Of a stretch of DNA of 64,000 nt, positions 1 to 64,000 are shown piece after piece. Below the pieces are notes generated by a model that did no database searches, was not told the origin of the DNA, and was given only the letters and a program-made list of their open reading frames with translations. Position 1 is the stretch's first letter. Every line of letters starts with the position of its first letter. Where the stretch lies: assembly GCA_021821465.1 (NCBI GenBank), contig JAKACM010000009.1, positions 1 through 64,000 on the forward strand, given 5' to 3'. A program made the translations under genes and the position numbers. The DNA is from Bacillota bacterium (GTDB lineage: Bacteria; Bacillota; Sulfobacillia; Sulfobacillales; Sulfobacillaceae).

Positions 1-589
1 AGCCCAACCCTACGATCCGGGTCGGCTTTTCGAGAAAAAACGCGCTCAAGTGGATAGGGGATTTCATCCAACGAAACCCGTGTTCGTCTTGGTCTTGGGC
101 CTTATATTCGTGCAACGCAGTCCGGGCATCACAGGTCATCTGGCTGGTGATGAGGACGAACGTGGCCCGCCGCGCCCGCTCCGCTTGCACGGGTTCGGGG
201 GTTGGAGCCGTCCAGTGCCACTGGACGGTATACTGGGTGACCATCTCCGGTTTCATTTCAGCTTTTTGGCGCCCTCGGGTTCGCACAGGGACGTCTTGGG
301 TCCCGATAGAGGGGGTTACGGTGTGCCATCGGATCTTGGCGATCTGAACTAACGTCTCGCTGGCGGCCGACGCATCTTCAGCACAATGAAAGATGACAAG
401 CATCCACAGCACAACGCTGGGCGCGATCCGCGCCCGCGCCGAATCCCAGGGTAATAGCTGATCGACCCCGGCGAGCCCATTCACGCGGTCGGCAAGGGTC
501 CGCGTGGCCAATGCGATACCCGTATTCGGAAAAATATTCGGGTCACCGGATAGGTCGACCGTAGGGGGCAAGGATCGTGGTGTATTCAT
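1..589 (-). pseudogene. IS1634-like transposase, truncated and internally deleted
   Basis: Reading the minus strand from an ATG at 589-587 gives an open frame of about 196 codons that runs off the left edge. The first part (VNGLAGVDQLLPWDSARAR) resembles the N-terminal region of IS1634/IS4-type transposases. The last part (HEYKAQDQDEHGFRWMKSPI, then FFLEKPTRIVGLG) matches the family's C-terminal block, usually KxQ..vErgFRfLKdPlF...vFLkkPeRi. These blocks are normally several hundred residues apart, so the catalytic middle seems deleted. Family assignment is from motif memory. The element would be non-functional unless the part outside the window complements it. Confidence 0.6.
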
Positions 590-1055
590 ACCCGAATAAT
601 TCACCACGAGAGAGGGCAATTATTTTGCGGAATATTCCGTCTATTTAAATATCCATTTACTATGAATTGACACGCGGAGTCTGGGATGCAAAGTCAGACA
701 ATGTGCCAATTAGCCATCATTCCTATCATAATATGAAAGTGCCGCCGGTTTTGGTCCATAAACTGCCGCGGTGTCTCAGCGTTACCATGACACGCTAATA
801 GAGACTGCACAGATGACATGTCTCTCTCCGGCGGCGCGTGTCGCCCGATAAAAGGTCTACAGTGCTCAACTTTGGGAAATCCCAGTTATTTTCCCCACTC
901 ATCCAGATCTGCCAAGGGATTTCACTTCGCCCTTGAATCGGCTGAGTCATCAACATCTCTCTGATATACTAATAACGACCCGGGTTTTCGTCACGTCAAA
1001 GCTTCCCAGACAATAGAGAAATAGATAGGATATCGGCAATGAGAGGAGCCAAATT
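590..1055. other. gene-free stretch upstream of the aldo/keto reductase
   Basis: No reading frame with a convincing ribosome binding site is visible on either strand. The stretch is AT-richer near 640-740. Its right end must hold the promoter of the reductase gene, whose binding site (GAGAGGAG) lies just before 1056. No clear hairpin or repeat was seen. Confidence 0.5.
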
Positions 1056-1907
1056 ATGGACACCATTTCATTCGGAACAAAAAATATTTATGCTGCCTTA
1101 GGTCAGGGAACCTGGAGAATGGGATCCGATCCGTCCGTGTTCGCCCAAGAAGTCGAAGTCATAAGGTATGGTATACGGAATAATTTAAGGGTGATTGATA
1201 CGGCTGCCATGTACGCCGATGGAGGAGCTGAAAGGGTCGTGGGAGAAGCAGTCCACCCTCACCGTGAAAACGTCTTTATTGTAACTAAAGTCTGGCCTAC
1301 GTCTGCGAGTTACGAGGGAGTTATCTCCTCACTGCGAAATTCATTGGAACGACTCGGCATTTCCTATGTGGATTTGTTTCTTCTTCACTGGCCAAGCGCC
1401 CAACACCCCTTAAAGGAAACCTTGCGTGCCATGACTGCCGTTTATGACAACGGATGGGCCAAGGCTATCGGTGTAAGCAATTTCAATGTGGATTTGCTGA
1501 AACAAGCCCAGCAATTTCTCGGCTCCATACCTCTGATCGCTAATCAAATTGAATATTCTTTAGCGAATCGAGCAGCAGAAACCACGGTAATCCCCTATTG
1601 TCAGGACCACAACATTACCGTCATGGCTTATTCGCCGATAAAACATGTAAATTCACTGGCCCAACATAGTGCTGAAAGAATAGCTCTAAGAGAAATCGCC
1701 TCAAAATATGGCGTCACCGAGCACGTGATAGCGTTGGCATGGGTAATTCGCAACCCCGGTGTTATCGCCGTTCCCAAAACATCCCATAAAGATCGCCTTT
1801 TGTCTAATTTGCAAGCACTAAGCATAGAGGTTAACCCCGAAGACGGGAGACGATTGGATACCATTTTCCCTCCCGCGTCGGGTGACTTGCCTGTCCGATG
1901 GCTCTGA
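1056..1907 (+). CDS. aldo/keto reductase
   Basis: NAD(P)H-dependent cytosolic oxidoreductase of the AKR superfamily, 283 residues, reducing aldehydes or ketones; the substrate cannot be told. The catalytic tetrad is visible: Asp48 in VIDTAAMYADG, Tyr53 in the same motif, Lys78 in VTKVW and His111 in LLHWPS. The family signatures GVSNFNV and NQIEYS follow. Full length for the 2,5-diketo-gluconate reductase-like branch. The ATG is preceded by GAGAGGAG at good spacing. It converges on a PadR regulator gene 19 bases away; no shared operon. Confidence 0.93.
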   Translation: MDTISFGTKNIYAALGQGTWRMGSDPSVFAQEVEVIRYGIRNNLRVIDTAAMYADGGAERVVGEAVHPHRENVFIVTKVWPTSASYEGVISSLRNSLERLGISYVDLFLLHWPSAQHPLKETLRAMTAVYDNGWAKAIGVSNFNVDLLKQAQQFLGSIPLIANQIEYSLANRAAETTVIPYCQDHNITVMAYSPIKHVNSLAQHSAERIALREIASKYGVTEHVIALAWVIRNPGVIAVPKTSHKDRLLSNLQALSIEVNPEDGRRLDTIFPPASGDLPVRWL

Positions 1908-1926
1908 TGCCGTGTCAAATATTGAG

Positions 1927-2316
1927 CTATTCGTCCGTTACATTAGTTTGTTCCCACCATGACAGAAACAAATCCAAAGACTGACGACGCACGCGAATTT
2001 CTTCGGCACGTTCTTTTAGACTCTCAATTCCCTTCTCCGTAATATGGTAAAAACGCTTGGGTGCTCCTTGGTCTTCGGTAATCCACGAAGACAACAGCGC
2101 TCCTTGATTTTCTAGATCACGCAATAATCTGTAAACTCCCCCACTGTCAATACTCCAAACCGGAGGGAGTTCATCTTGTAAACGTTTCAGAATGGCGCCC
2201 CCATGCATTGGCTGTTGACAAATAAATAATAAGATAAATGCTTCTAAATGCTTGCCGGTTTGATAACGTCGTGTCGGTTCTATTGGGTTTGGCATCAAAA
2301 ACCCCTCTTTTTCCAT
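1927..2316 (-). CDS. PadR-family transcriptional regulator
   Basis: Small winged-helix DNA-binding protein, 129 residues. The PadR domain spans about residues 17-90: KHLEAFILLFICQQPMHGG (helix 1), then GGVYRLLRDLENQGALLSS (recognition helix) and PKRFYHITEKG (wing). A short C-terminal helix for dimerisation follows. PadR proteins usually repress nearby genes in response to small molecules. Here it lies downstream of the acyl-CoA dehydrogenase gene on the same strand, which makes the 2.4-6.6 kb catabolic run a possible target; that is inference. The start at 2316 has GGGAGAG upstream. An internal ATG at codon 8 also has a GAGGGG site. Confidence 0.88.
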   Translation of the reverse strand: MEKEGFLMPNPIEPTRRYQTGKHLEAFILLFICQQPMHGGAILKRLQDELPPVWSIDSGGVYRLLRDLENQGALLSSWITEDQGAPKRFYHITEKGIESLKERAEEIRVRRQSLDLFLSWWEQTNVTDE

Positions 2317-2447
2317 AGAATTCTCTCCCTACCTTAACAAAAAGTCGGCTTAGATGCCATTACTGCGCAACCCGCACTAAAGTTATAGCAAATCGGCACT
2401 CAAGGATATAGTGATATACCCTAGGACACACCTACCTAAAGACTTCT

Positions 2448-3635
2448 TCAAAATGCACTCCATCCAAGAAGGTCCCGTCCCACTATCAATGTATGAATCT
2501 CGTAAGTTCCTTCATAGGTGTCAACGGTCTCCAGGTTGGCCATATGGCGAATCGCGGTATAATCTGTGCTGATTCCATTGCCCCCCAACAGTTCGCGAGC
2601 CATACGGGCAACTTCCAAGGCGGCACGAGCATTATGCCGTTTCGCCAAAGACACCTGGCTGTAAGACAACTGTCCCGATTGGTATAAGATACCCAATTGC
2701 CTTGCCATGAGTTGCATGTTCACTAACCGTGTCTGCATATCTACTAACCGTTCCTGCACCAACTGCTTGCTTGCTATAGGTTGTCCAAAGGCCGTACGAG
2801 TGGTTGCATAACGGGCACACTCGGTTAAAGCATCCATAGCCGCCCCAACGGTCCCCCAAACAATCCCATAGCGAGCCTGGGTCAGACAACTTAACGGGGC
2901 ACCCAGTCCTTGAGCATCAGGAAGCCGCATATCTTTTCCGATCCTCGCGCCATCCAAATAGAGTTCCGACGTCACCGACATACGCATCGACGCCTTCGTT
3001 TTAATTGGACGAGCCGAAAATCCTTGCGTGGTTGCAGGCACGATGAAACCCCTCACCGTACCTGTTTCGTCTTTGGCCCAAACGATAGCCAGATCGGCTA
3101 TATGTCCATTGGTAATCCAGCGTTTAGTTCCGGAAATCACATATGCGTCAGCCTCTTCGCGGGAGTGGGTGAGCATTGATCCCGGGTCGGAGCCTGCATC
3201 AGGCTCGGTCAAACCAAAGCATCCGATAATTTCCCCACGTGCCATAGCCGGAAGATATCTCTGGCGTTGTTCTTCGGAACCGTAGCGATAAATGGCGTAC
3301 ATCGCCAAAGCTCCTTGTACCGACGCAAATGACCGAAGTCCTGAATCGCCACGTTCCAACTCCTGCATCATCAATCCATAAACCAAAGGAGAGACGCCAC
3401 TACCTCCGTAAATTTCCGGTAAATTCGGTCCGAATACCCCTAAGTGACCCAATTCGGCAACCAGAGAAACAGGAAATTCCCCTTGTTGCCACCATTGGCC
3501 AACATAAGGCTTCACGTGCCCATCAACGAATTGGCGAACCATATGTTGAACATCGCGTTCTTCGTCGGTCCACAGCTGAGATACATGGTAAAAATCTTCG
3601 ATTTTTTCCGTAATTTCCTTTTCAGTCATTGTCAT
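2448..3635 (-). CDS. gcdH: acyl-CoA dehydrogenase, glutaryl-CoA dehydrogenase-like
   Basis: FAD flavoenzyme of beta-oxidation type, 395 residues. The acyl-CoA dehydrogenase signature CFGLTEPDAGSD and the KRWITNG loop are present. The catalytic base is Glu in TVDTYEGTYEIH near residue 375, the spacing and sequence typical of glutaryl-CoA dehydrogenase, which converts glutaryl-CoA to crotonyl-CoA. A short-chain relative is the alternative. A GTG at 3644 could extend the frame by three codons, but AAAGGAAG lies too close to it and fits the ATG at 3635. It follows aminotransferase and aldehyde dehydrogenase genes on the same strand, which suits a glutarate-forming route from 5-aminovalerate or lysine. 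Confidence 0.82.
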   Translation of the reverse strand: MTMTEKEITEKIEDFYHVSQLWTDEERDVQHMVRQFVDGHVKPYVGQWWQQGEFPVSLVAELGHLGVFGPNLPEIYGGSGVSPLVYGLMMQELERGDSGLRSFASVQGALAMYAIYRYGSEEQRQRYLPAMARGEIIGCFGLTEPDAGSDPGSMLTHSREEADAYVISGTKRWITNGHIADLAIVWAKDETGTVRGFIVPATTQGFSARPIKTKASMRMSVTSELYLDGARIGKDMRLPDAQGLGAPLSCLTQARYGIVWGTVGAAMDALTECARYATTRTAFGQPIASKQLVQERLVDMQTRLVNMQLMARQLGILYQSGQLSYSQVSLAKRHNARAALEVARMARELLGGNGISTDYTAIRHMANLETVDTYEGTYEIHTLIVGRDLLGWSAF

Positions 3636-3721
3636 AAACAACACAACTTCCTTTCTGCCCTGTTCTCAATAGAGGGTGAGGCCGGGAGGCGACAGATGCG
3701 TCTTGTGCTTTAAACTCTTTC

Positions 3722-3746
3722 CCCCTCTAAAAGGGGAGGAGAGGGG
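3722..3746 (-). terminator. hairpin between aminotransferase and acyl-CoA dehydrogenase genes
   Basis: CCCCTCT and AGAGGGG form a perfect 7-bp stem around an 11-base loop, just past the aminotransferase stop codon. There is no T-run, so it could be a weak terminator or an mRNA-processing hairpin within the minus-strand gene run. Confidence 0.3.
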
Positions 3747-3748
3747 CC

Positions 3749-5104
3749 TTAACGGCCGCTCTCCTCGGCAAAAGCCTCTTCCAGGATATTCATTGCTTCT
3801 TCCAACATATCCAACGGTGTGTTTAGCGGAGCCAAAAAACGAATGACATTCCCATAAATGCCGGCCTTCAAAAGGATCACGCCATGACTCAAAGCATTTC
3901 TTAGCACCTGGGCAGTCATGTCGCTATTAGGTGCTTTTGATTCGGAATCGGTAACCAGTTCGATACCGACCATCGCCCCTAACCCCCTCACCTCTCCAAT
4001 TACGGGGTACTTCGCTTGTAGAGCTCCTAAACGCTTCATAAGGTATTCGCCTTGTCTCTTGGCTTGAGTCAGTAAATCCTCTTCCTCAAAGATATCCAGA
4101 ACGGCATTTGCCGCCGCCGTCGCTAACGGATTACCCACATAGGTGCCTCCCAGTTGTGAGTCATCCGGTCCGTTCATAACGTCCGGGCGGCCCATAACGC
4201 CGGACAGGGGAACCCCATCCGCAATTGATTTGGCCATAGTCAGAAGATCCGGACGAATAGCTGCGTGTTCGGTAGCAAAAAACTTTCCGGTTCGCCCAAA
4301 TCCCGACTGAACTTCGTCAACAATCAAAAGAATTCCGTGACGTTCGGTGAATTCTCGAAGCCAAGGCAAAAAGTTCGGAGGAGGAACGACAAATCCGCCT
4401 TCGCCCTGTACGGGTTCCACTATAACAGCAGCCACATCTTCCGGGGCGACCTGCAACAATAAGGTCTGCTCTATCGCCCGAAAACACTTCTCAGTGCATT
4501 CGTGTCGATCACCCCCGTCATTGTAGGGGCAACGAAACGGATAGGGATAAGGTGCACGGTAGACTTCGGGAGCAAAAGGTCCCATACCCGCCTTATAAGG
4601 ATGCACCTTGCTGGTAAGACTCATGGCCATAAGTGTCCGACCATGAAACGCCCGCTCGAAGGCAATAATCCCATTGCGTCCGGTATAAGACCGAGCAATT
4701 TTAATAGCATTTTCTACCGCCTCTGCACCCGAATTAAGAAAGACCGTCGTGGCAGGTCCTCCGCCCGGAAAACGAGCATTCAGTCGTTCGGCCAATTTCA
4801 CATAGCTCTCATAGGGAACCATCGTAAAATCCGTATGTAAAAATCGGTCAACTTGTTGGTGCAACGCCATTTTGACTTTATCGTGCGTGTGGCCCACATT
4901 TAACACACCTACTCCACCCGATAAATCGATAAAAGTATTCCCGTCAATATCAGTCAAGAGGCTGCCGTGAGCCTTGTCAACAACAATAGGCGCATAAACT
5001 GATGTAGCCCGGGGAGTTGCCTTGCCGATACGGGTTTGAACGGATTGGGACTTGGGACCTGGAACTTCCGTCTTTAATGTAATATACTTTGTGCTTACCG
5101 CCAT
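3749..5104 (-). CDS. gabT: class III aminotransferase, 4-aminobutyrate/5-aminovalerate type
   Basis: PLP-dependent omega-aminotransferase, 451 residues, moving the terminal amino group of 4-aminobutyrate or a similar amino acid to 2-oxoglutarate. Visible motifs: FLNSGAEAVENAIKIAR (cofactor phosphate site), GIIAFERAFHGRT, LIVDEVQSGFGRTG (Asp contacting the pyridine nitrogen) and MAKSIADGVPLSG carrying the Schiff-base Lys. The usual AGG before PLS is ADG here, a mild departure. The ATG follows AAGGAGG at six bases. An aldehyde dehydrogenase gene lies 67 bases upstream on the same strand, the normal partner oxidising the semialdehyde product. The nearby glutaryl-CoA-dehydrogenase-like gene favours 5-aminovalerate over 4-aminobutyrate, by inference. 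Confidence 0.88.
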   Translation of the reverse strand: MAVSTKYITLKTEVPGPKSQSVQTRIGKATPRATSVYAPIVVDKAHGSLLTDIDGNTFIDLSGGVGVLNVGHTHDKVKMALHQQVDRFLHTDFTMVPYESYVKLAERLNARFPGGGPATTVFLNSGAEAVENAIKIARSYTGRNGIIAFERAFHGRTLMAMSLTSKVHPYKAGMGPFAPEVYRAPYPYPFRCPYNDGGDRHECTEKCFRAIEQTLLLQVAPEDVAAVIVEPVQGEGGFVVPPPNFLPWLREFTERHGILLIVDEVQSGFGRTGKFFATEHAAIRPDLLTMAKSIADGVPLSGVMGRPDVMNGPDDSQLGGTYVGNPLATAAANAVLDIFEEEDLLTQAKRQGEYLMKRLGALQAKYPVIGEVRGLGAMVGIELVTDSESKAPNSDMTAQVLRNALSHGVILLKAGIYGNVIRFLAPLNTPLDMLEEAMNILEEAFAEESGR

Positions 5105-5171
5105 AAGAATCCTCCTTAGCTAAGATATTGGTACGTGTAGCGATTAACTTCCTGCTCTAAGCAACTGACTG

Positions 5172-6647
5172 CTAATCATCAATCTGAGCTCTTTGGAGTT
5201 TGCCGCTGTAATCCACGTATATGGCTTTCCACTCCGAAAAAAAGTCCAACGCGGCCGTCCCCGATTCCCGATGTCCGTTTCCGGTTCCTCGGCTTCCTCC
5301 GAAAGGCAGATGAATTTCGGCTCCAATTGTCCCGGCGTTAATATAGATCAGACCGGTAGCCAAATCGCGTATGGCTTTGAAGGCTCGGTTGACATCGCGG
5401 GTAAAGAGAGACGAACTCAAACCATATGTTACGCGATTATTGGCCTCAATAGCCTCTTGAAGCGACTTCACTTTGATCATAGACAGCACCGGACCAAAAA
5501 TTTCTTCCTGTGCAATGCGCATTTCCATAGACACATCGGTAAATAGGGTAGGAAGGAAAAAGTGCCCCGCGGCTAGAGCAGGATCTTGGGGAACAGTACC
5601 ACCTGTCTCCAAATGAGCGCCCTCGTCCTTCCCGATCTGGATATACTTCCTCACCTTTTCTACGGCCTGTTCATTAATTAGAGGACCCACATCGGTTTTT
5701 TCGTCGAGTCCGGATCCTAGTGTCAATTGACCGATGCGTTCTTTTAGGCGGTTTCGTAAGGCATCATAAATGCCTTCTTGGACAATCAGGCGGGAACAAG
5801 CCGTGCATCTTTGGCCGGTAGTACCAAATGCGCTCCAAATAATTCCGTCTAGGGCTAAATCCAAATCGGCATCATCCATTACAATAATGGCATTTTTCCC
5901 CCCTAACTCTAGAGATGCCCGCTTCAGTTCGCCTCCGGTCACTTCCGCGACATGACGTCCCGTTTCATTGGAACCAGTAAAGGATATTAACGCCACATCA
6001 GAATGGCGAATTAAAGCTTCCCCCACCTCCGTTCCCGAGCCAAACACCAGATTCACAACCCCGGCAGGTACTCCGGCTTCTTCTAAAATTTTTACCAGTT
6101 CATAAGCCAGACGCGGGGTTTCGGACGCGGGCTTAAAAACAACGGTATTCCCCATAACCAAGGCCGGGAATATTTTCCATGTGGGAATAGCCATGGGAAA
6201 ATTCCAGGGAGTGATGATTCCGGCCACACCTATAGGGTCCCGTACTGTCATGGCGAACTTGTCGGGAAGTTCCGAGGGCGTAGTCTGACCAAATGAGCGG
6301 CGCCCCTCTCCGGCCATGTAAAATGCCATATCAATACCTTCCTGTACATCCCCCTGGGCTTCCATGAACACCTTACCCATTTCTTGCGTCATCTTCGTTG
6401 CTAATTCGGCCTTGCGCTCTAGCAATAACTGCCCCACTTGAAATAAGAGCTCTCCGCGTTTTGGTCCAGGGACCAAACGCCATGAGGCAAAAGCAGCTTT
6501 GGCGGCTTCCACCGCACGGTTGAGATCCTCACGCGTCGAACGCGGAACATCCCACAGTGATTCGCCGGTAGCAGGATTCACAATGTGACGGTATTTTCCT
6601 TCTGCGGGCTCGGACCACTGGCCGTTAATGAAATTAAGTAGTCGCAC
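5172..6647 (-). CDS. NAD(P)-dependent aldehyde dehydrogenase (semialdehyde type)
   Basis: ALDH-superfamily enzyme of about 491 residues oxidising an aldehyde to the acid. Motifs in order: [13 protein letters not shown] (oxyanion-hole Asn near residue 149), FTGSNETG (cofactor loop), LELGGKN (general-base Glu near 247) and GQRCTA (nucleophile Cys near 281). Closest in feel to succinate/glutarate semialdehyde and aminoadipate semialdehyde dehydrogenases. An ATG at 6653 abuts the GGAGG site, so the GTG six bases beyond it is the better start. It is the first gene of a minus-strand run with an aminotransferase and an acyl-CoA dehydrogenase, so glutarate semialdehyde is a likely substrate. Confidence 0.9.
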
Positions 6648-6791
6648 AATCATCCTCCTCGCATCACGTAATTGTTTGGATAATTCATTCGGTTGACTGG
6701 GTCCCTCTCCCCTTTACCAGTATAGCCGAATCAAAGCATGCTTTGGCTTCTTGTAGCTCTCATTTAGCATTCTGGCGTATTGCATCCACCA

Positions 6792-6819
6792 TTGTTCCTT
6801 GATACAATTTTTATATACT
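6792..6819 (+). promoter_or_regulatory. candidate sigma-A promoter of the rhodanese gene
   Basis: TTGTTC at 6792-6797 and TATACT at 6814-6819 are separated by 16 bases, in the divergent region between the aldehyde dehydrogenase and rhodanese genes. The rhodanese start codon lies 40 bases downstream. Matches are good but not perfect. Confidence 0.45.
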
Positions 6820-6859
6820 ATAGTTAATTGTCGCTCTATAGCAGTTAAGGGGGATTGAA

Positions 6860-7162
6860 TTGGTTCATCATTTGTCGTCGGAACGCGTGGAAAGCATGGC
6901 GCGAAATGGGCAAGCAGTAATCGTTGACGTTCGGGAGTCCGGTGAATATCGATCCGGGCACATTCCCCGTTCACGTCACATTCCCTTAGGACAGTTACTT
7001 CATCGTTTAAAAGAGGTAAATAAAGCCCATACCGTTGTCGTAGTGTGTCAAAGCGGCAATCGCTCGGCGCGAGCATGCGAAATGCTGCAAGAAGCCGGAT
7101 ACGGAAAAGTTTTTAATCTTACCGGCGGGATGAAAAGCTGGAAAGGTCCCGTCGAACGATAA
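6860..7162 (+). CDS. rhodanese-like sulfurtransferase
   Basis: Single-domain rhodanese of 100 residues, probably cytosolic (no signal peptide). It carries IVDVRESGEYRSGHIPRSRH near the N-terminus and the active loop VVCQSGNRSA with catalytic Cys63, followed by NLTGGMKSWKG. Such proteins hold a persulfide and pass sulfur between partners; the specific acceptor is unknown. The TTG start is preceded by TAAGGGGG at six bases. It stands alone, divergent from the aldehyde dehydrogenase gene. Confidence 0.92.
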   Translation: MVHHLSSERVESMARNGQAVIVDVRESGEYRSGHIPRSRHIPLGQLLHRLKEVNKAHTVVVVCQSGNRSARACEMLQEAGYGKVFNLTGGMKSWKGPVER

Positions 7163-7165
7163 TGT

Positions 7166-7218
7166 CATGCCAACTCAGCTGGAGTGCAGTCCTCATAAGC
7201 AATCCGCGGGTTGGCATG
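7166..7218. repeat. 9-bp inverted repeat between convergent genes
   Basis: CATGCCAAC at 7166-7174 and GTTGGCATG at 7210-7218 are perfect inverted copies with a 35-base loop, between the ends of the rhodanese and YbjQ-like genes. There is no T-run, so a terminator role is uncertain. Confidence 0.4.
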
Positions 7219-7235
7219 CCTATTGGGTATAGAAT

Positions 7236-8234
7236 CTAATTCATAAGCAAAAATCGGGCAATGTCACTCCGTGATGGTCTGCCCGAAGCTAGTTGCACCA
7301 CACCTGCGCCCGTGGCAAAAAATTCTGTATTGTAGGCGGGAACTTCGGCTCGTCCGGCATCGTCATAAGGAAAAAATGTGCCTCCAATATTGATACCATT
7401 ATCGAACATCCCACTACGCGCAAAGATAATTTCCGTTTCGTCCACGGAATAGTCGACTTTCACTCCGACAAATCCGGTTAAAGGATAATCCCGGGAACCG
7501 TCTTGTTGCATTTTGCGCATTGCCAACTGGCGGCTTTGCATAAACCGGTCGGTAACATCGGTAAATTCCTGGTTATACCAACTCTGAGCAATGCCAAACT
7601 TTGTAGAAAATCCCACGGGCATGCAATGCCAATGATAGCCCAATGCCATATTGACTGGGATCCATCCTCGGTTTATGAGCTTATATGTTTCGTCGCCGCT
7701 TAAGGGGCTGATCAAGGGCCGTTTAGGAGGATTGAGGCCCACAAATCGCACAGCCGTACCTAGGATGGTAAAGGACACGACGGTCTCTTCCCTTCGGAAA
7801 CGGTAACGGGCATTGAGAACGGCGTGAGCCTCTACAGCCGAGGCTTCTTGCATTAAACGGTCCAATGCATCATCCTTGGCACGGTAATACGCTCGGACCA
7901 AGTTTGCGGCGTCCAAATTACTATCCAAAAAGATGTGTCCTTGATTGTCCGTCGCTGCGTGAAAGTAGCAGGCTCCGGATACTTGCGCGACAGGTTCAAT
8001 TCGCAATTGTTCCACCAGGACTAAGTCAGGAATCGAATAGGTGCTCATCCAAGGCAGTTCGCCCGAGATGGTTCGGTTTAACCGGATTTCAGCCTTTTTG
8101 GGCAATTTCCCCGATTCCAACCGTTCTTGGTCGGCCGTCACATCCTCTAAACTCTCGCTCTCGTAGACCTTATTGGACAAAGGCGTCGTAGCCGAATCCG
8201 GTGCTGACTTGGAAGGCCGTCGAAACAACGGCAT
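7236..8234 (-). CDS. YbjQ-like heavy-metal-binding-fold protein, two diverged copies
   Basis: 332-residue soluble protein. Its first 70 residues are charged and low in complexity. Two regions (about 75-165 and 175-270) resemble the YbjQ/UPF0145 fold. Each begins with a short strand (YSIPDLVLVEQLRIEPVAQV; ISPLSGDETYKLINRGWIPV), passes through a helix rich in Ala/Met (RAYYRAKDDALDRLMQEA; MQSRQLAMRKMQQ) and ends in a strand with FTILGTAVRF or GVKVDYSV. Function unknown; the family is thought to assemble into oligomers and may bind metal. It is a diverged relative of the next gene upstream, 237 bases away on the same strand. Start supported by AGGGAGA seven bases upstream. Confidence 0.6.
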   Translation of the reverse strand: MPLFRRPSKSAPDSATTPLSNKVYESESLEDVTADQERLESGKLPKKAEIRLNRTISGELPWMSTYSIPDLVLVEQLRIEPVAQVSGACYFHAATDNQGHIFLDSNLDAANLVRAYYRAKDDALDRLMQEASAVEAHAVLNARYRFRREETVVSFTILGTAVRFVGLNPPKRPLISPLSGDETYKLINRGWIPVNMALGYHWHCMPVGFSTKFGIAQSWYNQEFTDVTDRFMQSRQLAMRKMQQDGSRDYPLTGFVGVKVDYSVDETEIIFARSGMFDNGINIGGTFFPYDDAGRAEVPAYNTEFFATGAGVVQLASGRPSRSDIARFLLMN

Positions 8235-8471
8235 GTGGACATCTCCCTGCCTTTCTAAACATGGCTAACCATGTTCCGATTCGTGATCGAACTCAGCGGA
8301 TCATTCCTTTTGGTACATGTTGGTACATGGCTCTTGCCGGACCACCGGCGAGAAACTTTGAGTTCGATATGCCAGCGTGAGATCTTGTTACATCGTTGGA
8401 GTCCATGATAATCTGAGCAACATAAGGAATCGGTAAACGATTGGCCGTGAAAAGTCCCATGCCCTAATGTG

Positions 8472-9278
8472 TCAGTCCACGGAATTATCATTCATTGGCA
8501 GCATGAGCCCAGGTGCTTGCATCTCCACGTCTTTGAATTTAACCACGGACGTTCCCACGGCGAAGAACTCAAGAACGTGAGAATCCCAGGTGTGGTTACT
8601 CTCGTGCAAGTGAACCCCAACAATACCTTGGGCTTTGAGTTCGGCTGCTTCTGCCTGCATTCGTTCCATCGCCCGCTCCCGGGCATCATAAAGCCCCTGA
8701 GTATAGGGCAACAATTCCCGGTTTTGTCCTAATTGACGGATAGTTGCCAAGGTCCCTTGATGCGCCACATGATAAACGCAAGACCCCATCACCAGACTGA
8801 CTGGGCGATACCCTGCCTGCACTAATAAATAGAAATCCTGACCGGACAAATCCGAAGTGAAGGGCTTACCTTTGATTGTGCGATGACTGGATCCGTCCTT
8901 AGCCTTGACAGCCGTTCCGACAGCAACAAATTCCGCAATATGTTGACCCCATTCACGATGACTGACTTGTAGCCGGACGCCTATAATCCCGTCGGCCTTT
9001 AAAGCATCCGCTTCTTCTTCCATCCTCGTCATCGCCAATTCGCGAGCATTATACATCGCTTGGGATAGCACGGTCATTTCCTGGTTCTTCGTCCAATTAG
9101 CCTGCTGATATCCGATATGATAAATCGACGATCCCATCACCATGCCTAATGGCGTGAAATCCGCCTGTTCCACCAGAATAAATTCGTTTACGGATAAGTC
9201 ACTGGTAAAAACAAAGTGCTCCGGCTCCTGATGAAGACGCGATAAAGCGTCCTGAGGTAAATCCGAATATTCTGCCAT
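8472..9278 (-). CDS. tandem YbjQ-like (UPF0145) protein
   Basis: 268-residue soluble protein made of two clear repeats, about residues 24-125 and 137-248. Both copies share TSDLS at the start, then GMVMGSSIYHI or SLVMGSCVYHV, then MYNARELAMTRMEEEADALK or LYDARERAMERMQAEAAELK, then GIIGV or GIVGV, and end with EFVAVGTAVK or EFFAVGTSVVK. The helix plus GIxGV strand is the YbjQ hallmark. Family members are normally single domains of about 100 residues, so this is an internal duplication. Exact biochemical role unknown. The ribosome binding site is weak. Same strand as its paralogue downstream. Confidence 0.75.
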   Translation of the reverse strand: MAEYSDLPQDALSRLHQEPEHFVFTSDLSVNEFILVEQADFTPLGMVMGSSIYHIGYQQANWTKNQEMTVLSQAMYNARELAMTRMEEEADALKADGIIGVRLQVSHREWGQHIAEFVAVGTAVKAKDGSSHRTIKGKPFTSDLSGQDFYLLVQAGYRPVSLVMGSCVYHVAHQGTLATIRQLGQNRELLPYTQGLYDARERAMERMQAEAAELKAQGIVGVHLHESNHTWDSHVLEFFAVGTSVVKFKDVEMQAPGLMLPMNDNSVD

Positions 9279-9423
9279 GATTTATCCGACCTGTAAGAGT
9301 TCCAGGTCATCCTCCCTCCTCCATGGTTCATTTATCACAGTATAACAAATTGACCTGAGCAAGGTGTAATCGGCCTTATGATATACTGATCTTGATATTA
9401 CACAGCGGAGGGAAAGAATCACC

Positions 9424-10167
9424 ATGTCAGATGCAATCGAAACCTTGGAAGGTTGGTATGCTTTTCACGACTTTCGACAGATAGATTGGAAATCCTGGAA
9501 CTCCTCTTCAGGGGATGAACGAAGAGAAGCAAGAGATTCCCTGGCTATGATTGTTGCAGAGTGGAACCGGATTAACGAGGCCAGATTTGGCAGTACCGGA
9601 ATATACCAGATCATTGGTCATAGGGCCGACTTGCTCTTTATTAATTTCCGTGCGACACCCGAAGAATTAATGCAAGCGGAAGTGGACATGAACAGGTCCA
9701 AGCTGAATCGTTTCCTGCTCCAATCCTATTCATATTTTTCCGTTGTGGAATTAAGCAAATACCTGGTCAAAGATCAAGTCGATGCTCTCGCGTTACCGGG
9801 AACCGAAGAACGGTTGCATCCTCACCTTCCTCACACTCGGTTTGTCTGTTTCTACCCCATGGAGAAAAGGCGTCAGGGAACAGACAATTGGTATATGCAA
9901 ACCACAACGCAACGACGTGAAATCATGAAAGAACACGGCATCTTGGGCCACAAGTACCGAGACCGGGTTACCCAGATTATCACCGGGTCTCAGGGCCTCG
10001 ACGAGTGGGAATGGGGCGTAACTCTGTATGCGGACGATATGGTCGATTTCAAAAAGTTAATTTATGAGATGCGCTTCGATGAAGCCAGCGCCAGATTTGC
10101 CGATTTTGGGCCCTTCTTGGTGGGAAAGCGTCTGTCTGAAGATGAACTGTTTAACCTGCTGAGTTAA
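9424..10167 (+). CDS. hemQ: coproheme decarboxylase (HemQ/ChdC)
   Basis: Last enzyme of the coproporphyrin-dependent haem pathway of Gram-positive bacteria; it removes two carboxyl groups from coproheme III using peroxide. 247 residues of the chlorite-dismutase fold. Tyr144 in VCFYPMEKRR matches the radical-forming Tyr of the family, and His171 in MKEHGILGHKY matches the proximal haem ligand. The stretch QIITGSQGLDEWEWGVTLYA and YEMRFDEASARFADFGPFLV are near-invariant family signatures. The ATG follows GCGGAGGGAAAG. It is divergent from the YbjQ-like genes, and no other haem gene is adjacent. Confidence 0.95.
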   Translation: MSDAIETLEGWYAFHDFRQIDWKSWNSSSGDERREARDSLAMIVAEWNRINEARFGSTGIYQIIGHRADLLFINFRATPEELMQAEVDMNRSKLNRFLLQSYSYFSVVELSKYLVKDQVDALALPGTEERLHPHLPHTRFVCFYPMEKRRQGTDNWYMQTTTQRREIMKEHGILGHKYRDRVTQIITGSQGLDEWEWGVTLYADDMVDFKKLIYEMRFDEASARFADFGPFLVGKRLSEDELFNLLS

Positions 10168-10420
10168 TCGGAACACACGAAAATAAGATGACGTCGAAAA
10201 AGGATTCCGGGTTTATGGGCATATGATTCTGCCAACATGGCACCGTAACGACGGCCCCCAGCGTGACCAATTACTTCTATATGGAAGAATCGCTTTCTTA
10301 ACGAAAACAGGGGTTCTATTCAGTGGGTATCATCAAGGACAGTTGAAAAATGAGGTGTCAATTAATCCTTTGTTGTCCCGTGGCGGTGAGCATTTTAGGA
10401 AGTGCGCGGCCCAACTCCCA

Positions 10421-11615
10421 TCATGCCTGGCCTCGGCGGGCGTTTGAGGCTGAGAATGCACGGCGCAGAGCCAATGCCGGTGCCCACAGTGTCAACATGC
10501 CAACCCCAGCGGTCAATATCGCTGCCGGAACACCCCATCGAGAGCTCACCACCCCGGATAGCAAAATTCCCACAGAGCCCATAACTATGTTCGTCGACGA
10601 CAAGAGTCCGAAAATCGATCCCCTTTGACGAGGAGATGTCGAAGTTTGGCGAATGTACGCCATAAACTGAATGGATTGACTGCTTCCCCACTCAACCACG
10701 ATTAACGTCAAAAGAAAGCATGCCCACACGTGAATTTGACTGGCGATAATAATAGCGGTGCCCATAGCAGCAGGAAGGACGAGAAGAGCCGCCTTGAAGT
10801 GATTCCGGACAACGGCGGGATCCCACTTGATCGCGAACAACGAGCCTACCGTGCTCAAACCGAATATCAAGCCCAATGACGGAGCATTAAGGTGTATGCT
10901 GACACGGCTGAACAATATCAGTTCACCCAGGTATAGCCCCATGCTGAAATTGAGACTTCCTCCGAACACCATGGACCATCGCAAAAGTGGATGCTGCCAA
11001 ACCGATCGCAAACCATGCCGCCAAGAGCTTGGCGGCGTCCTCAGAGTTCTCTCAATGCGTGGAAATCGGTAGAGCAACCCTGCTGAAAAAAAACAACACC
11101 ATACTGGAACCCAACGCCCACGGCGCTCCCAGGGCTAATGTGATCCCTCCCAGGGCATAGCCTAAAAGTCCCCGCAACAACGAGATCCATGACCAACGCG
11201 CATTGACAGCCGGCAACTCTTCCCGGGGAACCCATGAGGGTATAACCACACGGCCAGACACATTGCCTAACACCGCAAATCCATTAACACACAAGCTCAG
11301 AGCAATAAAGGCTGCCAAGGTATGCACTCCGTGAAAAGGTATCAGGTACACACACATTGCCAAGACAGCCAATAGGCTGCCTAGGGTCATCAAAGTTCTC
11401 GGCTGCCAGCTAATCGGCCGGCCAAGACAAATGGGAGCTGTGGTAGCCTGGGCTACCACATTAGCGGTTGCCAAAGCTGCTGGCGCGTGCACTAAGAGGC
11501 TGGCCTGCCATTGAATAACAAAATTGACGAACGCCAAGGCCAAACTGGCAGCCAAACGGGACCACCATAAAATCGCAATGCGCTGGCGCCTAGACATGTC
11601 AAGAGCATGGGTCAT
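10421..11615 (-). pseudogene. MFS-type transporter split by a homopolymer frameshift
   Basis: Two overlapping minus-strand frames encode the halves of one membrane transporter. Codons from 11615 give the first six or so hydrophobic segments and end in SSMVLFFFSRVALPISTH. The frame starting at 11077 continues with YRFPRIERTLRTPPSSW and six more segments to the TGA at 10421. The break falls in a run of eight A (11086-11093; T on the coding strand). With seven instead of eight, translation continues as MVLFFSAGLLYRFPRIERTL, which restores a membrane helix. The repaired protein would be near 400 residues, the usual MFS length. It may be a pseudogene, a sequencing error, or a slippage-controlled gene. 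Substrate unknown. Confidence 0.75.
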
Positions 11616-12346
11616 GAAAACACCACGACTCCCGCGAATGTATGGTCCATCGTTTCTCGGAATTGGACACCCATACCGAGCCCACGGACTCGTCCTCCAA
11701 TTTCCTCTTATCGCCTGAGAATAAAGTTAAGGTCAACTCAACCTCTTCGACGTTTGTTACGACTATAACTGCATGTCTCAATCGTACTAAGGCGTAATAA
11801 ATCTGATACCTCTGACTAACAATGACTCGGCATGGTAGGATATTTTCCAGTCTCACAAAATTTCACTTTTCCGTAATAGCCCTTAGTCACAGTATGGTCC
11901 CAACAACGGCTTGTTGGGAATCTACAAATTAGGACCATTTGTGCTAAGCGGCGTCTCGTGAACCTCGACTTGACGAATTCTCAACTCAGAGGCATTGGCA
12001 GTTGCCGAGGAAACACCAGAACTCACAAATGGCACCTCCGATCGAAATAAAGGTGACCCCCAAGACGATCGTAACACCGGTGGACAACGTCGCAACGACC
12101 GACGGCGATATCCGGTAGCGATGATGAGTGAAGAGGATCGGAATTAATCACACCGTCTTAAAAATTAAAAGATCCGGGCCATCCGGCTTAGCGGCCGCAT
12201 TATTGACGACACTATCGATCTTTCCCTGCTATATGTCACGGTGCCGCAATTTGTTAAATGACGCCCGTTGATCTCTTAAAATAGTTGAGGACACCCTACT
12301 ATCTATGCTAGCATGTTATCATCCTTTCCCCAGGAGTGTGTCCATC
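11616..12346. other. gene-free stretch upstream of thrC
   Basis: No convincing gene is seen; a minus-strand frame at 11599-11856 lacks a binding site and family features. A perfect hairpin, CCCAACAA at 11899-11906 and TTGTTGGG at 11911-11918 with a four-base loop, lies inside; it has no T-run. The stretch near 12010-12150 may be a decayed coding fragment but could not be assigned. The thrC promoter should lie near 12270-12310. Confidence 0.45.
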
Positions 12347-13372
12347 ATGCATATTGGATTGATTAACCGCTATCATCAGTGGTTAGGGTTACCCGAATTG
12401 GAAGCAGTGAGCCTCGGTGAAGGCAATACGCCGATGATACACTGGGCCACGTGGGATTCCCATCGTATATGGCTGAAACTGGAGGGTTGCAATCCCACAG
12501 GGTCCTTTAAAGATCGTGGGATGACCGTAGCCGTAAGCCAGGCACGCTTTGCGGGAGGAAAAGCCGTCATTTGTGCTTCCACAGGAAACACTGCTGCATC
12601 GGCTGCTGCATACGCAGGCCGGGCAGGGCTGAAAGCCTTTGTGGTTATTCCCAATGGTCAAGTGGCTTTGGCCAAAATGATCCAGGCCAGTGCCTATGGA
12701 GCGACAATTCTGGCTATCGAAGGCAACTTCGATCAGGCCTTACAAGCCGTTCGTGCTGTTGCCGAGCAAGAATCATGGATTGCTCTCGTCAACTCTGTCA
12801 ATCCCTGGCGGTTGCGCGGACAAGAAACCGGAGCCTATGAGATCCTTGATGATTTGGGGCATGCGCCTGCATCTCTGGTCCTGCCAGTCGGAAATGCAGG
12901 AAACATTTCCGCCTATTTCCACGGTTTTCGCCGGCGAAATGAAGGGATTCCGCAACTGTTTGGCATCCAGGCTCAAGGAGCTGACCCCCTGGTACAGGAC
13001 CGTGATTTGGATAAGGTGACCACTGTTGCTTCAGCTATCCGCATCGGCCGACCAGCCAGTGCACATTTGGCCAAAGAAGCCGTCAAAGAATCTCATGGCC
13101 AGTTTCATGCCGTTTCGGATTCTCAAATTTTGCAAGCTCACGAAGAATTGGCCCATGGAGGCGTATTTGTCGAACCTGCATCCGCAGCCGCATACGCCGG
13201 GCTAAAAATCTTATATCGAAGAAGGCTCCTTCCGACAGGCGATGTCGTCGCCATTCTCACGGGAAATGGTCTCAAGGATTCCCAAACCCCCGCAATGTGG
13301 GCTAGCGTGGAGCCTCAAATTGTGGAGAGTCAACATCTCCTGGAGTCGATCGGACAAGTCATGAACCCATAG
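12347..13372 (+). CDS. thrC: threonine synthase
   Basis: PLP enzyme converting O-phosphohomoserine to threonine; 341 residues, the short single-domain class. Lys55 in NPTGSFKDRGM forms the Schiff base, and ICASTGNTAASAAAYAGRAG is the family phosphate/substrate loop. LPVGNAGN, binding the cofactor phosphate, follows. An ATG at 12305 would add 14 residues but falls in the likely promoter; the ATG at 12347 has AGGAG ten bases upstream and starts where homologues start. thrB follows after 18 bases, so the two form an operon for the last two steps of threonine synthesis. Confidence 0.93.
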   Translation: MHIGLINRYHQWLGLPELEAVSLGEGNTPMIHWATWDSHRIWLKLEGCNPTGSFKDRGMTVAVSQARFAGGKAVICASTGNTAASAAAYAGRAGLKAFVVIPNGQVALAKMIQASAYGATILAIEGNFDQALQAVRAVAEQESWIALVNSVNPWRLRGQETGAYEILDDLGHAPASLVLPVGNAGNISAYFHGFRRRNEGIPQLFGIQAQGADPLVQDRDLDKVTTVASAIRIGRPASAHLAKEAVKESHGQFHAVSDSQILQAHEELAHGGVFVEPASAAAYAGLKILYRRRLLPTGDVVAILTGNGLKDSQTPAMWASVEPQIVESQHLLESIGQVMNP

Positions 13373-13390
13373 AAAGATGGTACAGAACGC

Positions 13391-14329
13391 GTGTTAGAAA
13401 TTCGAGTTCCCGCCACCAGCGCCAATCTTGGTTCCGGTCTGGACAGTTTAGGGCTGGCTTTGTCACTCTATTTGAAATTGACCTATACTTCGCACTCAAC
13501 CTTAGTCATCGAACCTCGAGGGGACGGCGCGGAGGAGTTGCCACGTAATACAGATAATTTGATTTGGAAGACAGCCGACCGATTTTACCGGGAAATGACG
13601 GGCAAAACAATCCCATCCGGATATGTTACGGTATCCAGCCACATTCCCTTGAGCCGCGGACTCGGCTCAAGCGCTGCCGCGGTTGTAGCCGGTCTATTAT
13701 TAGCCAACCATTTGATACCCCACCCGCTTACCCGAGAGCAACTGCTCCACAAAGCAACCGCTATCGAAGGACACCCAGATAATGTGGCAGCCGCTCTTTT
13801 CGGCGGATTTGTTCTGGTGTACCAAGACTACAAACGCGTGATTCGCGTTCAACATTACCCACCGCCTGAATTGGAATGTCTATTGGCCATCCCTCCCTAT
13901 CCCGTTCCGACTAAAGACTCTCGAGCGATTCTTCCGCTCCGGGTCTCCCGTGATGACGCTATTTTTAATGCCCAACGGATGGCATTATGGATTCACGCTG
14001 TTTGCCAACACGACTGGAGTGTATTGCGGGATGCCTCCGACGACCGTCTGCATCAATCTTATCGCACTTCGCTCGTGGAAGGCCTCAACGAGTTAATTTA
14101 TACGAGCTACGAGGCCGGAGCCGTGGCGACGACTCTTTCCGGATCCGGCCCGACTGTTCTGGCTTTATCCGAGAAGAATCAGGTTGACTCCATCCTCCAA
14201 AGCTGGATAAAATTGGCTAAAAGTTACAACTGGCCCCTTACCGTTCGTCATGTTCGCCCCCTGACCATGGGAGCCTCGGTGAAAGAGGTCTATGCTCTTC
14301 ATCATAAAGCTGTCGCAAGCGATGATTAA
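13391..14329 (+). CDS. thrB: homoserine kinase
   Basis: GHMP-family kinase making O-phosphohomoserine from homoserine and ATP; 312 residues. VPATSANLGSGLDSLGLAL is the N-terminal family signature. PLSRGLGSSAAAVVAG (residues 87-101) is the ATP-binding GHMP loop. TTLSGSGPTVLAL is the C-terminal conserved segment. The GTG start is 18 bases past thrC; its binding site is weak, suggesting coupled translation. The last 92 bases overlap, tail to tail, the end of a glycosyltransferase gene on the other strand. Confidence 0.94.
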   Translation: MLEIRVPATSANLGSGLDSLGLALSLYLKLTYTSHSTLVIEPRGDGAEELPRNTDNLIWKTADRFYREMTGKTIPSGYVTVSSHIPLSRGLGSSAAAVVAGLLLANHLIPHPLTREQLLHKATAIEGHPDNVAAALFGGFVLVYQDYKRVIRVQHYPPPELECLLAIPPYPVPTKDSRAILPLRVSRDDAIFNAQRMALWIHAVCQHDWSVLRDASDDRLHQSYRTSLVEGLNELIYTSYEAGAVATTLSGSGPTVLALSEKNQVDSILQSWIKLAKSYNWPLTVRHVRPLTMGASVKEVYALHHKAVASDD

Positions 14330-15320
14330 CCGGACCCCCATTCTCATCGACAGCTTCATATCCGGCCCGAGCTCTCTTTTCATAGAGATCGGAATTCTGT
14401 AGCGCTTTCAGTTCACTAAGCCATTCCTTCGGGGTTGCAGCGTAACCGACACCGGCTTGTACCCTTTCGGGCAGGGTCCCATAGGCCATAGGTCCCGTAA
14501 CCACTGGGCGCCCGTACCCTAACGCTTCCAAAATCTTATTCTGTGTGCCGCTTCCCAATTCTACAGGACTGATGCTGATGCCAATCCGAAAATACAGCGC
14601 GGGTAAGTCTTCCACGAATCCATGGGCTATTATCCCCGTTCCATGGACCGATTGGGTGCCGGCACCGACGAGATGCAGTTTATAGCCGTCGTCACACAGT
14701 AACGGCCAAACTGTGCGTAAAAACCATTTGAGTCCCATCCAATTTGGCAAATACGCCAAATTGGACACAAACAACAATTCGCGCGGGTTGCCAGGCGGTA
14801 AGAAAAACTTCTTGTGAACAGCATTTTCCACCAGTTTGACTTCGATTTTCCGCTCTGCCAGCCATTTTTGATCCTGCCAAGCACTGACCCAGGTCTCGGT
14901 AAAACGTCTGGCCCAATAAAGTTCCGTTTCTTCGATATTCCACAGCACTATTCGTCGAGAGAGCCCCTTATGAAATGTCTTGAGTCGATAACGAAACAAT
15001 CCCAGGCTATCCGTCAAATCCAGGATATGCTTCGAACCGGGGCACATTATGGCATAAGGTGCCATACGCAACTGAAAGGCCATCACGATATCGTATAATT
15101 CTGAAGGTCGTCCCAAGTGGGAATACGAGTGCCGCAACATGTAGGGTGACCGGAAGCGAATCAGGGACTTGACCAGTGCCCGGGGATTCATTTTCTTTAA
15201 GGGATTCCAGACTTCAACGGTGCCTTGACTTTGACATCCTCGCAACAAATTTTCAAGACGCAAACGCTCACCTTGCATGGGTCCTGAAGTCGTGAGCGCA
15301 GAAACCAACAAGATTTTCAC
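14238..15320 (-). CDS. glycosyltransferase, GT-B fold (GT4-like)
   Basis: 360-residue probable sugar transferase using a nucleotide sugar donor. The N-terminal MKILLVSALTTSGPMQGERL and the C-terminal SPVELGSGTQNKILEALGYG (donor-binding E-x7-E-like region), then GRPVVTGPMAYG, are typical of group 1 transferases; LFVSNLAYLPNWMGLKWFL matches the hinge segment. The GTG start overlaps the TGA of the upstream glycosyltransferase by four bases, so translation is coupled. It probably acts at the inner face of the membrane in surface polysaccharide assembly; acceptor unknown. Its 3' end overlaps thrB by 92 bases on the opposite strand. Confidence 0.8.
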   Translation of the reverse strand: MKILLVSALTTSGPMQGERLRLENLLRGCQSQGTVEVWNPLKKMNPRALVKSLIRFRSPYMLRHSYSHLGRPSELYDIVMAFQLRMAPYAIMCPGSKHILDLTDSLGLFRYRLKTFHKGLSRRIVLWNIEETELYWARRFTETWVSAWQDQKWLAERKIEVKLVENAVHKKFFLPPGNPRELLFVSNLAYLPNWMGLKWFLRTVWPLLCDDGYKLHLVGAGTQSVHGTGIIAHGFVEDLPALYFRIGISISPVELGSGTQNKILEALGYGRPVVTGPMAYGTLPERVQAGVGYAATPKEWLSELKALQNSDLYEKRARAGYEAVDENGGPVNHRLRQLYDEEHRPLSPRLPWSGGEHDER

Positions 15321-16378
15321 GGGTGTGCCACCAAACTCAGCGTTTCTATGGTCTGCCTCAATTGAGCTTCCAGCCCATAACGGGCTTTAACGAGTTCATA
15401 AGATGCGTTAGCCAATGATTCATAATGGTCAAAAGCAAATCGCACAGATCGGATCAGGTGCCCGGCATCTCCCACCGCGGACAAAAGATGTGGATCCACT
15501 TGGCCCAGAATCTCCGGCAAAGCTCCTACCGGAGTGGCCACGACCGGAAGACCCCAAGCCATTGCATCTAATACCGCGTAAGGAAATCCTTCTTTATACG
15601 AAGGCTGGACGACAATATCGACGTTCTGAAAGAATTGATCGATATTGTCAACCCATCCTAACCACTTCACATTCTCCAACTCTGCCCGGCGGCGGGCGAG
15701 TTTGGACGGCAAAACTCCGTTTCCGGCAATCAACCAACGCCATTCGGAAGTCATTGCTGCCGCTTCAAGAACAACATCAAGACCCTTCTCGGGAGAAAAT
15801 CGTCCAATGAAGCCAATATTGCGGCGTAACCCCAGGCGCCTTCCAGGCGCGTTCCAACGAACCGCAACTCCGTTGGGAATTTTACGGATGACGCCCCTGC
15901 TCCCCGCATTTTTAGCGAATTCAAGGTCGGCCTCGCTTAACGTAATAATGCCCTGACTGTGTCTTGCACCCCACGTTTCCAGAAACCGGTATAACCCGCG
16001 GCTCCAAATGGAACGGGTTGAATCTAAAAAGACAAAACCATGAGCCGTATAGACAACAGGAATCTTATCTTGCCATCCAACCAGTCGGCACAAAATTCCC
16101 GCTTTGGAACTGTGTGCATGGACAATATCGGGAGAGAGATTACGTACCAACTCCCGCAAAGCCCTAAAAGCTCTGATATCATGATAAGAAATCTGCCGCT
16201 TCAAATGGGAAAGATAATAGACATCGGCCTTATCACGGAGTTTTTGGGACAACCAGTTTCCGCCCCCATGAATGACAGCGACTTCATGTCCCTGTTCAAC
16301 GAGATATGTAACGAGTTCGGAGACGTGGCGTTGGGCACCTCCTGGCTCTCCTCCGGTGATGACTTCTACGATATGCAC
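15317..16378 (-). CDS. glycosyltransferase family 4
   Basis: About 353 residues, GT-B fold. Visible motifs: EVITGGEPGGAQRHVSELV at the N-terminus, DIVHAHSSKAGILCRLVG (acceptor side), YTAHGFVF, IGFIGRFSPEKGLDVVLEAA and SYKEGFPYAVLDAMAWGLPV (donor-binding EGFP...E block). Closest to transferases of exopolysaccharide clusters. The frame is open upstream to 16489, but AGGAGG six bases before the GTG at 16378 and the family's usual start both favour this shorter form. It heads a two-gene operon with the next glycosyltransferase. Confidence 0.88.
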   Translation of the reverse strand: MHIVEVITGGEPGGAQRHVSELVTYLVEQGHEVAVIHGGGNWLSQKLRDKADVYYLSHLKRQISYHDIRAFRALRELVRNLSPDIVHAHSSKAGILCRLVGWQDKIPVVYTAHGFVFLDSTRSIWSRGLYRFLETWGARHSQGIITLSEADLEFAKNAGSRGVIRKIPNGVAVRWNAPGRRLGLRRNIGFIGRFSPEKGLDVVLEAAAMTSEWRWLIAGNGVLPSKLARRRAELENVKWLGWVDNIDQFFQNVDIVVQPSYKEGFPYAVLDAMAWGLPVVATPVGALPEILGQVDPHLLSAVGDAGHLIRSVRFAFDHYESLANASYELVKARYGLEAQLRQTIETLSLVAHP

Positions 16379-16784
16379 CGACGCCCTCCTACCCTTTTCT
16401 GTAACTATCGCTATTTTAACGAACGCATCGTGAATATACCACCTGCCCGTCACGTTTCCGAAATCGGTAAATGGACTAAATATTTTCATAAATTATCACA
16501 AAATATTGCTTGCCACCCCTTGGAATGTCAGATCCTTCGTGGTATTCTAGGAATAATTTCATTCTCATGTAACTTTATTCGAATCATTGCATCACCAAAG
16601 AATGCTATTGTAGTATGATAAAGTTGTAGAAGATTTTGTCCTTCTGATATGGATCGTCCGCGATTTCCAACTTTAAAAGACAAATGCACGTGGCCATGTG
16701 CGTGCGCCTTTTTCTTGTATATTCATGCACATTTATGTGAATTTAATTTGCGTCAATATTACGTTCCGGAAAGAAGGATCCAAC
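16379..16784. other. divergent intergenic region between a glycosyltransferase and gltB
   Basis: Contains an open but non-coding extension of the glycosyltransferase frame on the minus strand. It must carry both promoters. No operator repeat or riboswitch was recognised. AAGAAGG just before 16785 is the gltB ribosome binding site. Confidence 0.45.
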
Positions 16785-19700
16785 ATGAATTCTCGTTCAT
16801 TTTCCGCTCTTGCATATTTTGGCATCGAGCACGATGCCTGTGCGATTTTCGCGGCCATTGCTAAAAATCCTTGCTCTGATGACTCTACTCCCTTGTGGCA
16901 AGTGGGAATTGACGCTCTGCGTCGCATGGATCATCGCGCAGGTTGGATTGATGGGCGCAGCGACGGTACCGGACTCATGATCGACATCCCGCGTGCGCTC
17001 TGGGACGAACGCTTGAAAAACGAAGGGATTTCCACTTGCAGTGTCCAAGATGCCCGTTTTTGGATCTTGCAGCTGGTAACTCCCGTTTCGTCTCGTCGCG
17101 AAACGCTAACAACTTTGAACCAGTTGTTGCCGTCCTTAGGCTTCCGTCGAATTCTATCCCACGTCGAGTTGACGGACAGTGTTCAGGTTTTGGATTCGCA
17201 TGCTTTATGGTATGAAGGGTCTCAAATCGACACGCAGTCTGTCTACACAGCCTTGCAAACACTGGAAACCAACTTTAGCGGTCTTATCGCTTCGTTTAGC
17301 AATTCGCACATGGTACTAAAAGTCACTGAGGGTCCTGATGCTTTGGAATCGCATTTGTCGTCTGTGCTTACCCGCGATTTTCAGCCGCGTGCCATTATCG
17401 GCCACAATCGGTTTTCTACCAACACCGCCACAGATCTATCCCGTGTCCAGCCGTTTGTCGGATTAGCCCATAATGGGGAAATTGACACCATTGACCGTCT
17501 TCAGCACGAAATGGCTGCTCACGGGATTCGTCCCATTGTCGAGGGCAGTGATTCGCAAAACCTGGACCGTTTACTCTCGGCACTGGTTCTTAGAGACCAG
17601 CTCAGTCACGCGGAAGCTGTGCGCATAGCTCTTAGCCCTTCTCCCGCAGTAATCAGCCAATTACCCCCGAAATACCAAGAATTATGGACCAAGATTCGGG
17701 CTGTTTGGGGCGCTTATGCCCAAGGGCCCGCAGCCATTGTTCACAGATTTGGCAACAGCATTGTAGCCGCAATAGATGCTATGGGATTGCGTCCCTTATG
17801 GATTATGGAGACCGATGATCATTTCATTCTCTCATCGGAACCCGGAATAACCCGGCCCGACACTTGGGTTCGAGAGCCTCGTGTGCTGGCTCCCGGAGAA
17901 ATGATCGCATTTGAATGGAATCCCGGTGAAGAAGTTGCCTTGATTGATGATGATCAGGTACGCGAACGCTTGTCTCGAAGATTAACCAATGTCCTTGATG
18001 GTCCTAAAATATGGGCAGCGACTACGGACATGAAGGTCGAAGACTCCTATCCTACGTGGTTTTACCGAATTAATGGGTGGCATAAGGACGACGAGCAGCT
18101 CATAAAAACCTTCGTTAATGGGCATCGCGAGCCTATTGCTTCGCTGGGCTTTGACGGGCCGTTGGCCCCTTTGTCTGATGGGCCGACCAATATCAGTGAC
18201 TATCTGCAGGAAACAGTTGCTGTTGTGACGAATCCCGCTTTGGATCGCGAACGGGAATCCGAGCATTTTTCCTTGGCCACAATAGTGGGCACTCGTTTTG
18301 ATTGGGATTCCGTGGATAGTACTATGCCGACTCCAGTCTTGCTGAACTCACCGTGGATAAATGATGAGGATCTGGATAACTTGACACAGTATTTCTCCCG
18401 GCATACTTTTCGTCTACGATTGTCACTCTCGGATTGGCAAGATGAATTGGAAGCCGTCCAGCGTATATCCGATGAATCCGTTCAAGCAGTCCAAGCCGGT
18501 GCTTGTCTCATTATTCTCGACGACGCGCTCCCCCTCCAAAGAGACCAATTGAGACTGGATCCTGCTTTGGCGGTAGCCGGTATTGAGAATGCTTTGATTG
18601 AAAATGGACTCAGACGGCGTTGTGCTCTCATCGTCCGATCCGGTATGATTCGTAATCTCCATGATGGGGCGGTCTTGCTGGGCCTGGGGGCCAATGCTTT
18701 GGATCCCTATTTGATTTGGAACATTGCCCACAGCGAATATCCTGCCGTCAAAACCGTTATGAATCAGGGATTGGAAAAAATTATTTCAACGATGGGAATT
18801 CACGAACTTCAGGGATATGGACGGATTTTCTCTGCCATCGGTCTTCCCGAGCATGTCGCCCAGGTGCTGGGAATCAAAACCTTTGCCCCCCCTTCTTACG
18901 AATCGTGGCTAGAGCTTAGAGTTCAACAGATGAGTCAGCGCTTCTCCATTCAGAACGAAAATGCCAGGCTGCAGTTGATACCTCGTGCGACAAATTATGT
19001 TTTTAAGACCGTGACGAAATTAGCGAAGCGTTCGCTTGATGCCCGGGAATATGAAGAACGCCTGCAACAGGTCGAAGCCAAACATCCCATTGCCCTGCGC
19101 CACACCGTAACCTTCGAGACCATACAACCGGTAAATGACGATATGACCGTGTCCCTAGAAGTCGGTGATCATTCCTTGCCGTTTGTTATTTCTTCCATGT
19201 CTTTCGGTTCTCAAGGAGAAACTGCTTTTCGTGCATACGCGGAGGCAGGAAAACGTCTCAATATGTTATCGATGAATGGAGAAGGCGGAGAGATCCCTGA
19301 CATGATTGGCCGTTATTATTACTGGCGTGGACACCAAATCGCCTCGGGGCGTTTTGGGGTGAACACCAACTTGCTGAATGGAGCACGCTACGCGGAAATC
19401 AAAATCGGTCAGGGAGCAAAACCCGGAGAAGGAGGTCATCTCCCGGGAAAAAAAGTCTCAGTGAAAGTCGCCCACGCACGCAATGCCGTTCCGGGTGTAG
19501 ATCTGATTTCACCAAGCAATAACCACGATCTCTATTCTATTGAAGACCTGAAAGAACTCATTGATGAACTCAAGGAAGCAAACCCGGAACTTTTGGTGTC
19601 CGTAAAAGTCCCTGTTGTTCCCAATATCGGCACGATTGCAGTCGGAATTGTCAAAGCGGGAGCTGACGTGATTAGTCTTTCGGGATTCGAAGGCGGTACA

Positions 19701-21080
19701 GGAGCTGCCAGAGCTCATGCTCTGCGGCACGTGGGACTTCCTGCTGATATCGGTGTTCCATTAACCCACAGTGCCTTGACTTTAGCGGGACTCCGTGACC
19801 GCGTTGAAATATGGGCTGACGGCGGCTTGCGCAGCGCCGCCGATGTCGTTCGCATGATTTTGCTGGGAGCAAACCGTGTCGGTTTTGGTACCCTCAGCAT
19901 GATGGCTTTGGGATGCACCGCCTGTCGTGACTGCCAACTGGATACTTGTCATGTCGGTATTACCACTCAGATTGAATCTGTGGAAGAGGCTCGTGAGAGA
20001 GGACTCAAGCGCTACATCCCTCAAGATTACGATGCTGCCGTGGAAGGGTTAGTGAATGTGTTTCAAGGTCTGGCGGATGGGGTTCGCATGCACCTACGTG
20101 CACTCGGTTTCCAATCAGCCCAAGATGCGGTGGGACAAATGCATTTGCTAAGACAAACAGTGGGTCAAGATCGCGTTGGTTACGAAAGCTTTTTAAGGGA
20201 ACTCAGCGAGATAGTTCAACAAGATGAATGGGTTGCAGAGAGCGGGAATCAGGCCGTGGGCATTATCGCTAATCCCGACTTCCGCCGTGCCTCCCTCAGA
20301 ATTCTCCGAAACAGCCGTTCTATTGGCACCAATGTGTCCGGGCAGCGTATTCGCTACAAAGACATCAAGACACCTGTTGTTAATCCCGTAGAACGTGTGG
20401 CAGGCCAAGGGTTTGGAGCCTTTCTGAGTCACGGTGTACACCTCATCGCTCACGGCGGAGCTCAGGATGGGGTAGCCAAAGGTGCTTCCGGCGGGCTCAT
20501 CGCCGTGGTTAAAGCTCCTAACAGCCAAGGTCTGTATTATGGAGGACATGTGGGTAAAAGCATGGCCTATGGTGCTCAAGCCGGCACTTTTATTGTCCAG
20601 GGATCCGCGGATGCACGAGCAGGCATACGTTTGGCTGGCGCGGACGTAATAATTTTAGGCGAAGGCATTCCAACTCCAGAACATGCCCATTCATTGTGGG
20701 AAAGTGCAGCCATCAAAGGATTCGGCTTCGAATACATGACTCGCGGTCGAGGCTTGGTGTTGGCTGATCCAGGGCCATGGCTGGCAGCGGGAATGACAGG
20801 CGGAGTCGTCTATCTGCTTCATCATCCGGAAGAAGGCTTAACACGAGAGTTTTTATTCAAACGTCTCGCACATTCGGCTAAAGTTGCGCTTCTTCCCGTA
20901 AATGAGCATGATATTGATGAGATTCGCAATTTAATGGAACCTGTCCTGCGTGTTCTGACCACGACAAAGCAGAATATGGCACTTTCGCGGATCGAGAGCA
21001 TTATTTCCAAGATGCCGGATCGTTTTCTAAAGGTACTCCCCACTTCGGAGCAAGCAGACCCCAACATTTCAACCGAATGA
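16785..21080 (+). CDS. gltB: glutamate synthase, large subunit type
   Basis: Makes two glutamates from glutamine and 2-oxoglutarate; 1431 residues. The N-terminal class II glutaminase domain begins near Cys19 (EHDACAIFAAI), with HNRFSTNT and LAHNGEIDT as its substrate-binding motifs. A central domain is followed by the FMN barrel (SFGSQGETAFRAYAEAG; SLSGFEGGTGAARAHALRH). The 3Fe-4S cysteines lie in GCTACRDCQLDTCHVG near residue 1045, then the GxGxG beta-helix domain (HGGAQDGVAKGASGGLIAV). An upstream start at 16698 is less likely than the ATG at 16785 with AAGAAGG. No small (FAD/NADPH) subunit gene is adjacent. A strong terminator follows. Confidence 0.95.
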   Translation: MNSRSFSALAYFGIEHDACAIFAAIAKNPCSDDSTPLWQVGIDALRRMDHRAGWIDGRSDGTGLMIDIPRALWDERLKNEGISTCSVQDARFWILQLVTPVSSRRETLTTLNQLLPSLGFRRILSHVELTDSVQVLDSHALWYEGSQIDTQSVYTALQTLETNFSGLIASFSNSHMVLKVTEGPDALESHLSSVLTRDFQPRAIIGHNRFSTNTATDLSRVQPFVGLAHNGEIDTIDRLQHEMAAHGIRPIVEGSDSQNLDRLLSALVLRDQLSHAEAVRIALSPSPAVISQLPPKYQELWTKIRAVWGAYAQGPAAIVHRFGNSIVAAIDAMGLRPLWIMETDDHFILSSEPGITRPDTWVREPRVLAPGEMIAFEWNPGEEVALIDDDQVRERLSRRLTNVLDGPKIWAATTDMKVEDSYPTWFYRINGWHKDDEQLIKTFVNGHREPIASLGFDGPLAPLSDGPTNISDYLQETVAVVTNPALDRERESEHFSLATIVGTRFDWDSVDSTMPTPVLLNSPWINDEDLDNLTQYFSRHTFRLRLSLSDWQDELEAVQRISDESVQAVQAGACLIILDDALPLQRDQLRLDPALAVAGIENALIENGLRRRCALIVRSGMIRNLHDGAVLLGLGANALDPYLIWNIAHSEYPAVKTVMNQGLEKIISTMGIHELQGYGRIFSAIGLPEHVAQVLGIKTFAPPSYESWLELRVQQMSQRFSIQNENARLQLIPRATNYVFKTVTKLAKRSLDAREYEERLQQVEAKHPIALRHTVTFETIQPVNDDMTVSLEVGDHSLPFVISSMSFGSQGETAFRAYAEAGKRLNMLSMNGEGGEIPDMIGRYYYWRGHQIASGRFGVNTNLLNGARYAEIKIGQGAKPGEGGHLPGKKVSVKVAHARNAVPGVDLISPSNNHDLYSIEDLKELIDELKEANPELLVSVKVPVVPNIGTIAVGIVKAGADVISLSGFEGGTGAARAHALRHVGLPADIGVPLTHSALTLAGLRDRVEIWADGGLRSAADVVRMILLGANRVGFGTLSMMALGCTACRDCQLDTCHVGITTQIESVEEARERGLKRYIPQDYDAAVEGLVNVFQGLADGVRMHLRALGFQSAQDAVGQMHLLRQTVGQDRVGYESFLRELSEIVQQDEWVAESGNQAVGIIANPDFRRASLRILRNSRSIGTNVSGQRIRYKDIKTPVVNPVERVAGQGFGAFLSHGVHLIAHGGAQDGVAKGASGGLIAVVKAPNSQGLYYGGHVGKSMAYGAQAGTFIVQGSADARAGIRLAGADVIILGEGIPTPEHAHSLWESAAIKGFGFEYMTRGRGLVLADPGPWLAAGMTGGVVYLLHHPEEGLTREFLFKRLAHSAKVALLPVNEHDIDEIRNLMEPVLRVLTTTKQNMALSRIESIISKMPDRFLKVLPTSEQADPNISTE

Positions 21081-21097
21081 CAAAGAAGAGCAACCCG

Positions 21098-21133
21098 TAA
21101 GACCCCGGAAGTAAACGGCCGGGGCCTTATTTT
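21098..21133 (+). terminator. terminator of gltB
   Basis: TAAGACCCCGG and CCGGGGCCTTA pair with one mismatch around a 10-base loop, followed by a T-rich stretch (TTTTGCTTTT). It begins 18 bases past the gltB stop. Confidence 0.8.
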
Positions 21134-21224
21134 GCTTTTGCGCTCTGCCGGCACACTCGGACCCATTTCTTGAAAGTCCCCAATCCAAACGAGTCATAGG
21201 GGTATTCTCTGCAAGTTCGAAAGA

Positions 21225-21620
21225 TTATGTTGCAAGTCGCAATTTCACGATGACAGGTGCGATCTTTCCCAAAAGTTCCTCTTGTGTTTCCCAATGCACT
21301 CTTTTATAATACAAACAAATGTTCTCTTTCCCGTTTTGGCGCCGAACTCCTAAATAAATTAAGGTGACAGGTGTCGCGAAATCACGAGAGAAGCCATCGC
21401 CATTGGAAGCACCAGGAGCAAGAGACGATGGGATTTCGGCAGTACGACCCAATAATTCTTTCCAGAAGCAACCACACAATAGGACTTTTCTTGGGGCAAC
21501 AGCATGTTGATTGTTGCGGCATAAGACAGAGTCATTTCCGAATATTGCTAGATCCTTTGATGGTACAGAATCGGTAGTTCGCTCGGCATCATGATAGTCC
21601 ATTCGTGGAAATTCGAGCAT
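21225..21620 (-). CDS. possible small hypothetical protein
   Basis: 131-codon open frame between gltB and the SPL gene. No family is recognised. The last third (TLIYLGVRRQNGKENICLYY then KRVHWETQEELL) reads like real protein, while the first part is odd, with four Cys and many single residues. No good ribosome binding site precedes the ATG. It may be a decayed gene or chance. It would be divergent from the radical SAM gene starting at 21655. Confidence 0.25.
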   Translation of the reverse strand: MLEFPRMDYHDAERTTDSVPSKDLAIFGNDSVLCRNNQHAVAPRKVLLCGCFWKELLGRTAEIPSSLAPGASNGDGFSRDFATPVTLIYLGVRRQNGKENICLYYKRVHWETQEELLGKIAPVIVKLRLAT

Positions 21621-21654
21621 TTCGGGCTCATTGAGAAAGGCGGCTTAGGACACA

Positions 21655-22587
21655 ATGGTTAACGTCCTTCATATCTCGTCTCAGCACGCGCTAAATAGCA
21701 ACCGCAACCCCTCCTTTGGCTTTGATTGGTCAGCCAATCCTTACCGAGGTTGTTCTCATGCCTGTCAGTATTGTTATGCGCGTGAGACCCATCGTTACCT
21801 GAATTTAGACATTGGGCAAGATTTCCGCAAGACATTGTTTGTGAAGGATAACTTCGCGGATGTCTTACGAAAAGAGTTGAAACATGTCCCCTTGAACAAT
21901 ATCATAGCGCTTGGCACGGCCACCGATCCCTATCAACCCCTGGAATCAAAGTACCGCATCACTCGCTCAATACTCGAAGTCTTGGTGAAAACCGGTCACG
22001 CACTAACCATTACGACCAAATCTCCCTTGATCCTTCGCGACCTTGATCTCCTTAGTCTTATGGGACAGCGCAGACAATTGCAAATCCACGTGAGCCTTAT
22101 ATCGCTGGATCCCGAAACGGTAAAAATTCTGGAACCCGGGGCTCCGAATCCTAAACGGCGGATCAATACCATGGCAGAGCTTTTAAGTCACGATATCCCC
22201 ACAGCATGGTTCTTGGCACCCATTCTGCCCTTTATAACTGACGATGACAAGACCTTGGAATCCATTTTTGCCATGGGCCATTCTCTCAACGTTCGGTGGC
22301 TTATGGCCAGCGTAGCCCACTTTACTCCTTCCATGTATCAATATTTTTACAATACCGCCGCCCACACACCGTTACGGACGCGGATTCGACAATTTGCCGA
22401 AGTCTATCATATGCCAGGATATAAGATCGATGGCGGCTACCGAAGAAATCTCCGGCGCCGCCTGACTCAGCTTTATCTTCGTTACGGTATTGCGTCCTCC
22501 ATCGAACCTCCCCGAGGATTCGAATCATTTCACCAGAACGAATTTTCTTTTGGCAACAATCACAGGCCTTTGGCGACACCACTCTAA
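21655..22587 (+). CDS. radical SAM protein of the SPL/Rv2578c type
   Basis: 310-residue iron-sulfur enzyme. Cys33, Cys37 and Cys40 in RGCSHACQYCYARE form the CxxxCxxC site that binds a 4Fe-4S cluster and SAM. ALGTATDPYQPLESKYRITR and TITTKSPLILRD are hallmarks of COG1533, the group related to spore photoproduct lyase. The spore photoproduct lyase itself is not implied; most of these homologues have no known substrate. The ATG has AGGA five bases upstream. It stands as a single gene downstream of gltB. Confidence 0.88.
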   Translation: MVNVLHISSQHALNSNRNPSFGFDWSANPYRGCSHACQYCYARETHRYLNLDIGQDFRKTLFVKDNFADVLRKELKHVPLNNIIALGTATDPYQPLESKYRITRSILEVLVKTGHALTITTKSPLILRDLDLLSLMGQRRQLQIHVSLISLDPETVKILEPGAPNPKRRINTMAELLSHDIPTAWFLAPILPFITDDDKTLESIFAMGHSLNVRWLMASVAHFTPSMYQYFYNTAAHTPLRTRIRQFAEVYHMPGYKIDGGYRRNLRRRLTQLYLRYGIASSIEPPRGFESFHQNEFSFGNNHRPLATPL

Positions 22588-22728
22588 ATATTCATGGCAA
22601 AAGTACCTTCTCCTTGATTCAATTACACAAGTACCACCAACAACCGTCTAGCTAGAATTGCTAATACGAAAGGATTATGGCATTATAAAACATTAAGGAA
22701 ATAGCCCACAGTAGGGAGGCAAACGGTT

Positions 22729-23838
22729 GTGCAGAAGATTGTGGTCGCAGGCGGCGGTTACGCCGGTTTAGGGGCCATCGGTGCACTGAAAAGGTTTCCA
22801 AACGCGGAAATAATCCTGATTGAACCCGGTAGCGGTCACCAGTTAATTCCTGAATTGCCGGAAGCCCTAGGGAAACAAGGTAGCATTGACAACCACCTTG
22901 TCCCCTATGATACTCTTCTGGCCGGAAGCCGTGTCGAGCATATAAGACGATACATTACCAACTTAGATGTGAAGAACCAGGTCGTCTATTTAGACAACGA
23001 TGAGACAGTACGGTATGACTGGCTAATTCTCACCCCGGGTTCTGAGCCGACAATGCCCCCCATTCCAGGGCTGCGTGACGTCGCACATACACTGCGCGAC
23101 GCCGGAGATGCTCGAAAGATCAAGAATGAGCTTCAGTATGCGAAAGAACAGCGTGTAGCGGTCATAGGAGGAGGTTTAACCGGCGTGGAAGTGGCCGGCA
23201 TGCTCGCCGAAGACCATGATGTGATTTTGGTGGAAGCTTTCGATCGGCTTTTGCCTGCACTGGGTTTTGGATTGTCACAATACGCTTATCGGCGGTTGAG
23301 TGCTGCCGGAGTTACCGTCGTGATGGGACAAAAATTGCAACGTGTTAACCCACCGCGGATAGAATTGGAAAAAGATCATTACGAGTACGGCGTTCTCATC
23401 TGGGCTGGGGGCATTACCCCCCCAAAGTGGATTCAAGCCACAGAATTGCCATTGGATTCATCGGGATATCCCATAGCCGATGCGTACGGGCAAGTATTGC
23501 CTCATGTTTTTGTCGCAGGCGATCTCTGGCATGTTGTTGTCGATGGTCAGACTATACCGGCGACGGCCCAAGTGGCAGCAATAGCAGGCAATTTTGTCGG
23601 CAATACTGTTATCAGCCGCATTGATAGCGGCACACCTGGACCCACATTCCGTCCGCGGTTGCGGGGCATGTTGATCTCATTGGATGAAGGCCAAGGCGTG
23701 GGCTGGGTTCTGCACGGCGGGATTCCGGTTCGCGGATTTAGTGCTCGCACCCTGAAAAATATTTCGTTTCAGCAATATCGGTTGAAATTATCCAAAATCT
23801 TCGACAGACCCTGGCCATTATTGGAGACGCACGATTAG
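22729..23838 (+). CDS. type II NADH dehydrogenase-like flavoprotein
   Basis: FAD-dependent pyridine nucleotide-disulfide oxidoreductase fold, 369 residues. IVVAGGGYAGLGAIGAL at the N-terminus binds FAD; VAVIGGGLTGVEVAGMLAE near residue 145 is the NADH site; HVFVAGDLW followed by PATAQVAA is the conserved second FAD motif. The form fits NDH-2, which passes electrons from NADH to quinone at the membrane surface without pumping protons. Sulfide:quinone reductase is the alternative, but its key cysteines are absent. GTG start with AGGGAGG ten bases upstream. Confidence 0.85.
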   Translation: MQKIVVAGGGYAGLGAIGALKRFPNAEIILIEPGSGHQLIPELPEALGKQGSIDNHLVPYDTLLAGSRVEHIRRYITNLDVKNQVVYLDNDETVRYDWLILTPGSEPTMPPIPGLRDVAHTLRDAGDARKIKNELQYAKEQRVAVIGGGLTGVEVAGMLAEDHDVILVEAFDRLLPALGFGLSQYAYRRLSAAGVTVVMGQKLQRVNPPRIELEKDHYEYGVLIWAGGITPPKWIQATELPLDSSGYPIADAYGQVLPHVFVAGDLWHVVVDGQTIPATAQVAAIAGNFVGNTVISRIDSGTPGPTFRPRLRGMLISLDEGQGVGWVLHGGIPVRGFSARTLKNISFQQYRLKLSKIFDRPWPLLETHD

Positions 23839-23859
23839 TAGGTTTAAAGTCCGTGAAGA

Positions 23860-24056
23860 GGTGAAGAAGTTTATCACAAACACCGTCGGACTTGTGGCGG
23901 GTAAAGGCGCATCTGGTCAGGTCATACCCGCGTCATGCTAAGAACCTCTGATGTCCTATAGGCGAAGTCGCGTTCGAGAAAGGAGATGCGGGTGCGAGGC
24001 AACATCTGACGCACTGGTCCTTCGTTATTTGAAGGACCAGAGTCCCGCGTAACGAC
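23860..24056 (+). promoter_or_regulatory. structured leader before a small membrane protein gene
   Basis: CTGGTCCTTC at 24014-24023 and GAAGGACCAG at 24031-24040 form a perfect 10-bp hairpin ending 16 bases before the start codon at 24057. The only purine-rich stretch (GAAGGA) lies inside the stem. Further GC-rich segments upstream may fold. The arrangement suggests a transcript whose translation or readthrough is controlled, but no known riboswitch class fits. Confidence 0.35.
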
Positions 24057-24407
24057 ATGAAATATCTTTCTTTTGCATTGGGTGTCATTGGAGGCATTGT
24101 CGGTGTCTTAGCGGGCCTATTTGAGCACATTCCGGGTGTTTACGATGCCCTCTTAAAGCATTTGAGCGGCTACGGCATTACGTTTTCCCACATTACCGTG
24201 GCCATGGGTATTTTAGGTTTCATCTCGGGTGTCCTGTTCCTGGTCAATGCAAGGTGGGCAGCCTGGTTGGCCTTGATTGCGACAATAGGTGGCGCCATAG
24301 GTTCCTTTACATTGTGGCTCATGCCAGGAAGCTTTCTGTTCATGGCAGCGGTATTGGGATTTTTCGACATTAACCAAGAACAGCATAATAACAAGCCGGT
24401 ACACTAA
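24057..24407 (+). CDS. small integral membrane protein (DUF4064-like)
   Basis: 116 residues with about four hydrophobic segments (FALGVIGGIVGVLAGLFEHI; ITVAMGILGFISGVLFLV; WLALIATIGGAIGSFTLWLM; SFLFMAAVLGFFDI). The layout resembles DUF4064 proteins of Gram-positives, whose role is unknown. The start codon lacks a normally spaced ribosome binding site and follows a strong hairpin. A group II intron remnant or terminator begins right after the stop codon. Confidence 0.7.
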   Translation: MKYLSFALGVIGGIVGVLAGLFEHIPGVYDALLKHLSGYGITFSHITVAMGILGFISGVLFLVNARWAAWLALIATIGGAIGSFTLWLMPGSFLFMAAVLGFFDINQEQHNNKPVH

Positions 24408-24476
24408 TTGAGAAGGCCGACCTCTTACGAGGCCCGCCTTCTCAATGCATAACGTGCCCGATCCTGCCTCGATAGC
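24408..24476 (-). mobile_element. decayed 3' end of a group II intron (domains V-VI)
   Basis: On the minus strand ATTGAG is followed by GGCCTCGTAAGAGGTCGGCC and ends CTTCTCAAT. This matches domain VI of the intron at 35027-35733 (ATTGAG, GGCCTCGTAACAGGTCGGCC, TACTCTAT) almost base for base. The branch-point A bulge is lost, and the domain V region upstream (starting GAGC) is badly eroded. The element abuts the stop codon of the preceding gene and its long stem could now serve as that gene's terminator. Confidence 0.5.
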
Positions 24477-24645
24477 TCGTTAGCAAGATTTACAATGCCG
24501 CATCGTCCCGGCTCCGCGGCCTATCTCTTGCCCCGACTTTTCCGTGGGGATTCTGAGTGGATCATGAACCCGCATGTCTTAGATAGACCTCTCACAGCAC
24601 CCCCGTTCGTCCTTCTCTCCTGCGCCGGTTTATCCGTTCCGCACT

Positions 24646-26148
24646 TCACCGCAAGACAAACGGCGGTTGACGAAAAGCTTTAGCAAACCAGCTTTGGAGC
24701 ATGACATGTACACCTAACCGATAGGCCGATCCATTGATTCTGTTCTGCTCGGTGATCAACTGACGCGTTAAGGAAGCACTGGTCAATTGCGGATGAGCCA
24801 ATGCCGCCGAGACATGCATCCCGAGTTGGGCTTCTTGCCGATAAATGTTTAGCCATGGTCTAATCTCATCGTAATATGGCGAAGGCAGATGATCACGCAA
24901 GATGGCGGATGAGTCATTCCAGCGCACAAACTGCTTATATAGAGCCGATCCCATCAAATTTTTATGGCCTGCGTAACTTTGCCAAAAAGATTTCATATGA
25001 CTATTAAGCTGGTCCAAGGGCTCAGTATTCAAATAGCTCACCGAGTTTGCACCCGCGAAACTTTGGAGGGCCTTTCCGGTGGGTTCTTTCCAAAGGGCCA
25101 ATTCGTGTAGCCATGCCTGTTGCGGCCTATATGTTAGAGGATGCCGCAGATAGCTGGCACCCGTAGCCAATGCCACCTCGGAGGCATATGGCTGCAGCAT
25201 GGGATTGAAGAGATATCCTCTCACGGCACTTAACACCTGTGCACCTCGTCCCATTAAAGGTCCCATGAATAATTGGGGATGGTGTTCCATGACATAGGTG
25301 TAGTCGTTAACCGGATAATTGTCCCAAATGATCAAAGAATGGCCCATGTCATGCTTAACCGTTAAAACCTGTTGCTGAGTAATAGTCTTGGATAACACAC
25401 CGGGACCTGTCCAAATCACAGGAATTTTGGCGTTCAAATCCATTTTCAGAGTGTTCCAATACGTATTGTTATTCAGCCCCCAGTACGCTGTGGGGGTAAA
25501 CAACATGGTGAGCATGTGATCCTTTTTACGCTCTTCGACGTAGATCTTGTTCACTAATTGAGCTTGCGCCAAGGCCAAATTATTATGATATTCCCCAGCT
25601 TGGCTTGGCGGCAATTGGGGAGGAATGTCGTCAAAACTTACCATAAATGAATGAATACCCACCGACCATAATTGGTTAATCTTTGCCTCTAACTCACCTT
25701 GATCTTTGGCCGATCCATAGTCAATCGATAAGCCGGGACTGATAGAACAGACAAATTGAATGTGATCGCGTTCGGCCGCGTGGACGAGCCCGGCTATTCC
25801 CTTCAACTTATTGGACGGATAAAGCCGGTTCCACTGAGCACGCAGGTATGGAGAATTTTTTGGAGCATAAACAAATGTGTTTAACCCTTCTCTTTGCATA
25901 AAGCCAAACATTTGTTTCGTCTCGGCATAAGACCATTGTGGGCCATAAAACCCCTCAATAACTCCAGCCATCAATCTGGATTGCGAAATTTGGGGATGAT
26001 TAATCCTCCCCGACTGGGTTACTCGTCTTGTGGTCTTGGTCTTATCTGATACCACAGAAGAATGAGGATGTCCATAACGCCATACAGCCAACCCTCCAAG
26101 CAATATGATTGCCATCAATCCCCACATCCATTTTGCCCTTTTACCCAC
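24646..26148 (-). CDS. GH84 family glycoside hydrolase (beta-N-acetylglucosaminidase-like)
   Basis: About 500 residues, anchored or secreted: a basic start (GKRAKWMW) is followed by a hydrophobic segment (GLMAIILLGGLAV). The GH84 domain begins at AGVIEGFYGPQWSYAE, the family's opening motif, and MVSFDDIPP carries the adjacent catalytic aspartates of the substrate-assisted mechanism. IWDNYPVNDY is another family block. Such enzymes cleave terminal N-acetylglucosamine. The neighbouring exopolysaccharide genes suggest a role in trimming the cell's own polymer. The frame is open from 26163, but GGGAGGAG five bases before the GTG at 26148 points to that start. Confidence 0.88.
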   Translation of the reverse strand: MGKRAKWMWGLMAIILLGGLAVWRYGHPHSSVVSDKTKTTRRVTQSGRINHPQISQSRLMAGVIEGFYGPQWSYAETKQMFGFMQREGLNTFVYAPKNSPYLRAQWNRLYPSNKLKGIAGLVHAAERDHIQFVCSISPGLSIDYGSAKDQGELEAKINQLWSVGIHSFMVSFDDIPPQLPPSQAGEYHNNLALAQAQLVNKIYVEERKKDHMLTMLFTPTAYWGLNNNTYWNTLKMDLNAKIPVIWTGPGVLSKTITQQQVLTVKHDMGHSLIIWDNYPVNDYTYVMEHHPQLFMGPLMGRGAQVLSAVRGYLFNPMLQPYASEVALATGASYLRHPLTYRPQQAWLHELALWKEPTGKALQSFAGANSVSYLNTEPLDQLNSHMKSFWQSYAGHKNLMGSALYKQFVRWNDSSAILRDHLPSPYYDEIRPWLNIYRQEAQLGMHVSAALAHPQLTSASLTRQLITEQNRINGSAYRLGVHVMLQSWFAKAFRQPPFVLR

Positions 26149-26274
26149 AATCTCCTCCCACACTCGCCAAAATTTTTTTCAATGAATGTATCATAATTGC
26201 AAATGTTATTGCTCGTCCACGTCATTTGAGCGAAAATAGAGTCGAAACAAGTACCTTTATTAGAGGAAGAATTA

Positions 26275-27573
26275 ATGAAACGAACATTCCGTTATTGGTT
26301 TTTTGCAGCCACCGTCGATATCGTGGCCTTTAATGCCGCGAACATCATAGCATTCATGATCCGTTTTGTGTTTCGATTGCCTCCGTACAATTTTGATGCA
26401 TTTTTACGGCTGTTCCCATTCGAAACTCTGTCGCTAATTTTACTGTTTTTCTTTTATGGCCTTTACGATCGGGCTACGTCAAAAACGTCGCGGGAACTGA
26501 TAAGTGCCGTTGTAACAGCGATCATCGTGAACACTTTTTTTGCCGCAATGGTGTCCTTTATGATTGTCAATATTGGGTTCCCGCGCAGTGTTTTTGCGAT
26601 TTCGGCCGGCCTTCAAATGTTCTTATTTGTCGGTTGGCGGCTTCTTTACCGTTCATGGTGGTTACGCACATCTCCCCATGTCGATGTGCTAGTGGTTGGA
26701 CCACAAAAAGAGTGGCCGGAGCTCACAATCCGTGCGGGTAGGTATTTACCCAGAATCCACGTCCACTTTCTTCAGGCGGATGATGATCTACCCTCGGGCT
26801 TGATGTCTCGCATCGGCGCAGTTGTGCTCGGCAGCGTAGATCAGGATATCAAGTCCCGGTACTTCATTGTGTGCATGCGCTATAACATACCCTGCTTATG
26901 GAAACCCGATACCTACGATTTGTTGGTGGCCGGATCGGAACTGACCTCTTTGGGTGAAACTCCCATGTTTTCCCTTGCGTCAATTCGAGCTCGCCACGGA
27001 TCCACCGCCGTAAAACGTCTGGCCGATATTGTGCTGTCATTTTTCGGACTCATTGGAATCTTTCCCTTTCTTTTGCTGATTGCTCTGGGAATTGTTCTGG
27101 ACTCGGGCCGGCCTGTACTCTACTGGCAGGAGCGCATCACAACAGGTGGCCGTCAATTTATGTTAGTCAAATTCCGAACAATGGTTCCGAATGCGGAAAA
27201 GGCTACTGGACCGGTATTATCAACGACCGATGATCCGAGGGTGACACGATTCGGGAAATTTTTGCGAGCCACTCATTTTGATGAATTACCGCAATTATGG
27301 AATATTCTCACGGGCGACATGTCACTAGTCGGCCCTCGTCCCGAACGCCCGGCCTTTGTGGACCAACATCAACGCAATATCGACTTCTACGAATTGCGTC
27401 ATCTTAGCACTCCCGGATTGACAGGCTTGGCACAGGTAACGGGCAGCTATTCGTCCACACCCGAGGAAAAAGCGGCTTATGACTTGGCATACGCCAAAAC
27501 TTGGTCATGGCTCAAAGATGTGTCCATCCTGATTCGTACAATCATCCAAATCCCTTTCAAGGGAGATCAGTAA
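26275..27573 (+). CDS. polyprenyl glycosylphosphotransferase (sugar transferase)
   Basis: Membrane enzyme that starts repeat-unit synthesis by moving a sugar phosphate from a nucleotide sugar to undecaprenyl phosphate. 432 residues: four or five N-terminal membrane helices, a cytoplasmic CoA-binding-like middle, and the C-terminal bacterial sugar transferase domain. That domain starts at KRLADIVLSFFGLIGI and holds VKFRTMVPNAE, THFDELPQLWNILTGDMSLV and GPRPERPAF, followed by GLTGLAQV. These are catalytic-site signatures of the WbaP/CpsE family. ATG with AGAGGAAG upstream. Divergent from the GH84 gene and convergent with an O-antigen-ligase-like gene 11 bases away. Confidence 0.93.
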   Translation: MKRTFRYWFFAATVDIVAFNAANIIAFMIRFVFRLPPYNFDAFLRLFPFETLSLILLFFFYGLYDRATSKTSRELISAVVTAIIVNTFFAAMVSFMIVNIGFPRSVFAISAGLQMFLFVGWRLLYRSWWLRTSPHVDVLVVGPQKEWPELTIRAGRYLPRIHVHFLQADDDLPSGLMSRIGAVVLGSVDQDIKSRYFIVCMRYNIPCLWKPDTYDLLVAGSELTSLGETPMFSLASIRARHGSTAVKRLADIVLSFFGLIGIFPFLLLIALGIVLDSGRPVLYWQERITTGGRQFMLVKFRTMVPNAEKATGPVLSTTDDPRVTRFGKFLRATHFDELPQLWNILTGDMSLVGPRPERPAFVDQHQRNIDFYELRHLSTPGLTGLAQVTGSYSSTPEEKAAYDLAYAKTWSWLKDVSILIRTIIQIPFKGDQ

Positions 27574-27584
27574 CTCATCCATCT

Positions 27585-28907
27585 TTAAAGCCGTCTGGAA
27601 GAAATGCGCCTGGAATTCGATCGGGATAAATAGGATTCACGGCCAAGACTTCGATTCTTAGGCAGCACCCACACCCGGTACCAAGCGATTCCGAGTAGCA
27701 TGGTAAAAAAGAAATCTCCAAAAGAGACCCCCCCAATCAAAATGGATTCGACCATTTGTTGGGCCAAACTAGCGAGCATAACGGAAAACAAAGCATTGTC
27801 TTCCCAATTGCTCTTTCTCCAAGGGTATCGCGTTAAAAGCCCAATCATTCCAACACCGATAAAGATCAGCCAAAATAATAACCCCACAATGCCCAATTCC
27901 ACAGCTGACCGCAGTATCGAATCCGAAGGCGTCAAACCCACATAAATGTGAGGCACAAAGGGCTTTAAAGCCAGTGGCGAGTTTCCCGGGCCCACGCCCC
28001 ATATCCAGTGATGCTGCAAAGCTTTAAAACCAGCTTTCCACAACAAGATCCGTCCGTTAAGTCCTTTGCTCCACAGCAGTTCCCACCTATGAATACCCGT
28101 TTTAGCTATCAATGCGCCCAAAAGTACAACACCAACACCCAACATGCTAAAAAATCCCTTTTTCCCATAATAAAATGTCACAAAGATAACAATGCCGATT
28201 AAACTGGCGATCCATGACGATCGTGAATAACTAAGCGCTACCCCCAGCAATAACAGGATACTCGCAATAATCCAGCCAACGCGCGTCGGGGTGTTCTCAC
28301 GTTGGTCCAGTGCCAGGTAGAAAGCTGTCGGCAAAGAAAACGTGAGCAGCATACCGAATGTGTTTTTGTTGGCAAAGGGCCATTGCCATGCCAACAAAAT
28401 GTGGTGACCCACCGGAACTGGAAAACCCGTATGGTACGCAATCGCTGCGACACCTCCGGCTATATCCACAATCAACCCCGTTAGTGCTATCACGCGCAGT
28501 ATGGCGGTGAAACTGGTCAACCGATTATGAAGCGACCATGGAATTATCACCACCGAGACCAACAATACCGCCGGCACTCCCAAAACATAACGGATTGAGG
28601 TAGACAGGTGAATACCCATAAACGTCGAAACAACCATTCCCAGAAAGTACAAGACAAACACAAACATCCAGTTGAAATGATTATCCAGGAATTGCCACCA
28701 TTTTTTCCATCCTCTCATGCCCATTTGCAAGACACCGGCTAGAAAGACAAACACCCATGGAAAATATTGGCCGATGCCACCATACCAGTGATGAATCACT
28801 TCCACGGCAACTGCCGCGATTAACAGCATGGCAATAAATATGCGGGGATTAACCCATACTGCAATTCCCATCACCATTCCAATCAATGCACAGATAACGA
28901 GAGCCAC
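27585..28907 (-). CDS. O-antigen ligase/polymerase-family membrane protein
   Basis: 440 residues with about eleven hydrophobic segments. SYSRSSWIASLIGIVIF followed by a large loop containing HHWIWGVGPGNSPLALKPF is the Wzy_C/WaaL signature. Such proteins polymerise or attach lipid-linked sugar units at the outer face of the membrane. In a monoderm it would act as an exopolysaccharide polymerase or teichuronate-type ligase. Arg/Lys-rich C-terminal tail. GTG start with GAGGTGAA upstream. Its neighbour is the initiating sugar transferase, so the two likely belong to one exopolysaccharide pathway. Confidence 0.87.
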   Translation of the reverse strand: MALVICALIGMVMGIAVWVNPRIFIAMLLIAAVAVEVIHHWYGGIGQYFPWVFVFLAGVLQMGMRGWKKWWQFLDNHFNWMFVFVLYFLGMVVSTFMGIHLSTSIRYVLGVPAVLLVSVVIIPWSLHNRLTSFTAILRVIALTGLIVDIAGGVAAIAYHTGFPVPVGHHILLAWQWPFANKNTFGMLLTFSLPTAFYLALDQRENTPTRVGWIIASILLLLGVALSYSRSSWIASLIGIVIFVTFYYGKKGFFSMLGVGVVLLGALIAKTGIHRWELLWSKGLNGRILLWKAGFKALQHHWIWGVGPGNSPLALKPFVPHIYVGLTPSDSILRSAVELGIVGLLFWLIFIGVGMIGLLTRYPWRKSNWEDNALFSVMLASLAQQMVESILIGGVSFGDFFFTMLLGIAWYRVWVLPKNRSLGRESYLSRSNSRRISSRRL

Positions 28908-29022
28908 TTGTTCACCTCAATATCTCAAATATCAGACACGAACGTCTGATTATTCCCGGTTAGACATGGCCTTTTTTCGCCATTTTTCTAGAATCCAGTC
29001 TCTTCAATAATTCACAAGCTTG

Positions 29023-29460
29023 TCACCAAAAAGGGTTTCGGCTTAAGCAAAAAAGTCTAAACTCCCACCCAACACTGTGGTCAGTGGTGCTGCGGTCACT
29101 GACATCTCGACCAATTGACCCTTTATAGAAACGATATCCACCTGCCTTCACCAAGTTGGCCCCAGTCGCAAAAGGAACGTCATGCGCGATCACCCTTGAG
29201 GATTTGCTTTCTGACACACTCATTGGGAAGCAATCGAGACGTGTCCGGTTCTTGAGTGCAGAATAGTGCGACTTATCGAGAAAGTTATCATCTTCCATAT
29301 GGGTCGGATGAACCGAAAGCAAATCTCGACAGAAGCGGCCTTTAGAACCTCGGACGATTCTGGGCCGAGCGTCACATACGAGCTGGGGTGAGCCTGCAAT
29401 CTGCCGGCTTTGTTTCAGATACAGCCGAACCACCGTCTCTCCGTAGGCATTGTTTATCAC
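29023..29460 (-). CDS. hypothetical protein
   Basis: 145-codon frame with a GTG start and AAGGGGA about 11 bases upstream. No family is recognised and there are no membrane segments. It is rich in Arg, Ser and aromatic residues, with five Cys. Could be a lineage-specific protein or a chance frame. It lies between the polymerase gene and a perfect palindrome at 29514-29550. Confidence 0.35.
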   Translation of the reverse strand: MINNAYGETVVRLYLKQSRQIAGSPQLVCDARPRIVRGSKGRFCRDLLSVHPTHMEDDNFLDKSHYSALKNRTRLDCFPMSVSESKSSRVIAHDVPFATGANLVKAGGYRFYKGSIGRDVSDRSTTDHSVGWEFRLFCLSRNPFW

Positions 29461-29513
29461 AAAAAGTCGATCCCCTTGAAAACCTAGAGCGGTTTAGGGC
29501 GCACTACATAATT

Positions 29514-29550
29514 GTATCACGCCGCAGCCCGACAGGTTGCGGCGTGATAC
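29514..29550. repeat. perfect 13-bp inverted repeat
   Basis: GTATCACGCCGCA at 29514-29526 and TGCGGCGTGATAC at 29538-29550 are exact inverted copies around an 11-base loop. It lies past the end of the tauE-like gene on the minus strand and upstream of the 29460 gene. There is no T-run on either side, so it may be a factor-independent barrier or a protein-binding palindrome. Confidence 0.6.
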
Positions 29551-29585
29551 CCGGAAAACCGTCAAATTCTGTTCATGCCAAATTC

Positions 29586-30362
29586 TTATGCATTAAGCGT
29601 TAACATATAAATGCCAACGATAATAACGACCCCGGAAAAGACAAAATTCAAGGTCCGTTTATGCTTGCTCAACTGATTTGCCAGCCTCGTTCCCAAAACA
29701 CCGCCGGCTACTCCGCCGAGGATATATTCTACTACCACTAACCACAACACTAGTCCCGACATTGCGTAGTTAATAGCCGTAGTTAAGCCAAATGTCCCGA
29801 CGGAAAATAATGACGTGCCGATTGCATATATCATGGGCATTCCCGTGGACATGATCAGACCGGGTACAATGAGAAACCCGCCTCCGATTCCAAAGAACCC
29901 GGACACGGCACCAACCAAAAACCCTGCGGGAATAACCTGCCAAAACATCTTGGAATGCCAGTGAAAATGCATACCGCTTTCGGACTTCTTTGGTCTCAGC
30001 ATCAAAAGTGCTACAACCAACATAAGGATGGCAAAGAGAAATAACAAATCCTTGCCGTTAACGATCTTGCCTATCGAAGATCCCACGAATGCTCCAATGG
30101 CACCGGGAATTGCAAAAGCAATCGCAGGGGTCCATCGAACATTACCGCTTCGCCAATGCGGAATTAAATTAAGATAGGCATTTACCGCCACAGCCAACGC
30201 CGTGGTACCGATGACGAGATGGGGATCGCGAATACCGACAAGATACAGTAAGAGCGGCACTGCCAAAATGGACCCGCCACCCCCGATTAATCCTAGACTA
30301 AATCCCACAATTAGGCCCGAAATAACGGCCAGTACTTGTTGTATGGCCGTAACATGTACCAT
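29586..30362 (-). CDS. TauE/SafE-family sulfite (anion) exporter
   Basis: 258-residue membrane protein with eight hydrophobic segments in two similar halves. The first half has SLGLIGGGGSILAVPLLLY, the second has GFFGIGGGFLIVPGLIMSTG, the paired glycine-rich signatures of the DUF81/TauE family. Members export sulfite, sulfonates or organic acids. In a presumed sulfur-oxidising acidophile, sulfite or related oxyanion export is a reasonable guess, but substrate is not shown by sequence. ATG preceded by AGGGGATG. Confidence 0.9.
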   Translation of the reverse strand: MVHVTAIQQVLAVISGLIVGFSLGLIGGGGSILAVPLLLYLVGIRDPHLVIGTTALAVAVNAYLNLIPHWRSGNVRWTPAIAFAIPGAIGAFVGSSIGKIVNGKDLLFLFAILMLVVALLMLRPKKSESGMHFHWHSKMFWQVIPAGFLVGAVSGFFGIGGGFLIVPGLIMSTGMPMIYAIGTSLFSVGTFGLTTAINYAMSGLVLWLVVVEYILGGVAGGVLGTRLANQLSKHKRTLNFVFSGVVIIVGIYMLTLNA

Positions 30363-30682
30363 TTTCTAAACATCCCCTATAGTTCTTTGCTTTTATTTTA
30401 CTCCGATATCACTGTGATAGGACCATATTTCAAACAAATTAAATTCACATACTATTTTGTTGCATCGGGTAAAGTTTCTTGATCGATACTCATCATCAAC
30501 CCAGATTTTCAATCAACGGCTATTGGCATTTGGTAAGGCCCTATAGCAACCATTCCCCACGACAAATGCTGACACGAATTCCTCAGGCATTGTGTCAAAC
30601 AAAAAGGACTCCCTTATTCACTCATTTAAGGAAATCCCCATTTGTTTTGTTCCATTGGTGATCCGTTCATCCGAGCTCGCTG
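30363..30682. other. gene-free stretch
   Basis: AT-rich region between the tauE-like gene start and the end of the thioredoxin-fold gene. No convincing frame, hairpin or repeat was seen. A 60-codon plus-strand frame at 30479 has no binding site. Confidence 0.45.
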
Positions 30683-31276
30683 CTACAGATCATCGGTGTC
30701 ACTTGAACCATAGCGCCTTATAACCTGCGCCAATATCCACTCATTCACTGGAAGTGCCAAGATGTCTTTTCCCATAGCAAAAGTCGGAACACTACGTATA
30801 GACAGACGATCCACAAGTTCTTTCGCTTCGTTCAAATCAATCGCATACAATGATACGAGAGGATTGTGAAGACTCATGGCTCCAATCAGGCGAACTGCCT
30901 GTGCGCATTTGGGTCATCCCGCAGTTGTAAAAACTGCAATGGCCAGTGGCTTGGCAATTTCCTCCGCCATTTGTTCGGCTATAGGCGTCAAGATTTTTTG
31001 CTTCCGTCCCACTGCGAGAATTAAGTCGCGCCAACTCATCTCTTCTTGTCCCTTGGGTTGACCCACAAACCATATGTGAACATTTTCTCTTTCTCGCCCA
31101 ATGCCGTAGACCGTCACATTTCGAGGAAACCACGGCCAGGGAATGCCAAAGCCCTTGTCACCATTTTTCCACAGTATCATGCGGCGCCCATGAAATTTTT
31201 CCTCAAACAGTCGATTACCCGGTCCATGGCTCTCGATCACTACCGGCAACAGCAAATCGTCAAGCCAACCCAACAT
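30683..31276 (-). CDS. thioredoxin-fold protein with in-frame UGA in the CxxC motif
   Basis: A 197-codon frame interrupted only by TGA at 30916-30914 (codon 121). The protein reads IAVFTTAG-UGA-PKCAQAVRLIG, so UGA stands where the first Cys of the redox CxxC motif should be. Downstream, YAIDLNEAKELVDRLSIRSV then PTF supplies the betaalpha unit and the cis-Pro of a thioredoxin fold. The first 110 residues are a separate domain. Stops occur nowhere else, and a SECIS-like hairpin follows the UGA. It may be a selenoprotein with a UxxC site, or a single-base nonsense pseudogene (TGC or TGT to TGA). The ATG at 31276 has GGAGG ten bases upstream. It follows a glycosyltransferase gene by five bases, probably in one operon. 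Confidence 0.6.
30882..30912 (-). promoter_or_regulatory. SECIS-like hairpin after the UGA codon
   Basis: Counting from the base after UGA, CCAA (2-5) can pair with TTGG (29-32), and CAGGC (13-17) with GCCTG (23-27), leaving the apical loop AGTTC. A G is in the second loop position and the loop starts 17 bases after UGA. This agrees with the loose bacterial SECIS model (apical loop 16-37 bases away, G among the first two loop bases). It was folded by eye, and the internal loop is asymmetric. Confidence 0.4.
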
Positions 31277-31281
31277 TACTT

Positions 31282-32190
31282 TCAATCCTCCCGCGAACGA
31301 ATCATATGCACCGGTTCACCGCTAATTTCCTCCAAAATCCGCCGCCATTGGCGAGCCACTTGTTTTTTTTCATGAGGTTGGCTAAATTCGAGCCCTCTGC
31401 GGATGAGAACTTCACGTAACCGAGAATTATCGATGACTTCCCGGATAGCTTCCTGCCATGCTTCGGGCTTATTCCCCTCCACAAGCAGGGTAGGATATCC
31501 CCAAAAGTTTCTCATGTCTTCGGTATCACGCAATATGACCGGAAGGCCATGGGCAAAGACATCCAGCAGCTGATAGCAAAGGCCAGGATCTCGCTCAGAA
31601 TATACCAGCAAGTCGGCTGAGCGGTATAAACCCGAAAGTTCATTCTGTGATAATGGCGGTCCAAAGATAATTTTTTGTGCCAATCCTAAATGGGCTACTA
31701 CCGGCGCCAGCCTATCCCGATATGCGAGACCTCCCAATAAGATACCTTCGCCCTGACTTGCTAAAATATTTTTCACTGCCGAAAAAAATGTCGATAACCC
31801 AGCCCCATCTCGGTACGTTCCCAAGTACAAGATCCGGGGTCGTTCCGATAGACGTAGTTTTTGGGTCACCGCGAATACATTTTCATCCAAGCTCCCACCC
31901 GTGGGATCATAAGCAGGCATGCGCAACACGTCGGCTCCGTCTGCAACAATACCCCAACCCAATCCCAAGGGGGCTGGCCATTTCGCTTGGGCATCTCCCA
32001 AGGGGTTGATTAAAATCCGTGATCCTCGCATAGGCTCACCAATCGCAATGGTGAAATATCGAGCGAAAAACAACGACCGTTTGCTTTCGCTCACTCGCCA
32101 GTGTTCTACCAAATGTTTAAGCCTCTGTTCCACTGCTTTATCGAGGTCGCTCGCATTGGCACCAGTCGCCACACGAATAAACTGCGCCAT
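31282..32190 (-). CDS. glycosyltransferase-like protein (GT-B, GT4-type)
   Basis: About 302 residues. RILYLGTYRDGAGLSTFFSA opens the donor-binding half and LYRSADLLVYSERDPGLCYQ then LLDVFAHGLPVIL matches the E-x7-E region of family 4 transferases, with the first Glu not obvious. The N-terminal half is short. The frame is open from 32226, but AGGAGG eight bases before the ATG at 32190 supports the shorter protein. The thioredoxin-fold gene follows after five bases. Acceptor and donor unknown. Confidence 0.72.
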   Translation of the reverse strand: MAQFIRVATGANASDLDKAVEQRLKHLVEHWRVSESKRSLFFARYFTIAIGEPMRGSRILINPLGDAQAKWPAPLGLGWGIVADGADVLRMPAYDPTGGSLDENVFAVTQKLRLSERPRILYLGTYRDGAGLSTFFSAVKNILASQGEGILLGGLAYRDRLAPVVAHLGLAQKIIFGPPLSQNELSGLYRSADLLVYSERDPGLCYQLLDVFAHGLPVILRDTEDMRNFWGYPTLLVEGNKPEAWQEAIREVIDNSRLREVLIRRGLEFSQPHEKKQVARQWRRILEEISGEPVHMIRSRED

Positions 32191-32355
32191 GAACCCGACC
32201 TCCTCTCCCGGATATTGCCAACTCAACGACGAGGTTTTGTGGAAAACCTGATTATAGTCAGCCTCCCATAGAATGCGGTATAATATTATCTACAAATTCA
32301 TTTTCCTGACGCCACTATGGACTATACTGCCAACTTCTAATTCAAGGAGTCAATC

Positions 32356-33264
32356 ATGAACGAGCAACTATGGACCACATTTAAAACCGTGGCAGAAGTT
32401 GGAACTTTGTCCCAAGCCTCTCGGTCTTTAAATCTCTCGCAATCGGCGGTCACGCAACATATACAACAGCTCGAGCAATATTACCATAGCCCGCTGTTTG
32501 TCAGAACGTCCCAAGGCGTGCACCTAACACCGGCCGGGGAGGTTTTGTATCGTTACGTTAATGACCTCTTGCGCATGGCTCACGAATCCAAGGATGCGGT
32601 TATTCGTACCCACAAAGCTCGCCCTCAAAGGTTCACCATTGGTGCCAGTTTCACTATTGCGGAATACATTTTGCCGGAAATTTTGCCGACATACTGTAGA
32701 CTCCATTCCGACAGCGGTGTATCCGTCATGATGTCCAATTCACGTGCCGTTTTTGAGCACGTCCTCCATAAAGAATGTGACATTGGTCTGATAGAAAGTC
32801 CTCTGCAACACCCGCAAATTACTGTTCAACCTTTTTTTTCGGATTGTTTGCAAGTCATTGTCGGGCAGAATCATCCGTGGTGTAATCGCCAGTATGTCGA
32901 ATTAAATGAATTTATGGAGGAGCCGTTGTTGATCCGTGAACCCGGATCAGGAACGCGATCTACTTTGGAAGATGCCTTAAACGTCGTTAATGTGGATATT
33001 CAACAACTCAATATCCGTTTAGTTCTCTCCACGACTCAAGCCATTAAGTCTATGATCAAAGAGGGATTTGGCATAAGCGTTCTCTCTCCCCTCGTTATTG
33101 CGCCGGAGGAACAGCACGTTTTTCACCGACTAACAATAAAGGGACTCAGCATACTGCGAAATTTTAGCATTGCATCTCACAGTGATACTCTGCCGTCCCT
33201 TATTAATCCTTTTGTCCATCTCGTACTCGAATCTTCATCCCGCATAAATTCCCGTCTTTATTGA
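32356..33264 (+). CDS. LysR-family transcriptional regulator
   Basis: 302 residues. The N-terminal helix-turn-helix is TLSQASRSLNLSQSAVTQHI, followed by LEQYYHSPLFVRTSQGVHLT, the usual LysR linker. A periplasmic-binding-protein-like effector domain fills residues 90-300. The fold and the GSGTRSTLEDAL segment resemble the CysL/CbbR-like branch. Divergent from the glycosyltransferase/thioredoxin-fold genes, which makes them possible targets by the usual LysR layout. ATG with AAGGAG nine bases upstream. Its end overlaps the next gene by seven bases. Confidence 0.93.
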   Translation: MNEQLWTTFKTVAEVGTLSQASRSLNLSQSAVTQHIQQLEQYYHSPLFVRTSQGVHLTPAGEVLYRYVNDLLRMAHESKDAVIRTHKARPQRFTIGASFTIAEYILPEILPTYCRLHSDSGVSVMMSNSRAVFEHVLHKECDIGLIESPLQHPQITVQPFFSDCLQVIVGQNHPWCNRQYVELNEFMEEPLLIREPGSGTRSTLEDALNVVNVDIQQLNIRLVLSTTQAIKSMIKEGFGISVLSPLVIAPEEQHVFHRLTIKGLSILRNFSIASHSDTLPSLINPFVHLVLESSSRINSRLY

Positions 33265-33557
33265 GTAAAGAGGTCTTGCACCTCATCAATTCCCGAGGCA
33301 CTGACAATCTTATCCATCCAGGCATATAGTTGTTCCGCCTTGTTTTCCGATGCCACTCGCAGCCGAAAGGAATTCTCCGTCGATCCGAAACGATGATTCG
33401 TCATACGCAACAAGGCCGCACGCAGAGCAAGAAGCGTCCCTTCTTGCAAACCGGTTTCCAACCCCTCTTCTAATCCGTCTGCATGTCCTTCCATATACCC
33501 GCTTTGACGTGCTTCATCCAGTGCCAGTTGCGACAAATGATCGAATTCACCAGCCAT
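33258..33557 (-). CDS. C-terminal Rpn/PD-(D/E)XK transposase-like fragment
   Basis: 99 residues. HADGLEEGLETGLQEGTLLA is the Gly/Glu-rich coil typical of the tail of Rpn-family (PDDEXK) recombination-promoting nucleases and related proteins, followed by a helical end (ENKAEQLYAWMDKIVSASGI). The nuclease domain itself is missing, so this is a remnant or a stand-alone tail protein. A good GGAGG site precedes the ATG, so it may still be translated. Convergent with the LysR gene, overlapping by seven bases. Confidence 0.6.
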   Translation of the reverse strand: MAGEFDHLSQLALDEARQSGYMEGHADGLEEGLETGLQEGTLLALRAALLRMTNHRFGSTENSFRLRVASENKAEQLYAWMDKIVSASGIDEVQDLFTQ

Positions 33558-33667
33558 TCGTCTCGCCTCCCTCCAAACTTGGGCCCGACAGTCATCGAAT
33601 CTTTAGTAGGGTAAACTCAATCATCTTTAGCATACCACCTTTATCATTTTTTTTGCATCCTAGGGTC

Positions 33668-33805
33668 CTAACGGATAAATAGCGACATGAATCCTCCAAA
33701 CATCAATGACAAAAAAATTATCGCCGTGATAATAGCAAACCACTTTTGCCAGCCAGCCTGCCCGTCAGGCGGCCATGATTGTCCTTCGCGTTCACGATGC
33801 CGCAT
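33668..33805 (-). CDS. 45-residue single-span membrane protein
   Basis: Short frame, ATG at 33805-33803 preceded by AAGGAAGG at good spacing, stop TAG. The product starts basic (MRHREREGQS), continues to GWQKW and has one hydrophobic segment (FAIITAIIFLSLMFGGFM) near the C-terminus. No family recognised. Size, charge pattern and binding site suggest a genuine small membrane protein. Confidence 0.55.
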   Translation of the reverse strand: MRHREREGQSWPPDGQAGWQKWFAIITAIIFLSLMFGGFMSLFIR

Positions 33806-34036
33806 CGCTTTTCCTTCCTTTCCCCCACAATGACCAGTAACGATGTGACATGCCTTTTTATATCATACGAAACAGACTCGTCCAAGGCACCCCTCGCGCT
33901 GCTGTGAACTTATTATCATATCTCACATATTTCTTCTCAACATGACTTAAAATCCGAATTTCCAATCTTTTCTTTTCACATTCGACAGGTATTGCGTTAA
34001 TATGGATTAGAGAACTGTTCCTAGGGGAGGAAGTTT

Positions 34037-34363
34037 ATGACAACTTACCAGTATCTTGTCGGCTCTCATATCTGGGTTAAGCAGACCCCTCAGTGGAACG
34101 CGGTTATTGAGGCCTTTTCTTTGCCTATGTTTTCGGATACTCAGCGGGTACAATTGATGCGATGGGTAGATCTCGATAATCGGTTTGTCAATTGGGAAGC
34201 AATACACGAACAAGCTGCCCAATACAGTCCCGAACAGCGTACTTTATTACGAATCGCTCACGCTCTTCATCAAGATGGTGACTGCCAACTCTCCGAACTC
34301 GGGCAATTATCCAGTGCAGGACGTTCCGCTGCGATTATGCTCATTGGACTACGCTACCGTTAA
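34037..34363 (+). CDS. hypothetical protein
   Basis: 108 residues, soluble, no recognised domain. The sequence is helix-friendly (NWEAIHEQAAQYSPEQRTLL; IAHALHQDG). AGGGGAGGAAG lies directly upstream of the ATG, which argues for a real gene. It stands alone at the left border of the mobile-element graveyard. Confidence 0.65.
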   Translation: MTTYQYLVGSHIWVKQTPQWNAVIEAFSLPMFSDTQRVQLMRWVDLDNRFVNWEAIHEQAAQYSPEQRTLLRIAHALHQDGDCQLSELGQLSSAGRSAAIMLIGLRYR

Positions 34364-34524
34364 CTATCTACCAGTGTTATTTAGGATCCAAGATTCCAAT
34401 CGGTACCCAATCTAAAGTATTTCCCCGGTTTTTGATGTTCCTAATTTTGACATCCTTGGATTTGATTGATGGATCGCCGCTAAGATTGGTTTGGTTGGTT
34501 TGGACATTAACCCATTACCAAAAT

Positions 34525-34566
34525 CGGGCGTAAAGCCCCGGCTTTTAGCCTGGGGATGTAAGCCCG
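34525..34566 (+). mobile_element. IS200/IS605-type end hairpin
   Basis: GGGCGTAAAGCCCCGGC, a TTTTA loop, then GCCTGGGGATGTAAGCCC. It has the stem with flanking GTAA(A)...GATGTAAGC layout typical of the right end and omega-RNA 3' part of IS605 elements. Two similar copies occur at 36027-36063 (minus) and 61339-61373. Confidence 0.5.
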
Positions 34567-34703
34567 TTGGTTCGTTTTGGGGCCAAAATCTTGAAAATTG
34601 ATCCCTTTTGCGCTAGATTTTTGTTGCGAGCGGATGCCTAGCGCATCGGAAGTGAAGTCACTTCTTCCCACGGGCTCGTGAGCACAAGGACACTGCGAGA
34701 GTC

Positions 34704-34892
34704 TTGCTTGGCAAGAACTCCCGAGAGGGTCGGAACGATTCGTCTGCGGCCGGGATAGTAAGCACTCGATGCCGAAGAATGTTGTGTGAGGCCCCAAATG
34801 GTGTAGGGGCGACCCGAGAGCCAGGCAGAGCCAACAGGAGACCGGAGTTAGTCGTTCAAACATTTTCATCCCCGGAAGCATGTGAATCTTGA
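34704..34892 (+). pseudogene. decayed tnpB C-terminal tail (candidate)
   Basis: The frame ends AAGIVSTRCRRMLCEAPNGV, GATREPGRANRRPELVVQTF, SSPEACES and resembles the variable C-terminal tails of IS605 TnpB proteins (Gly/Arg-rich, then KQE- or SPEA-like ending). The catalytic and zinc-finger parts are absent. Assignment rests on general resemblance and the nearby IS605-type hairpins. Confidence 0.35.
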
Positions 34893-35026
34893 GGTCAAGG
34901 GGCTCAACGTTCCGCCTCGTTCTCCATATTTGCTGCACCCCGCAACCATGACCGGGGTGATCATGCCGACGATTAGAAGACGGCATACTCCCATGTCCCA
35001 ATTCACACAGCTATCTGTTCTTCTTG

Positions 35027-35733
35027 ATAGAGTAGGCCGACCTGTTACGAGGCCAGCCCCTCAATGAACGGTGCGTGCGATTTTCCCGCACACCGCTCTA
35101 CGTCACTTACTCTCGAACTTGTGTTTCAAGTTTGAGTGTCTCCTCGCCAGCAGAACCCTCTCGGCAGTGTTTCGCAACGGAGGCTTACCGATTGACATGT
35201 CTGCTGCTGAATTAACTTTTCCGTAACCACGCCTTCCTTCACTTCACCCCCAGTTATGGTCTTGGGGCTACTCCGCTACTATGAAGGCGCTCTGACTGCT
35301 CTTGCACCACCAACCACTTCGGATACCCTGATAGGTCGGTGCCCTCTGAAGGTCACCAAGAGCTCTCGGCGGGTCACCCACACTGGCTTGTCTAACCCTC
35401 CACGTGATGAACCGCATACCCCGTTGTCGTGGTCGACAGGGCTGCCTAACTCCCGTCTTAGGCCGGGACTATCACGTTTGCCCATGGTTTCCCGGTTGGG
35501 CGCCTCACTAGCCCTTCCGTGGAGGGGGTTTGGGGTTCCGCCGAGTACGCAGCGTCCCCAGTTCATCCCGCCGCATCGGCATTCAGCGTTTCGCTTTCAA
35601 CCTACCCATCTCGGATCGGGACCTCACGGCAACGCCCTAGATGTATCCTTTGCGGCATTGACCACTGTGCCGCGCTGATCTGTCCAACAGAACTGTTAGA
35701 TGTTCAGCATCCAGTGTGGGCTGCCGCCCGCAC
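35027..35733 (-). mobile_element. ORF-less group II intron (IIC-like)
   Basis: The minus strand runs from GTGCGGGC (5' end, position 35733) to GGCCTACTCTAT (3' end, 35027). Domain V at 35066-35098 is textbook: GAGCGGTG pairs with CACCGTTC, then a two-base CG bulge, then TGCG/CGCA capped by GGAAAAT, with the AGC triad. Domain VI (GAGGGGCTGGCCT, CGTAAC loop, AGGTCGGCCTACTC) has a bulged A as branch point. The intron is about 707 bases, and the reverse transcriptase normally in domain IV is missing. It starts exactly at the base of a 14-bp hairpin, the favoured target of group IIC introns. It could splice or move only with a protein supplied elsewhere. Confidence 0.85.
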
Positions 35734-35764
35734 ACACTCTCCTTCCTGAAGGGAGGAGAGTGTG
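35733..35764 (-). terminator. hairpin at the group II intron insertion site
   Basis: On the minus strand CACACTCTCCTCCC, loop TTCA, GGAAGGAGAGTGTG: 14 bp with one mismatch. Its last base is the first base of the intron. Probably a former terminator of an IS605-type unit, now used as the intron's 5' exon. Confidence 0.6.
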
Positions 35765-35890
35765 GCGAGGAGCCGGCTGACGTCAGCTTTACTCGCAAAG
35801 GGTTAGCCAAATGCCCCCTATCCGGTCGCCTCAAGGTCTCCGGTTACGTAGACTAATCGTTCGCCGAATCCGGTTAACGTCTGGTCTTGA
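35765..35890 (-). pseudogene. decayed tnpB tail next to the intron
   Basis: Read on the minus strand in shifting frames: LTGFGERLVYVTGDLEATG, then HLANPLRVKLTSAG followed by SSPHSPP. This resembles the C-terminal tail of a TnpB protein broken by frameshifts. The rest of the gene is not present. Low certainty. Confidence 0.3.
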
Positions 35891-36026
35891 CGACGCGATA
35901 TATTTTACGCCTCCCACGATGGCGAGGAGACAACCGCCAATATGTTCTGTTGTCAAAAGAGCAAACCCATTTAAACAGTGACACCAATGGGGCGTTATGC
36001 CACAAGACTATCGCCTGACGGCGAGC

Positions 36027-36063
36027 GCCTTATATCCCCGCCCTAAACAGCGGGGTTTTACGG
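36027..36063 (-). mobile_element. IS200/IS605-type end hairpin
   Basis: On the minus strand GTAAAACCCCGC, loop, GCGGGGATATAAGGC. The six-bp CCCCGC/GCGGGG stem and the flanks GTAAAA and GATATAAGG match the copies at 34525 and 61339. Probably a solitary element end. Confidence 0.5.
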
Positions 36064-36420
36064 TGCGCTGGATAATACCGAAGTGAACGTGTCCGAAGAA
36101 ATCCGGGCGCACACGCAGTTTAAGGCCGTCTCTCTTGGATTGTGCACCCCGGATTTTGTCACAGACAGACCCTTTTCGATTGAGTAGAACCAACTCTTTC
36201 AAATTTTAGCCTAGCGATGCAAGCAATCATCTGGGACATGTGATGTTCTTGACGAAGAAAAACATTCCTACTCGCTAATGACAAATTAACCTATGGCTCT
36301 TTTACCTACCGGATGAAACGCGACCCAAATCCGAGTGAGCCCGCCACTATGGTAATATATCATGGAGAATAAAAAATAGTTCCTCCTTGGTTCTTAGAGA
36401 AAAAATTTGGGGAGACATTC

Positions 36421-37824
36421 ATGCCACACATTTATGCGGTGACAAACGTTCCACCTGAAATTCTTGCCTACGGCATGGCAAAATACTCACGTTCCAAACA
36501 ACCGTTAGAAAAAAACCTCCGTGAGTTGTCGAACGACCAAGCGGCAAAATTTCTGCAGACTTTCTACTTCGACTATGGTCATGCCTCTATTGCAGACCTG
36601 GCTCACGTCGCAGTGGCCATCGAAGACATTTCTATTTTGGCGGCCATGGACATTGTCGACGAACCCTTATGGGACGGACAAGAACGCTCAACACGCTATC
36701 AAAATTTTGATGAATCGTCATATTACCGTCCCGAAGAAAAGCCGCTCGTTTATGACCTTCTAACCCAAGAGCTATTTACACTGTATCGGCAAATCCATGA
36801 GCAAAGCCTGGACCTCCTCATTGGCCAATACCCAAAACCAGGCACCATGTCCGAAAAGAGTTACAAACGGACGATGCGAGCCCGGGCATTTGATATTGCC
36901 CGTTATTGCCTACCGCTCAACACCCTGACGAGTTTAGGACAAATCACCAGCGCCCGAGTTCTTGAACAGCAAATCAGACGTCTAATGGCGTCCTCCCTCC
37001 CAGAACTTCGGGAGATCGCCCACAAGTTGAAAGACAGTATTGCGAAGGACCCGGCTGTCAATTTCTCAGAGCCGGGAAATGGGCAACCCATCTTACCAAC
37101 TTTAGTTAAATATACGGAAGCTGATTCCTACCGTTTGGATTTGAGAAGAATTTTTGAGCCACTGGCTCAGAAATTGCCCCCTTTGCCCTCATTGGATGTG
37201 GAACTCACCATCCAGCCTCCACTGATCGATTCTCAAGTCGCTCAGTTGCTCTATGCCTATGGACAAGTCTCATATCGATCTTGTCTTGTTTATGCCCAAG
37301 ATCTGCCTAGCGCCGAAAAAGAGGAACTTATATCCCTGGCGCTCGCCGGACGCAGTCCATATGACGACTGGCCCCACTTAATGCGGCAAGCGCCGTTACA
37401 GTTCGATATGGTGGTGGATGTCGGCGCCTTTCGCGATTTCAATCGTCATCGGCGAGTTCACAAAATTGTTCAACAGCTCAATCCGGAATTGTCATTTTCC
37501 ATTCCGGAACCTTTGATTCGAGCAAGGAGCGAAAGGGAATTCACCACTGGCTTAACCAACCATTATGACCGCTTGTCGGAGCTGGACGCGAATTCACCAT
37601 CCATATCATATTTGCTCCCATTGGCGCACCGGCGTCGATTCCTCATGAGCATGGACTTGCCTGAAGCCGCCTACATCATTGAATTGCGCAGTCGTTCCCA
37701 AGGCCATTTCAGCTACCGCCGGCTCGCTAACGAGATGTATGAAGCCATACAAGCCCGTTACCCCGAGTTCTCTCGGCACATTCGGCTAACGCCTCTCGAA
37801 GATTTTAACCCCTTTCAACGGTAA
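36421..37824 (+). CDS. thyX: double-domain ThyX-like (flavin-dependent thymidylate synthase family) protein
   Basis: 467 residues formed of two ThyX-like halves. The first has GHASIADLAHVAVAIEDIS and QERSTRYQNF, matching the substrate end of the ThyX signature (NExSxRY). The second has DVGAFRDFNRHRRVHKIVQ, matching its RHR part, and ends LRSRSQGHFSYRRLANEMYE. Ordinary ThyX is 220-260 residues and carries the whole motif in one domain. The family makes dTMP from dUMP with FAD and methylene-THF. Whether the split motif is active here is unknown. ATG with GGGGAG upstream. Convergent with glgB, overlapping by 10 bases. Confidence 0.78.
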   Translation: MPHIYAVTNVPPEILAYGMAKYSRSKQPLEKNLRELSNDQAAKFLQTFYFDYGHASIADLAHVAVAIEDISILAAMDIVDEPLWDGQERSTRYQNFDESSYYRPEEKPLVYDLLTQELFTLYRQIHEQSLDLLIGQYPKPGTMSEKSYKRTMRARAFDIARYCLPLNTLTSLGQITSARVLEQQIRRLMASSLPELREIAHKLKDSIAKDPAVNFSEPGNGQPILPTLVKYTEADSYRLDLRRIFEPLAQKLPPLPSLDVELTIQPPLIDSQVAQLLYAYGQVSYRSCLVYAQDLPSAEKEELISLALAGRSPYDDWPHLMRQAPLQFDMVVDVGAFRDFNRHRRVHKIVQQLNPELSFSIPEPLIRARSEREFTTGLTNHYDRLSELDANSPSISYLLPLAHRRRFLMSMDLPEAAYIIELRSRSQGHFSYRRLANEMYEAIQARYPEFSRHIRLTPLEDFNPFQR

Positions 37825-39710
37825 CTCTCTCTCTTGAAAAACACTGCCCCAAGGGGTGGCAGTGTCGCATTCAACGATGCCGGCTTCCCCTGCCATGGTT
37901 TGTCTTCGCCCGTCACACCTCCCCAATTTCCTTGATTGCTTCCTCCATACCAAACACTGTCGGTATTAAGAATCTCCTGCCAAAAACTCCGCTCCCATAC
38001 CCCCAATCGATAATCGTAACGCGTAACGGGCGTAAAATTGAACACACATAGAACTTCCTCCTTATCACTCTTACGGGAAAAACTCAAAACACTGGCATCC
38101 CGATCACTCCAATCACACCACTCAAATCCACCCGGATCATAATCCCGTACAAATAGTGCCGGGTTTTGGCTATAAATACGGTTCAAATCCTCAACCAGTC
38201 GCGACACCCCCAAATGTGAGGGGGCATCCAACAACTCCCAGTCAAGTTGTCGGTCGTGTGACCATTCGCGCCATTGAGCAAGCTCTGCGCCCATAAACAG
38301 CAATTTTTTTCCCGGCACAGCATACATATAGGCTAAAAGCAAACGCAAATTAGCAAATTTCTGCCATTGGTCACCAGACATCTTCTCCAGCAGTGAGCCT
38401 TTGCCATGGACGACTTCATCATGGGATAAGGGCAGGATAAATTGTTCACTCAATGCATACATGGGTCGAAAAGTGAGGAGATCATGATGGTGTCGACGAT
38501 ATATGGCATCTTTGCCCATGTAGTATAGAGTGTCATGCATCCAACCCATGTCCCATTTCAAATCAAAACCCAATCCACCATTCTCTGCTTTCCCTGTCAC
38601 TCCGGGCCACGCCGTAGATTCCTCAGCAATCATAACGGTCCCTGGGAATGTCTGCCGTACAACGCGATTGACTTGCTGCAAAAAGGTTATGGCATCCAGA
38701 TTTTCGTGTCCTCCATACCGATTAGCTATCCATTGGCCTTGTTCCCGGCCAAAATCCAGGTAAAGCATAGAACTTACCGCATCGACACGTAACCCGTCAA
38801 CATGAAAATAATCCAGCCAAAATAATGCGCTGGAAATGAGAAAACTGCGAACCTCATTGCGTGCGTAATTGAAAAGATAACTATGCCACTGAGGATGAAC
38901 TCCTTGCTGCGGATCGGCGTGTTCGTATAGGTGAGTGCCATCAAATTCGCCCAGTGAAAAGTCGTCCGTAGCAAAATGTGAGGGAACCCAATCCAAAATG
39001 ACCCCGATCCCCTGTCGGTGACAACAATCTATAAAATACATCAAGTCCTGGGGTGTTCCATACCGCGACGAAGGCGCGAAATAGGAAGTAGTTTGATAAC
39101 CCCATGATCCGTAATAGGGATGTTCCATGATGGGAAGCAGCTCGATATGCGTAAACCGCCTTTCTTTCACGTAAGCCACCAAAATATCCGCGAGTTCCCG
39201 GTAGCTAAGAGAAGTGCCATCAGGATGTTTTCGCCACGACCCCAAATGGACCTCATAAATGCTTAGGGGCTCAACACGCACATCAATTTGTTCGCGGTTT
39301 TTGAGCCACTCTCCGTCTCCCCAAACATAGTTCCATTGCATGAGTACCGACGCGGTTTTCGGGGGCATTTCCATCGCAAAAGCCAGAGGATCTGCTTTTT
39401 CCTTGGAAAAACCTTGCTCAAAATTTTCAATATAATATTTATATAACGTTCCAGGTTCCAAATCCTCTACAGTTGTGACATATACGCCAGAACTGCCCAA
39501 AGGGTGCATAGGGTTTCGAGACCGATCCCAGTGATTGAAATCCCCGATAACCGACACACGGTTGGCAGCAGGGGCCCAGACGGCAAAACGCACGGTTTTA
39601 CGCGGAAGATCAACATATTGTGCGCCAAAGTGCCGATACATCCGAAACAGCGTGCCTTCGTTAAACAAATAGAGTGTTGCGTCATCCAAGTTCATATCCA
39701 TTTTTTCCAC
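37815..39710 (-). CDS. glgB: 1,4-alpha-glucan branching enzyme
   Basis: GH13_9 enzyme adding alpha-1,6 branches to glucan; 631 residues. An N-terminal CBM48-like domain (VRFAVWAPAANRVSVIGDFN) precedes the barrel. Catalytic residues: nucleophile Asp in HVDGLRVDAVSSML, acid Glu in VMIAEEST, and third Asp in PLSHDEVVHGKGSL. The form is the shorter type lacking the extra N1 domain of E. coli GlgB. GTG start with GGGAGG upstream. Last gene of the operon with GH57, GlgE and TreS-maltokinase genes, where it would branch the linear glucan made by GlgE. A terminator-like hairpin lies inside its last codons. Confidence 0.95.
   Translation of the reverse strand: MEKMDMNLDDATLYLFNEGTLFRMYRHFGAQYVDLPRKTVRFAVWAPAANRVSVIGDFNHWDRSRNPMHPLGSSGVYVTTVEDLEPGTLYKYYIENFEQGFSKEKADPLAFAMEMPPKTASVLMQWNYVWGDGEWLKNREQIDVRVEPLSIYEVHLGSWRKHPDGTSLSYRELADILVAYVKERRFTHIELLPIMEHPYYGSWGYQTTSYFAPSSRYGTPQDLMYFIDCCHRQGIGVILDWVPSHFATDDFSLGEFDGTHLYEHADPQQGVHPQWHSYLFNYARNEVRSFLISSALFWLDYFHVDGLRVDAVSSMLYLDFGREQGQWIANRYGGHENLDAITFLQQVNRVVRQTFPGTVMIAEESTAWPGVTGKAENGGLGFDLKWDMGWMHDTLYYMGKDAIYRRHHHDLLTFRPMYALSEQFILPLSHDEVVHGKGSLLEKMSGDQWQKFANLRLLLAYMYAVPGKKLLFMGAELAQWREWSHDRQLDWELLDAPSHLGVSRLVEDLNRIYSQNPALFVRDYDPGGFEWCDWSDRDASVLSFSRKSDKEEVLCVFNFTPVTRYDYRLGVWERSFWQEILNTDSVWYGGSNQGNWGGVTGEDKPWQGKPASLNATLPPLGAVFFKRESYR
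37837..37865 (-). terminator. terminator-like hairpin inside the end of glgB
   Basis: On the minus strand ACACTGCC and GGCAGTGT form a perfect 8-bp stem with a 9-base loop, followed by TTTTT. The T-run ends about 20 bases before the glgB stop codon. On the plus strand it lies just past the ThyX-like gene but without a T-run. Confidence 0.5.
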
Positions 39711-39869
39711 CAGACCTCCCCATCAGCTTTTGATTGTCCTGCCTTTCTTTAAATCCTCGTGCCCTCATCCCATCCCTCTGTTTCGCGTCCCTGGCGCAGT
39801 GGCACTATTTCCCCATTCTTACTCGATTTCTGCGCAATTGTCCTGGGAGTCTAGGAAACTTGGTACGTC

Positions 39870-42800
39870 TCACGTTTCAGGTTCCAAAAGACTTGTAATG
39901 CCTTCCAAGGGAATATGGAGCCAATCAGGTCGGTGATGCAATTCATATTGAAGTTCATAGAGTGCCTTTTCCAACAGAAAAGCCGAAAGCCATCGCGAAT
40001 CCTTTTCGGGAATCAGTTTCGGATCCATGTTCATTTGATATGCCTCCAAGAATCTGCCAAGGGTAATTTCGAACCAAATTTTTGCCCAGCGCTCAAGCTT
40101 TTCCCTCTGCATTCCAAAATTGCGTTGATGTACGCTTTGGGTAAAAGCTGCGTAGTGAAAGGAGCGAATCATGCCCGCTACATCTTTCAGGGGCGAACGT
40201 TTGATCCGTCGGCGGCTCAATGGAACCAATGGCTCGCCTTCAAAATCAATCACCAGAAAATCCCGGCCCGTATAGAGCAATTGACCCAAATGATAATCCC
40301 CGTGACAGCGAATTTTACCTCCTTGGACAGTTTTCCTGACAGCCTGTTCAAAAATCCTTTCAATCTGGCCTCTTTGTGCCAAAATCTTTTGAGCTGCTTC
40401 GACGATTGTCCCGTACTGTAAAAGGGGCAATGAACGTTCTAAGTCCGTTAGTGCCCGATCGGCATTTTGGCGCATAGATTGGTACATAGCCCTTTGATCC
40501 AGCGCAGAAAAGGGTTCGGACCGGAAATTGGGATTGTCGGCATCGGATACCAGCAGCATGTGCATTTCCGCAGTTTTGCGGCCCAGTAGTGCAGCTTGAG
40601 AGCTATATTCACCCATGGCAGCTAATACATCCTTGTCTACGAGAACTGAGGGATTACTCCACCAATTCCGGTTTGAAACGGGATGCACGACCAAATCCCG
40701 TGCCGCAATTGTCTCGAAATAACGTCCCAAATTGTCTAAAGTATAATTCCACCCATCCCCTTCATTTGTCACATATCCCTGAAGAATGGCCAGTTGCGCT
40801 GTCATGTTACGGTGGCGGTAATGGAAACCTAACAGCGTTTGAGGTGTAATGCTTCGACCACGACGCTCCGTCATGAATTGTCCGACTTCCCAATCCGGAT
40901 TGATCCCGTCTTCCAAACGACGGAAGATCTTAAGAATCCATCGATTGCCATATACGACAGAGGTATTGCTTTGTTCCACTTTCAAAGGCAAAGGTTCAAT
41001 ATGTGGGGAAGACAGACGGTTTTGCCCACGCCAAGCTACTGTCGTATGCCGTTCAACCTGTCTGCCTGTCAAACGGTCCGAAAGAATCCAGTTCTGAGCC
41101 ACATGATTCCAAAATTCCGGACTGTCAGTGGCGTCTGTGACACTCCACTCTTCTCCTTTCATCACAAATTTACCCACTACCGCGTCGTCCCCTGTCGATT
41201 TACACACAATAGGCACGACATAACGTTCTTCGCCTCCACCTTGGTAATGGACGCGAAGAATCCATAATCCTCCATATTCCCATACTGGGATCCAGCTTTC
41301 ATATTCGACGGCCAAAATTCTGCGTCCTTTGCCTGCAAACCAACGTTGATACGGCAGGTAGTCAATAAGAGGTTTTTCGAGAGCTTGAAGCACTTCCGGC
41401 ACCTGGCTCAAGTCATCGATCTCTACTGTATCCGTCGACGGCGAAGGGACTATTTCTTCCGCCACATTGACATCTTGCAATTGGAAGAGATAAAAATCAT
41501 GGGGTCCCAGAGTATAGACCGTCGAGGGTTTCGTGATGGGCGGCAAACTGTTTCGTGAAAATAACTCAATGACCGCCTGTCCCATCAGTTCTTGGCTTTC
41601 GATCGTAACTGCTTGGACAAAGCGCGACAAGTTGGCTACAATAAGAAATCTATCGCCCTCAAATTCCCGCACAAAAGCTAAGACTTTCGCATTGTCCGAA
41701 TTCACAAAACGCAACGTTCCACGCCCAAAAGCACGGGACGATTTTCTCAATGCAATGATCCGCCGAGTCCACCACAAAAAACTTGACGGGTTATTTTGTT
41801 GGGCCTCGACGTTAACCGTCTCATAATGATATTCCGGATCCACAATCACGGGAAGGCACAGTCGTTGAGGATTTACCCGAGAGAATCCGGCATTGCGGTC
41901 CGGACTCCACTGAAAGGGTGTTCTGACCCCGTCCCGATCTCCCAAATACACATTGTCGCCCATGCCAATTTCGTTGCCGTAATATAGAACCGGGGTTCCC
42001 GGCAGTGTCATTAACAGAGCATTCATGAGCTCCATTCGCCTTCTATTGTTGTCGAGTAAAGGAGCCAATCGCCGACGGATACCCACGTTAATACGGAATT
42101 GCCGTTCTTTGCCATAGACCCTGTACATATAGTCACGTTCTTCATCCGTTACCATCTCTAGAGTCAGTTCATCATGATTACGCAAAAATATGGCCCATTG
42201 CGAACAAGAAGGGACGGGCGGGGTGCGATTGAGGATATCGATGATGGGATAACGATCCTCCATATAAAGTGCCATGAACATGCGTGGCATAAGCGGAAAA
42301 TGAAAAGCCATGTGACATTCATCGCCATGGCCAAAATACAAGGCGGCATCTTCTGGCCATTGGTTCGCTTCGGCCAACAACATACGATTCGAGTACTTGG
42401 AATCAATATGTGCACGCAATTCTTTCAAAAATGCATGAGTTTCCGGCAAATTTTCGCAATTTGTTTGTTCACGTTCGAACAAATAGGGAATTGCATCCAG
42501 CCGCAGCCCATCCACACCCATATCCATCCAGAAATCCAAAATCTTAAAAACTTCTTTCTTGACGGCGGGATTATCAAAATTCAAATCAGGTTGGTGCGAG
42601 TAAAAGCGGTGCCAATAATAGGCATCCGCCACATCGTCATAGGTCCAGTTAGAACGTTCAAAATCCGGAAAAATTATCCGAGCATCAACATATTTGTCGG
42701 GCGTGTCAGTCCACACATAATAATCACGATACTTATTACCGGACGGCGAATGCCGTGCGCGCTGAAACCAAGGATGTTGATCCGAGGTATGGTTGATGAC

Positions 42801-43121
42801 CAGTTCTGTAATGACTTTCAAACCCAATTCGTGCGCACGTCTCAGAAACCGTCGAAAATCTCGCAATGTGCCATAGTCGGGGTTAATATTCATGTAATCA
42901 GAAATGTCATATCCATCATCTTTCCGCGGTGAGGGGTAAAATGGCAGAAGCCATAAGGCCGTCACGCCGAGTTCGGACAGATACCCCAGTTTCTCGGTCA
43001 GTCCCGCAAAATCGCCGATTCCGTCGTGGTTGCTGTCATAGAAAGTTCGAACATGCAATTCGTAAATAATAGCGTCCTTATACCAATCAGGACGTGCTTC
43101 TAGGCGTTGGCCATTGCGCAA
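39870..43121 (-). CDS. treS: trehalose synthase-maltokinase fusion (TreS-Mak)
   Basis: About 1083 residues, two enzymes in one chain. The N-terminal GH13_16 barrel interconverts trehalose and maltose: GLRLDAIPYL (nucleophile Asp), LLAEANQWP (acid Glu), FLRNHDELTLEM (third Asp). From about residue 570 the maltokinase module phosphorylates maltose to maltose-1-phosphate: DYLPYQRWFAGKGR, then CHGDYHLGQLL and FLVIDFEGEP with catalytic Asp residues. GlgE, encoded just upstream, uses that product. The frame is open from 43184, but GAAGAAGGG before the TTG at 43121, directly after the glgE stop, fits best. This is the usual fused layout of the GlgE pathway. Confidence 0.93.
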   Translation of the reverse strand: MRNGQRLEARPDWYKDAIIYELHVRTFYDSNHDGIGDFAGLTEKLGYLSELGVTALWLLPFYPSPRKDDGYDISDYMNINPDYGTLRDFRRFLRRAHELGLKVITELVINHTSDQHPWFQRARHSPSGNKYRDYYVWTDTPDKYVDARIIFPDFERSNWTYDDVADAYYWHRFYSHQPDLNFDNPAVKKEVFKILDFWMDMGVDGLRLDAIPYLFEREQTNCENLPETHAFLKELRAHIDSKYSNRMLLAEANQWPEDAALYFGHGDECHMAFHFPLMPRMFMALYMEDRYPIIDILNRTPPVPSCSQWAIFLRNHDELTLEMVTDEERDYMYRVYGKERQFRINVGIRRRLAPLLDNNRRRMELMNALLMTLPGTPVLYYGNEIGMGDNVYLGDRDGVRTPFQWSPDRNAGFSRVNPQRLCLPVIVDPEYHYETVNVEAQQNNPSSFLWWTRRIIALRKSSRAFGRGTLRFVNSDNAKVLAFVREFEGDRFLIVANLSRFVQAVTIESQELMGQAVIELFSRNSLPPITKPSTVYTLGPHDFYLFQLQDVNVAEEIVPSPSTDTVEIDDLSQVPEVLQALEKPLIDYLPYQRWFAGKGRRILAVEYESWIPVWEYGGLWILRVHYQGGGEERYVVPIVCKSTGDDAVVGKFVMKGEEWSVTDATDSPEFWNHVAQNWILSDRLTGRQVERHTTVAWRGQNRLSSPHIEPLPLKVEQSNTSVVYGNRWILKIFRRLEDGINPDWEVGQFMTERRGRSITPQTLLGFHYRHRNMTAQLAILQGYVTNEGDGWNYTLDNLGRYFETIAARDLVVHPVSNRNWWSNPSVLVDKDVLAAMGEYSSQAALLGRKTAEMHMLLVSDADNPNFRSEPFSALDQRAMYQSMRQNADRALTDLERSLPLLQYGTIVEAAQKILAQRGQIERIFEQAVRKTVQGGKIRCHGDYHLGQLLYTGRDFLVIDFEGEPLVPLSRRRIKRSPLKDVAGMIRSFHYAAFTQSVHQRNFGMQREKLERWAKIWFEITLGRFLEAYQMNMDPKLIPEKDSRWLSAFLLEKALYELQYELHHRPDWLHIPLEGITSLLEPET

Positions 43122-43122
43122 G

Positions 43123-45096
43123 TCATATCCCTTCTTCAATTCGCAATAGATGAGCATTATACCTATCGGGATGGAGCTCCACATAATTGTAAGGGCCCTC
43201 CCAGTTGTAACGCGCTCCTGTCAACAAGTCGTGAACAACAAAACGGGCATCTTCTCGTAAGCCCAAGGCGCCCATATTCAGGGCCGTCCAACCGGACTGG
43301 GTAAATATAGGATCGAGGTTCACCACCATAATCAGCACAGAATGATAGCTCTTATCTCGTTTGCTATAGACGAGCACTTGGGGATTGTCTATAGGGTGAA
43401 ATGTCAAAAGGCCTTGGTAGCCTAAAGCAGTTTCGTGATGACGCACACCATTGACTTTACGAATAAGCTCCTGAATATTTGGTGTGCGAGCCAGATCCCA
43501 AGTGCGGATCTCATATTTCTCCGAATGATTATACTCTTCGGTGCCGGCTGACAAAGACTCATGTTCCAAAAGTTCAAAAGCCGGTCCATAAATACCATAA
43601 TTCGGGGATAGGGTAGCCGCTAGGATAAATCGCACCATAAAGGCCTGGGGCAAACCGCTCTGTAAATACGAAGACAGGATATCCGGTGTATTCGGCCAAA
43701 AATTGGGCCGAAAATATTCCTTCTTTTCACCGTAAACCAACTCAGACACATACTCCCTGAGTTCCGGTGCTGTGTTCCGCCAGGCAAAATAGGTATAGGA
43801 TTGTGTAAATCCGACTTTCGACAAAGCCTCCATTAATTTGGGTTTGGTAAACGCTTCCGAGAGAAAGATCACATCAGGGAATCGCCCTTGCAATTCTGCA
43901 ACAAACCATTCCCAGAACGGCAAAGGTTTAGTATGGGGATTGTCCACCCGAAAAATACGCACCCCCCGATCTGCCCAAAACACCGCCACGTCGAGCAATG
44001 CCTGCCAAAGTGCGCGCCAATTGTCGCACTCAAAATTCAAGGGGAAAACATCTTCGTATTTTTTTGGCGGATTTTCGGCATACTGGATGGTTCCGTCAGG
44101 AAAATGGCGAAACCATTCAGGGTGCTCCGCAACCCAGGGGTGATCCGGTGAACACTGAAATGTCAGGTCGAGAGCCAAATCCATATTTAATGAAATCACC
44201 CGTTGAAGGAAATGATCGAAATCTTCCAGCGTGCCCAGTTGCGGATGAATGGAAAAATGTCCTCCTTCCGGGTCCGGGCTGCCGATAGCCCAAGGGCTGC
44301 CCGGATCGCCTGAAGAAGCTACCGTTTGGTTATCGGGCCCTTTTCGGTGTGTAAACCCAATAGGATGGATAGGAGGAAGGTAGATGACATCAAACCCTAA
44401 ATCCGCCACATATCCGAGAAACTCTTCGCAGTCTCTTAAGGTTCCGTGACTACCCTTTCGAGTGGCACAAGACCGCGGAAAAAATTCATACCAAGCCCCG
44501 AATCCCGCCCGTAACGGATCCACCCGAACCAAAAAGATCGGAGAGTGTTGAGCATAGGACACATCCGGCAAGGCTCGCATCAGCTCTTCTAATCGCGACG
44601 AAAGCAACATCGCCGAGCACTCGCTATGTCCCGATTGATCAAATTGTCCGAGCCAACTTTCCAGTTCTTTGGCGGCTTGGGAAACCGGCGCCGATTGTTG
44701 ATGAAGAGACAAGCGACGACCAATAATGTCTCTGCCGATTTGCATTTCGACATCGATATCCTGCTTCAAGGACAATTTTTTGTCGTATCGTTGGCGCCAA
44801 CTGAGAAATTCCTCGATCCATCCCTCGATGATATATTCGTACAAACCCAGTTCATGGACTCTAAATTCCCCCTGATATCTATCATTGTCCAGGGCCCTGA
44901 GCTCTACGTAAGACCACGACGTGCCGGAAACTTGTCTGTAGCCCAAACGTCCGCAAATCACATCGTGTCCATCAGCCACCAAATCTGCTTCAACCACCAC
45001 ATGATCCCCGATAACCCGTTTAATAGGATACCTTCCGCCGTCCACGGAGGGTTTCACCTGAAATATGTATACCCGTGTACGCCCGTCCAGGGTCAT
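43123..45096 (-). CDS. glgE: alpha-1,4-glucan:maltose-1-phosphate maltosyltransferase
   Basis: GH13_3 enzyme extending alpha-1,4-glucan with maltosyl units from maltose-1-phosphate; 657 residues. FDVIYLPPIHPIGFTHRKGP opens the barrel. Catalytic residues: nucleophile Asp in GVRIFRVDNPHTKPLPFWEW and acid Glu in VIFLSEAFTKP. A leading N-terminal beta-sandwich/helical domain mediates dimerisation in known GlgE. ATG with AAGGAG eight bases upstream. It follows the GH57 gene by 56 bases and its TGA nearly touches the TreS-Mak start, so the three are co-transcribed. Confidence 0.95.
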   Translation of the reverse strand: MTLDGRTRVYIFQVKPSVDGGRYPIKRVIGDHVVVEADLVADGHDVICGRLGYRQVSGTSWSYVELRALDNDRYQGEFRVHELGLYEYIIEGWIEEFLSWRQRYDKKLSLKQDIDVEMQIGRDIIGRRLSLHQQSAPVSQAAKELESWLGQFDQSGHSECSAMLLSSRLEELMRALPDVSYAQHSPIFLVRVDPLRAGFGAWYEFFPRSCATRKGSHGTLRDCEEFLGYVADLGFDVIYLPPIHPIGFTHRKGPDNQTVASSGDPGSPWAIGSPDPEGGHFSIHPQLGTLEDFDHFLQRVISLNMDLALDLTFQCSPDHPWVAEHPEWFRHFPDGTIQYAENPPKKYEDVFPLNFECDNWRALWQALLDVAVFWADRGVRIFRVDNPHTKPLPFWEWFVAELQGRFPDVIFLSEAFTKPKLMEALSKVGFTQSYTYFAWRNTAPELREYVSELVYGEKKEYFRPNFWPNTPDILSSYLQSGLPQAFMVRFILAATLSPNYGIYGPAFELLEHESLSAGTEEYNHSEKYEIRTWDLARTPNIQELIRKVNGVRHHETALGYQGLLTFHPIDNPQVLVYSKRDKSYHSVLIMVVNLDPIFTQSGWTALNMGALGLREDARFVVHDLLTGARYNWEGPYNYVELHPDRYNAHLLRIEEGI

Positions 45097-45152
45097 CCCA
45101 TTCGCTCCTTCAAGCCCTGATTTTAGGCTCTCATTCCTTGCATCATGGCCGT

Positions 45153-47555
45153 TTAGCCTCTGCGAATCGCCAACAATTCATCCAGTTTCGTCATGTACTC
45201 ATGCCACCGCCTTGACTCATCATTTCCCAGATTTGTGCCCGCAAGCCGGAATACAGCCAGTCGAGCTTGTTGAAAATCCACGCGCAATGATTCCTCTTGG
45301 GCCATGACGACGCCTTGGGTCAAACGATCGAGATATTCTAAATGACTGGGGTCTTGGCTCAATTGTTCCGTGAGCCTATTTATAAACATCTCGTAATGAT
45401 AGGCTAAATCATCCCAATCATCAAGTAAGTCCCATTCCCGCGCTTCGCCCAATAACTGCCGCAATTTCGCGAAATTAATGGTTTCGTTCTTCAGTTGACT
45501 TTGAAATTTTTCACGAACGGAGACGGCCGCAGCTTGGCGGAGGATATCGGGAATTCCTTGGCCCATGCCTTTCAAAAAGCGCATGAAAGAGACACTGTGC
45601 TCATATATATGCTGGTTGTACATTATAGCTTCATCAAGTGAATTACTCACGAGCTGATTGATAACCACTTCCTGTTCATCCAAAAATAAGTGGCGCAATG
45701 AATTTGTCTGGCCTTGAAAGAATTGATCCAACAAGCGAATGACTTTGGGAAAATCCGCTGCGTGAAAGGCTTGAGAGAGATGTTGCGACATATGGTGATA
45801 AAGCTCTCGATTGGGGTAAGCTCTGGCGCCGGCAATCACATTATGATCCCCCAGATGGAGAACGGCATAAGCAAATGTCTCCCTCTCAAGCGTGGTCTGC
45901 GAGACAATTTGGACCTGGCCCACGGCCATTTTGACTGGGCCTGATCTCCATAACACTTCGTCTCGGGTATAAACATCGTAACAATAAATGTTGTTCGAAT
46001 CAGCCCTGTCGTAATGCATCAGCAAATGCATCATGCTGTAATGGAGCGCTACCCGCGACAACTTCACCATAAGTCCTTTCACAGTGGTGTCAAAAATTAT
46101 GCGGCCATTAAGATTTCGTTGGTTACTTCCTGCCCCTTCGAGAATTTCCAAAAAAGGCTTCTCCAATGGCACATCAAACAATCCTTCTCCCAATTGAATG
46201 GCTCGGGCTGCGTACTTTATCACCTGAACGGCCTCTAATCCGTCAATATCGTCAAAAAACCAACCACAGCTGGTGTACATCAACAACAGATGACGACGCA
46301 ATTCCATCAGTTGAAAAACGCGACTCGTCTCCTTTACATCTAATCGGCGCACTTGATGGGCAGCGATAAAGGCCTTGATCTGAGGTTGTTCCCGCTTTAA
46401 AATGACGTCGATATAGTCGTGGGAGGCTTTTTCGGGATCCTTCAGCCAGCGACAAGCCCATTCGTCGAACAGTGGAATGGCAGTATCCCGAACGTAATCC
46501 ATGGCCTGTCTTAGTTCGGTACGCCATTTCTGGTTCCATGCCGGGTGCAACCCGCTTTGGCATCCGCAGTCGCTGCGCCATCTTTCAATGCCATGCGCAC
46601 AACTCCATGATGTATTTTCAATGATCTCCGCCTTCCACATGGCAGGGTTCGATTCCAAATACTCGCCATAGTTAGTCAAACGCACGCCATCAAGCCCGGA
46701 TATAAGATCTAATGCATAAGCCAGCGCCATTTCACCAAAACGGTGGTGATGACCGTACGACTCTCCATCGGTAGCAATATTAACGAGTTGGTTGCCTTCT
46801 TCGGCAGGATCAAATCCCTCGATGAGACGATTGGCAAAATAACGGCCGTCGTTAAGCAAGCCTTCAAAAGCCACAGCCCGTGAGAGTGCCGGATGATAGA
46901 AAAAAACGGTAATGCTTTGTCCATCCATGAGATCAACCAGGTAAGGACGGTGAGTAGAAATCTTACCGTCTTCGACATTGATCCATTCTCCTCCCGGGGC
47001 TTGTACCCGCAACGCCTGATCGGGATTCAAGATCGTGAACTTGATGCCGTGCTTCGCTAACAGCCACAACGTCTCATAATCCACGGCAGTTTCGGCCAGC
47101 CACATACCTTCAGGATATCGGCCAAACCGATGGACAAAGTCCTTTACACCCCAGGCGATTTCCATGTCCTTGTCTCGAGACGTCGCCAAAGGCATGATGA
47201 TATGGTTATACACCTGGGCAATGGCCGAGCCATGACCACCAAAGAATTTTTGACTCAGTTTATCTCCTTCCAGTATCGCTAAGTAGGTCTTGGGGTCATG
47301 ACGTTGTAGCCACGTCAACAACGTGGGCCCAAAATTGAAGCTCATATGGGAATAATTATTGGAGACGCCGCAAAGACGGCCACTCTCGTCTAATATTTGA
47401 GCATGGGAATTGGGAGCGTAACACTCTTCGGTAATCCGTTGGTTCCAATCATGATAAGGTCCTGCCGATTCTTCGCGTTCCACACTTTCCAGCCACGGAT
47501 TTTCCCTGGGTGGCTGATAAAAATGCCCGTGAATGGTCAGATAGCGGTTTGTTAT
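45153..47555 (-). CDS. GH57-family protein with DUF3536 (alpha-amylase/branching-like), ATA start
   Basis: About 800 residues. The GH57 catalytic part occupies the first 330 (HGHFYQPPRENPWLE; GMWLAETAVDYETLWLLAKH; NIATDGESYGHHHRFGEMAL), the DUF3536 part the rest. The first ATG/GTG/TTG in frame is GTG at 47483, which would cut off the HGHFYQPP motif containing a conserved catalytic-site His. Upstream, after an in-frame TGA, come codons ITNRYLTI and then HGHFYQPP. The natural start position is ATA at 47555-47553 with GGGGTG seven bases before it. Either a rare AUA start or a mutated/misread ATG. Role in glucan metabolism inferred from the operon with glgE, treS-mak and glgB. Confidence 0.88.
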   Translation of the reverse strand: MTNRYLTIHGHFYQPPRENPWLESVEREESAGPYHDWNQRITEECYAPNSHAQILDESGRLCGVSNNYSHMSFNFGPTLLTWLQRHDPKTYLAILEGDKLSQKFFGGHGSAIAQVYNHIIMPLATSRDKDMEIAWGVKDFVHRFGRYPEGMWLAETAVDYETLWLLAKHGIKFTILNPDQALRVQAPGGEWINVEDGKISTHRPYLVDLMDGQSITVFFYHPALSRAVAFEGLLNDGRYFANRLIEGFDPAEEGNQLVNIATDGESYGHHHRFGEMALAYALDLISGLDGVRLTNYGEYLESNPAMWKAEIIENTSWSCAHGIERWRSDCGCQSGLHPAWNQKWRTELRQAMDYVRDTAIPLFDEWACRWLKDPEKASHDYIDVILKREQPQIKAFIAAHQVRRLDVKETSRVFQLMELRRHLLLMYTSCGWFFDDIDGLEAVQVIKYAARAIQLGEGLFDVPLEKPFLEILEGAGSNQRNLNGRIIFDTTVKGLMVKLSRVALHYSMMHLLMHYDRADSNNIYCYDVYTRDEVLWRSGPVKMAVGQVQIVSQTTLERETFAYAVLHLGDHNVIAGARAYPNRELYHHMSQHLSQAFHAADFPKVIRLLDQFFQGQTNSLRHLFLDEQEVVINQLVSNSLDEAIMYNQHIYEHSVSFMRFLKGMGQGIPDILRQAAAVSVREKFQSQLKNETINFAKLRQLLGEAREWDLLDDWDDLAYHYEMFINRLTEQLSQDPSHLEYLDRLTQGVVMAQEESLRVDFQQARLAVFRLAGTNLGNDESRRWHEYMTKLDELLAIRRG

Positions 47556-47744
47556 TCCGGTTCACCCCGTTCTCAATTATGGCCCGAGCTTTTGACACAC
47601 TTCCCCCGACAACTTCCAGGGAGTTGTTGATCCTTATCGGTACTAGTTTCCTTTTCTGTTGCGCCCCTCTTTCGGATTTCGCGCTAGGGCCACGAAGAAT
47701 GCCCTCAGGATCACATACGTACCCTTTTTGACTGCGCGCAGCTT

Positions 47745-49100
47745 TTAGAGCGAGTCCAACCAGTGCCTAACCGCCCTTACGTTGGAAGGAAGATATAAAT
47801 GGGCATAGCCGGCTAAAATATTGGGCTCTTGATACCCTTGGTGGCGTTTACCCTGTTTTCCCTCCAACAAATAGGCGGTTGAGACCACTTCCTCAGAAAG
47901 AACCCGAGAATAATGGAATTCATGCCCTCTGAATACCGACCCGGCCGAAAATAAAGCGTCCGAAGTCGTAGTAGCGGTTCGATAGCCCACTGCTTGCAAT
48001 CGATTATGCATCACTACAGTGTGAGGAACAATACCTACCATAGGAAAATGTTCGCCGCAACTATTAATCAGATCGTTCGCCAAAAACATGTACCCCCCGC
48101 ATTCAGCCAAGGTGGAAAGACCTTGCCTAATTCGGTTGTGATAGGTTTGCAGCAAGTCCCGTTGAGAACTCAAAGTCATCGCAAACTCTTCCGGAAACCC
48201 GCCTCCCAGGTACAAGGCTTGAGCATTTTGGGGAATGATGTCCCCCGCCAGCGGGCTAAAATACACAAGTTGTGCACCCAATTCTTCTAACAACTCCAGG
48301 TTGTCGGCATAATAGAAGTTGAAAGCCTCATCCATGGCCACAGCAATTAGTGGATGGCCGTGAGAAATATGGGGTATCGCCGGGGGTTTCGGGATATCCA
48401 GCTCAGGAGCCCCGCTCATTACTTCCCAAATGCGACCCAGATCAAGAGAATGGGCAATTTCTTTACCCAACCGCTCTATCGTCCTAGAAATACCGACATT
48501 CTCCTCTGCCGGAAGAATACCCAACTGCCGATGCGGGATCGCCAAATCCTCGCTATACGGAATAAATCCGAAACAAGGAAGACCACTCTCACTCTCAACA
48601 GCCGTTTTCAGAAGACGATAATGCCTCTGGGTTCCAATCTTGGTTATCACCACCCCTGCAAGCAGATCAGGTGCGCTGAAGTGACGAAAGCCCAAGACCA
48701 CAGCTGCCAAACTTCTGGCGCTATGCCGTCCATCGATTACCAAGAGTGCGGGGGAGCGCAAGACTTGAGCAAGATGATAGGTACTGGAATCATTGGATAA
48801 GGGTCCATAACCATCAAAATATCCCATAACACCTTCGATGACGGCGGCATCGGCTCCTCTCATCCCCTTGGCAAACCTTAGCACGGTGTCACCGGGACTT
48901 GCTTGCATCCAGAGATCGAGATTTCTTCCGCTACGGCCGCTAGCCAGTCGGTAATAACTTGGGTCGATATAATCCGGGCCCGCTTTGAAGCCCTGAACTT
49001 GATAACCGCGCTGTCGAAAAGCGGCCATCAGTCCTGTGGCCACAATAGTTTTACCTTGGTCGCTGGCCGGCGCCGTTATCACTAGCCGTGGAATCTGCAA
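47745..49100 (-). CDS. cbiA: cobyrinate a,c-diamide synthase
   Basis: Amidates the a and c side chains of cobyrinate (or hydrogenobyrinate) using glutamine and ATP in cobalamin synthesis; 451 residues. The N-terminal MinD/ParA-like ATPase has APASDQGKTIVATGLMAAFR and FKAGPDYIDPSYY; the C-terminal class I-type glutaminase-like domain has LYLGGGFPEEFA and AECGGYMFLA with the active Cys. An SDR gene lies 28 bases upstream on the same strand. No other cobalamin gene is adjacent, so the rest of the pathway must be elsewhere or the protein may act in salvage. Confidence 0.93.
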   Translation of the reverse strand: MQIPRLVITAPASDQGKTIVATGLMAAFRQRGYQVQGFKAGPDYIDPSYYRLASGRSGRNLDLWMQASPGDTVLRFAKGMRGADAAVIEGVMGYFDGYGPLSNDSSTYHLAQVLRSPALLVIDGRHSARSLAAVVLGFRHFSAPDLLAGVVITKIGTQRHYRLLKTAVESESGLPCFGFIPYSEDLAIPHRQLGILPAEENVGISRTIERLGKEIAHSLDLGRIWEVMSGAPELDIPKPPAIPHISHGHPLIAVAMDEAFNFYYADNLELLEELGAQLVYFSPLAGDIIPQNAQALYLGGGFPEEFAMTLSSQRDLLQTYHNRIRQGLSTLAECGGYMFLANDLINSCGEHFPMVGIVPHTVVMHNRLQAVGYRTATTTSDALFSAGSVFRGHEFHYSRVLSEEVVSTAYLLEGKQGKRHQGYQEPNILAGYAHLYLPSNVRAVRHWLDSL

Positions 49101-49128
49101 TCTTCATTCTCCTCCGAAAGATTAGGGT

Positions 49129-49788
49129 TTAATTCACGGGAATTACAGAGCCTGACGGAGGACAAGTTTGGAGTAACTGCCATGCAGCCATCGCCACTTC
49201 GTGAGGGTGAATCCACCTTTTCCCCGCGCTCAGGCGGATCAACCGTTCTTGTTGTTCGGCGTTTAAGGAGTGGGCCCACCTGGTGGCCACCCATCCCGGT
49301 GCCAGCAAGTAGATCCGCGCACCGGAACCCAATGACTTCGCCAAATTACGGCTGTACCCCATAATGGCAGCCTTGGCGGTTCCGTATAACATCGCGGAGT
49401 CGCCATGAGTTCCAGTTAAGGCTTCATCCCATGTCATATTAACAATTATGCCATGATCCCTCATCTGGGGAATCACAGCGCGACAGCATTTGATTGTGCC
49501 GGCCACATCCACTTCCCAGAGCTCTTGAAGCCTTATCATGTACGGCTTACGACGCATTTCCGGAGTCAACACGTCTGCTCCCGCCAAATTGAACCACGCA
49601 TCATAACCTCCGGGAGCAGCCTCTTGTATCCTCGACGCAATGTCCTTTTCGTCCATTCGCATATCCAAATGGTGTTGTCCCGACTTCGGACACCGCGCAA
49701 AACCTATCGCGTCGATCCCCTGAGCCGTAAATTGTTCAAATACAGCTTGCCCGATTCCCCCGTTCACACCACTTATTCCTATTCGCAT
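49129..49788 (-). CDS. short-chain dehydrogenase/reductase
   Basis: NAD(P)-dependent Rossmann protein of about 219 residues. GVNGGIGQAVFEQF binds the cofactor, NLAGAD is the NAG-like motif, and LYGTAKAAIMG holds the catalytic Tyr-x3-Lys. The usual catalytic Ser before it is replaced by a Thr/Asp-rich stretch (NMTWDEALTGTHG), so the substrate or activity may be unusual. An ATG at 49800 abuts the AAAGGA site; the ATG at 49788 starts MRIGISGVNG as SDRs do. Same strand as cbiA. Confidence 0.85.
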   Translation of the reverse strand: MRIGISGVNGGIGQAVFEQFTAQGIDAIGFARCPKSGQHHLDMRMDEKDIASRIQEAAPGGYDAWFNLAGADVLTPEMRRKPYMIRLQELWEVDVAGTIKCCRAVIPQMRDHGIIVNMTWDEALTGTHGDSAMLYGTAKAAIMGYSRNLAKSLGSGARIYLLAPGWVATRWAHSLNAEQQERLIRLSAGKRWIHPHEVAMAAWQLLQTCPPSGSVIPVN

Positions 49789-49800
49789 GTTCGCTGACAT

Positions 49801-50325
49801 TCCTTTCGCAACTGATTTATCAGTTCTTAGGGGAGTTCATTTAAAACAAAAAACACGAATATGATTTCTCACCAAATTTGACCGGATAAGAAATTATATC
49901 ATCGTCAATCATTCCCAAAGAGACCGGGATCCGTCTTTATCCGGATTTGAGGGAGTGTCCTAGACTGGACAATAACACGACGAATCCTCTTGGTTAGGGC
50001 TTAAGAACCCCTGTGGTGTCGTTTGAGAAACCCGAAAGATTGAAGATCTTCCTTGGGTCTCAATTTCGTTCTCTTCCTATGTTTTGGAGCACTGTGAGAA
50101 ACGAGCGCAATCGGGAGAATATTTTGGCGCGTTACCGAGATCTTGACAACAACTCAAGACGGTGGTATTCTCAGTATGTGGGACGCACCAAGAGGATTGA
50201 GGAGGTGCCGGAGAATCGGCTGAGGGATCGGATTCTCACGTGTAAGGCTTCATGACAGTGAAGCCATACACTGAATTTCAAGAAAAACTAAGGACGGATA
50301 GTTGCCGCCCTTATTTTGTTGGTGC
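49801..50325. other. region without a recognised gene; 80-codon orphan frame
   Basis: A GTG-started plus-strand frame at 50013-50255 reads WYSQYVGRTKRIEEVPENRL near its end. It is Arg-rich and could be the remnant of a transposase or another mobile gene, but no binding site precedes it and no family is clear. TGTCC/GGACA flank TAGACT near 49957. A hairpin GGCTTCA/TGAAGCC and a terminator follow the frame, so a short transcript is possible. Confidence 0.35.
50290..50320 (+). terminator. intrinsic terminator after the orphan frame
   Basis: AAGGACGG at 50290-50297 and CCGCCCTT at 50305-50312 pair with one mismatch around a 7-base loop, followed by ATTTTGTT. Confidence 0.55.
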
Positions 50326-50502
50326 TTATGATGATTGATTTGGAGCCAATGGATGTTGAAACCTGGCTAACATGTTTGATACATCGTCCCAGGAACTTGC
50401 AATAAAACGACATTTGGGGTAGTTAGAGCATCCAATGTGGACATGACCGGAGCCATCCTTCCATTCGTGCAAGGATCCTTCTTGACATAAAGGGCATAAC
50501 AT
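50326..50502 (-). CDS. C4 zinc-ribbon protein (topoisomerase-type finger)
   Basis: 58 residues. CPLCQEGSLHEWKDGSG followed by GCSNYPKCRF forms the four-Cys finger found at the C-terminus of bacterial topoisomerase I, here as a stand-alone protein. It probably binds single-stranded nucleic acid. The frame is open from 50544, but GGGGGGAG seven bases before the ATG at 50502 supports the short form. Single gene. Confidence 0.75.
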   Translation of the reverse strand: MLCPLCQEGSLHEWKDGSGHVHIGCSNYPKCRFIASSWDDVSNMLARFQHPLAPNQSS

Positions 50503-50634
50503 TACTTTACACTCCCCCCAAAACCTCACACCAGTGCTTACCATCTCTTCCTATTATAGTGGGAAATACAGCAATGCGCTATCAAAATGGCAAACCGCGA
50601 AATATTTCTCGTCACAGTCATTCTTGCCGCCTTC

Positions 50635-51741
50635 CTAATCTAAGGGAGGAGTGGGCTGAGAGGGCAATACCACGCGTTCTCGCCATACCCGGACACCGGC
50701 TACCCATGCCGCGACAATGATTCCGGCGATTGGTACCGCAAACAGAGCTCCCAAAATTCCTCGCAAAGACGCACCGATCATTAAGGCAATGACAGAGATA
50801 ACAGGATGCACCCCGACCTGGCTGCGAATAATTCTCGGACCCAAAATCTGCGATTCAAGCAAGTGCGCTGCGGCTAATAGAACCAGCACTTCCGGTACCT
50901 GAATCAGAGGATGGTTAAACAGTGCCAAAACCACAGGCAAAATGGCGCCTAAAACAGGCCCCAACAGCGGAATTAGTTCCATTATGGCCGCAAATACACC
51001 GATGACCAACGGAAACGGCAATCCGATTAGCCAGGTCCCAAAGCCAAAAGCCGTCCCGACAATCAGAGAAAGCATGATTTGTCCCCGCACATATCCTCCG
51101 ATAACTCGAGAGAGGGTATGCTCTACCGCCAGTAAGCCTTCTCGCTGGTGATGCGGTATCAGCCGGAGCATCGCTCCTTGAATCCGATTGGCATCCAATA
51201 GCAGATATACGGTGATAAAAATAGTAATCGCGCCGTCGACCACACTGTCAATGAGATGAGTCACGAGTGTAACCGTCTGTTTTACAAGAAAAGTGGATAT
51301 TTGTCCGATACTACTAAACACACGGTTTTCCAACTCTAAAATATTGACCTGCACACCCAAGTGCTTAAACCATGTCATAAGTCCGGGAGTACTGTGTATC
51401 AAAGTATGAATATTGCTGGGAAACTTAGCGATCAAGACCGCCAGTTGCCCCGCAATGATCGTAAATAGAAATCCGCCACCGACCACGAAAACCAGCACAG
51501 CCCCCAACATAACCACCAATACAGCCCAAGGCCGCTTCCAGTACAAGGCAAGACGCTCTACCAAAGGACTTAGGGTAATTTCGAACATTGCCGCCATCAT
51601 TAAGACCACAACGACATTGCCCAATCGGCTTAAGATCCACCACAGGCCGATCAAAACTACACCTGTGCCGAGAACAACCACCACGGCGTCTCGTCCCATC
51701 GCCAGTCTGTTTGCCCATTTTGAGGATTCGTGTTCGGCCAT
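50635..51741 (-). CDS. AI-2E-family transporter
   Basis: Integral membrane protein of 368 residues, about seven or eight helices. LMMAAMFEITLSPLVERLAL and IGLPFPLVIGVFAAIMELIP, then LLGPVLGAILPVVLALF are the hallmark blocks of PF01594 (YdiK/TqsA/YtvI). Members have been linked to autoinducer-2 export or Na+/H+ antiport; the substrate here is unknown. A TTG at 51759 could add six residues; the ATG at 51741 with ATGAGG is preferred. Divergent from murJ. Confidence 0.9.
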   Translation of the reverse strand: MAEHESSKWANRLAMGRDAVVVVLGTGVVLIGLWWILSRLGNVVVVLMMAAMFEITLSPLVERLALYWKRPWAVLVVMLGAVLVFVVGGGFLFTIIAGQLAVLIAKFPSNIHTLIHSTPGLMTWFKHLGVQVNILELENRVFSSIGQISTFLVKQTVTLVTHLIDSVVDGAITIFITVYLLLDANRIQGAMLRLIPHHQREGLLAVEHTLSRVIGGYVRGQIMLSLIVGTAFGFGTWLIGLPFPLVIGVFAAIMELIPLLGPVLGAILPVVLALFNHPLIQVPEVLVLLAAAHLLESQILGPRIIRSQVGVHPVISVIALMIGASLRGILGALFAVPIAGIIVAAWVAGVRVWRERVVLPSQPTPPLD

Positions 51742-52030
51742 AATCCGCCTCATTTCCAACGGTTGATGCTTTTACTATTCATTATAGGCTACCCATTTCG
51801 TCCGTCTACTAACCCACGCAGTTGGATGTTGATGGGTTTTTGCGATTTTGATTATGTGCCGAGTCCTTGACTAATTTTTTGCATCGTGAGGAAATCTGAG
51901 GATGACCTCCCTTGACGCTAAAAGACACGGAACTTGACTGAGCACAGGCGCACGGCTTGGTCTCGGAAGTCGGCAATAAATCGTTGATATTTGATAGAAT
52001 TCCATTGACACAACGCTAGCCCTTCCGGTT

Positions 52031-52041
52031 GTTGGTATACT
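52031..52041 (+). promoter_or_regulatory. extended -10 promoter of murJ
   Basis: TTGGTATACT contains TATACT at 52036-52041 with an upstream TG, an extended -10 element. No well-spaced -35 is seen. Transcription would begin near 52048, the murJ GTG itself, so the message may be leaderless. Confidence 0.45.
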
Positions 52042-52047
52042 AAAATA

Positions 52048-53694
52048 GTGTTTCGGACAAAATTGTCCCTCATCTGGAAGGCGGGATGGCAGCTGAATAG
52101 TCGTCGTTCTCAACACGCTTCGTCACCAAGAACAAAAAGCCGAAGCATCGGGATTTCCACCGGAATTATCTTTGCCGCCACCCTCATTAGCCGAGTTAGC
52201 GGATTTTTTCGCGAAGTGGTTATGGCGGCATACTTTAGTACCTCGGCTCTCACCGATGCCTGGCTTATGGCCTCTGTATTGCCAAACCTGCTTTTCAGCA
52301 CAATCAACGGCGCCATCTCCGTTACCGTCATTCCTTTAATGACTCAAGCTGACAGAGAATTATCCAAACGGTCGATCCAAAATTTCATTAACGAACTGTT
52401 TACCGCCATTGTACTTTTGTCATTTGTTTTGATTACGCTGGGAGAACTGTTTGCTCCTTGGCTGATGCACTTGATAGCTCCTGGCTTTCACGATCATAAA
52501 TTGGCCCTAACGATTTCTATGACCCGCATCATGATCCCCACAATCTTGTTTTGGGGACTATCCGGGTTAGTTGTAGGGATTCTTCAAGAACGGGAGGAGT
52601 TTTTATACCCCGCATTGTCTCCCGTGGCCATTAACATTGTCCGCATTGGCAGCATTATCGTCCTCGGGCACTTTTTCAGCATCCAAGGCGTGGCGATGGG
52701 ATTTCTCTTGTCCGTGCTGGCCCAACTATTCGTGACCTTGCCGGTCCTTAAACGCGCCGGCATACACTTACATTTGCGTTGGCACTTCACTCATCCTTTT
52801 CTGGGAAAAATGATCCGCATGGCCGGCCCCTTCTTTCTTACAACATCGGTCGGTACAGTAGGAATCATCGTCGATCGTATTTTGGCCTCGTCATTGGCTA
52901 CAGGAAGCATTGCCGCGCTTAACTATTCCTATGTTCTGGTACAAATTCCCGTAGGATTGGCGATATCTTCTTTAACAACTCCTATTTACACGCGTTTGTC
53001 TCAACATCAAAGTCGACATGATGTGGCCACTTATAAACAATTGGCTATGAAAGGGTTCCGGCTCGTGGTCTTGATTATTGTACCCATCACATTATGGTTC
53101 ATGATTTTGGCTATTCCTATTATGCGCCTGATTTATCAACATGGTGCCTTTTCCAATTATTCCACTCACATTACTGCCAGTACGCTGTTGTTTTGGTCTA
53201 TGGGATTGCCTGGCTTCGGACTTTCATTCTACCTGCAAAAGTTGTTTTTTGCCACTCAGGATACCAAAAGCCCTGCCCGTTTCAGCATTGTCACCATTTC
53301 CGTGAACATAGTCGCCGATTTGATTTTAGTGCGACTTTTGCAAGCCGACGGACTCGCTTTGGCTACGGCTCTTGCGGCATGGGTCAATACCACTCTATTA
53401 GCCATTAAAGCACTTCGTCCCCGGCACAACCGTGACCTCGTATTACGTCCTTTTGCGATAAAGATTATTGTTACGGCGGGTGTTACGGCTCTTGTTATTT
53501 ATCTGCTGCGGCAGTGGTTTTCACTCGATTCCATCCATGGCCTGTTCCCCTTGGCCTTCGCGCTCATGATCACGGTAATCTTGTCGGGTCTGGTTTATGC
53601 GGTCCTGCTCACAATCTTCCGGTTTCCGGAAATTGGTGATTTGTTGCGACGGCTCATGAAAAATCGTCATACCTTCCAATCTTCCGAAACCTAA
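52048..53694 (+). CDS. murJ: MurJ/MviN lipid II flippase
   Basis: Polytopic membrane protein of up to 548 residues with about 14 helices, moving lipid II to the outer face of the membrane for peptidoglycan synthesis. ATLISRVSGFFREVVMAAYF is the N-terminal family signature (with the conserved Arg residues), and LFFATQDTKSPARFSI matches the conserved helix 10 loop. The first 35 residues are basic and may not all be translated; no ribosome binding site precedes the GTG. otsA begins 72 bases after the stop. Confidence 0.9.
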   Translation: MFRTKLSLIWKAGWQLNSRRSQHASSPRTKSRSIGISTGIIFAATLISRVSGFFREVVMAAYFSTSALTDAWLMASVLPNLLFSTINGAISVTVIPLMTQADRELSKRSIQNFINELFTAIVLLSFVLITLGELFAPWLMHLIAPGFHDHKLALTISMTRIMIPTILFWGLSGLVVGILQEREEFLYPALSPVAINIVRIGSIIVLGHFFSIQGVAMGFLLSVLAQLFVTLPVLKRAGIHLHLRWHFTHPFLGKMIRMAGPFFLTTSVGTVGIIVDRILASSLATGSIAALNYSYVLVQIPVGLAISSLTTPIYTRLSQHQSRHDVATYKQLAMKGFRLVVLIIVPITLWFMILAIPIMRLIYQHGAFSNYSTHITASTLLFWSMGLPGFGLSFYLQKLFFATQDTKSPARFSIVTISVNIVADLILVRLLQADGLALATALAAWVNTTLLAIKALRPRHNRDLVLRPFAIKIIVTAGVTALVIYLLRQWFSLDSIHGLFPLAFALMITVILSGLVYAVLLTIFRFPEIGDLLRRLMKNRHTFQSSET

Positions 53695-53766
53695 TCCCGC
53701 ATGATTCTAGCGTATGCTTATATCACAACGATTATGGTACAATATGACACAAGAGAGGTGACGATC

Positions 53767-55215
53767 ATGTCCGTTAAGCAACTGATCGAGGCTCCTCTTG
53801 TTGTGGTCACGAATCGGGAGCCATACATTGATGAGAGCTCCGATCATGGAACGCAAACCGTGCAGCGAGCGGGAGGAGTCGTATCAGCCCTAGATCCGCT
53901 CATGCAGGAGATTGGCGGTCAATGGATCGCCTGGGGTAGCGGGAGTGCTGATATCGAGACTTCGCCTGGAGGCAAGCGCCAAGTTCCCCCGGAAAATCCT
54001 CGATATACTTTACACCGGATAATCTTAAATCAAGAAGAAGTTCAAGGTTATTATGCCAAGTATTCCAACCAAGGACTGTGGCCCCTCAGTCATATGTTAA
54101 TAGAACGTGCCCAATTTTCGCGACGTGCTTGGCAAATCTACCGCAATGTCAACCAGAAATTTGCTAGACGTGCTAGTTCCGTGAGCCCACAGGGAGCGTG
54201 GATTTTTTCGCACGATTACCAACTCTCCTTATTGCCGGCATTCGTGCGCAAGTCCAGACCTGACGTGGCTATTGCCCATTTCTGGCATATCCCTTGGCCT
54301 CCTCACACCATCTTCCGATTGTGTCCCCAACATGCTGAAATATTAAGGGGACTTTTGGGAGCAGACGTTCTCGGATTTCAAAGTGATATGGATGTGGATA
54401 ATTTTATTAATACGGTGGAACGCGCCTTGAAAGTGAGTGTCGACCGAGACAATAAGACCATTGCCTGGCAAGATCGCGTGGTCCATGTGAAGTCTTTTCC
54501 CATTTCCGTTGACTTTCATGCCATTGAGGAATTGGTACAAAATCCGCGGATATCCAGTTGGGTACGGGGGATAAGGCGTCATGTGGAAAGACGTGATCAA
54601 ATCCTCGGTATCTCGGTTGACCGCGCAGACTACACCAAAGGCTTGCTCCCTCGTCTTGATGCCATCAAAGAATTCTATGCACTGTATCCTCAATACCGAG
54701 AAAAGGTCACATACGTGCAAGTTGTCGTTCCATCACGGACGGAAGTTGCCGAATACCGAGTGCTATATGACAGAATCGCAAAAAAGATCCAAGAAGTAAA
54801 CAAACAATTCCAGAGTGCCACTTGGATACCTCTTATCACCCTGCGCCATAGCATTGACCGTCCGAGACTAATGGGTCTCTTTCGGGCGGCCGATTTTGCT
54901 GTGGTCAGTTCGTTGGTAGACGGCATGAACCTGGTCTCTAAGGAATTCGTAGCCGCCCAAGTTGACAAACGGGGTGTATTGCTGTTGAGTGAAACCGCCG
55001 GAGCAGCCCATGAACTGGAAAACGAAGCCTTCCCCATTAATCCTCTGGATCCGGAAGGGTTTGCAAATACTTTGCATGAAGCTTTATCCATTTCCGCTGA
55101 TGAACGCTCACTTCGCATCGCCCGCATGCGGGAACATCTTCAAAACCATACCATATACGAGTGGATGGCGGACATTTTCGTGACACTTAAGGCGGCTGCA
55201 CAATCCTATGTCTGA
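53767..55215 (+). CDS. otsA: trehalose-6-phosphate synthase
   Basis: GT20 enzyme joining UDP-(or other NDP-)glucose and glucose-6-phosphate; 482 residues. RAGGVVSALDPLM is the N-terminal loop, IFSHDYQLSLLPAFVR and HFWHIPWPP line the active site, VDRADYTKGLLPRL holds the donor-binding Arg-x5-Lys, and DGMNLVSKEFVAAQ is the conserved DGMNLVxxE block. A start at 53701 is possible, but AGAGGTG six bases before the ATG at 53767 and homology to VVVTNREP starts favour the shorter form. It overlaps otsB by eight bases. Confidence 0.94.
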   Translation: MSVKQLIEAPLVVVTNREPYIDESSDHGTQTVQRAGGVVSALDPLMQEIGGQWIAWGSGSADIETSPGGKRQVPPENPRYTLHRIILNQEEVQGYYAKYSNQGLWPLSHMLIERAQFSRRAWQIYRNVNQKFARRASSVSPQGAWIFSHDYQLSLLPAFVRKSRPDVAIAHFWHIPWPPHTIFRLCPQHAEILRGLLGADVLGFQSDMDVDNFINTVERALKVSVDRDNKTIAWQDRVVHVKSFPISVDFHAIEELVQNPRISSWVRGIRRHVERRDQILGISVDRADYTKGLLPRLDAIKEFYALYPQYREKVTYVQVVVPSRTEVAEYRVLYDRIAKKIQEVNKQFQSATWIPLITLRHSIDRPRLMGLFRAADFAVVSSLVDGMNLVSKEFVAAQVDKRGVLLLSETAGAAHELENEAFPINPLDPEGFANTLHEALSISADERSLRIARMREHLQNHTIYEWMADIFVTLKAAAQSYV

Positions 55216-56032
55216 ACATTATTTCACTTTAGCCACACTAACTGGCCTGATGAAATCAAATCACGCACAGAGTTTGGCCTGGTTTTTGGATATTGACGGA
55301 ACGCTCTTGGATCTTGCCGCTTCCCCTCAGGCCGTCAAAATCCCAGAAGAGCTTGTCGTGTCATTGGACCGTCTGGCAAGAAGCCCATACCATCATGTCG
55401 CTTTGATTAGCGGCCGTTCACTATCCGATATCGATCATCTATTCCCCAACCCCTTATTAAGCAAAAGCGGAAACCACGGGGCCGAGTACTACTGCAATCA
55501 TGAATTGTGGTTGCACCGCTGGTCCCGGCGGTTTCTTACCGTGCGTTCTCAAGTTTTAGAGGGCATCAGTGCCCTTCCCGAACAATTTCCGGGTTTGTTG
55601 GTTGAGGACAAACAATACTCAATGAGTATTCACTATCGCCATGTCGATGCACCGCAACATGCTGCACTGGCCAATACCTTGAAGACTTGCCTGTCTTCTA
55701 TGGAGGGAATCGTGATCCACCCGGCAAAGCTGTGTTGGGAAATTCGTCCGCAGCCCGGACCCACAAAAGGAGATGCCGTGAAAGACTTGTCCAACAAAGT
55801 TTTCCCTCTGCTTCCATCCCCGGTGCTGCCGGTCATAATCGGTGATGACCGTACCGATGAGGATGCGTTTAAAGCCATCTCTCCCGCTATCACGATCCAT
55901 GTGGGGAATAATCCTACTCAAGCCCTATATCGGCTTAATTCACCTCACCAAGTCAGGGAACTTTTGGCTGACGTCAGTCGTGACCCACATTTTTTCACCC
56001 ATGCCCATTCTTCTTCCGAAGAGAGCGAATGA
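55208..56032 (+). CDS. otsB: trehalose-6-phosphate phosphatase
   Basis: HAD-superfamily phosphatase of 274 residues that releases trehalose. FLDIDGTLLDL carries the nucleophile Asp28 and Asp30, LISGRSLSDI is the second motif, and GDDRTDEDAF the Mg2+-binding fourth motif. KSGNHGAEYY and KGDAVKDL are further OtsB signatures. The ATG overlaps the end of otsA, so translation is coupled. Its last 38 bases overlap, tail to tail, the methionine-cycle gene on the opposite strand. Confidence 0.94.
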   Translation: MSEHYFTLATLTGLMKSNHAQSLAWFLDIDGTLLDLAASPQAVKIPEELVVSLDRLARSPYHHVALISGRSLSDIDHLFPNPLLSKSGNHGAEYYCNHELWLHRWSRRFLTVRSQVLEGISALPEQFPGLLVEDKQYSMSIHYRHVDAPQHAALANTLKTCLSSMEGIVIHPAKLCWEIRPQPGPTKGDAVKDLSNKVFPLLPSPVLPVIIGDDRTDEDAFKAISPAITIHVGNNPTQALYRLNSPHQVRELLADVSRDPHFFTHAHSSSEESE

Positions 56033-57866
56033 TTGGCAAAAGCGGCTCAATACGATTGAATGAGGGAACCAAATATACTCCTTGAATGGACGGTGTGAGT
56101 TGTTCAATCAGTTCCAAGGCGAGGTCGATCCCGAGGGCGGTTCCGTCCTGAATGTTTTCAAATTGTCGAAGAATTTTCTCCCCAATTTCGATACCGGGCA
56201 CTTCGTTGTGCAAATAGATCGCCTGACGATAAGAGATTAAAGGCATAACTCCCAGTAGCAAAGGCACCGGCAATGACCCTGCTTCTTCCAAAAATTGTTT
56301 GAGTTGTTCGGCTTGATAGACCGGCTGAGACATGACAAAATGGGCTCCCGCTTCGATTTTTTGACGGAAACGCAAAATTTCCTGATCGCGGTCGATAGCA
56401 TTGGGACTCACGCCCACACCGATATCGAAGTTTGTATGACCGCCAATTTTTTGCCCTAAGGCATCCTCTCCCCGATTAAAAGCTCGCAGTACTTTTACTA
56501 AGCCTATTGAATTGATATCGTAAACAGCCGATGCATGAGCATAATCTCCCAGTCCCGGAGGGTCTCCGGTAAGTGCCAGAACATTGCGTATGCCTAAGGC
56601 ATGAGCCCCCAACAAATCACTTTGCAGGCCCATAAGGTTGCGATCCCGCGTTGTAAAGTGCAGTATGGTTTGCATAGGCACCCGTTCGGAAATGAGGCGC
56701 GCTGTCGTAAGCGCACTCATCCTAACCCGAGCCATGGGACTGTCGCCAATATTGATCGCATCGACTCCCTGATCGGCCAGAGAGTTGGCTGCTGCCAATA
56801 CACGGTGAGGATTCACCCCCCGAGGCGGATCTAACTCGACACTGACAATAAAACGCTTTGGAAAAAGTTGCGAGAGCCCCTTATCATGGGTTTCCCCATG
56901 TTCTGCGTCCCCCAAAGCCCCAGAGTCCGTGATTTCGCTTAAGGGTGCCATCAAGAAAGTTTCCGGGCTTTGATGCAAGGCAGTCCCCAGAGCTCTAATA
57001 TGCTCCCAGTTGGTTCCGCAACACCCCCCGATAACCCGGCATCCGGCCGCGCTAAGCGCGGGTGCAATAGTAGCAACATAGCGTGGGCTAGCGGGATAGC
57101 GCACATGTCCGTCAACTAACCCGGGCTGCCCTGCATTAGGATATGCCGATAAGGGAATCGCCAGCTCTTTTGCTTTTGGAGCCATGCGAATGATGGCATC
57201 CAGAAGAGGAGCTGGCCCACTCCCACAATTCGCTCCGACTAAGGCCGGCGGCCCGCCCGGCAAAGAGGCCATGGCTTCTATGGCCTGTTCGGGAGTAACT
57301 CCGTATAAGGTCGCCCCCTGCGGTGAAAAAGCAAAGGAGACGAAAACGGGCAGATTGCTTTCGTTGCGAATGGCTTGTACCGAAGCCCGCACTGTGCCCA
57401 AATCAGACATGGTTTCTACAATAAATCCATCCACCCCACCGGCCAGTAACCCTGCCACAACCGGGCGAAAATAATCGAGAGCCTTGTCATAGCTCACAGA
57501 AGGCACAACCTGCGAATCCACAGGCTGAGCAAGAGGACCGATGACCCCAATGATCCAGCCATCTTGACCAAAAATATCGCGGGCATGGCGGGCAATTTGT
57601 GCCGCCCTGCGATTTAATTCCACCACGTCGGCATCGATGCCCAATGAGGCAAGTTTGTGACCATTGGCAGCAAATGTGTGTGTTTCAATCAGTTTCGCAC
57701 CCGCCTCGAGATATTTCAGGTGCAGATTTACCAACAAATCCGGTTGCCGCATCGGAACCAGAGGCAGAACCGCAGAATCTACCCCTTGATCCATTAACGC
57801 GGTACCGACCGCACCATCCCCCAGAATCCATCCGTCTTCCTGCAATATCTCGATTAAAGTCTTCAC
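55995..57866 (-). CDS. fused homocysteine S-methyltransferase/methylene-THF reductase
   Basis: 623 residues, two domains as in B. subtilis YitJ. The N-terminal betaine-homocysteine-methyltransferase barrel has LGDGAVGTALMDQG, the Zn ligand Cys in VGANCGSGPAPLL and the pair in IGGCCGTNWEHI. From about residue 310 the FAD-binding methylene-THF reductase domain begins (FIVSVELDPPRGVNPHR; LALTGDPPGLGDY). It makes methyl-THF and transfers methyl to homocysteine. The GTG at 57866 overlaps the upstream stop (GTGA). Third gene of the SAM-riboswitch operon. Confidence 0.92.
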   Translation of the reverse strand: MKTLIEILQEDGWILGDGAVGTALMDQGVDSAVLPLVPMRQPDLLVNLHLKYLEAGAKLIETHTFAANGHKLASLGIDADVVELNRRAAQIARHARDIFGQDGWIIGVIGPLAQPVDSQVVPSVSYDKALDYFRPVVAGLLAGGVDGFIVETMSDLGTVRASVQAIRNESNLPVFVSFAFSPQGATLYGVTPEQAIEAMASLPGGPPALVGANCGSGPAPLLDAIIRMAPKAKELAIPLSAYPNAGQPGLVDGHVRYPASPRYVATIAPALSAAGCRVIGGCCGTNWEHIRALGTALHQSPETFLMAPLSEITDSGALGDAEHGETHDKGLSQLFPKRFIVSVELDPPRGVNPHRVLAAANSLADQGVDAINIGDSPMARVRMSALTTARLISERVPMQTILHFTTRDRNLMGLQSDLLGAHALGIRNVLALTGDPPGLGDYAHASAVYDINSIGLVKVLRAFNRGEDALGQKIGGHTNFDIGVGVSPNAIDRDQEILRFRQKIEAGAHFVMSQPVYQAEQLKQFLEEAGSLPVPLLLGVMPLISYRQAIYLHNEVPGIEIGEKILRQFENIQDGTALGIDLALELIEQLTPSIQGVYLVPSFNRIEPLLPIIRSLRKKNGHG

Positions 57867-58849
57867 CGTAAACCGTCCTCTTCGCGAATTTCCTCCACTG
57901 CCCTGGCCATAACACGCAATTTTGCCTCGGCTTCTTCCCAGGTTCGGGTCTTTAGTCCACAATCCGGGTCGATTAACAAATTATCCAAAGGAACGATTTC
58001 CAATGCTTGCCGAATTCCCGCTTTGATCTCGTCGATTGACTCGATCCGGTGAGAATGCACATCCACTACACCCAGTGCCAATTCTTTGGACTTGGGCCAA
58101 GGATAGCCTGCCAACAAATCCAACAAGGCAAAATGCTGATTGGCAGCTTCCAAATCGAGCTGGTCAACCGGCAAATCATAAAGACCCGGTAAAATCTTCT
58201 CAAAATCGCCGTAGCAGATATGACTGATGGTTGTCGCGTCAAGGCCTTGAGTCACAACATCCATAGCCTCAATGGCCAGATCCAGTTCATCAACGCGGGT
58301 CGAAATGGCGGGTTCATCAATTTGAATATACTTGGCACCGGCATTGACCAAGGCCACGGCTTCTTCATGAACCAATTGTGCCAGGTCCATGACCAACGAA
58401 CGCCGATCGGCGTAATGGGCGTTGAAAGACCAGTCGCAAATCGTATAGGGGCCGGTGAGCATGCCCTTTATCGGATGAGATGTCAATTGCGAAGCTCTTT
58501 TCCAAGACTCCACGGTTAACCCAAGGGAATTTCCTAATGACACAACATTTTCCACGATCGGTTTCTTATAATAACGATTGCCATAAGAACGAACCGGCAG
58601 TGATTGAGAAAATCCTTGCCAATGCTCCGCAAAATATGCGACCATATCACCTCGTTCCATTTCGCCGTGAACGAAAATATCGATGCCCAATGCTTCCTGC
58701 AAGTCAATAACCTGCCTGGTCGCCTCTTCTTCAGCCTCACGCAATTGCGTCGCTGAAATTTGTCCGCGCCGGAATTGTGAGCGTGCTGCAACAAGTTTAG
58801 TCGGTTTCGGAAAACTTCCCACGCTTGTGGTTAATAAATGCTTGGCCAT
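57863..58849 (-). CDS. MetE-like methionine synthase, C-terminal-domain type
   Basis: 328 residues equivalent to the catalytic C-terminal half of cobalamin-independent methionine synthase. TTSVGSFPKP opens the domain. Zn ligands are visible as His and Cys in TISHICYGDF, and Cys in LLIDPDCGLKTRTWEEAE. FVHGEMERGDMVAYFAE and YIQIDEPAIS line the homocysteine site. Classical MetE is about 750 residues with two domains; this stand-alone form resembles archaeal and core MetE types whose methyl donor may not be methyl-THF. Middle gene of the SAM-riboswitch operon. Confidence 0.88.
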   Translation of the reverse strand: MAKHLLTTSVGSFPKPTKLVAARSQFRRGQISATQLREAEEEATRQVIDLQEALGIDIFVHGEMERGDMVAYFAEHWQGFSQSLPVRSYGNRYYKKPIVENVVSLGNSLGLTVESWKRASQLTSHPIKGMLTGPYTICDWSFNAHYADRRSLVMDLAQLVHEEAVALVNAGAKYIQIDEPAISTRVDELDLAIEAMDVVTQGLDATTISHICYGDFEKILPGLYDLPVDQLDLEAANQHFALLDLLAGYPWPKSKELALGVVDVHSHRIESIDEIKAGIRQALEIVPLDNLLIDPDCGLKTRTWEEAEAKLRVMARAVEEIREEDGLR

Positions 58850-58874
58850 TACAATTGTCCGCCCTTTCTCTACC

Positions 58875-59846
58875 TTATGCGTTAATCAATAATTTGACAT
58901 CGCGGAGCACACCGACTTTTTGCTCGGCCCGATCGGGCGGCAAGAACTCCAGTCCACAATTCGGATGAATCCATGTTCTCTCCTGGCCTTGTCGACGAAA
59001 GATTGGATCCAGCGTCCGCGCCAAATCCTCAGGCGTTTCCATTCGAACGTTTCGGGCGTCAATAACACCCAATCCGAGGGCAACATTCAAGTTGTCAACA
59101 GATAAAATGTCCAGAAGCTGCGGCTCGCTGACGGTATCGCAAGAAATTCGGGAAAACGGCAATTGCGAAAGAGCTTCTAGCCATGGAGACGACTTGCCCC
59201 AATAAAGTGCAATCGACTGTTCTATTTCCTCTGCAGAATCAATCAGAGTCTTATAGGCCTGTTGTACATGGTCAATAGGCCAGGACGAAGGTGAAAACGC
59301 CAATGAAGGCTCATCCCATTGTACCTCAACCACGCCGGTGCCCACTAAATTGCGGGCCGAAAGACGCATGACGTCGATTAAATCCGCGAGTAAGGCATCT
59401 TTATTGTCGTAACTCGTATCTTCCATCAGGTCAAGAAAGGTGAACAGTCCGGGAAAAGTCACCTTCAAGGGTACTCGGGAACGTGATGCAGCCTTTCGGC
59501 TCCATGCTGCCACAGTGCCTCCCTGATACTGCAGGCGACCCGTAATCACAGGGTGTCTAATATAAAAATTATTGTCGAACAAACGAATGAGACCGGCACT
59601 ATGCACATTATCCAGATCACGCACCACCGGATCAAACAAATCATACCACCGGATTTGACCGTCACTCGTCCGATCCAAATCCGCCCATAGGGCTAAGTCC
59701 AATACGCGGTTTGTCACCTCATCATAAGTGTCATAAACCTGGCTCGGAGTAATTGACCCTTTTTCAAAGCGTTGAATGGCGGACCTGACACTGGGACCTG
59801 GCCCGGCTGGAATTTTGGGATATGAGCCCATTACTGTCGTCTTCAT
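58875..59846 (-). CDS. second MetE-like protein
   Basis: 323 residues, a diverged MetE/UROD-fold barrel. KTTVMGSYPKIP starts like MetE; VQWDEPSLAF and IHPNCGLEFLPPDRAEQKVG recall the C-terminal domain, but the His-x-Cys Zn motif is altered (SRISCDTVSEPQ). It may be the partner subunit of the next gene, together replacing two-domain MetE. The frame is open to 60032 only because it reads through riboswitch sequence; the ATG at 59846 with AGGAGAG is the start. First gene after the riboswitch. Confidence 0.8.
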   Translation of the reverse strand: MKTTVMGSYPKIPAGPGPSVRSAIQRFEKGSITPSQVYDTYDEVTNRVLDLALWADLDRTSDGQIRWYDLFDPVVRDLDNVHSAGLIRLFDNNFYIRHPVITGRLQYQGGTVAAWSRKAASRSRVPLKVTFPGLFTFLDLMEDTSYDNKDALLADLIDVMRLSARNLVGTGVVEVQWDEPSLAFSPSSWPIDHVQQAYKTLIDSAEEIEQSIALYWGKSSPWLEALSQLPFSRISCDTVSEPQLLDILSVDNLNVALGLGVIDARNVRMETPEDLARTLDPIFRRQGQERTWIHPNCGLEFLPPDRAEQKVGVLRDVKLLINA

Positions 59847-59949
59847 TGTCTGGTATCTCTCCTGTCTCGTCATGGCAAATTTGGCAACCGGTGCAACCTC
59901 ACGCCCTTGCCTTTGATTGGGGATCGGCCATAGCTCACAAAGTCTTAAC

Positions 59950-60098
59950 CATAAAAAAACGCCTACTCGAGAAGAGGCGTTTGCTCTTCTCATCTTAAAG
60001 AATACTTTAAGGTATTCTTCCGGAATTGGCACCCACCTTGCAGGGGTTGCCGGGCTTCATCGGGCCAGTCCCTCTACCACTCTGGATAAGAAGTATTC
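59950..60098 (-). promoter_or_regulatory. SAM-I (S-box) riboswitch with terminator
   Basis: Minus strand: CTTATCCAGAGTGGTAGAGG, GACTGGCCCGATGAAGCCCG, GCAACC, then GGTGCCAATTCC. These are the core motifs of the SAM-I aptamer in the right order. Then comes a segment GGTATTC-like able to pair alternatively, and a terminator stem (AACGCCT...AGGCGTT) with TTTTTTT at about 59953-59985. Binding SAM should stop transcription of the two MetE-like genes and the MTHFR fusion. Confidence 0.95.
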
Positions 60099-60219
60099 CT
60101 ATAGAATTGATTAGCAAAATATCATGGCCTGCCGATATGGTCAAGAGGACGATACAAAAAAAATATAATTGCCACTTATTTCCATTCATGATAGAGTGAA
60201 AATCAGGAGGTGTTGAACC

Positions 60220-60507
60220 ATGTTTCCTGGCCCCTCGGTGTCGCATGATCGGCATTCGGACAACCCCGTGAAAAAATCCAAGGGATCTCGGCACAAGACA
60301 TTTTTTCGGCGCTTAGTCCTAGTTGTGGTGATTGTAGCCATTCTCGTAATCTGGAAACTCCGCTTTGTAATCGTAGAACTGGGAAATCTTCAGCATGAAT
60401 TGGAAAGTTGGACCGGAGCCCGCACTATCCTCGCAACGTTTCTTTCTTATATTTTTACCCATATAGCCCATCTCGCACGCCACATATGGATCAGCACTTT
60501 TCATTGA
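60220..60507 (+). CDS. small single-span membrane protein
   Basis: 95 residues. A basic N-terminus (KKSKGSRHKTFFRR) is followed by one membrane helix (LVLVVVIVAILVIWKLRFVI) and a hydrophobic tail (ILATFLSYIFTHIAHLA). AGGAGGTG seven bases before the ATG gives strong support for expression. No family recognised. Divergent from the riboswitch operon. Confidence 0.7.
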   Translation: MFPGPSVSHDRHSDNPVKKSKGSRHKTFFRRLVLVVVIVAILVIWKLRFVIVELGNLQHELESWTGARTILATFLSYIFTHIAHLARHIWISTFH

Positions 60508-60574
60508 GGGGTTCCAGCTTCATAAGGACGGGCACAAGGAAGGAATTCGGGCGATCCTTGTGCCATCCATGTTA

Positions 60575-61237
60575 TTATCGACGTCCGAGACGTAAGAGGA
60601 AAAGAAAGAGGTTGATAATATCTACCAGTAATGACACGGCCAACATGATGGCCACGCCGTTCCCGGACATTGTGCGGCCACGGTAGCGCATAATGGAGAA
60701 GTCAACCATCAGATATGCGGTAAAAATGAGGACCCCAATCATGTTATAAGCTCTCGAAGCCATGATTCCAAACATGCCTGGCAAGAATAATGACAGCAGA
60801 CTGGTGATAATAAGCATCAACAAACCTAAAAACAGAAGCGGTCCCAGCTTGGCAAAATCCCATGGAACCCAGGCAACCACCACTGCGGAAAGTAACATGG
60901 CTATCAAAATGCCGCCCACAACAGTCAAGAAAAGATGATTTTGGTCTAAAATGGCATACCACAGTACCGGCCCAATAGCCAAGCCGAGTCCTGCGGCCAC
61001 AACAATGCCCCAAAATAGCGCGGCGCCGGCATTAGCCTGATTTCGGCCCACAAATATCGTACCCACCATAGCCGCAATAAAGCCTACCCAAAACGCCCCC
61101 GAACCCAATCCCACACCAAAGAGACTTGCCACTACGACGATTGCCAATAATAAAACGAGAAAACCAAGTGTGCGAGCCATTAAGGAGCCATGAACCCCGT
61201 CTGCTACCCGATAGCTATAAATTGGGCGGTTATTCAT
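60575..61237 (-). CDS. Bax inhibitor-1/YccA-family membrane protein
   Basis: 220 residues, seven helices. The C-terminal NGVAIMLAVSLLVDIINLFL followed by FLLRLGRR is the family signature (D-x-x-N-LF..LL+), and YNMIGVLIFTAYLMVDFSIM is the preceding helix pair. Members act as pH-sensitive leak channels or modulators of membrane protease FtsH; which applies here is unknown. ATG with AGGAGG about ten bases upstream. Single gene. Confidence 0.85.
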   Translation of the reverse strand: MNNRPIYSYRVADGVHGSLMARTLGFLVLLLAIVVVASLFGVGLGSGAFWVGFIAAMVGTIFVGRNQANAGAALFWGIVVAAGLGLAIGPVLWYAILDQNHLFLTVVGGILIAMLLSAVVVAWVPWDFAKLGPLLFLGLLMLIITSLLSLFLPGMFGIMASRAYNMIGVLIFTAYLMVDFSIMRYRGRTMSGNGVAIMLAVSLLVDIINLFLFLLRLGRR

Positions 61238-61338
61238 CCTAAATTTGCCTCCTTTTTTAGCTATTCACCCACCGCACGCAAAGCTGCCAACTCTCTCTGT
61301 GGAGAATTCGGCCATATTGGCATAGACGAAAGCTGGTC

Positions 61339-61373
61339 CCGCAAGTTCCGGCTTTCAGCCCGGGGTGGTTAGC
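61339..61373 (+). mobile_element. IS200/IS605-type end hairpin
   Basis: CCGCAAGTTCCGGC, TTTCA loop, GCCCGGGGTGGTTAGC. It matches the pattern of the copies at 34525 and 36027 and stands alone, without transposase genes on either side for some 2 kb. Confidence 0.45.
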
Positions 61374-61427
61374 TGCTCATCACCTCTATATTTGTGATAC
61401 AACAAATGTCGGGGGGTGTTCAATAAG

Positions 61428-61531
61428 AAAATTGTCCTTTGACTTATCAAGTGCTTGCAGTTACAGTCGTCTTTCGGGACAATAATCATAATATGTAACG
61501 GTACCTCAATGAGGCTCTTGCGGACAATTTT
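61428..61531. repeat. 10-bp inverted repeat pair
   Basis: AAAATTGTCC at 61428-61437 and GGACAATTTT at 61522-61531 are exact inverted copies about 84 bases apart, upstream of the 61593 gene. They could be ends of a tiny mobile element or paired operators. Could also be chance. Confidence 0.3.
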
Positions 61532-61592
61532 ATGGGATTTTCATCCGTCCCATTCAGGATAATGGCTTTTCAACAGAAAGAAGGCGTGATGA

Positions 61593-61982
61593 ATGGCAGA
61601 GAACGAAGGCATGTCATTTGAAATTTTGGCGGCCGGCATACGCGACATACGCCATGATGTTCCTGTTCTCTTATCAGTGTTGGCCGAAAAACTGCACTCT
61701 GGACTTCCTGACCGAGTTGATGTGACGCGCCGTTCAGGTCTTTTCTCCCGGGACAACTCGGTTAAGTCGATCTCGATAGATTTTGAGAATCTGCGTTATG
61801 TGATCAACCATAAGGCCGGACGACTTGAGACATTTCGGCAAAAGGTGGTGCATGATGTAGTGCTCAAAACCGAAACCATAAATTTTGACGAATGGATGGG
61901 AGAAGTGCTTCGCCATTTGATGCGGGAAAGCGATGAAAACGAAAATGTGCGAAACATGCTCGATCGGTTTCTCACATCGTAA
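61593..61982 (+). CDS. hypothetical protein
   Basis: 129 residues, soluble and helix-rich, with a charged middle. No family is recognised. AGAAGG precedes the ATG by eight bases. The C-terminal half (INFDEWMGEVLRHLMRESDE) reads as a genuine amphipathic helix. Codon use looks like that of neighbouring genes. Function unknown. Confidence 0.6.
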   Translation: MAENEGMSFEILAAGIRDIRHDVPVLLSVLAEKLHSGLPDRVDVTRRSGLFSRDNSVKSISIDFENLRYVINHKAGRLETFRQKVVHDVVLKTETINFDEWMGEVLRHLMRESDENENVRNMLDRFLTS

Positions 61983-62062
61983 AATAGAATTTGTGTGGAA
62001 TTTTGTAACTTATATAGGGAAGCCCTTTTTTCTTCATACAAAAGGCTTGGGGAAGTGAACAA

Positions 62063-62245
62063 GTGGCTGGGCATTTGGGATCAAGAAAGAGTCGTTCCGG
62101 TTATCCCGGACAGATTTGGTTAAAGATTCGAAGTTACCATAATCCCGAAATCTCCGGAGTCATCAATAAATCCGGAAGATCCATAGAAAAAGAAATCATC
62201 TTGTGGGGTCCCAAGATTTTTCACGTGCTGTCGCCATCGGTATGA
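62063..62245 (+). CDS. possible 60-residue protein
   Basis: GTG-started frame with GGGGAAG about nine bases upstream. Basic N-terminal part (GSRKSRSGYPGQ). No family recognised. It follows the 61593 gene by 80 bases and may be co-transcribed or may simply be part of the untranslated leader of the next gene. Confidence 0.3.
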   Translation: MAGHLGSRKSRSGYPGQIWLKIRSYHNPEISGVINKSGRSIEKEIILWGPKIFHVLSPSV

Positions 62246-62269
62246 ATGCGAGCCCGTCATCCCGTGTTT

Positions 62270-62335
62270 TTAGGTCTCGGTGCCTGAGCCCAGCCTAATC
62301 CCGAAAGTACGGAAAAGACCAGGCGTTTTCTTAGG
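62270..62335 (+). promoter_or_regulatory. candidate attenuator leader with alternative pairings
   Basis: TTAGG at 62270-62274 can pair with CCTAA at 62294-62298, and the same CCTAA can pair instead with TTAGG at 62331-62335. GCCTG/CAGGC form another possible stem. The stretch lies 53 bases before a methionine/cysteine pathway gene. No known riboswitch class was recognised. Confidence 0.35.
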
Positions 62336-62387
62336 CGAATGATTGTCAAAATCCCCGCCACCAAATTGAGATGGAAAGGGCGATATT

Positions 62388-63545
62388 ATGTTCCCGAACA
62401 AATTTCCCGATTGGCATCCGGAAAGTCTTACGGCTCATTCCGGAGTGGGTCACGATCCTGTTTATGGAGCGATTAGCACACCTGTATATCAAACCGTCAC
62501 CTACCAACACCCCGGTTCGGAACTGGGAGCTTACGATTACAGCCGAACAGAAAATCCGACACGCCACGCGGCTCAAGAAGCCATTAACCGTCTGGAAAAA
62601 GGAGCGGGGACACTTTTATACACCAGTGGCATGGCTGCCATCACGGTCTTGGTGCAGACATTGGAACAAGGCGATCACGTGTTGGTAACCGAAGACGCCT
62701 ATGGCGGCACATATCGCATCATGGTTGATGTATTTTCCAAGTTCGGAATCTCTTCAAACATGGTCAACACACGTGATCTCAATCAGGTTGCAGAACATTT
62801 AGGACCTAAAACACGTCTGGTCATCGTAGAAACTCCGAGTAATCCGTTACTACGTATCAGTCCCCTGAGAGAATTGGCTGACCTGGTTCACGCTCACAAT
62901 GCAGAATTGGCGGTCGATAACACGTTTATGACGGCCATTCGTCAACGCCCCTTGGAACTGGGAGCCGATTACGCGGTTTATAGCGCCACCAAATACCTGG
63001 CAGGTCATAACGATGTTATGGCCGGCGCCATTGTCTGTAAAACGGAGGACCAATATCAACGTCTCAATGATTTCACCAATGCCACCGGAAGCGCACTGGG
63101 CCCGTGGGATGCTTGGCTCCTGCTCCGAGGCTTAAAAACCCTGGCAATCCGCATGGACCGTCAGGAAAGCAATGCACGCACTATAGCTCGTTTTTTGTCG
63201 GAACACGATAGTGTTCGGACGGTTTATTATCCAGAATTGGCCGAGGACAGCGCCCGAACCCTCCATATGGGACAAGCGTTGGGTTATGGGGCCATGTTGT
63301 CATTTTTGCTAAAGGAACCAGACCGGTATATTGCCTTGATGGACCGATTGAAAATTATCTTGCCAGCCGTGAGCCTGGGAGGTGTAGAATCGTTGATTAC
63401 CCATCCCTATAACGAAACTCATAGGGAAATTCCCGAACCCATGCGGCGCCATCTTGGCATCATTCCCGGACTGATGCGTTTGTCTGTTGGAATCGAACAT
63501 ATTGACGATCTACTCAACGATTTGTCCGATGCATTGCGCGGCTAA
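62388..63545 (+). CDS. cystathionine gamma-synthase/O-acetylhomoserine sulfhydrylase-family enzyme
   Basis: Cys/Met-metabolism PLP enzyme of 385 residues. VYQTVTYQHPG and YSRTENPTRHAAQEAINRLE open the domain, YTSGMAAIT binds the cofactor phosphate, ELAVDNTFMTAI holds the pyridine-binding Asp, and YSATKYLAGHNDVMAG the Schiff-base Lys. SLGGVESLITHP is the C-terminal signature. It could be cystathionine gamma-synthase, gamma-lyase or a sulfhydrylase; sequence alone does not settle it. Proximity to the methionine operon favours a role in homocysteine formation. ATG with GGAAAGGG seven bases upstream. Confidence 0.9.
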   Translation: MFPNKFPDWHPESLTAHSGVGHDPVYGAISTPVYQTVTYQHPGSELGAYDYSRTENPTRHAAQEAINRLEKGAGTLLYTSGMAAITVLVQTLEQGDHVLVTEDAYGGTYRIMVDVFSKFGISSNMVNTRDLNQVAEHLGPKTRLVIVETPSNPLLRISPLRELADLVHAHNAELAVDNTFMTAIRQRPLELGADYAVYSATKYLAGHNDVMAGAIVCKTEDQYQRLNDFTNATGSALGPWDAWLLLRGLKTLAIRMDRQESNARTIARFLSEHDSVRTVYYPELAEDSARTLHMGQALGYGAMLSFLLKEPDRYIALMDRLKIILPAVSLGGVESLITHPYNETHREIPEPMRRHLGIIPGLMRLSVGIEHIDDLLNDLSDALRG

Positions 63546-63599
63546 GCCGGCATTGAAAAGTCCCCATTGGAATTCTCAAATACCCGATGGTAAAATTAT

Positions 63600-64000
63600 G
63601 AGGTGAAAACTATCCTAGCCGTCAATGCTGCGTTGCACACGAAATCGAAAAAGATGCACATCCCCTGGTCCAAGAATATGCGGAAAACGCAACAACGTAT
63701 GGCTAAGCTCCACGCCCAGATTGCGAATATTCGGGCCAATGTCGTGCGCCAGCTCACACCGATCTGTGGAGCGATTAACGTCATCATCATTGAGGATTTG
63801 AATGGAGCGGGGATGCCAAAAAAATCACAAGCTGGCCCGGGTGATGGCGGATATGGGCTTTGGCGAATTTCGGAGGCAACGCGAATAGAAGGCCACGCAA
63901 TGCGGCAAAAGGGTGGTGGTCGTGAACCGTTTGTATCCCAGCAGCAAAACCTGTTCCACTCGGCCTCTGGGACGCATCATGATCGGGACATAAATGCGAC
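63600..64000 (+). pseudogene. decayed IS200/IS605 tnpB (C-terminal half)
   Basis: The remnant reads MRKTQQRMAKLHAQIANIRA, then IIIEDLNGAGMPK, which is the TnpB region with the catalytic Glu (viiEDL). A run of seven A at 63818-63824 has one base too many; after it the frame continues as NHKLARVMADMGFGEFRRQ. A TAG at 63886 interrupts, then CGKRVVVVNRLYPSSKTCS follows, the first zinc-finger Cys. The second finger half is deleted; the catalytic end HHDRDINA resumes at the window edge. N-terminal half missing. Non-functional. Confidence 0.85.

Follow-up and report, generated by a model that had tools for sequence, protein, structure and literature searches.

A two-unit, thioredoxin-fold gene with an in-frame TGA in a Sulfobacillaceae genome very probably encodes a selenoprotein

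The window (the whole stretch of DNA that was analysed, 64,000 nucleotides of one contig from a Bacillota assembly of the family Sulfobacillaceae) carries on its minus strand a gene that is open from start to stop apart from one in-frame TGA. The first-pass annotation had proposed a possible selenoprotein at 30683-31276, with a single UGA where the first redox Cys of a thioredoxin motif is expected (UGA-PKC) and a downstream cis-Pro in VPTF. The span proved to be exact, and each of these elements is present as claimed. The locus is organized as follows.

31276..30683, minus strand: putative selenoprotein gene, 197 codons plus a stop when translated with TGA as U; Sec at residue 121, Cys124, cis-Pro164
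31276, minus strand: ATG start codon in the reading of the selenoprotein ORF
30916..30914, minus strand: in-frame TGA, the putative Sec codon of the UPKC motif (codon 121 of 197)
30912..30882, minus strand: possible lower stem, CCAA (30912..30909) with TTGG (30885..30882), in the MFE structure
30901..30887, minus strand: core of the putative SECIS hairpin, stem CAGGC (30901..30897) with GCCTG (30891..30887), loop AGTTC, loop G at 30895
30685..30683, minus strand: stop codon of the selenoprotein ORF
31282..32226, minus strand: glycosyltransferase group 1 gene, directly upstream of the selenoprotein gene
29586..30362, minus strand: TauE/SafE permease gene, downstream; a conserved neighbour outside the selenoprotein

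The full product would have a single redox pair, U121-P-K-C124, plus cis-Pro164 in VPTF, and positions 121, 124 and 164 are invariant (Cys, Cys and Pro) when the alignment is read with TGA as Cys. Without readthrough, the product would be a 120-residue protein with no cysteines at all. The glycosyltransferase gene lies on the same strand and ends in its own TGA 5 nt before the selenoprotein ATG, and a Shine-Dalgarno-like GGGAGG is found inside its 3′ end. A glycosyltransferase homologue sits directly upstream in all seven same-genus loci (L023-L029), and a TauE/SafE permease homologue follows downstream in the same seven, the L024 locus holding only its first part. Outside the genus, 23 loci (L030-L052) were compared over flanks of at most 1.5 kb; none showed a glycosyltransferase homologue, and a TauE homologue occurred at L044 only. 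These conserved neighbours suggest cotranscription, without naming a substrate, and cotranscription of the selenoprotein gene with the glycosyltransferase gene upstream is probable. Elsewhere in the window, Rfam matches were found to a group II intron (RF00029; 35027-35100, minus strand; 51.4 bits) and to a SAM riboswitch (RF00162; 59987-60092, minus strand; 83.8 bits).

The critical codon was next compared across relatives. Of 154 genomes searched in the class, 77 gave a total of 129 matches, and all of these matches, the window's own gene included, were read together with four extra members from the window's own genome, making 133 rows. Codon 121 was TGA in 103, Cys in 29 and Ser in 1, and the in-frame UGA thus aligns with the Cys of homologues, the alignment by which a selenoprotein gene is recognized and which the first-pass annotation had named as a check. 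On a quick and short tree (132 rows, 135 columns), the U/C label changed at least 18 times, with 8 changes forced by well-supported branches. The window's gene belongs to a subfamily of 28 rows from 28 genomes, of which 23 have TGA and 5 have Cys. This subfamily forms a separate branch with 97% SH-aLRT support for the 28 rows, the placement of L071, L072, L076 and L083 being unsure, and in the class search all of its rows came from the window's order. Within the genus, UGA is found in five of the seven genomes that hold the gene and Cys in the other two (L028 and L029). Scattered further stops and frameshifts in close strains had been named as evidence that would count against a selenoprotein; the same-genus genomes show no further in-frame stop, and no second in-frame stop was found in any of the rows L023-L046.

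The same assembly carries the full selenocysteine machinery that the first-pass annotation had proposed looking for, all four genes scoring above curated cut-offs: tRNA-Sec (66.3 bits; called by ARAGORN as tRNA-SeC with anticodon TCA), selB (360.6 bits), selA (552.1 bits) and selD (357.1 bits). Its selD (L018) carries one TGA itself, in SGUGCK. The assembly (4.96 Mb in 199 contigs) is estimated to be 98.16% complete and 5.11% contaminated, and the machinery genes and the selenoprotein gene lie on different contigs. The same-genus genome G104 (3% contamination) also holds selB, tRNA-Sec and the TGA form, so that contamination is unlikely to be the cause of the pairing of gene and machinery. More widely, selB was over the cut-off in 58 of the 62 genomes with a TGA form and in 10 of the 15 with Cys forms only. 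Four TGA-form genomes had no selB at threshold. In G034, tRNA-Sec and selD were found; in G047, selD was found; and in G106 (96% complete), the one genome among the four in which selA was searched, selA and selD were found with no tRNA-Sec over the cut-off. For G123 (63% complete), no selB, selD or tRNA-Sec reached the cut-off. The gap in G106, the source of L025, is probably, if not provably, a matter of missing sequence. selD matches with one TGA each were also seen in G106, G034 and G047, the last with two copies. In two genomes, a relative of the gene (L031 in G116, contig C135; L035 in G115, contig C50) lies on the same strand as a selB match and ~2 kb from it, which may indicate a link with Sec metabolism.

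A hairpin follows the TGA. Counting the T of TGA as position 1, its stem pairs positions 16 to 20 with 26 to 30, and the loop spans 21 to 25 with a G at 22, so that the stem begins 12 nt past the UGA and 17 nt separate the UGA from the loop. The limits given for bSECIS elements in one review (PMC13188914) are a loop of 3 to 9 nt, a stem of 4 to 16 bp, a G within the first two loop positions, a spacing of 16 to 37 nt and an MFE of at most −7.5 kcal/mol. Applied by hand, these limits all accommodate the hairpin, which has a 5-nt loop, five base pairs, a G at loop position 2, a 17-nt spacing and an MFE of −8.5 kcal/mol over 39 nt. It differs from the typical element in that its stem is short (5 bp), its lower stem is unconserved and the A and C at the ends of its loop are unpaired. 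We scanned the TGAs of both strands of the window, excluding the outermost 300 nt, for five pairs and a G at loop position 2 in ORFs with at least 50 open codons before the TGA and at least 30 after it, and the scan returned this site only.

Conservation of the hairpin depends on the codon that precedes it. All five pairs are present in 81 of the 92 distinct TGA sequences, where a synonymous-recoding null gives 13.0 ± 3.1 (maximum, 22 in 500 runs), and in 2 of the 28 distinct Cys sequences, where the null gives 1.8 ± 1.2. The five-pair hairpin thus exceeds chance in TGA sequences only. One or more pairs are missing in 11 of the 92 TGA sequences, and these include 5 of the 23 TGA rows of the subfamily. 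The loop G at position 22 is found in all 92 TGA sequences and also in all 28 Cys sequences, so that the amino acid suffices to explain this one base. Of the cells in 30 TGA sequences, 94.0% are paired (shuffles, 79.5 ± 1.8), 19 cells are compensatory (shuffles, 4.1 ± 1.6) and the covariation score is 0.446 (shuffles, 0.187 ± 0.027), values reached by 0 of 500 shuffles in each case, these shuffles ignoring the relatedness of the sequences. The remaining two of the five covariation measures, pairs changed on both sides (42 of 500) and further pair types (94 of 500), were within the range of the shuffles. A 23-row subset of the 30, without L038, L042, L046 and L049-L052, led to the same conclusion (96.5% paired; score, 0.490); L038 and L042 are poor hairpins. 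Among eight tree-independent pairs on supported branches, an average of 5.5 showed pairing together with TGA and none showed the reverse (median p, 0.03; range, 0.016 to 0.25).

The first-pass annotation had described a CAGGC/GCCTG stem with an AGTTC loop of loose SECIS geometry, which we recovered, and had added a CCAA/TTGG stem, which is absent from the RNAalifold consensus of relatives (23 sequences). Compared with dinucleotide shuffles, the 39-nt element has no exceptional stability (z, −0.25), and the 21-nt core, picked afterwards, gives a z of −3.40. An Rfam search found no SECIS match at the site, only two sub-threshold unrelated matches. Two Cys forms from one same-genus genome (L028 and L156, from G107) keep all five pairs, the only two among the 28 to do so; they may be fossils of a recent Sec-to-Cys change, about as many (1.8 ± 1.2) being expected by chance.

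Does the reading frame past the TGA still encode a working protein? If a one-base nonsense mutation had broken a Cys-type thioredoxin-like gene, the part past the UGA would be decaying. TGA is indeed a single change from TGC or TGT, and Cys forms are present in the same genus. However, among the 10 pairs formed by the five same-genus TGA sequences, 9 had a lower dN past the UGA than ahead of it, and the tenth had a slightly higher one. Downstream dN/dS was 0.085 to 0.175 (computable in 7 of the 10 pairs) and upstream dN/dS was 0.079 to 0.238 (computable in 4), dS being saturated in many of these comparisons. The sequence comparison therefore indicates that the half after the UGA is under purifying selection in the same-genus genomes. 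The TGA is moreover common to most of the same-genus and subfamily genes, no second stop has accumulated and the hairpin exceeds chance only alongside TGA, none of which fits decay. We rejected the nonsense mutation, which we regard as extremely improbable, because the TGA is shared and selection continues beyond it.

A frame that stays open past the TGA is also what would be seen if TGA were a general sense codon (for example, for Trp) or if it were read by leaky, near-cognate readthrough without Sec, and leaky readthrough is compatible with the sequence. The glycosyltransferase gene immediately upstream ends in TGA, which shows that TGA works as a stop in this neighbourhood, and on this ground general recoding was rejected. 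In addition, the 30 relatives without TGA have Cys in 29 cases and Ser in 1, never Trp, and the genome has a full Sec machinery to go with a matching hairpin. We give this reading next to no credence. A further alternative accepts that Sec is inserted but takes the main role to be that of a selenium- or stress-dependent switch between a truncated 120-residue scaffold and the full protein. Bacteria commonly insert Sec incompletely, and termination at the UGA would leave a nearly complete, cysteine-free first fold unit. However, nothing we found suggests that the short product has a role, and the five subfamily members with Cys would make the full protein only, so that switching as the main role seems highly improbable.

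The selenoprotein reading is further informed by the predicted structure. An AlphaFold2 model built from a 31-row alignment (mean pLDDT, 94.5; pTM, 0.91) shows two thioredoxin-like units. The best 15 PDB matches are PDO-type glutaredoxin-like proteins and AhpF or its N-terminal domain, with TM-scores of 0.73 to 0.80 by query, except for Sso1120 (4mnn) at 0.66. Two thioredoxin units in one chain of the predicted structure are what defines the PDO and AhpF N-terminal-domain arrangement, and we regard the two-unit PDO/AhpF-type fold as a confident prediction. The thioredoxin fold put forward in the first-pass annotation therefore stands, but as a two-unit protein resembling PDO and the AhpF N-terminal domain rather than as a plain thioredoxin. 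The protein scores 17.1 bits against Thioredoxin PF00085 (gathering cut-off, 23.5) and 35.9 bits against the full-length AhpF flavoprotein model TIGR03140 (cut-off, 502.9), below the cut-off in both cases. The nearest NCBIfam model, TIGR02187 (PDO_seleno_TRX), gives 66.9 bits (E value, 1.5e-18) against a cut-off of 185, the match covering only profile positions 79 to 189 of 209. All 24 rows of the subfamily alignment match TIGR02187, with a best E value of 1.5e-22, from which it follows that none of them should reach 185 bits (the bit score being known for one member).

Comparison with known systems places the protein more closely. Like the TIGR02187 selenoproteins, it consists of two thioredoxin units and has its UxxC in the second; it differs from them in scoring below the cut-off, in its diverged first unit and in forming a separate branch. 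PDOs from Aquifex, Pyrococcus and Aeropyrum (2ywm, 2ayt, 1j08, 1a8l and 2hls) match the fold over its whole length (TM-score, 0.73 to 0.77 by query) and are alike in sequence over query positions 67 to 176 (E values, 4.4e-7 to 1.3e-5); identity, however, is 14 to 19%, and here the redox site is in the second unit only, with Sec. The highest TM-scores (0.78 to 0.80 by query) were obtained with the AhpF N-terminal domain (1zyn and 4o5q), which we take to have, like this protein, one redox pair, in its second unit; unlike AhpF, the gene here has no flavoprotein fusion and Sec replaces Cys. In the 24 rows, the first unit is strongly diverged, with Trp47 and Trp49 invariant, and the C-terminal end has an invariant Glu179-Trp180. 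In a sample of 398 genomes of the phylum, the subfamily profile matched 29 at an E value of 1e-15. Three of these matches are strong and near full length (1.4e-67 or better), all from the window's family: the window's genome, G098 and G111. The other 26 genomes gave 3.1e-27 or weaker, and among the 38 profile matches listed, 34 begin at profile position 53 or later. A protein scan of genome contigs added two weak relatives, from Bacteroidetes and Ignavibacteriota.

The position of the UGA, the presence of the Sec machinery, selection on the hairpin and selection past the UGA are all computational observations, and together with the alignment of TGA with Cys they support the original selenoprotein proposal. 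We conclude that the gene very probably encodes a selenoprotein in which SelB and the hairpin direct Sec to residue 121 of a single-site, two-unit PDO/AhpF-type protein for thiol-disulfide exchange; the actual insertion of Sec, the electron donor and the substrate are what we infer. SelB with Sec-tRNA-Sec would bind the hairpin and Sec would be inserted at residue 121 in place of termination. The cysteine-free first unit would probably serve as a scaffold, and Sec121 and Cys124 in the second unit, opposite cis-Pro164, would carry out thiol-disulfide exchange. By analogy with AhpF and PDO, the Sec-Cys pair would most likely be reduced by an NADPH-flavin enzyme of the thioredoxin reductase type, and the acceptors would most likely be peroxiredoxins or other (protein) disulfides.

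Proteins of this kind are already known as selenoproteins. Already in 2006, Carboxydothermus hydrogenoformans and Symbiobacterium thermophilum were credited with a selenoprotein described as a homolog of the AhpF N-terminal domain (PMC1794560), an entry that reappears in later reviews as TIGR02187 with UxxC (PMC9312934 and PMC13188914). One study reported putative Sec formate dehydrogenases in all of its Sulfobacillus genomes (PMC4378227), and proteomic work on S. thermotolerans named a Sec peroxiredoxin, PrxU (PMC7409299). In the accessible parts of the literature on Sulfobacillus selenoproteins and selenocysteine, we found no report of this gene, and neither the subfamily nor the set of related genes described below was found in the literature searched to the same extent. 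What is new is thus the diverged subfamily below the NCBIfam cut-off, apparently undescribed, and the presence of six TGA members in one genome. The selenoprotein is of an ordinary kind, and its lineage context is moderately interesting. Annotation that takes UGA as a stop easily splits such genes or labels them pseudogenes. The Cys-form relatives in the genus, with a hairpin that follows the codon, offer a clean natural test of Sec/Cys replacement, and the gene suggests that thiol redox chemistry depends on selenium in the Sulfobacillus acidophilus family, which is of biomining interest.

Only the window's own genome was also searched with TIGR02187, so that the number of members found there is not comparable with other genomes. 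Of its eight matches, six contain a single TGA and the two others, which are short, contain none. The six TGA members are L055-L059 and the window gene, on contigs C76, C103, C32, C152, C186 and C62, and the TGA is at the same codon in each. We viewed the flanks of L055, L056, L057 and L059 by eye and recognized no reductase or peroxiredoxin. One tentative idea, which we consider rather doubtful at present, is that a Sulfobacillus-family lineage multiplied Sec PDO-type proteins into a dedicated selenium disulfide/peroxide relay, in which the window's subfamily would have a remodelled, partner-binding first unit. Should the six members form a functional network, selenium supply could set a limit on how well these bacteria withstand oxidative and metal stress. 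Two of the paralogues, L055 and L056, are over the TIGR02187 cut-off, and the other four members have diverged; the members on C32, C152 and C186 make up a further diverged group, with VVNMGI after the UxxC.
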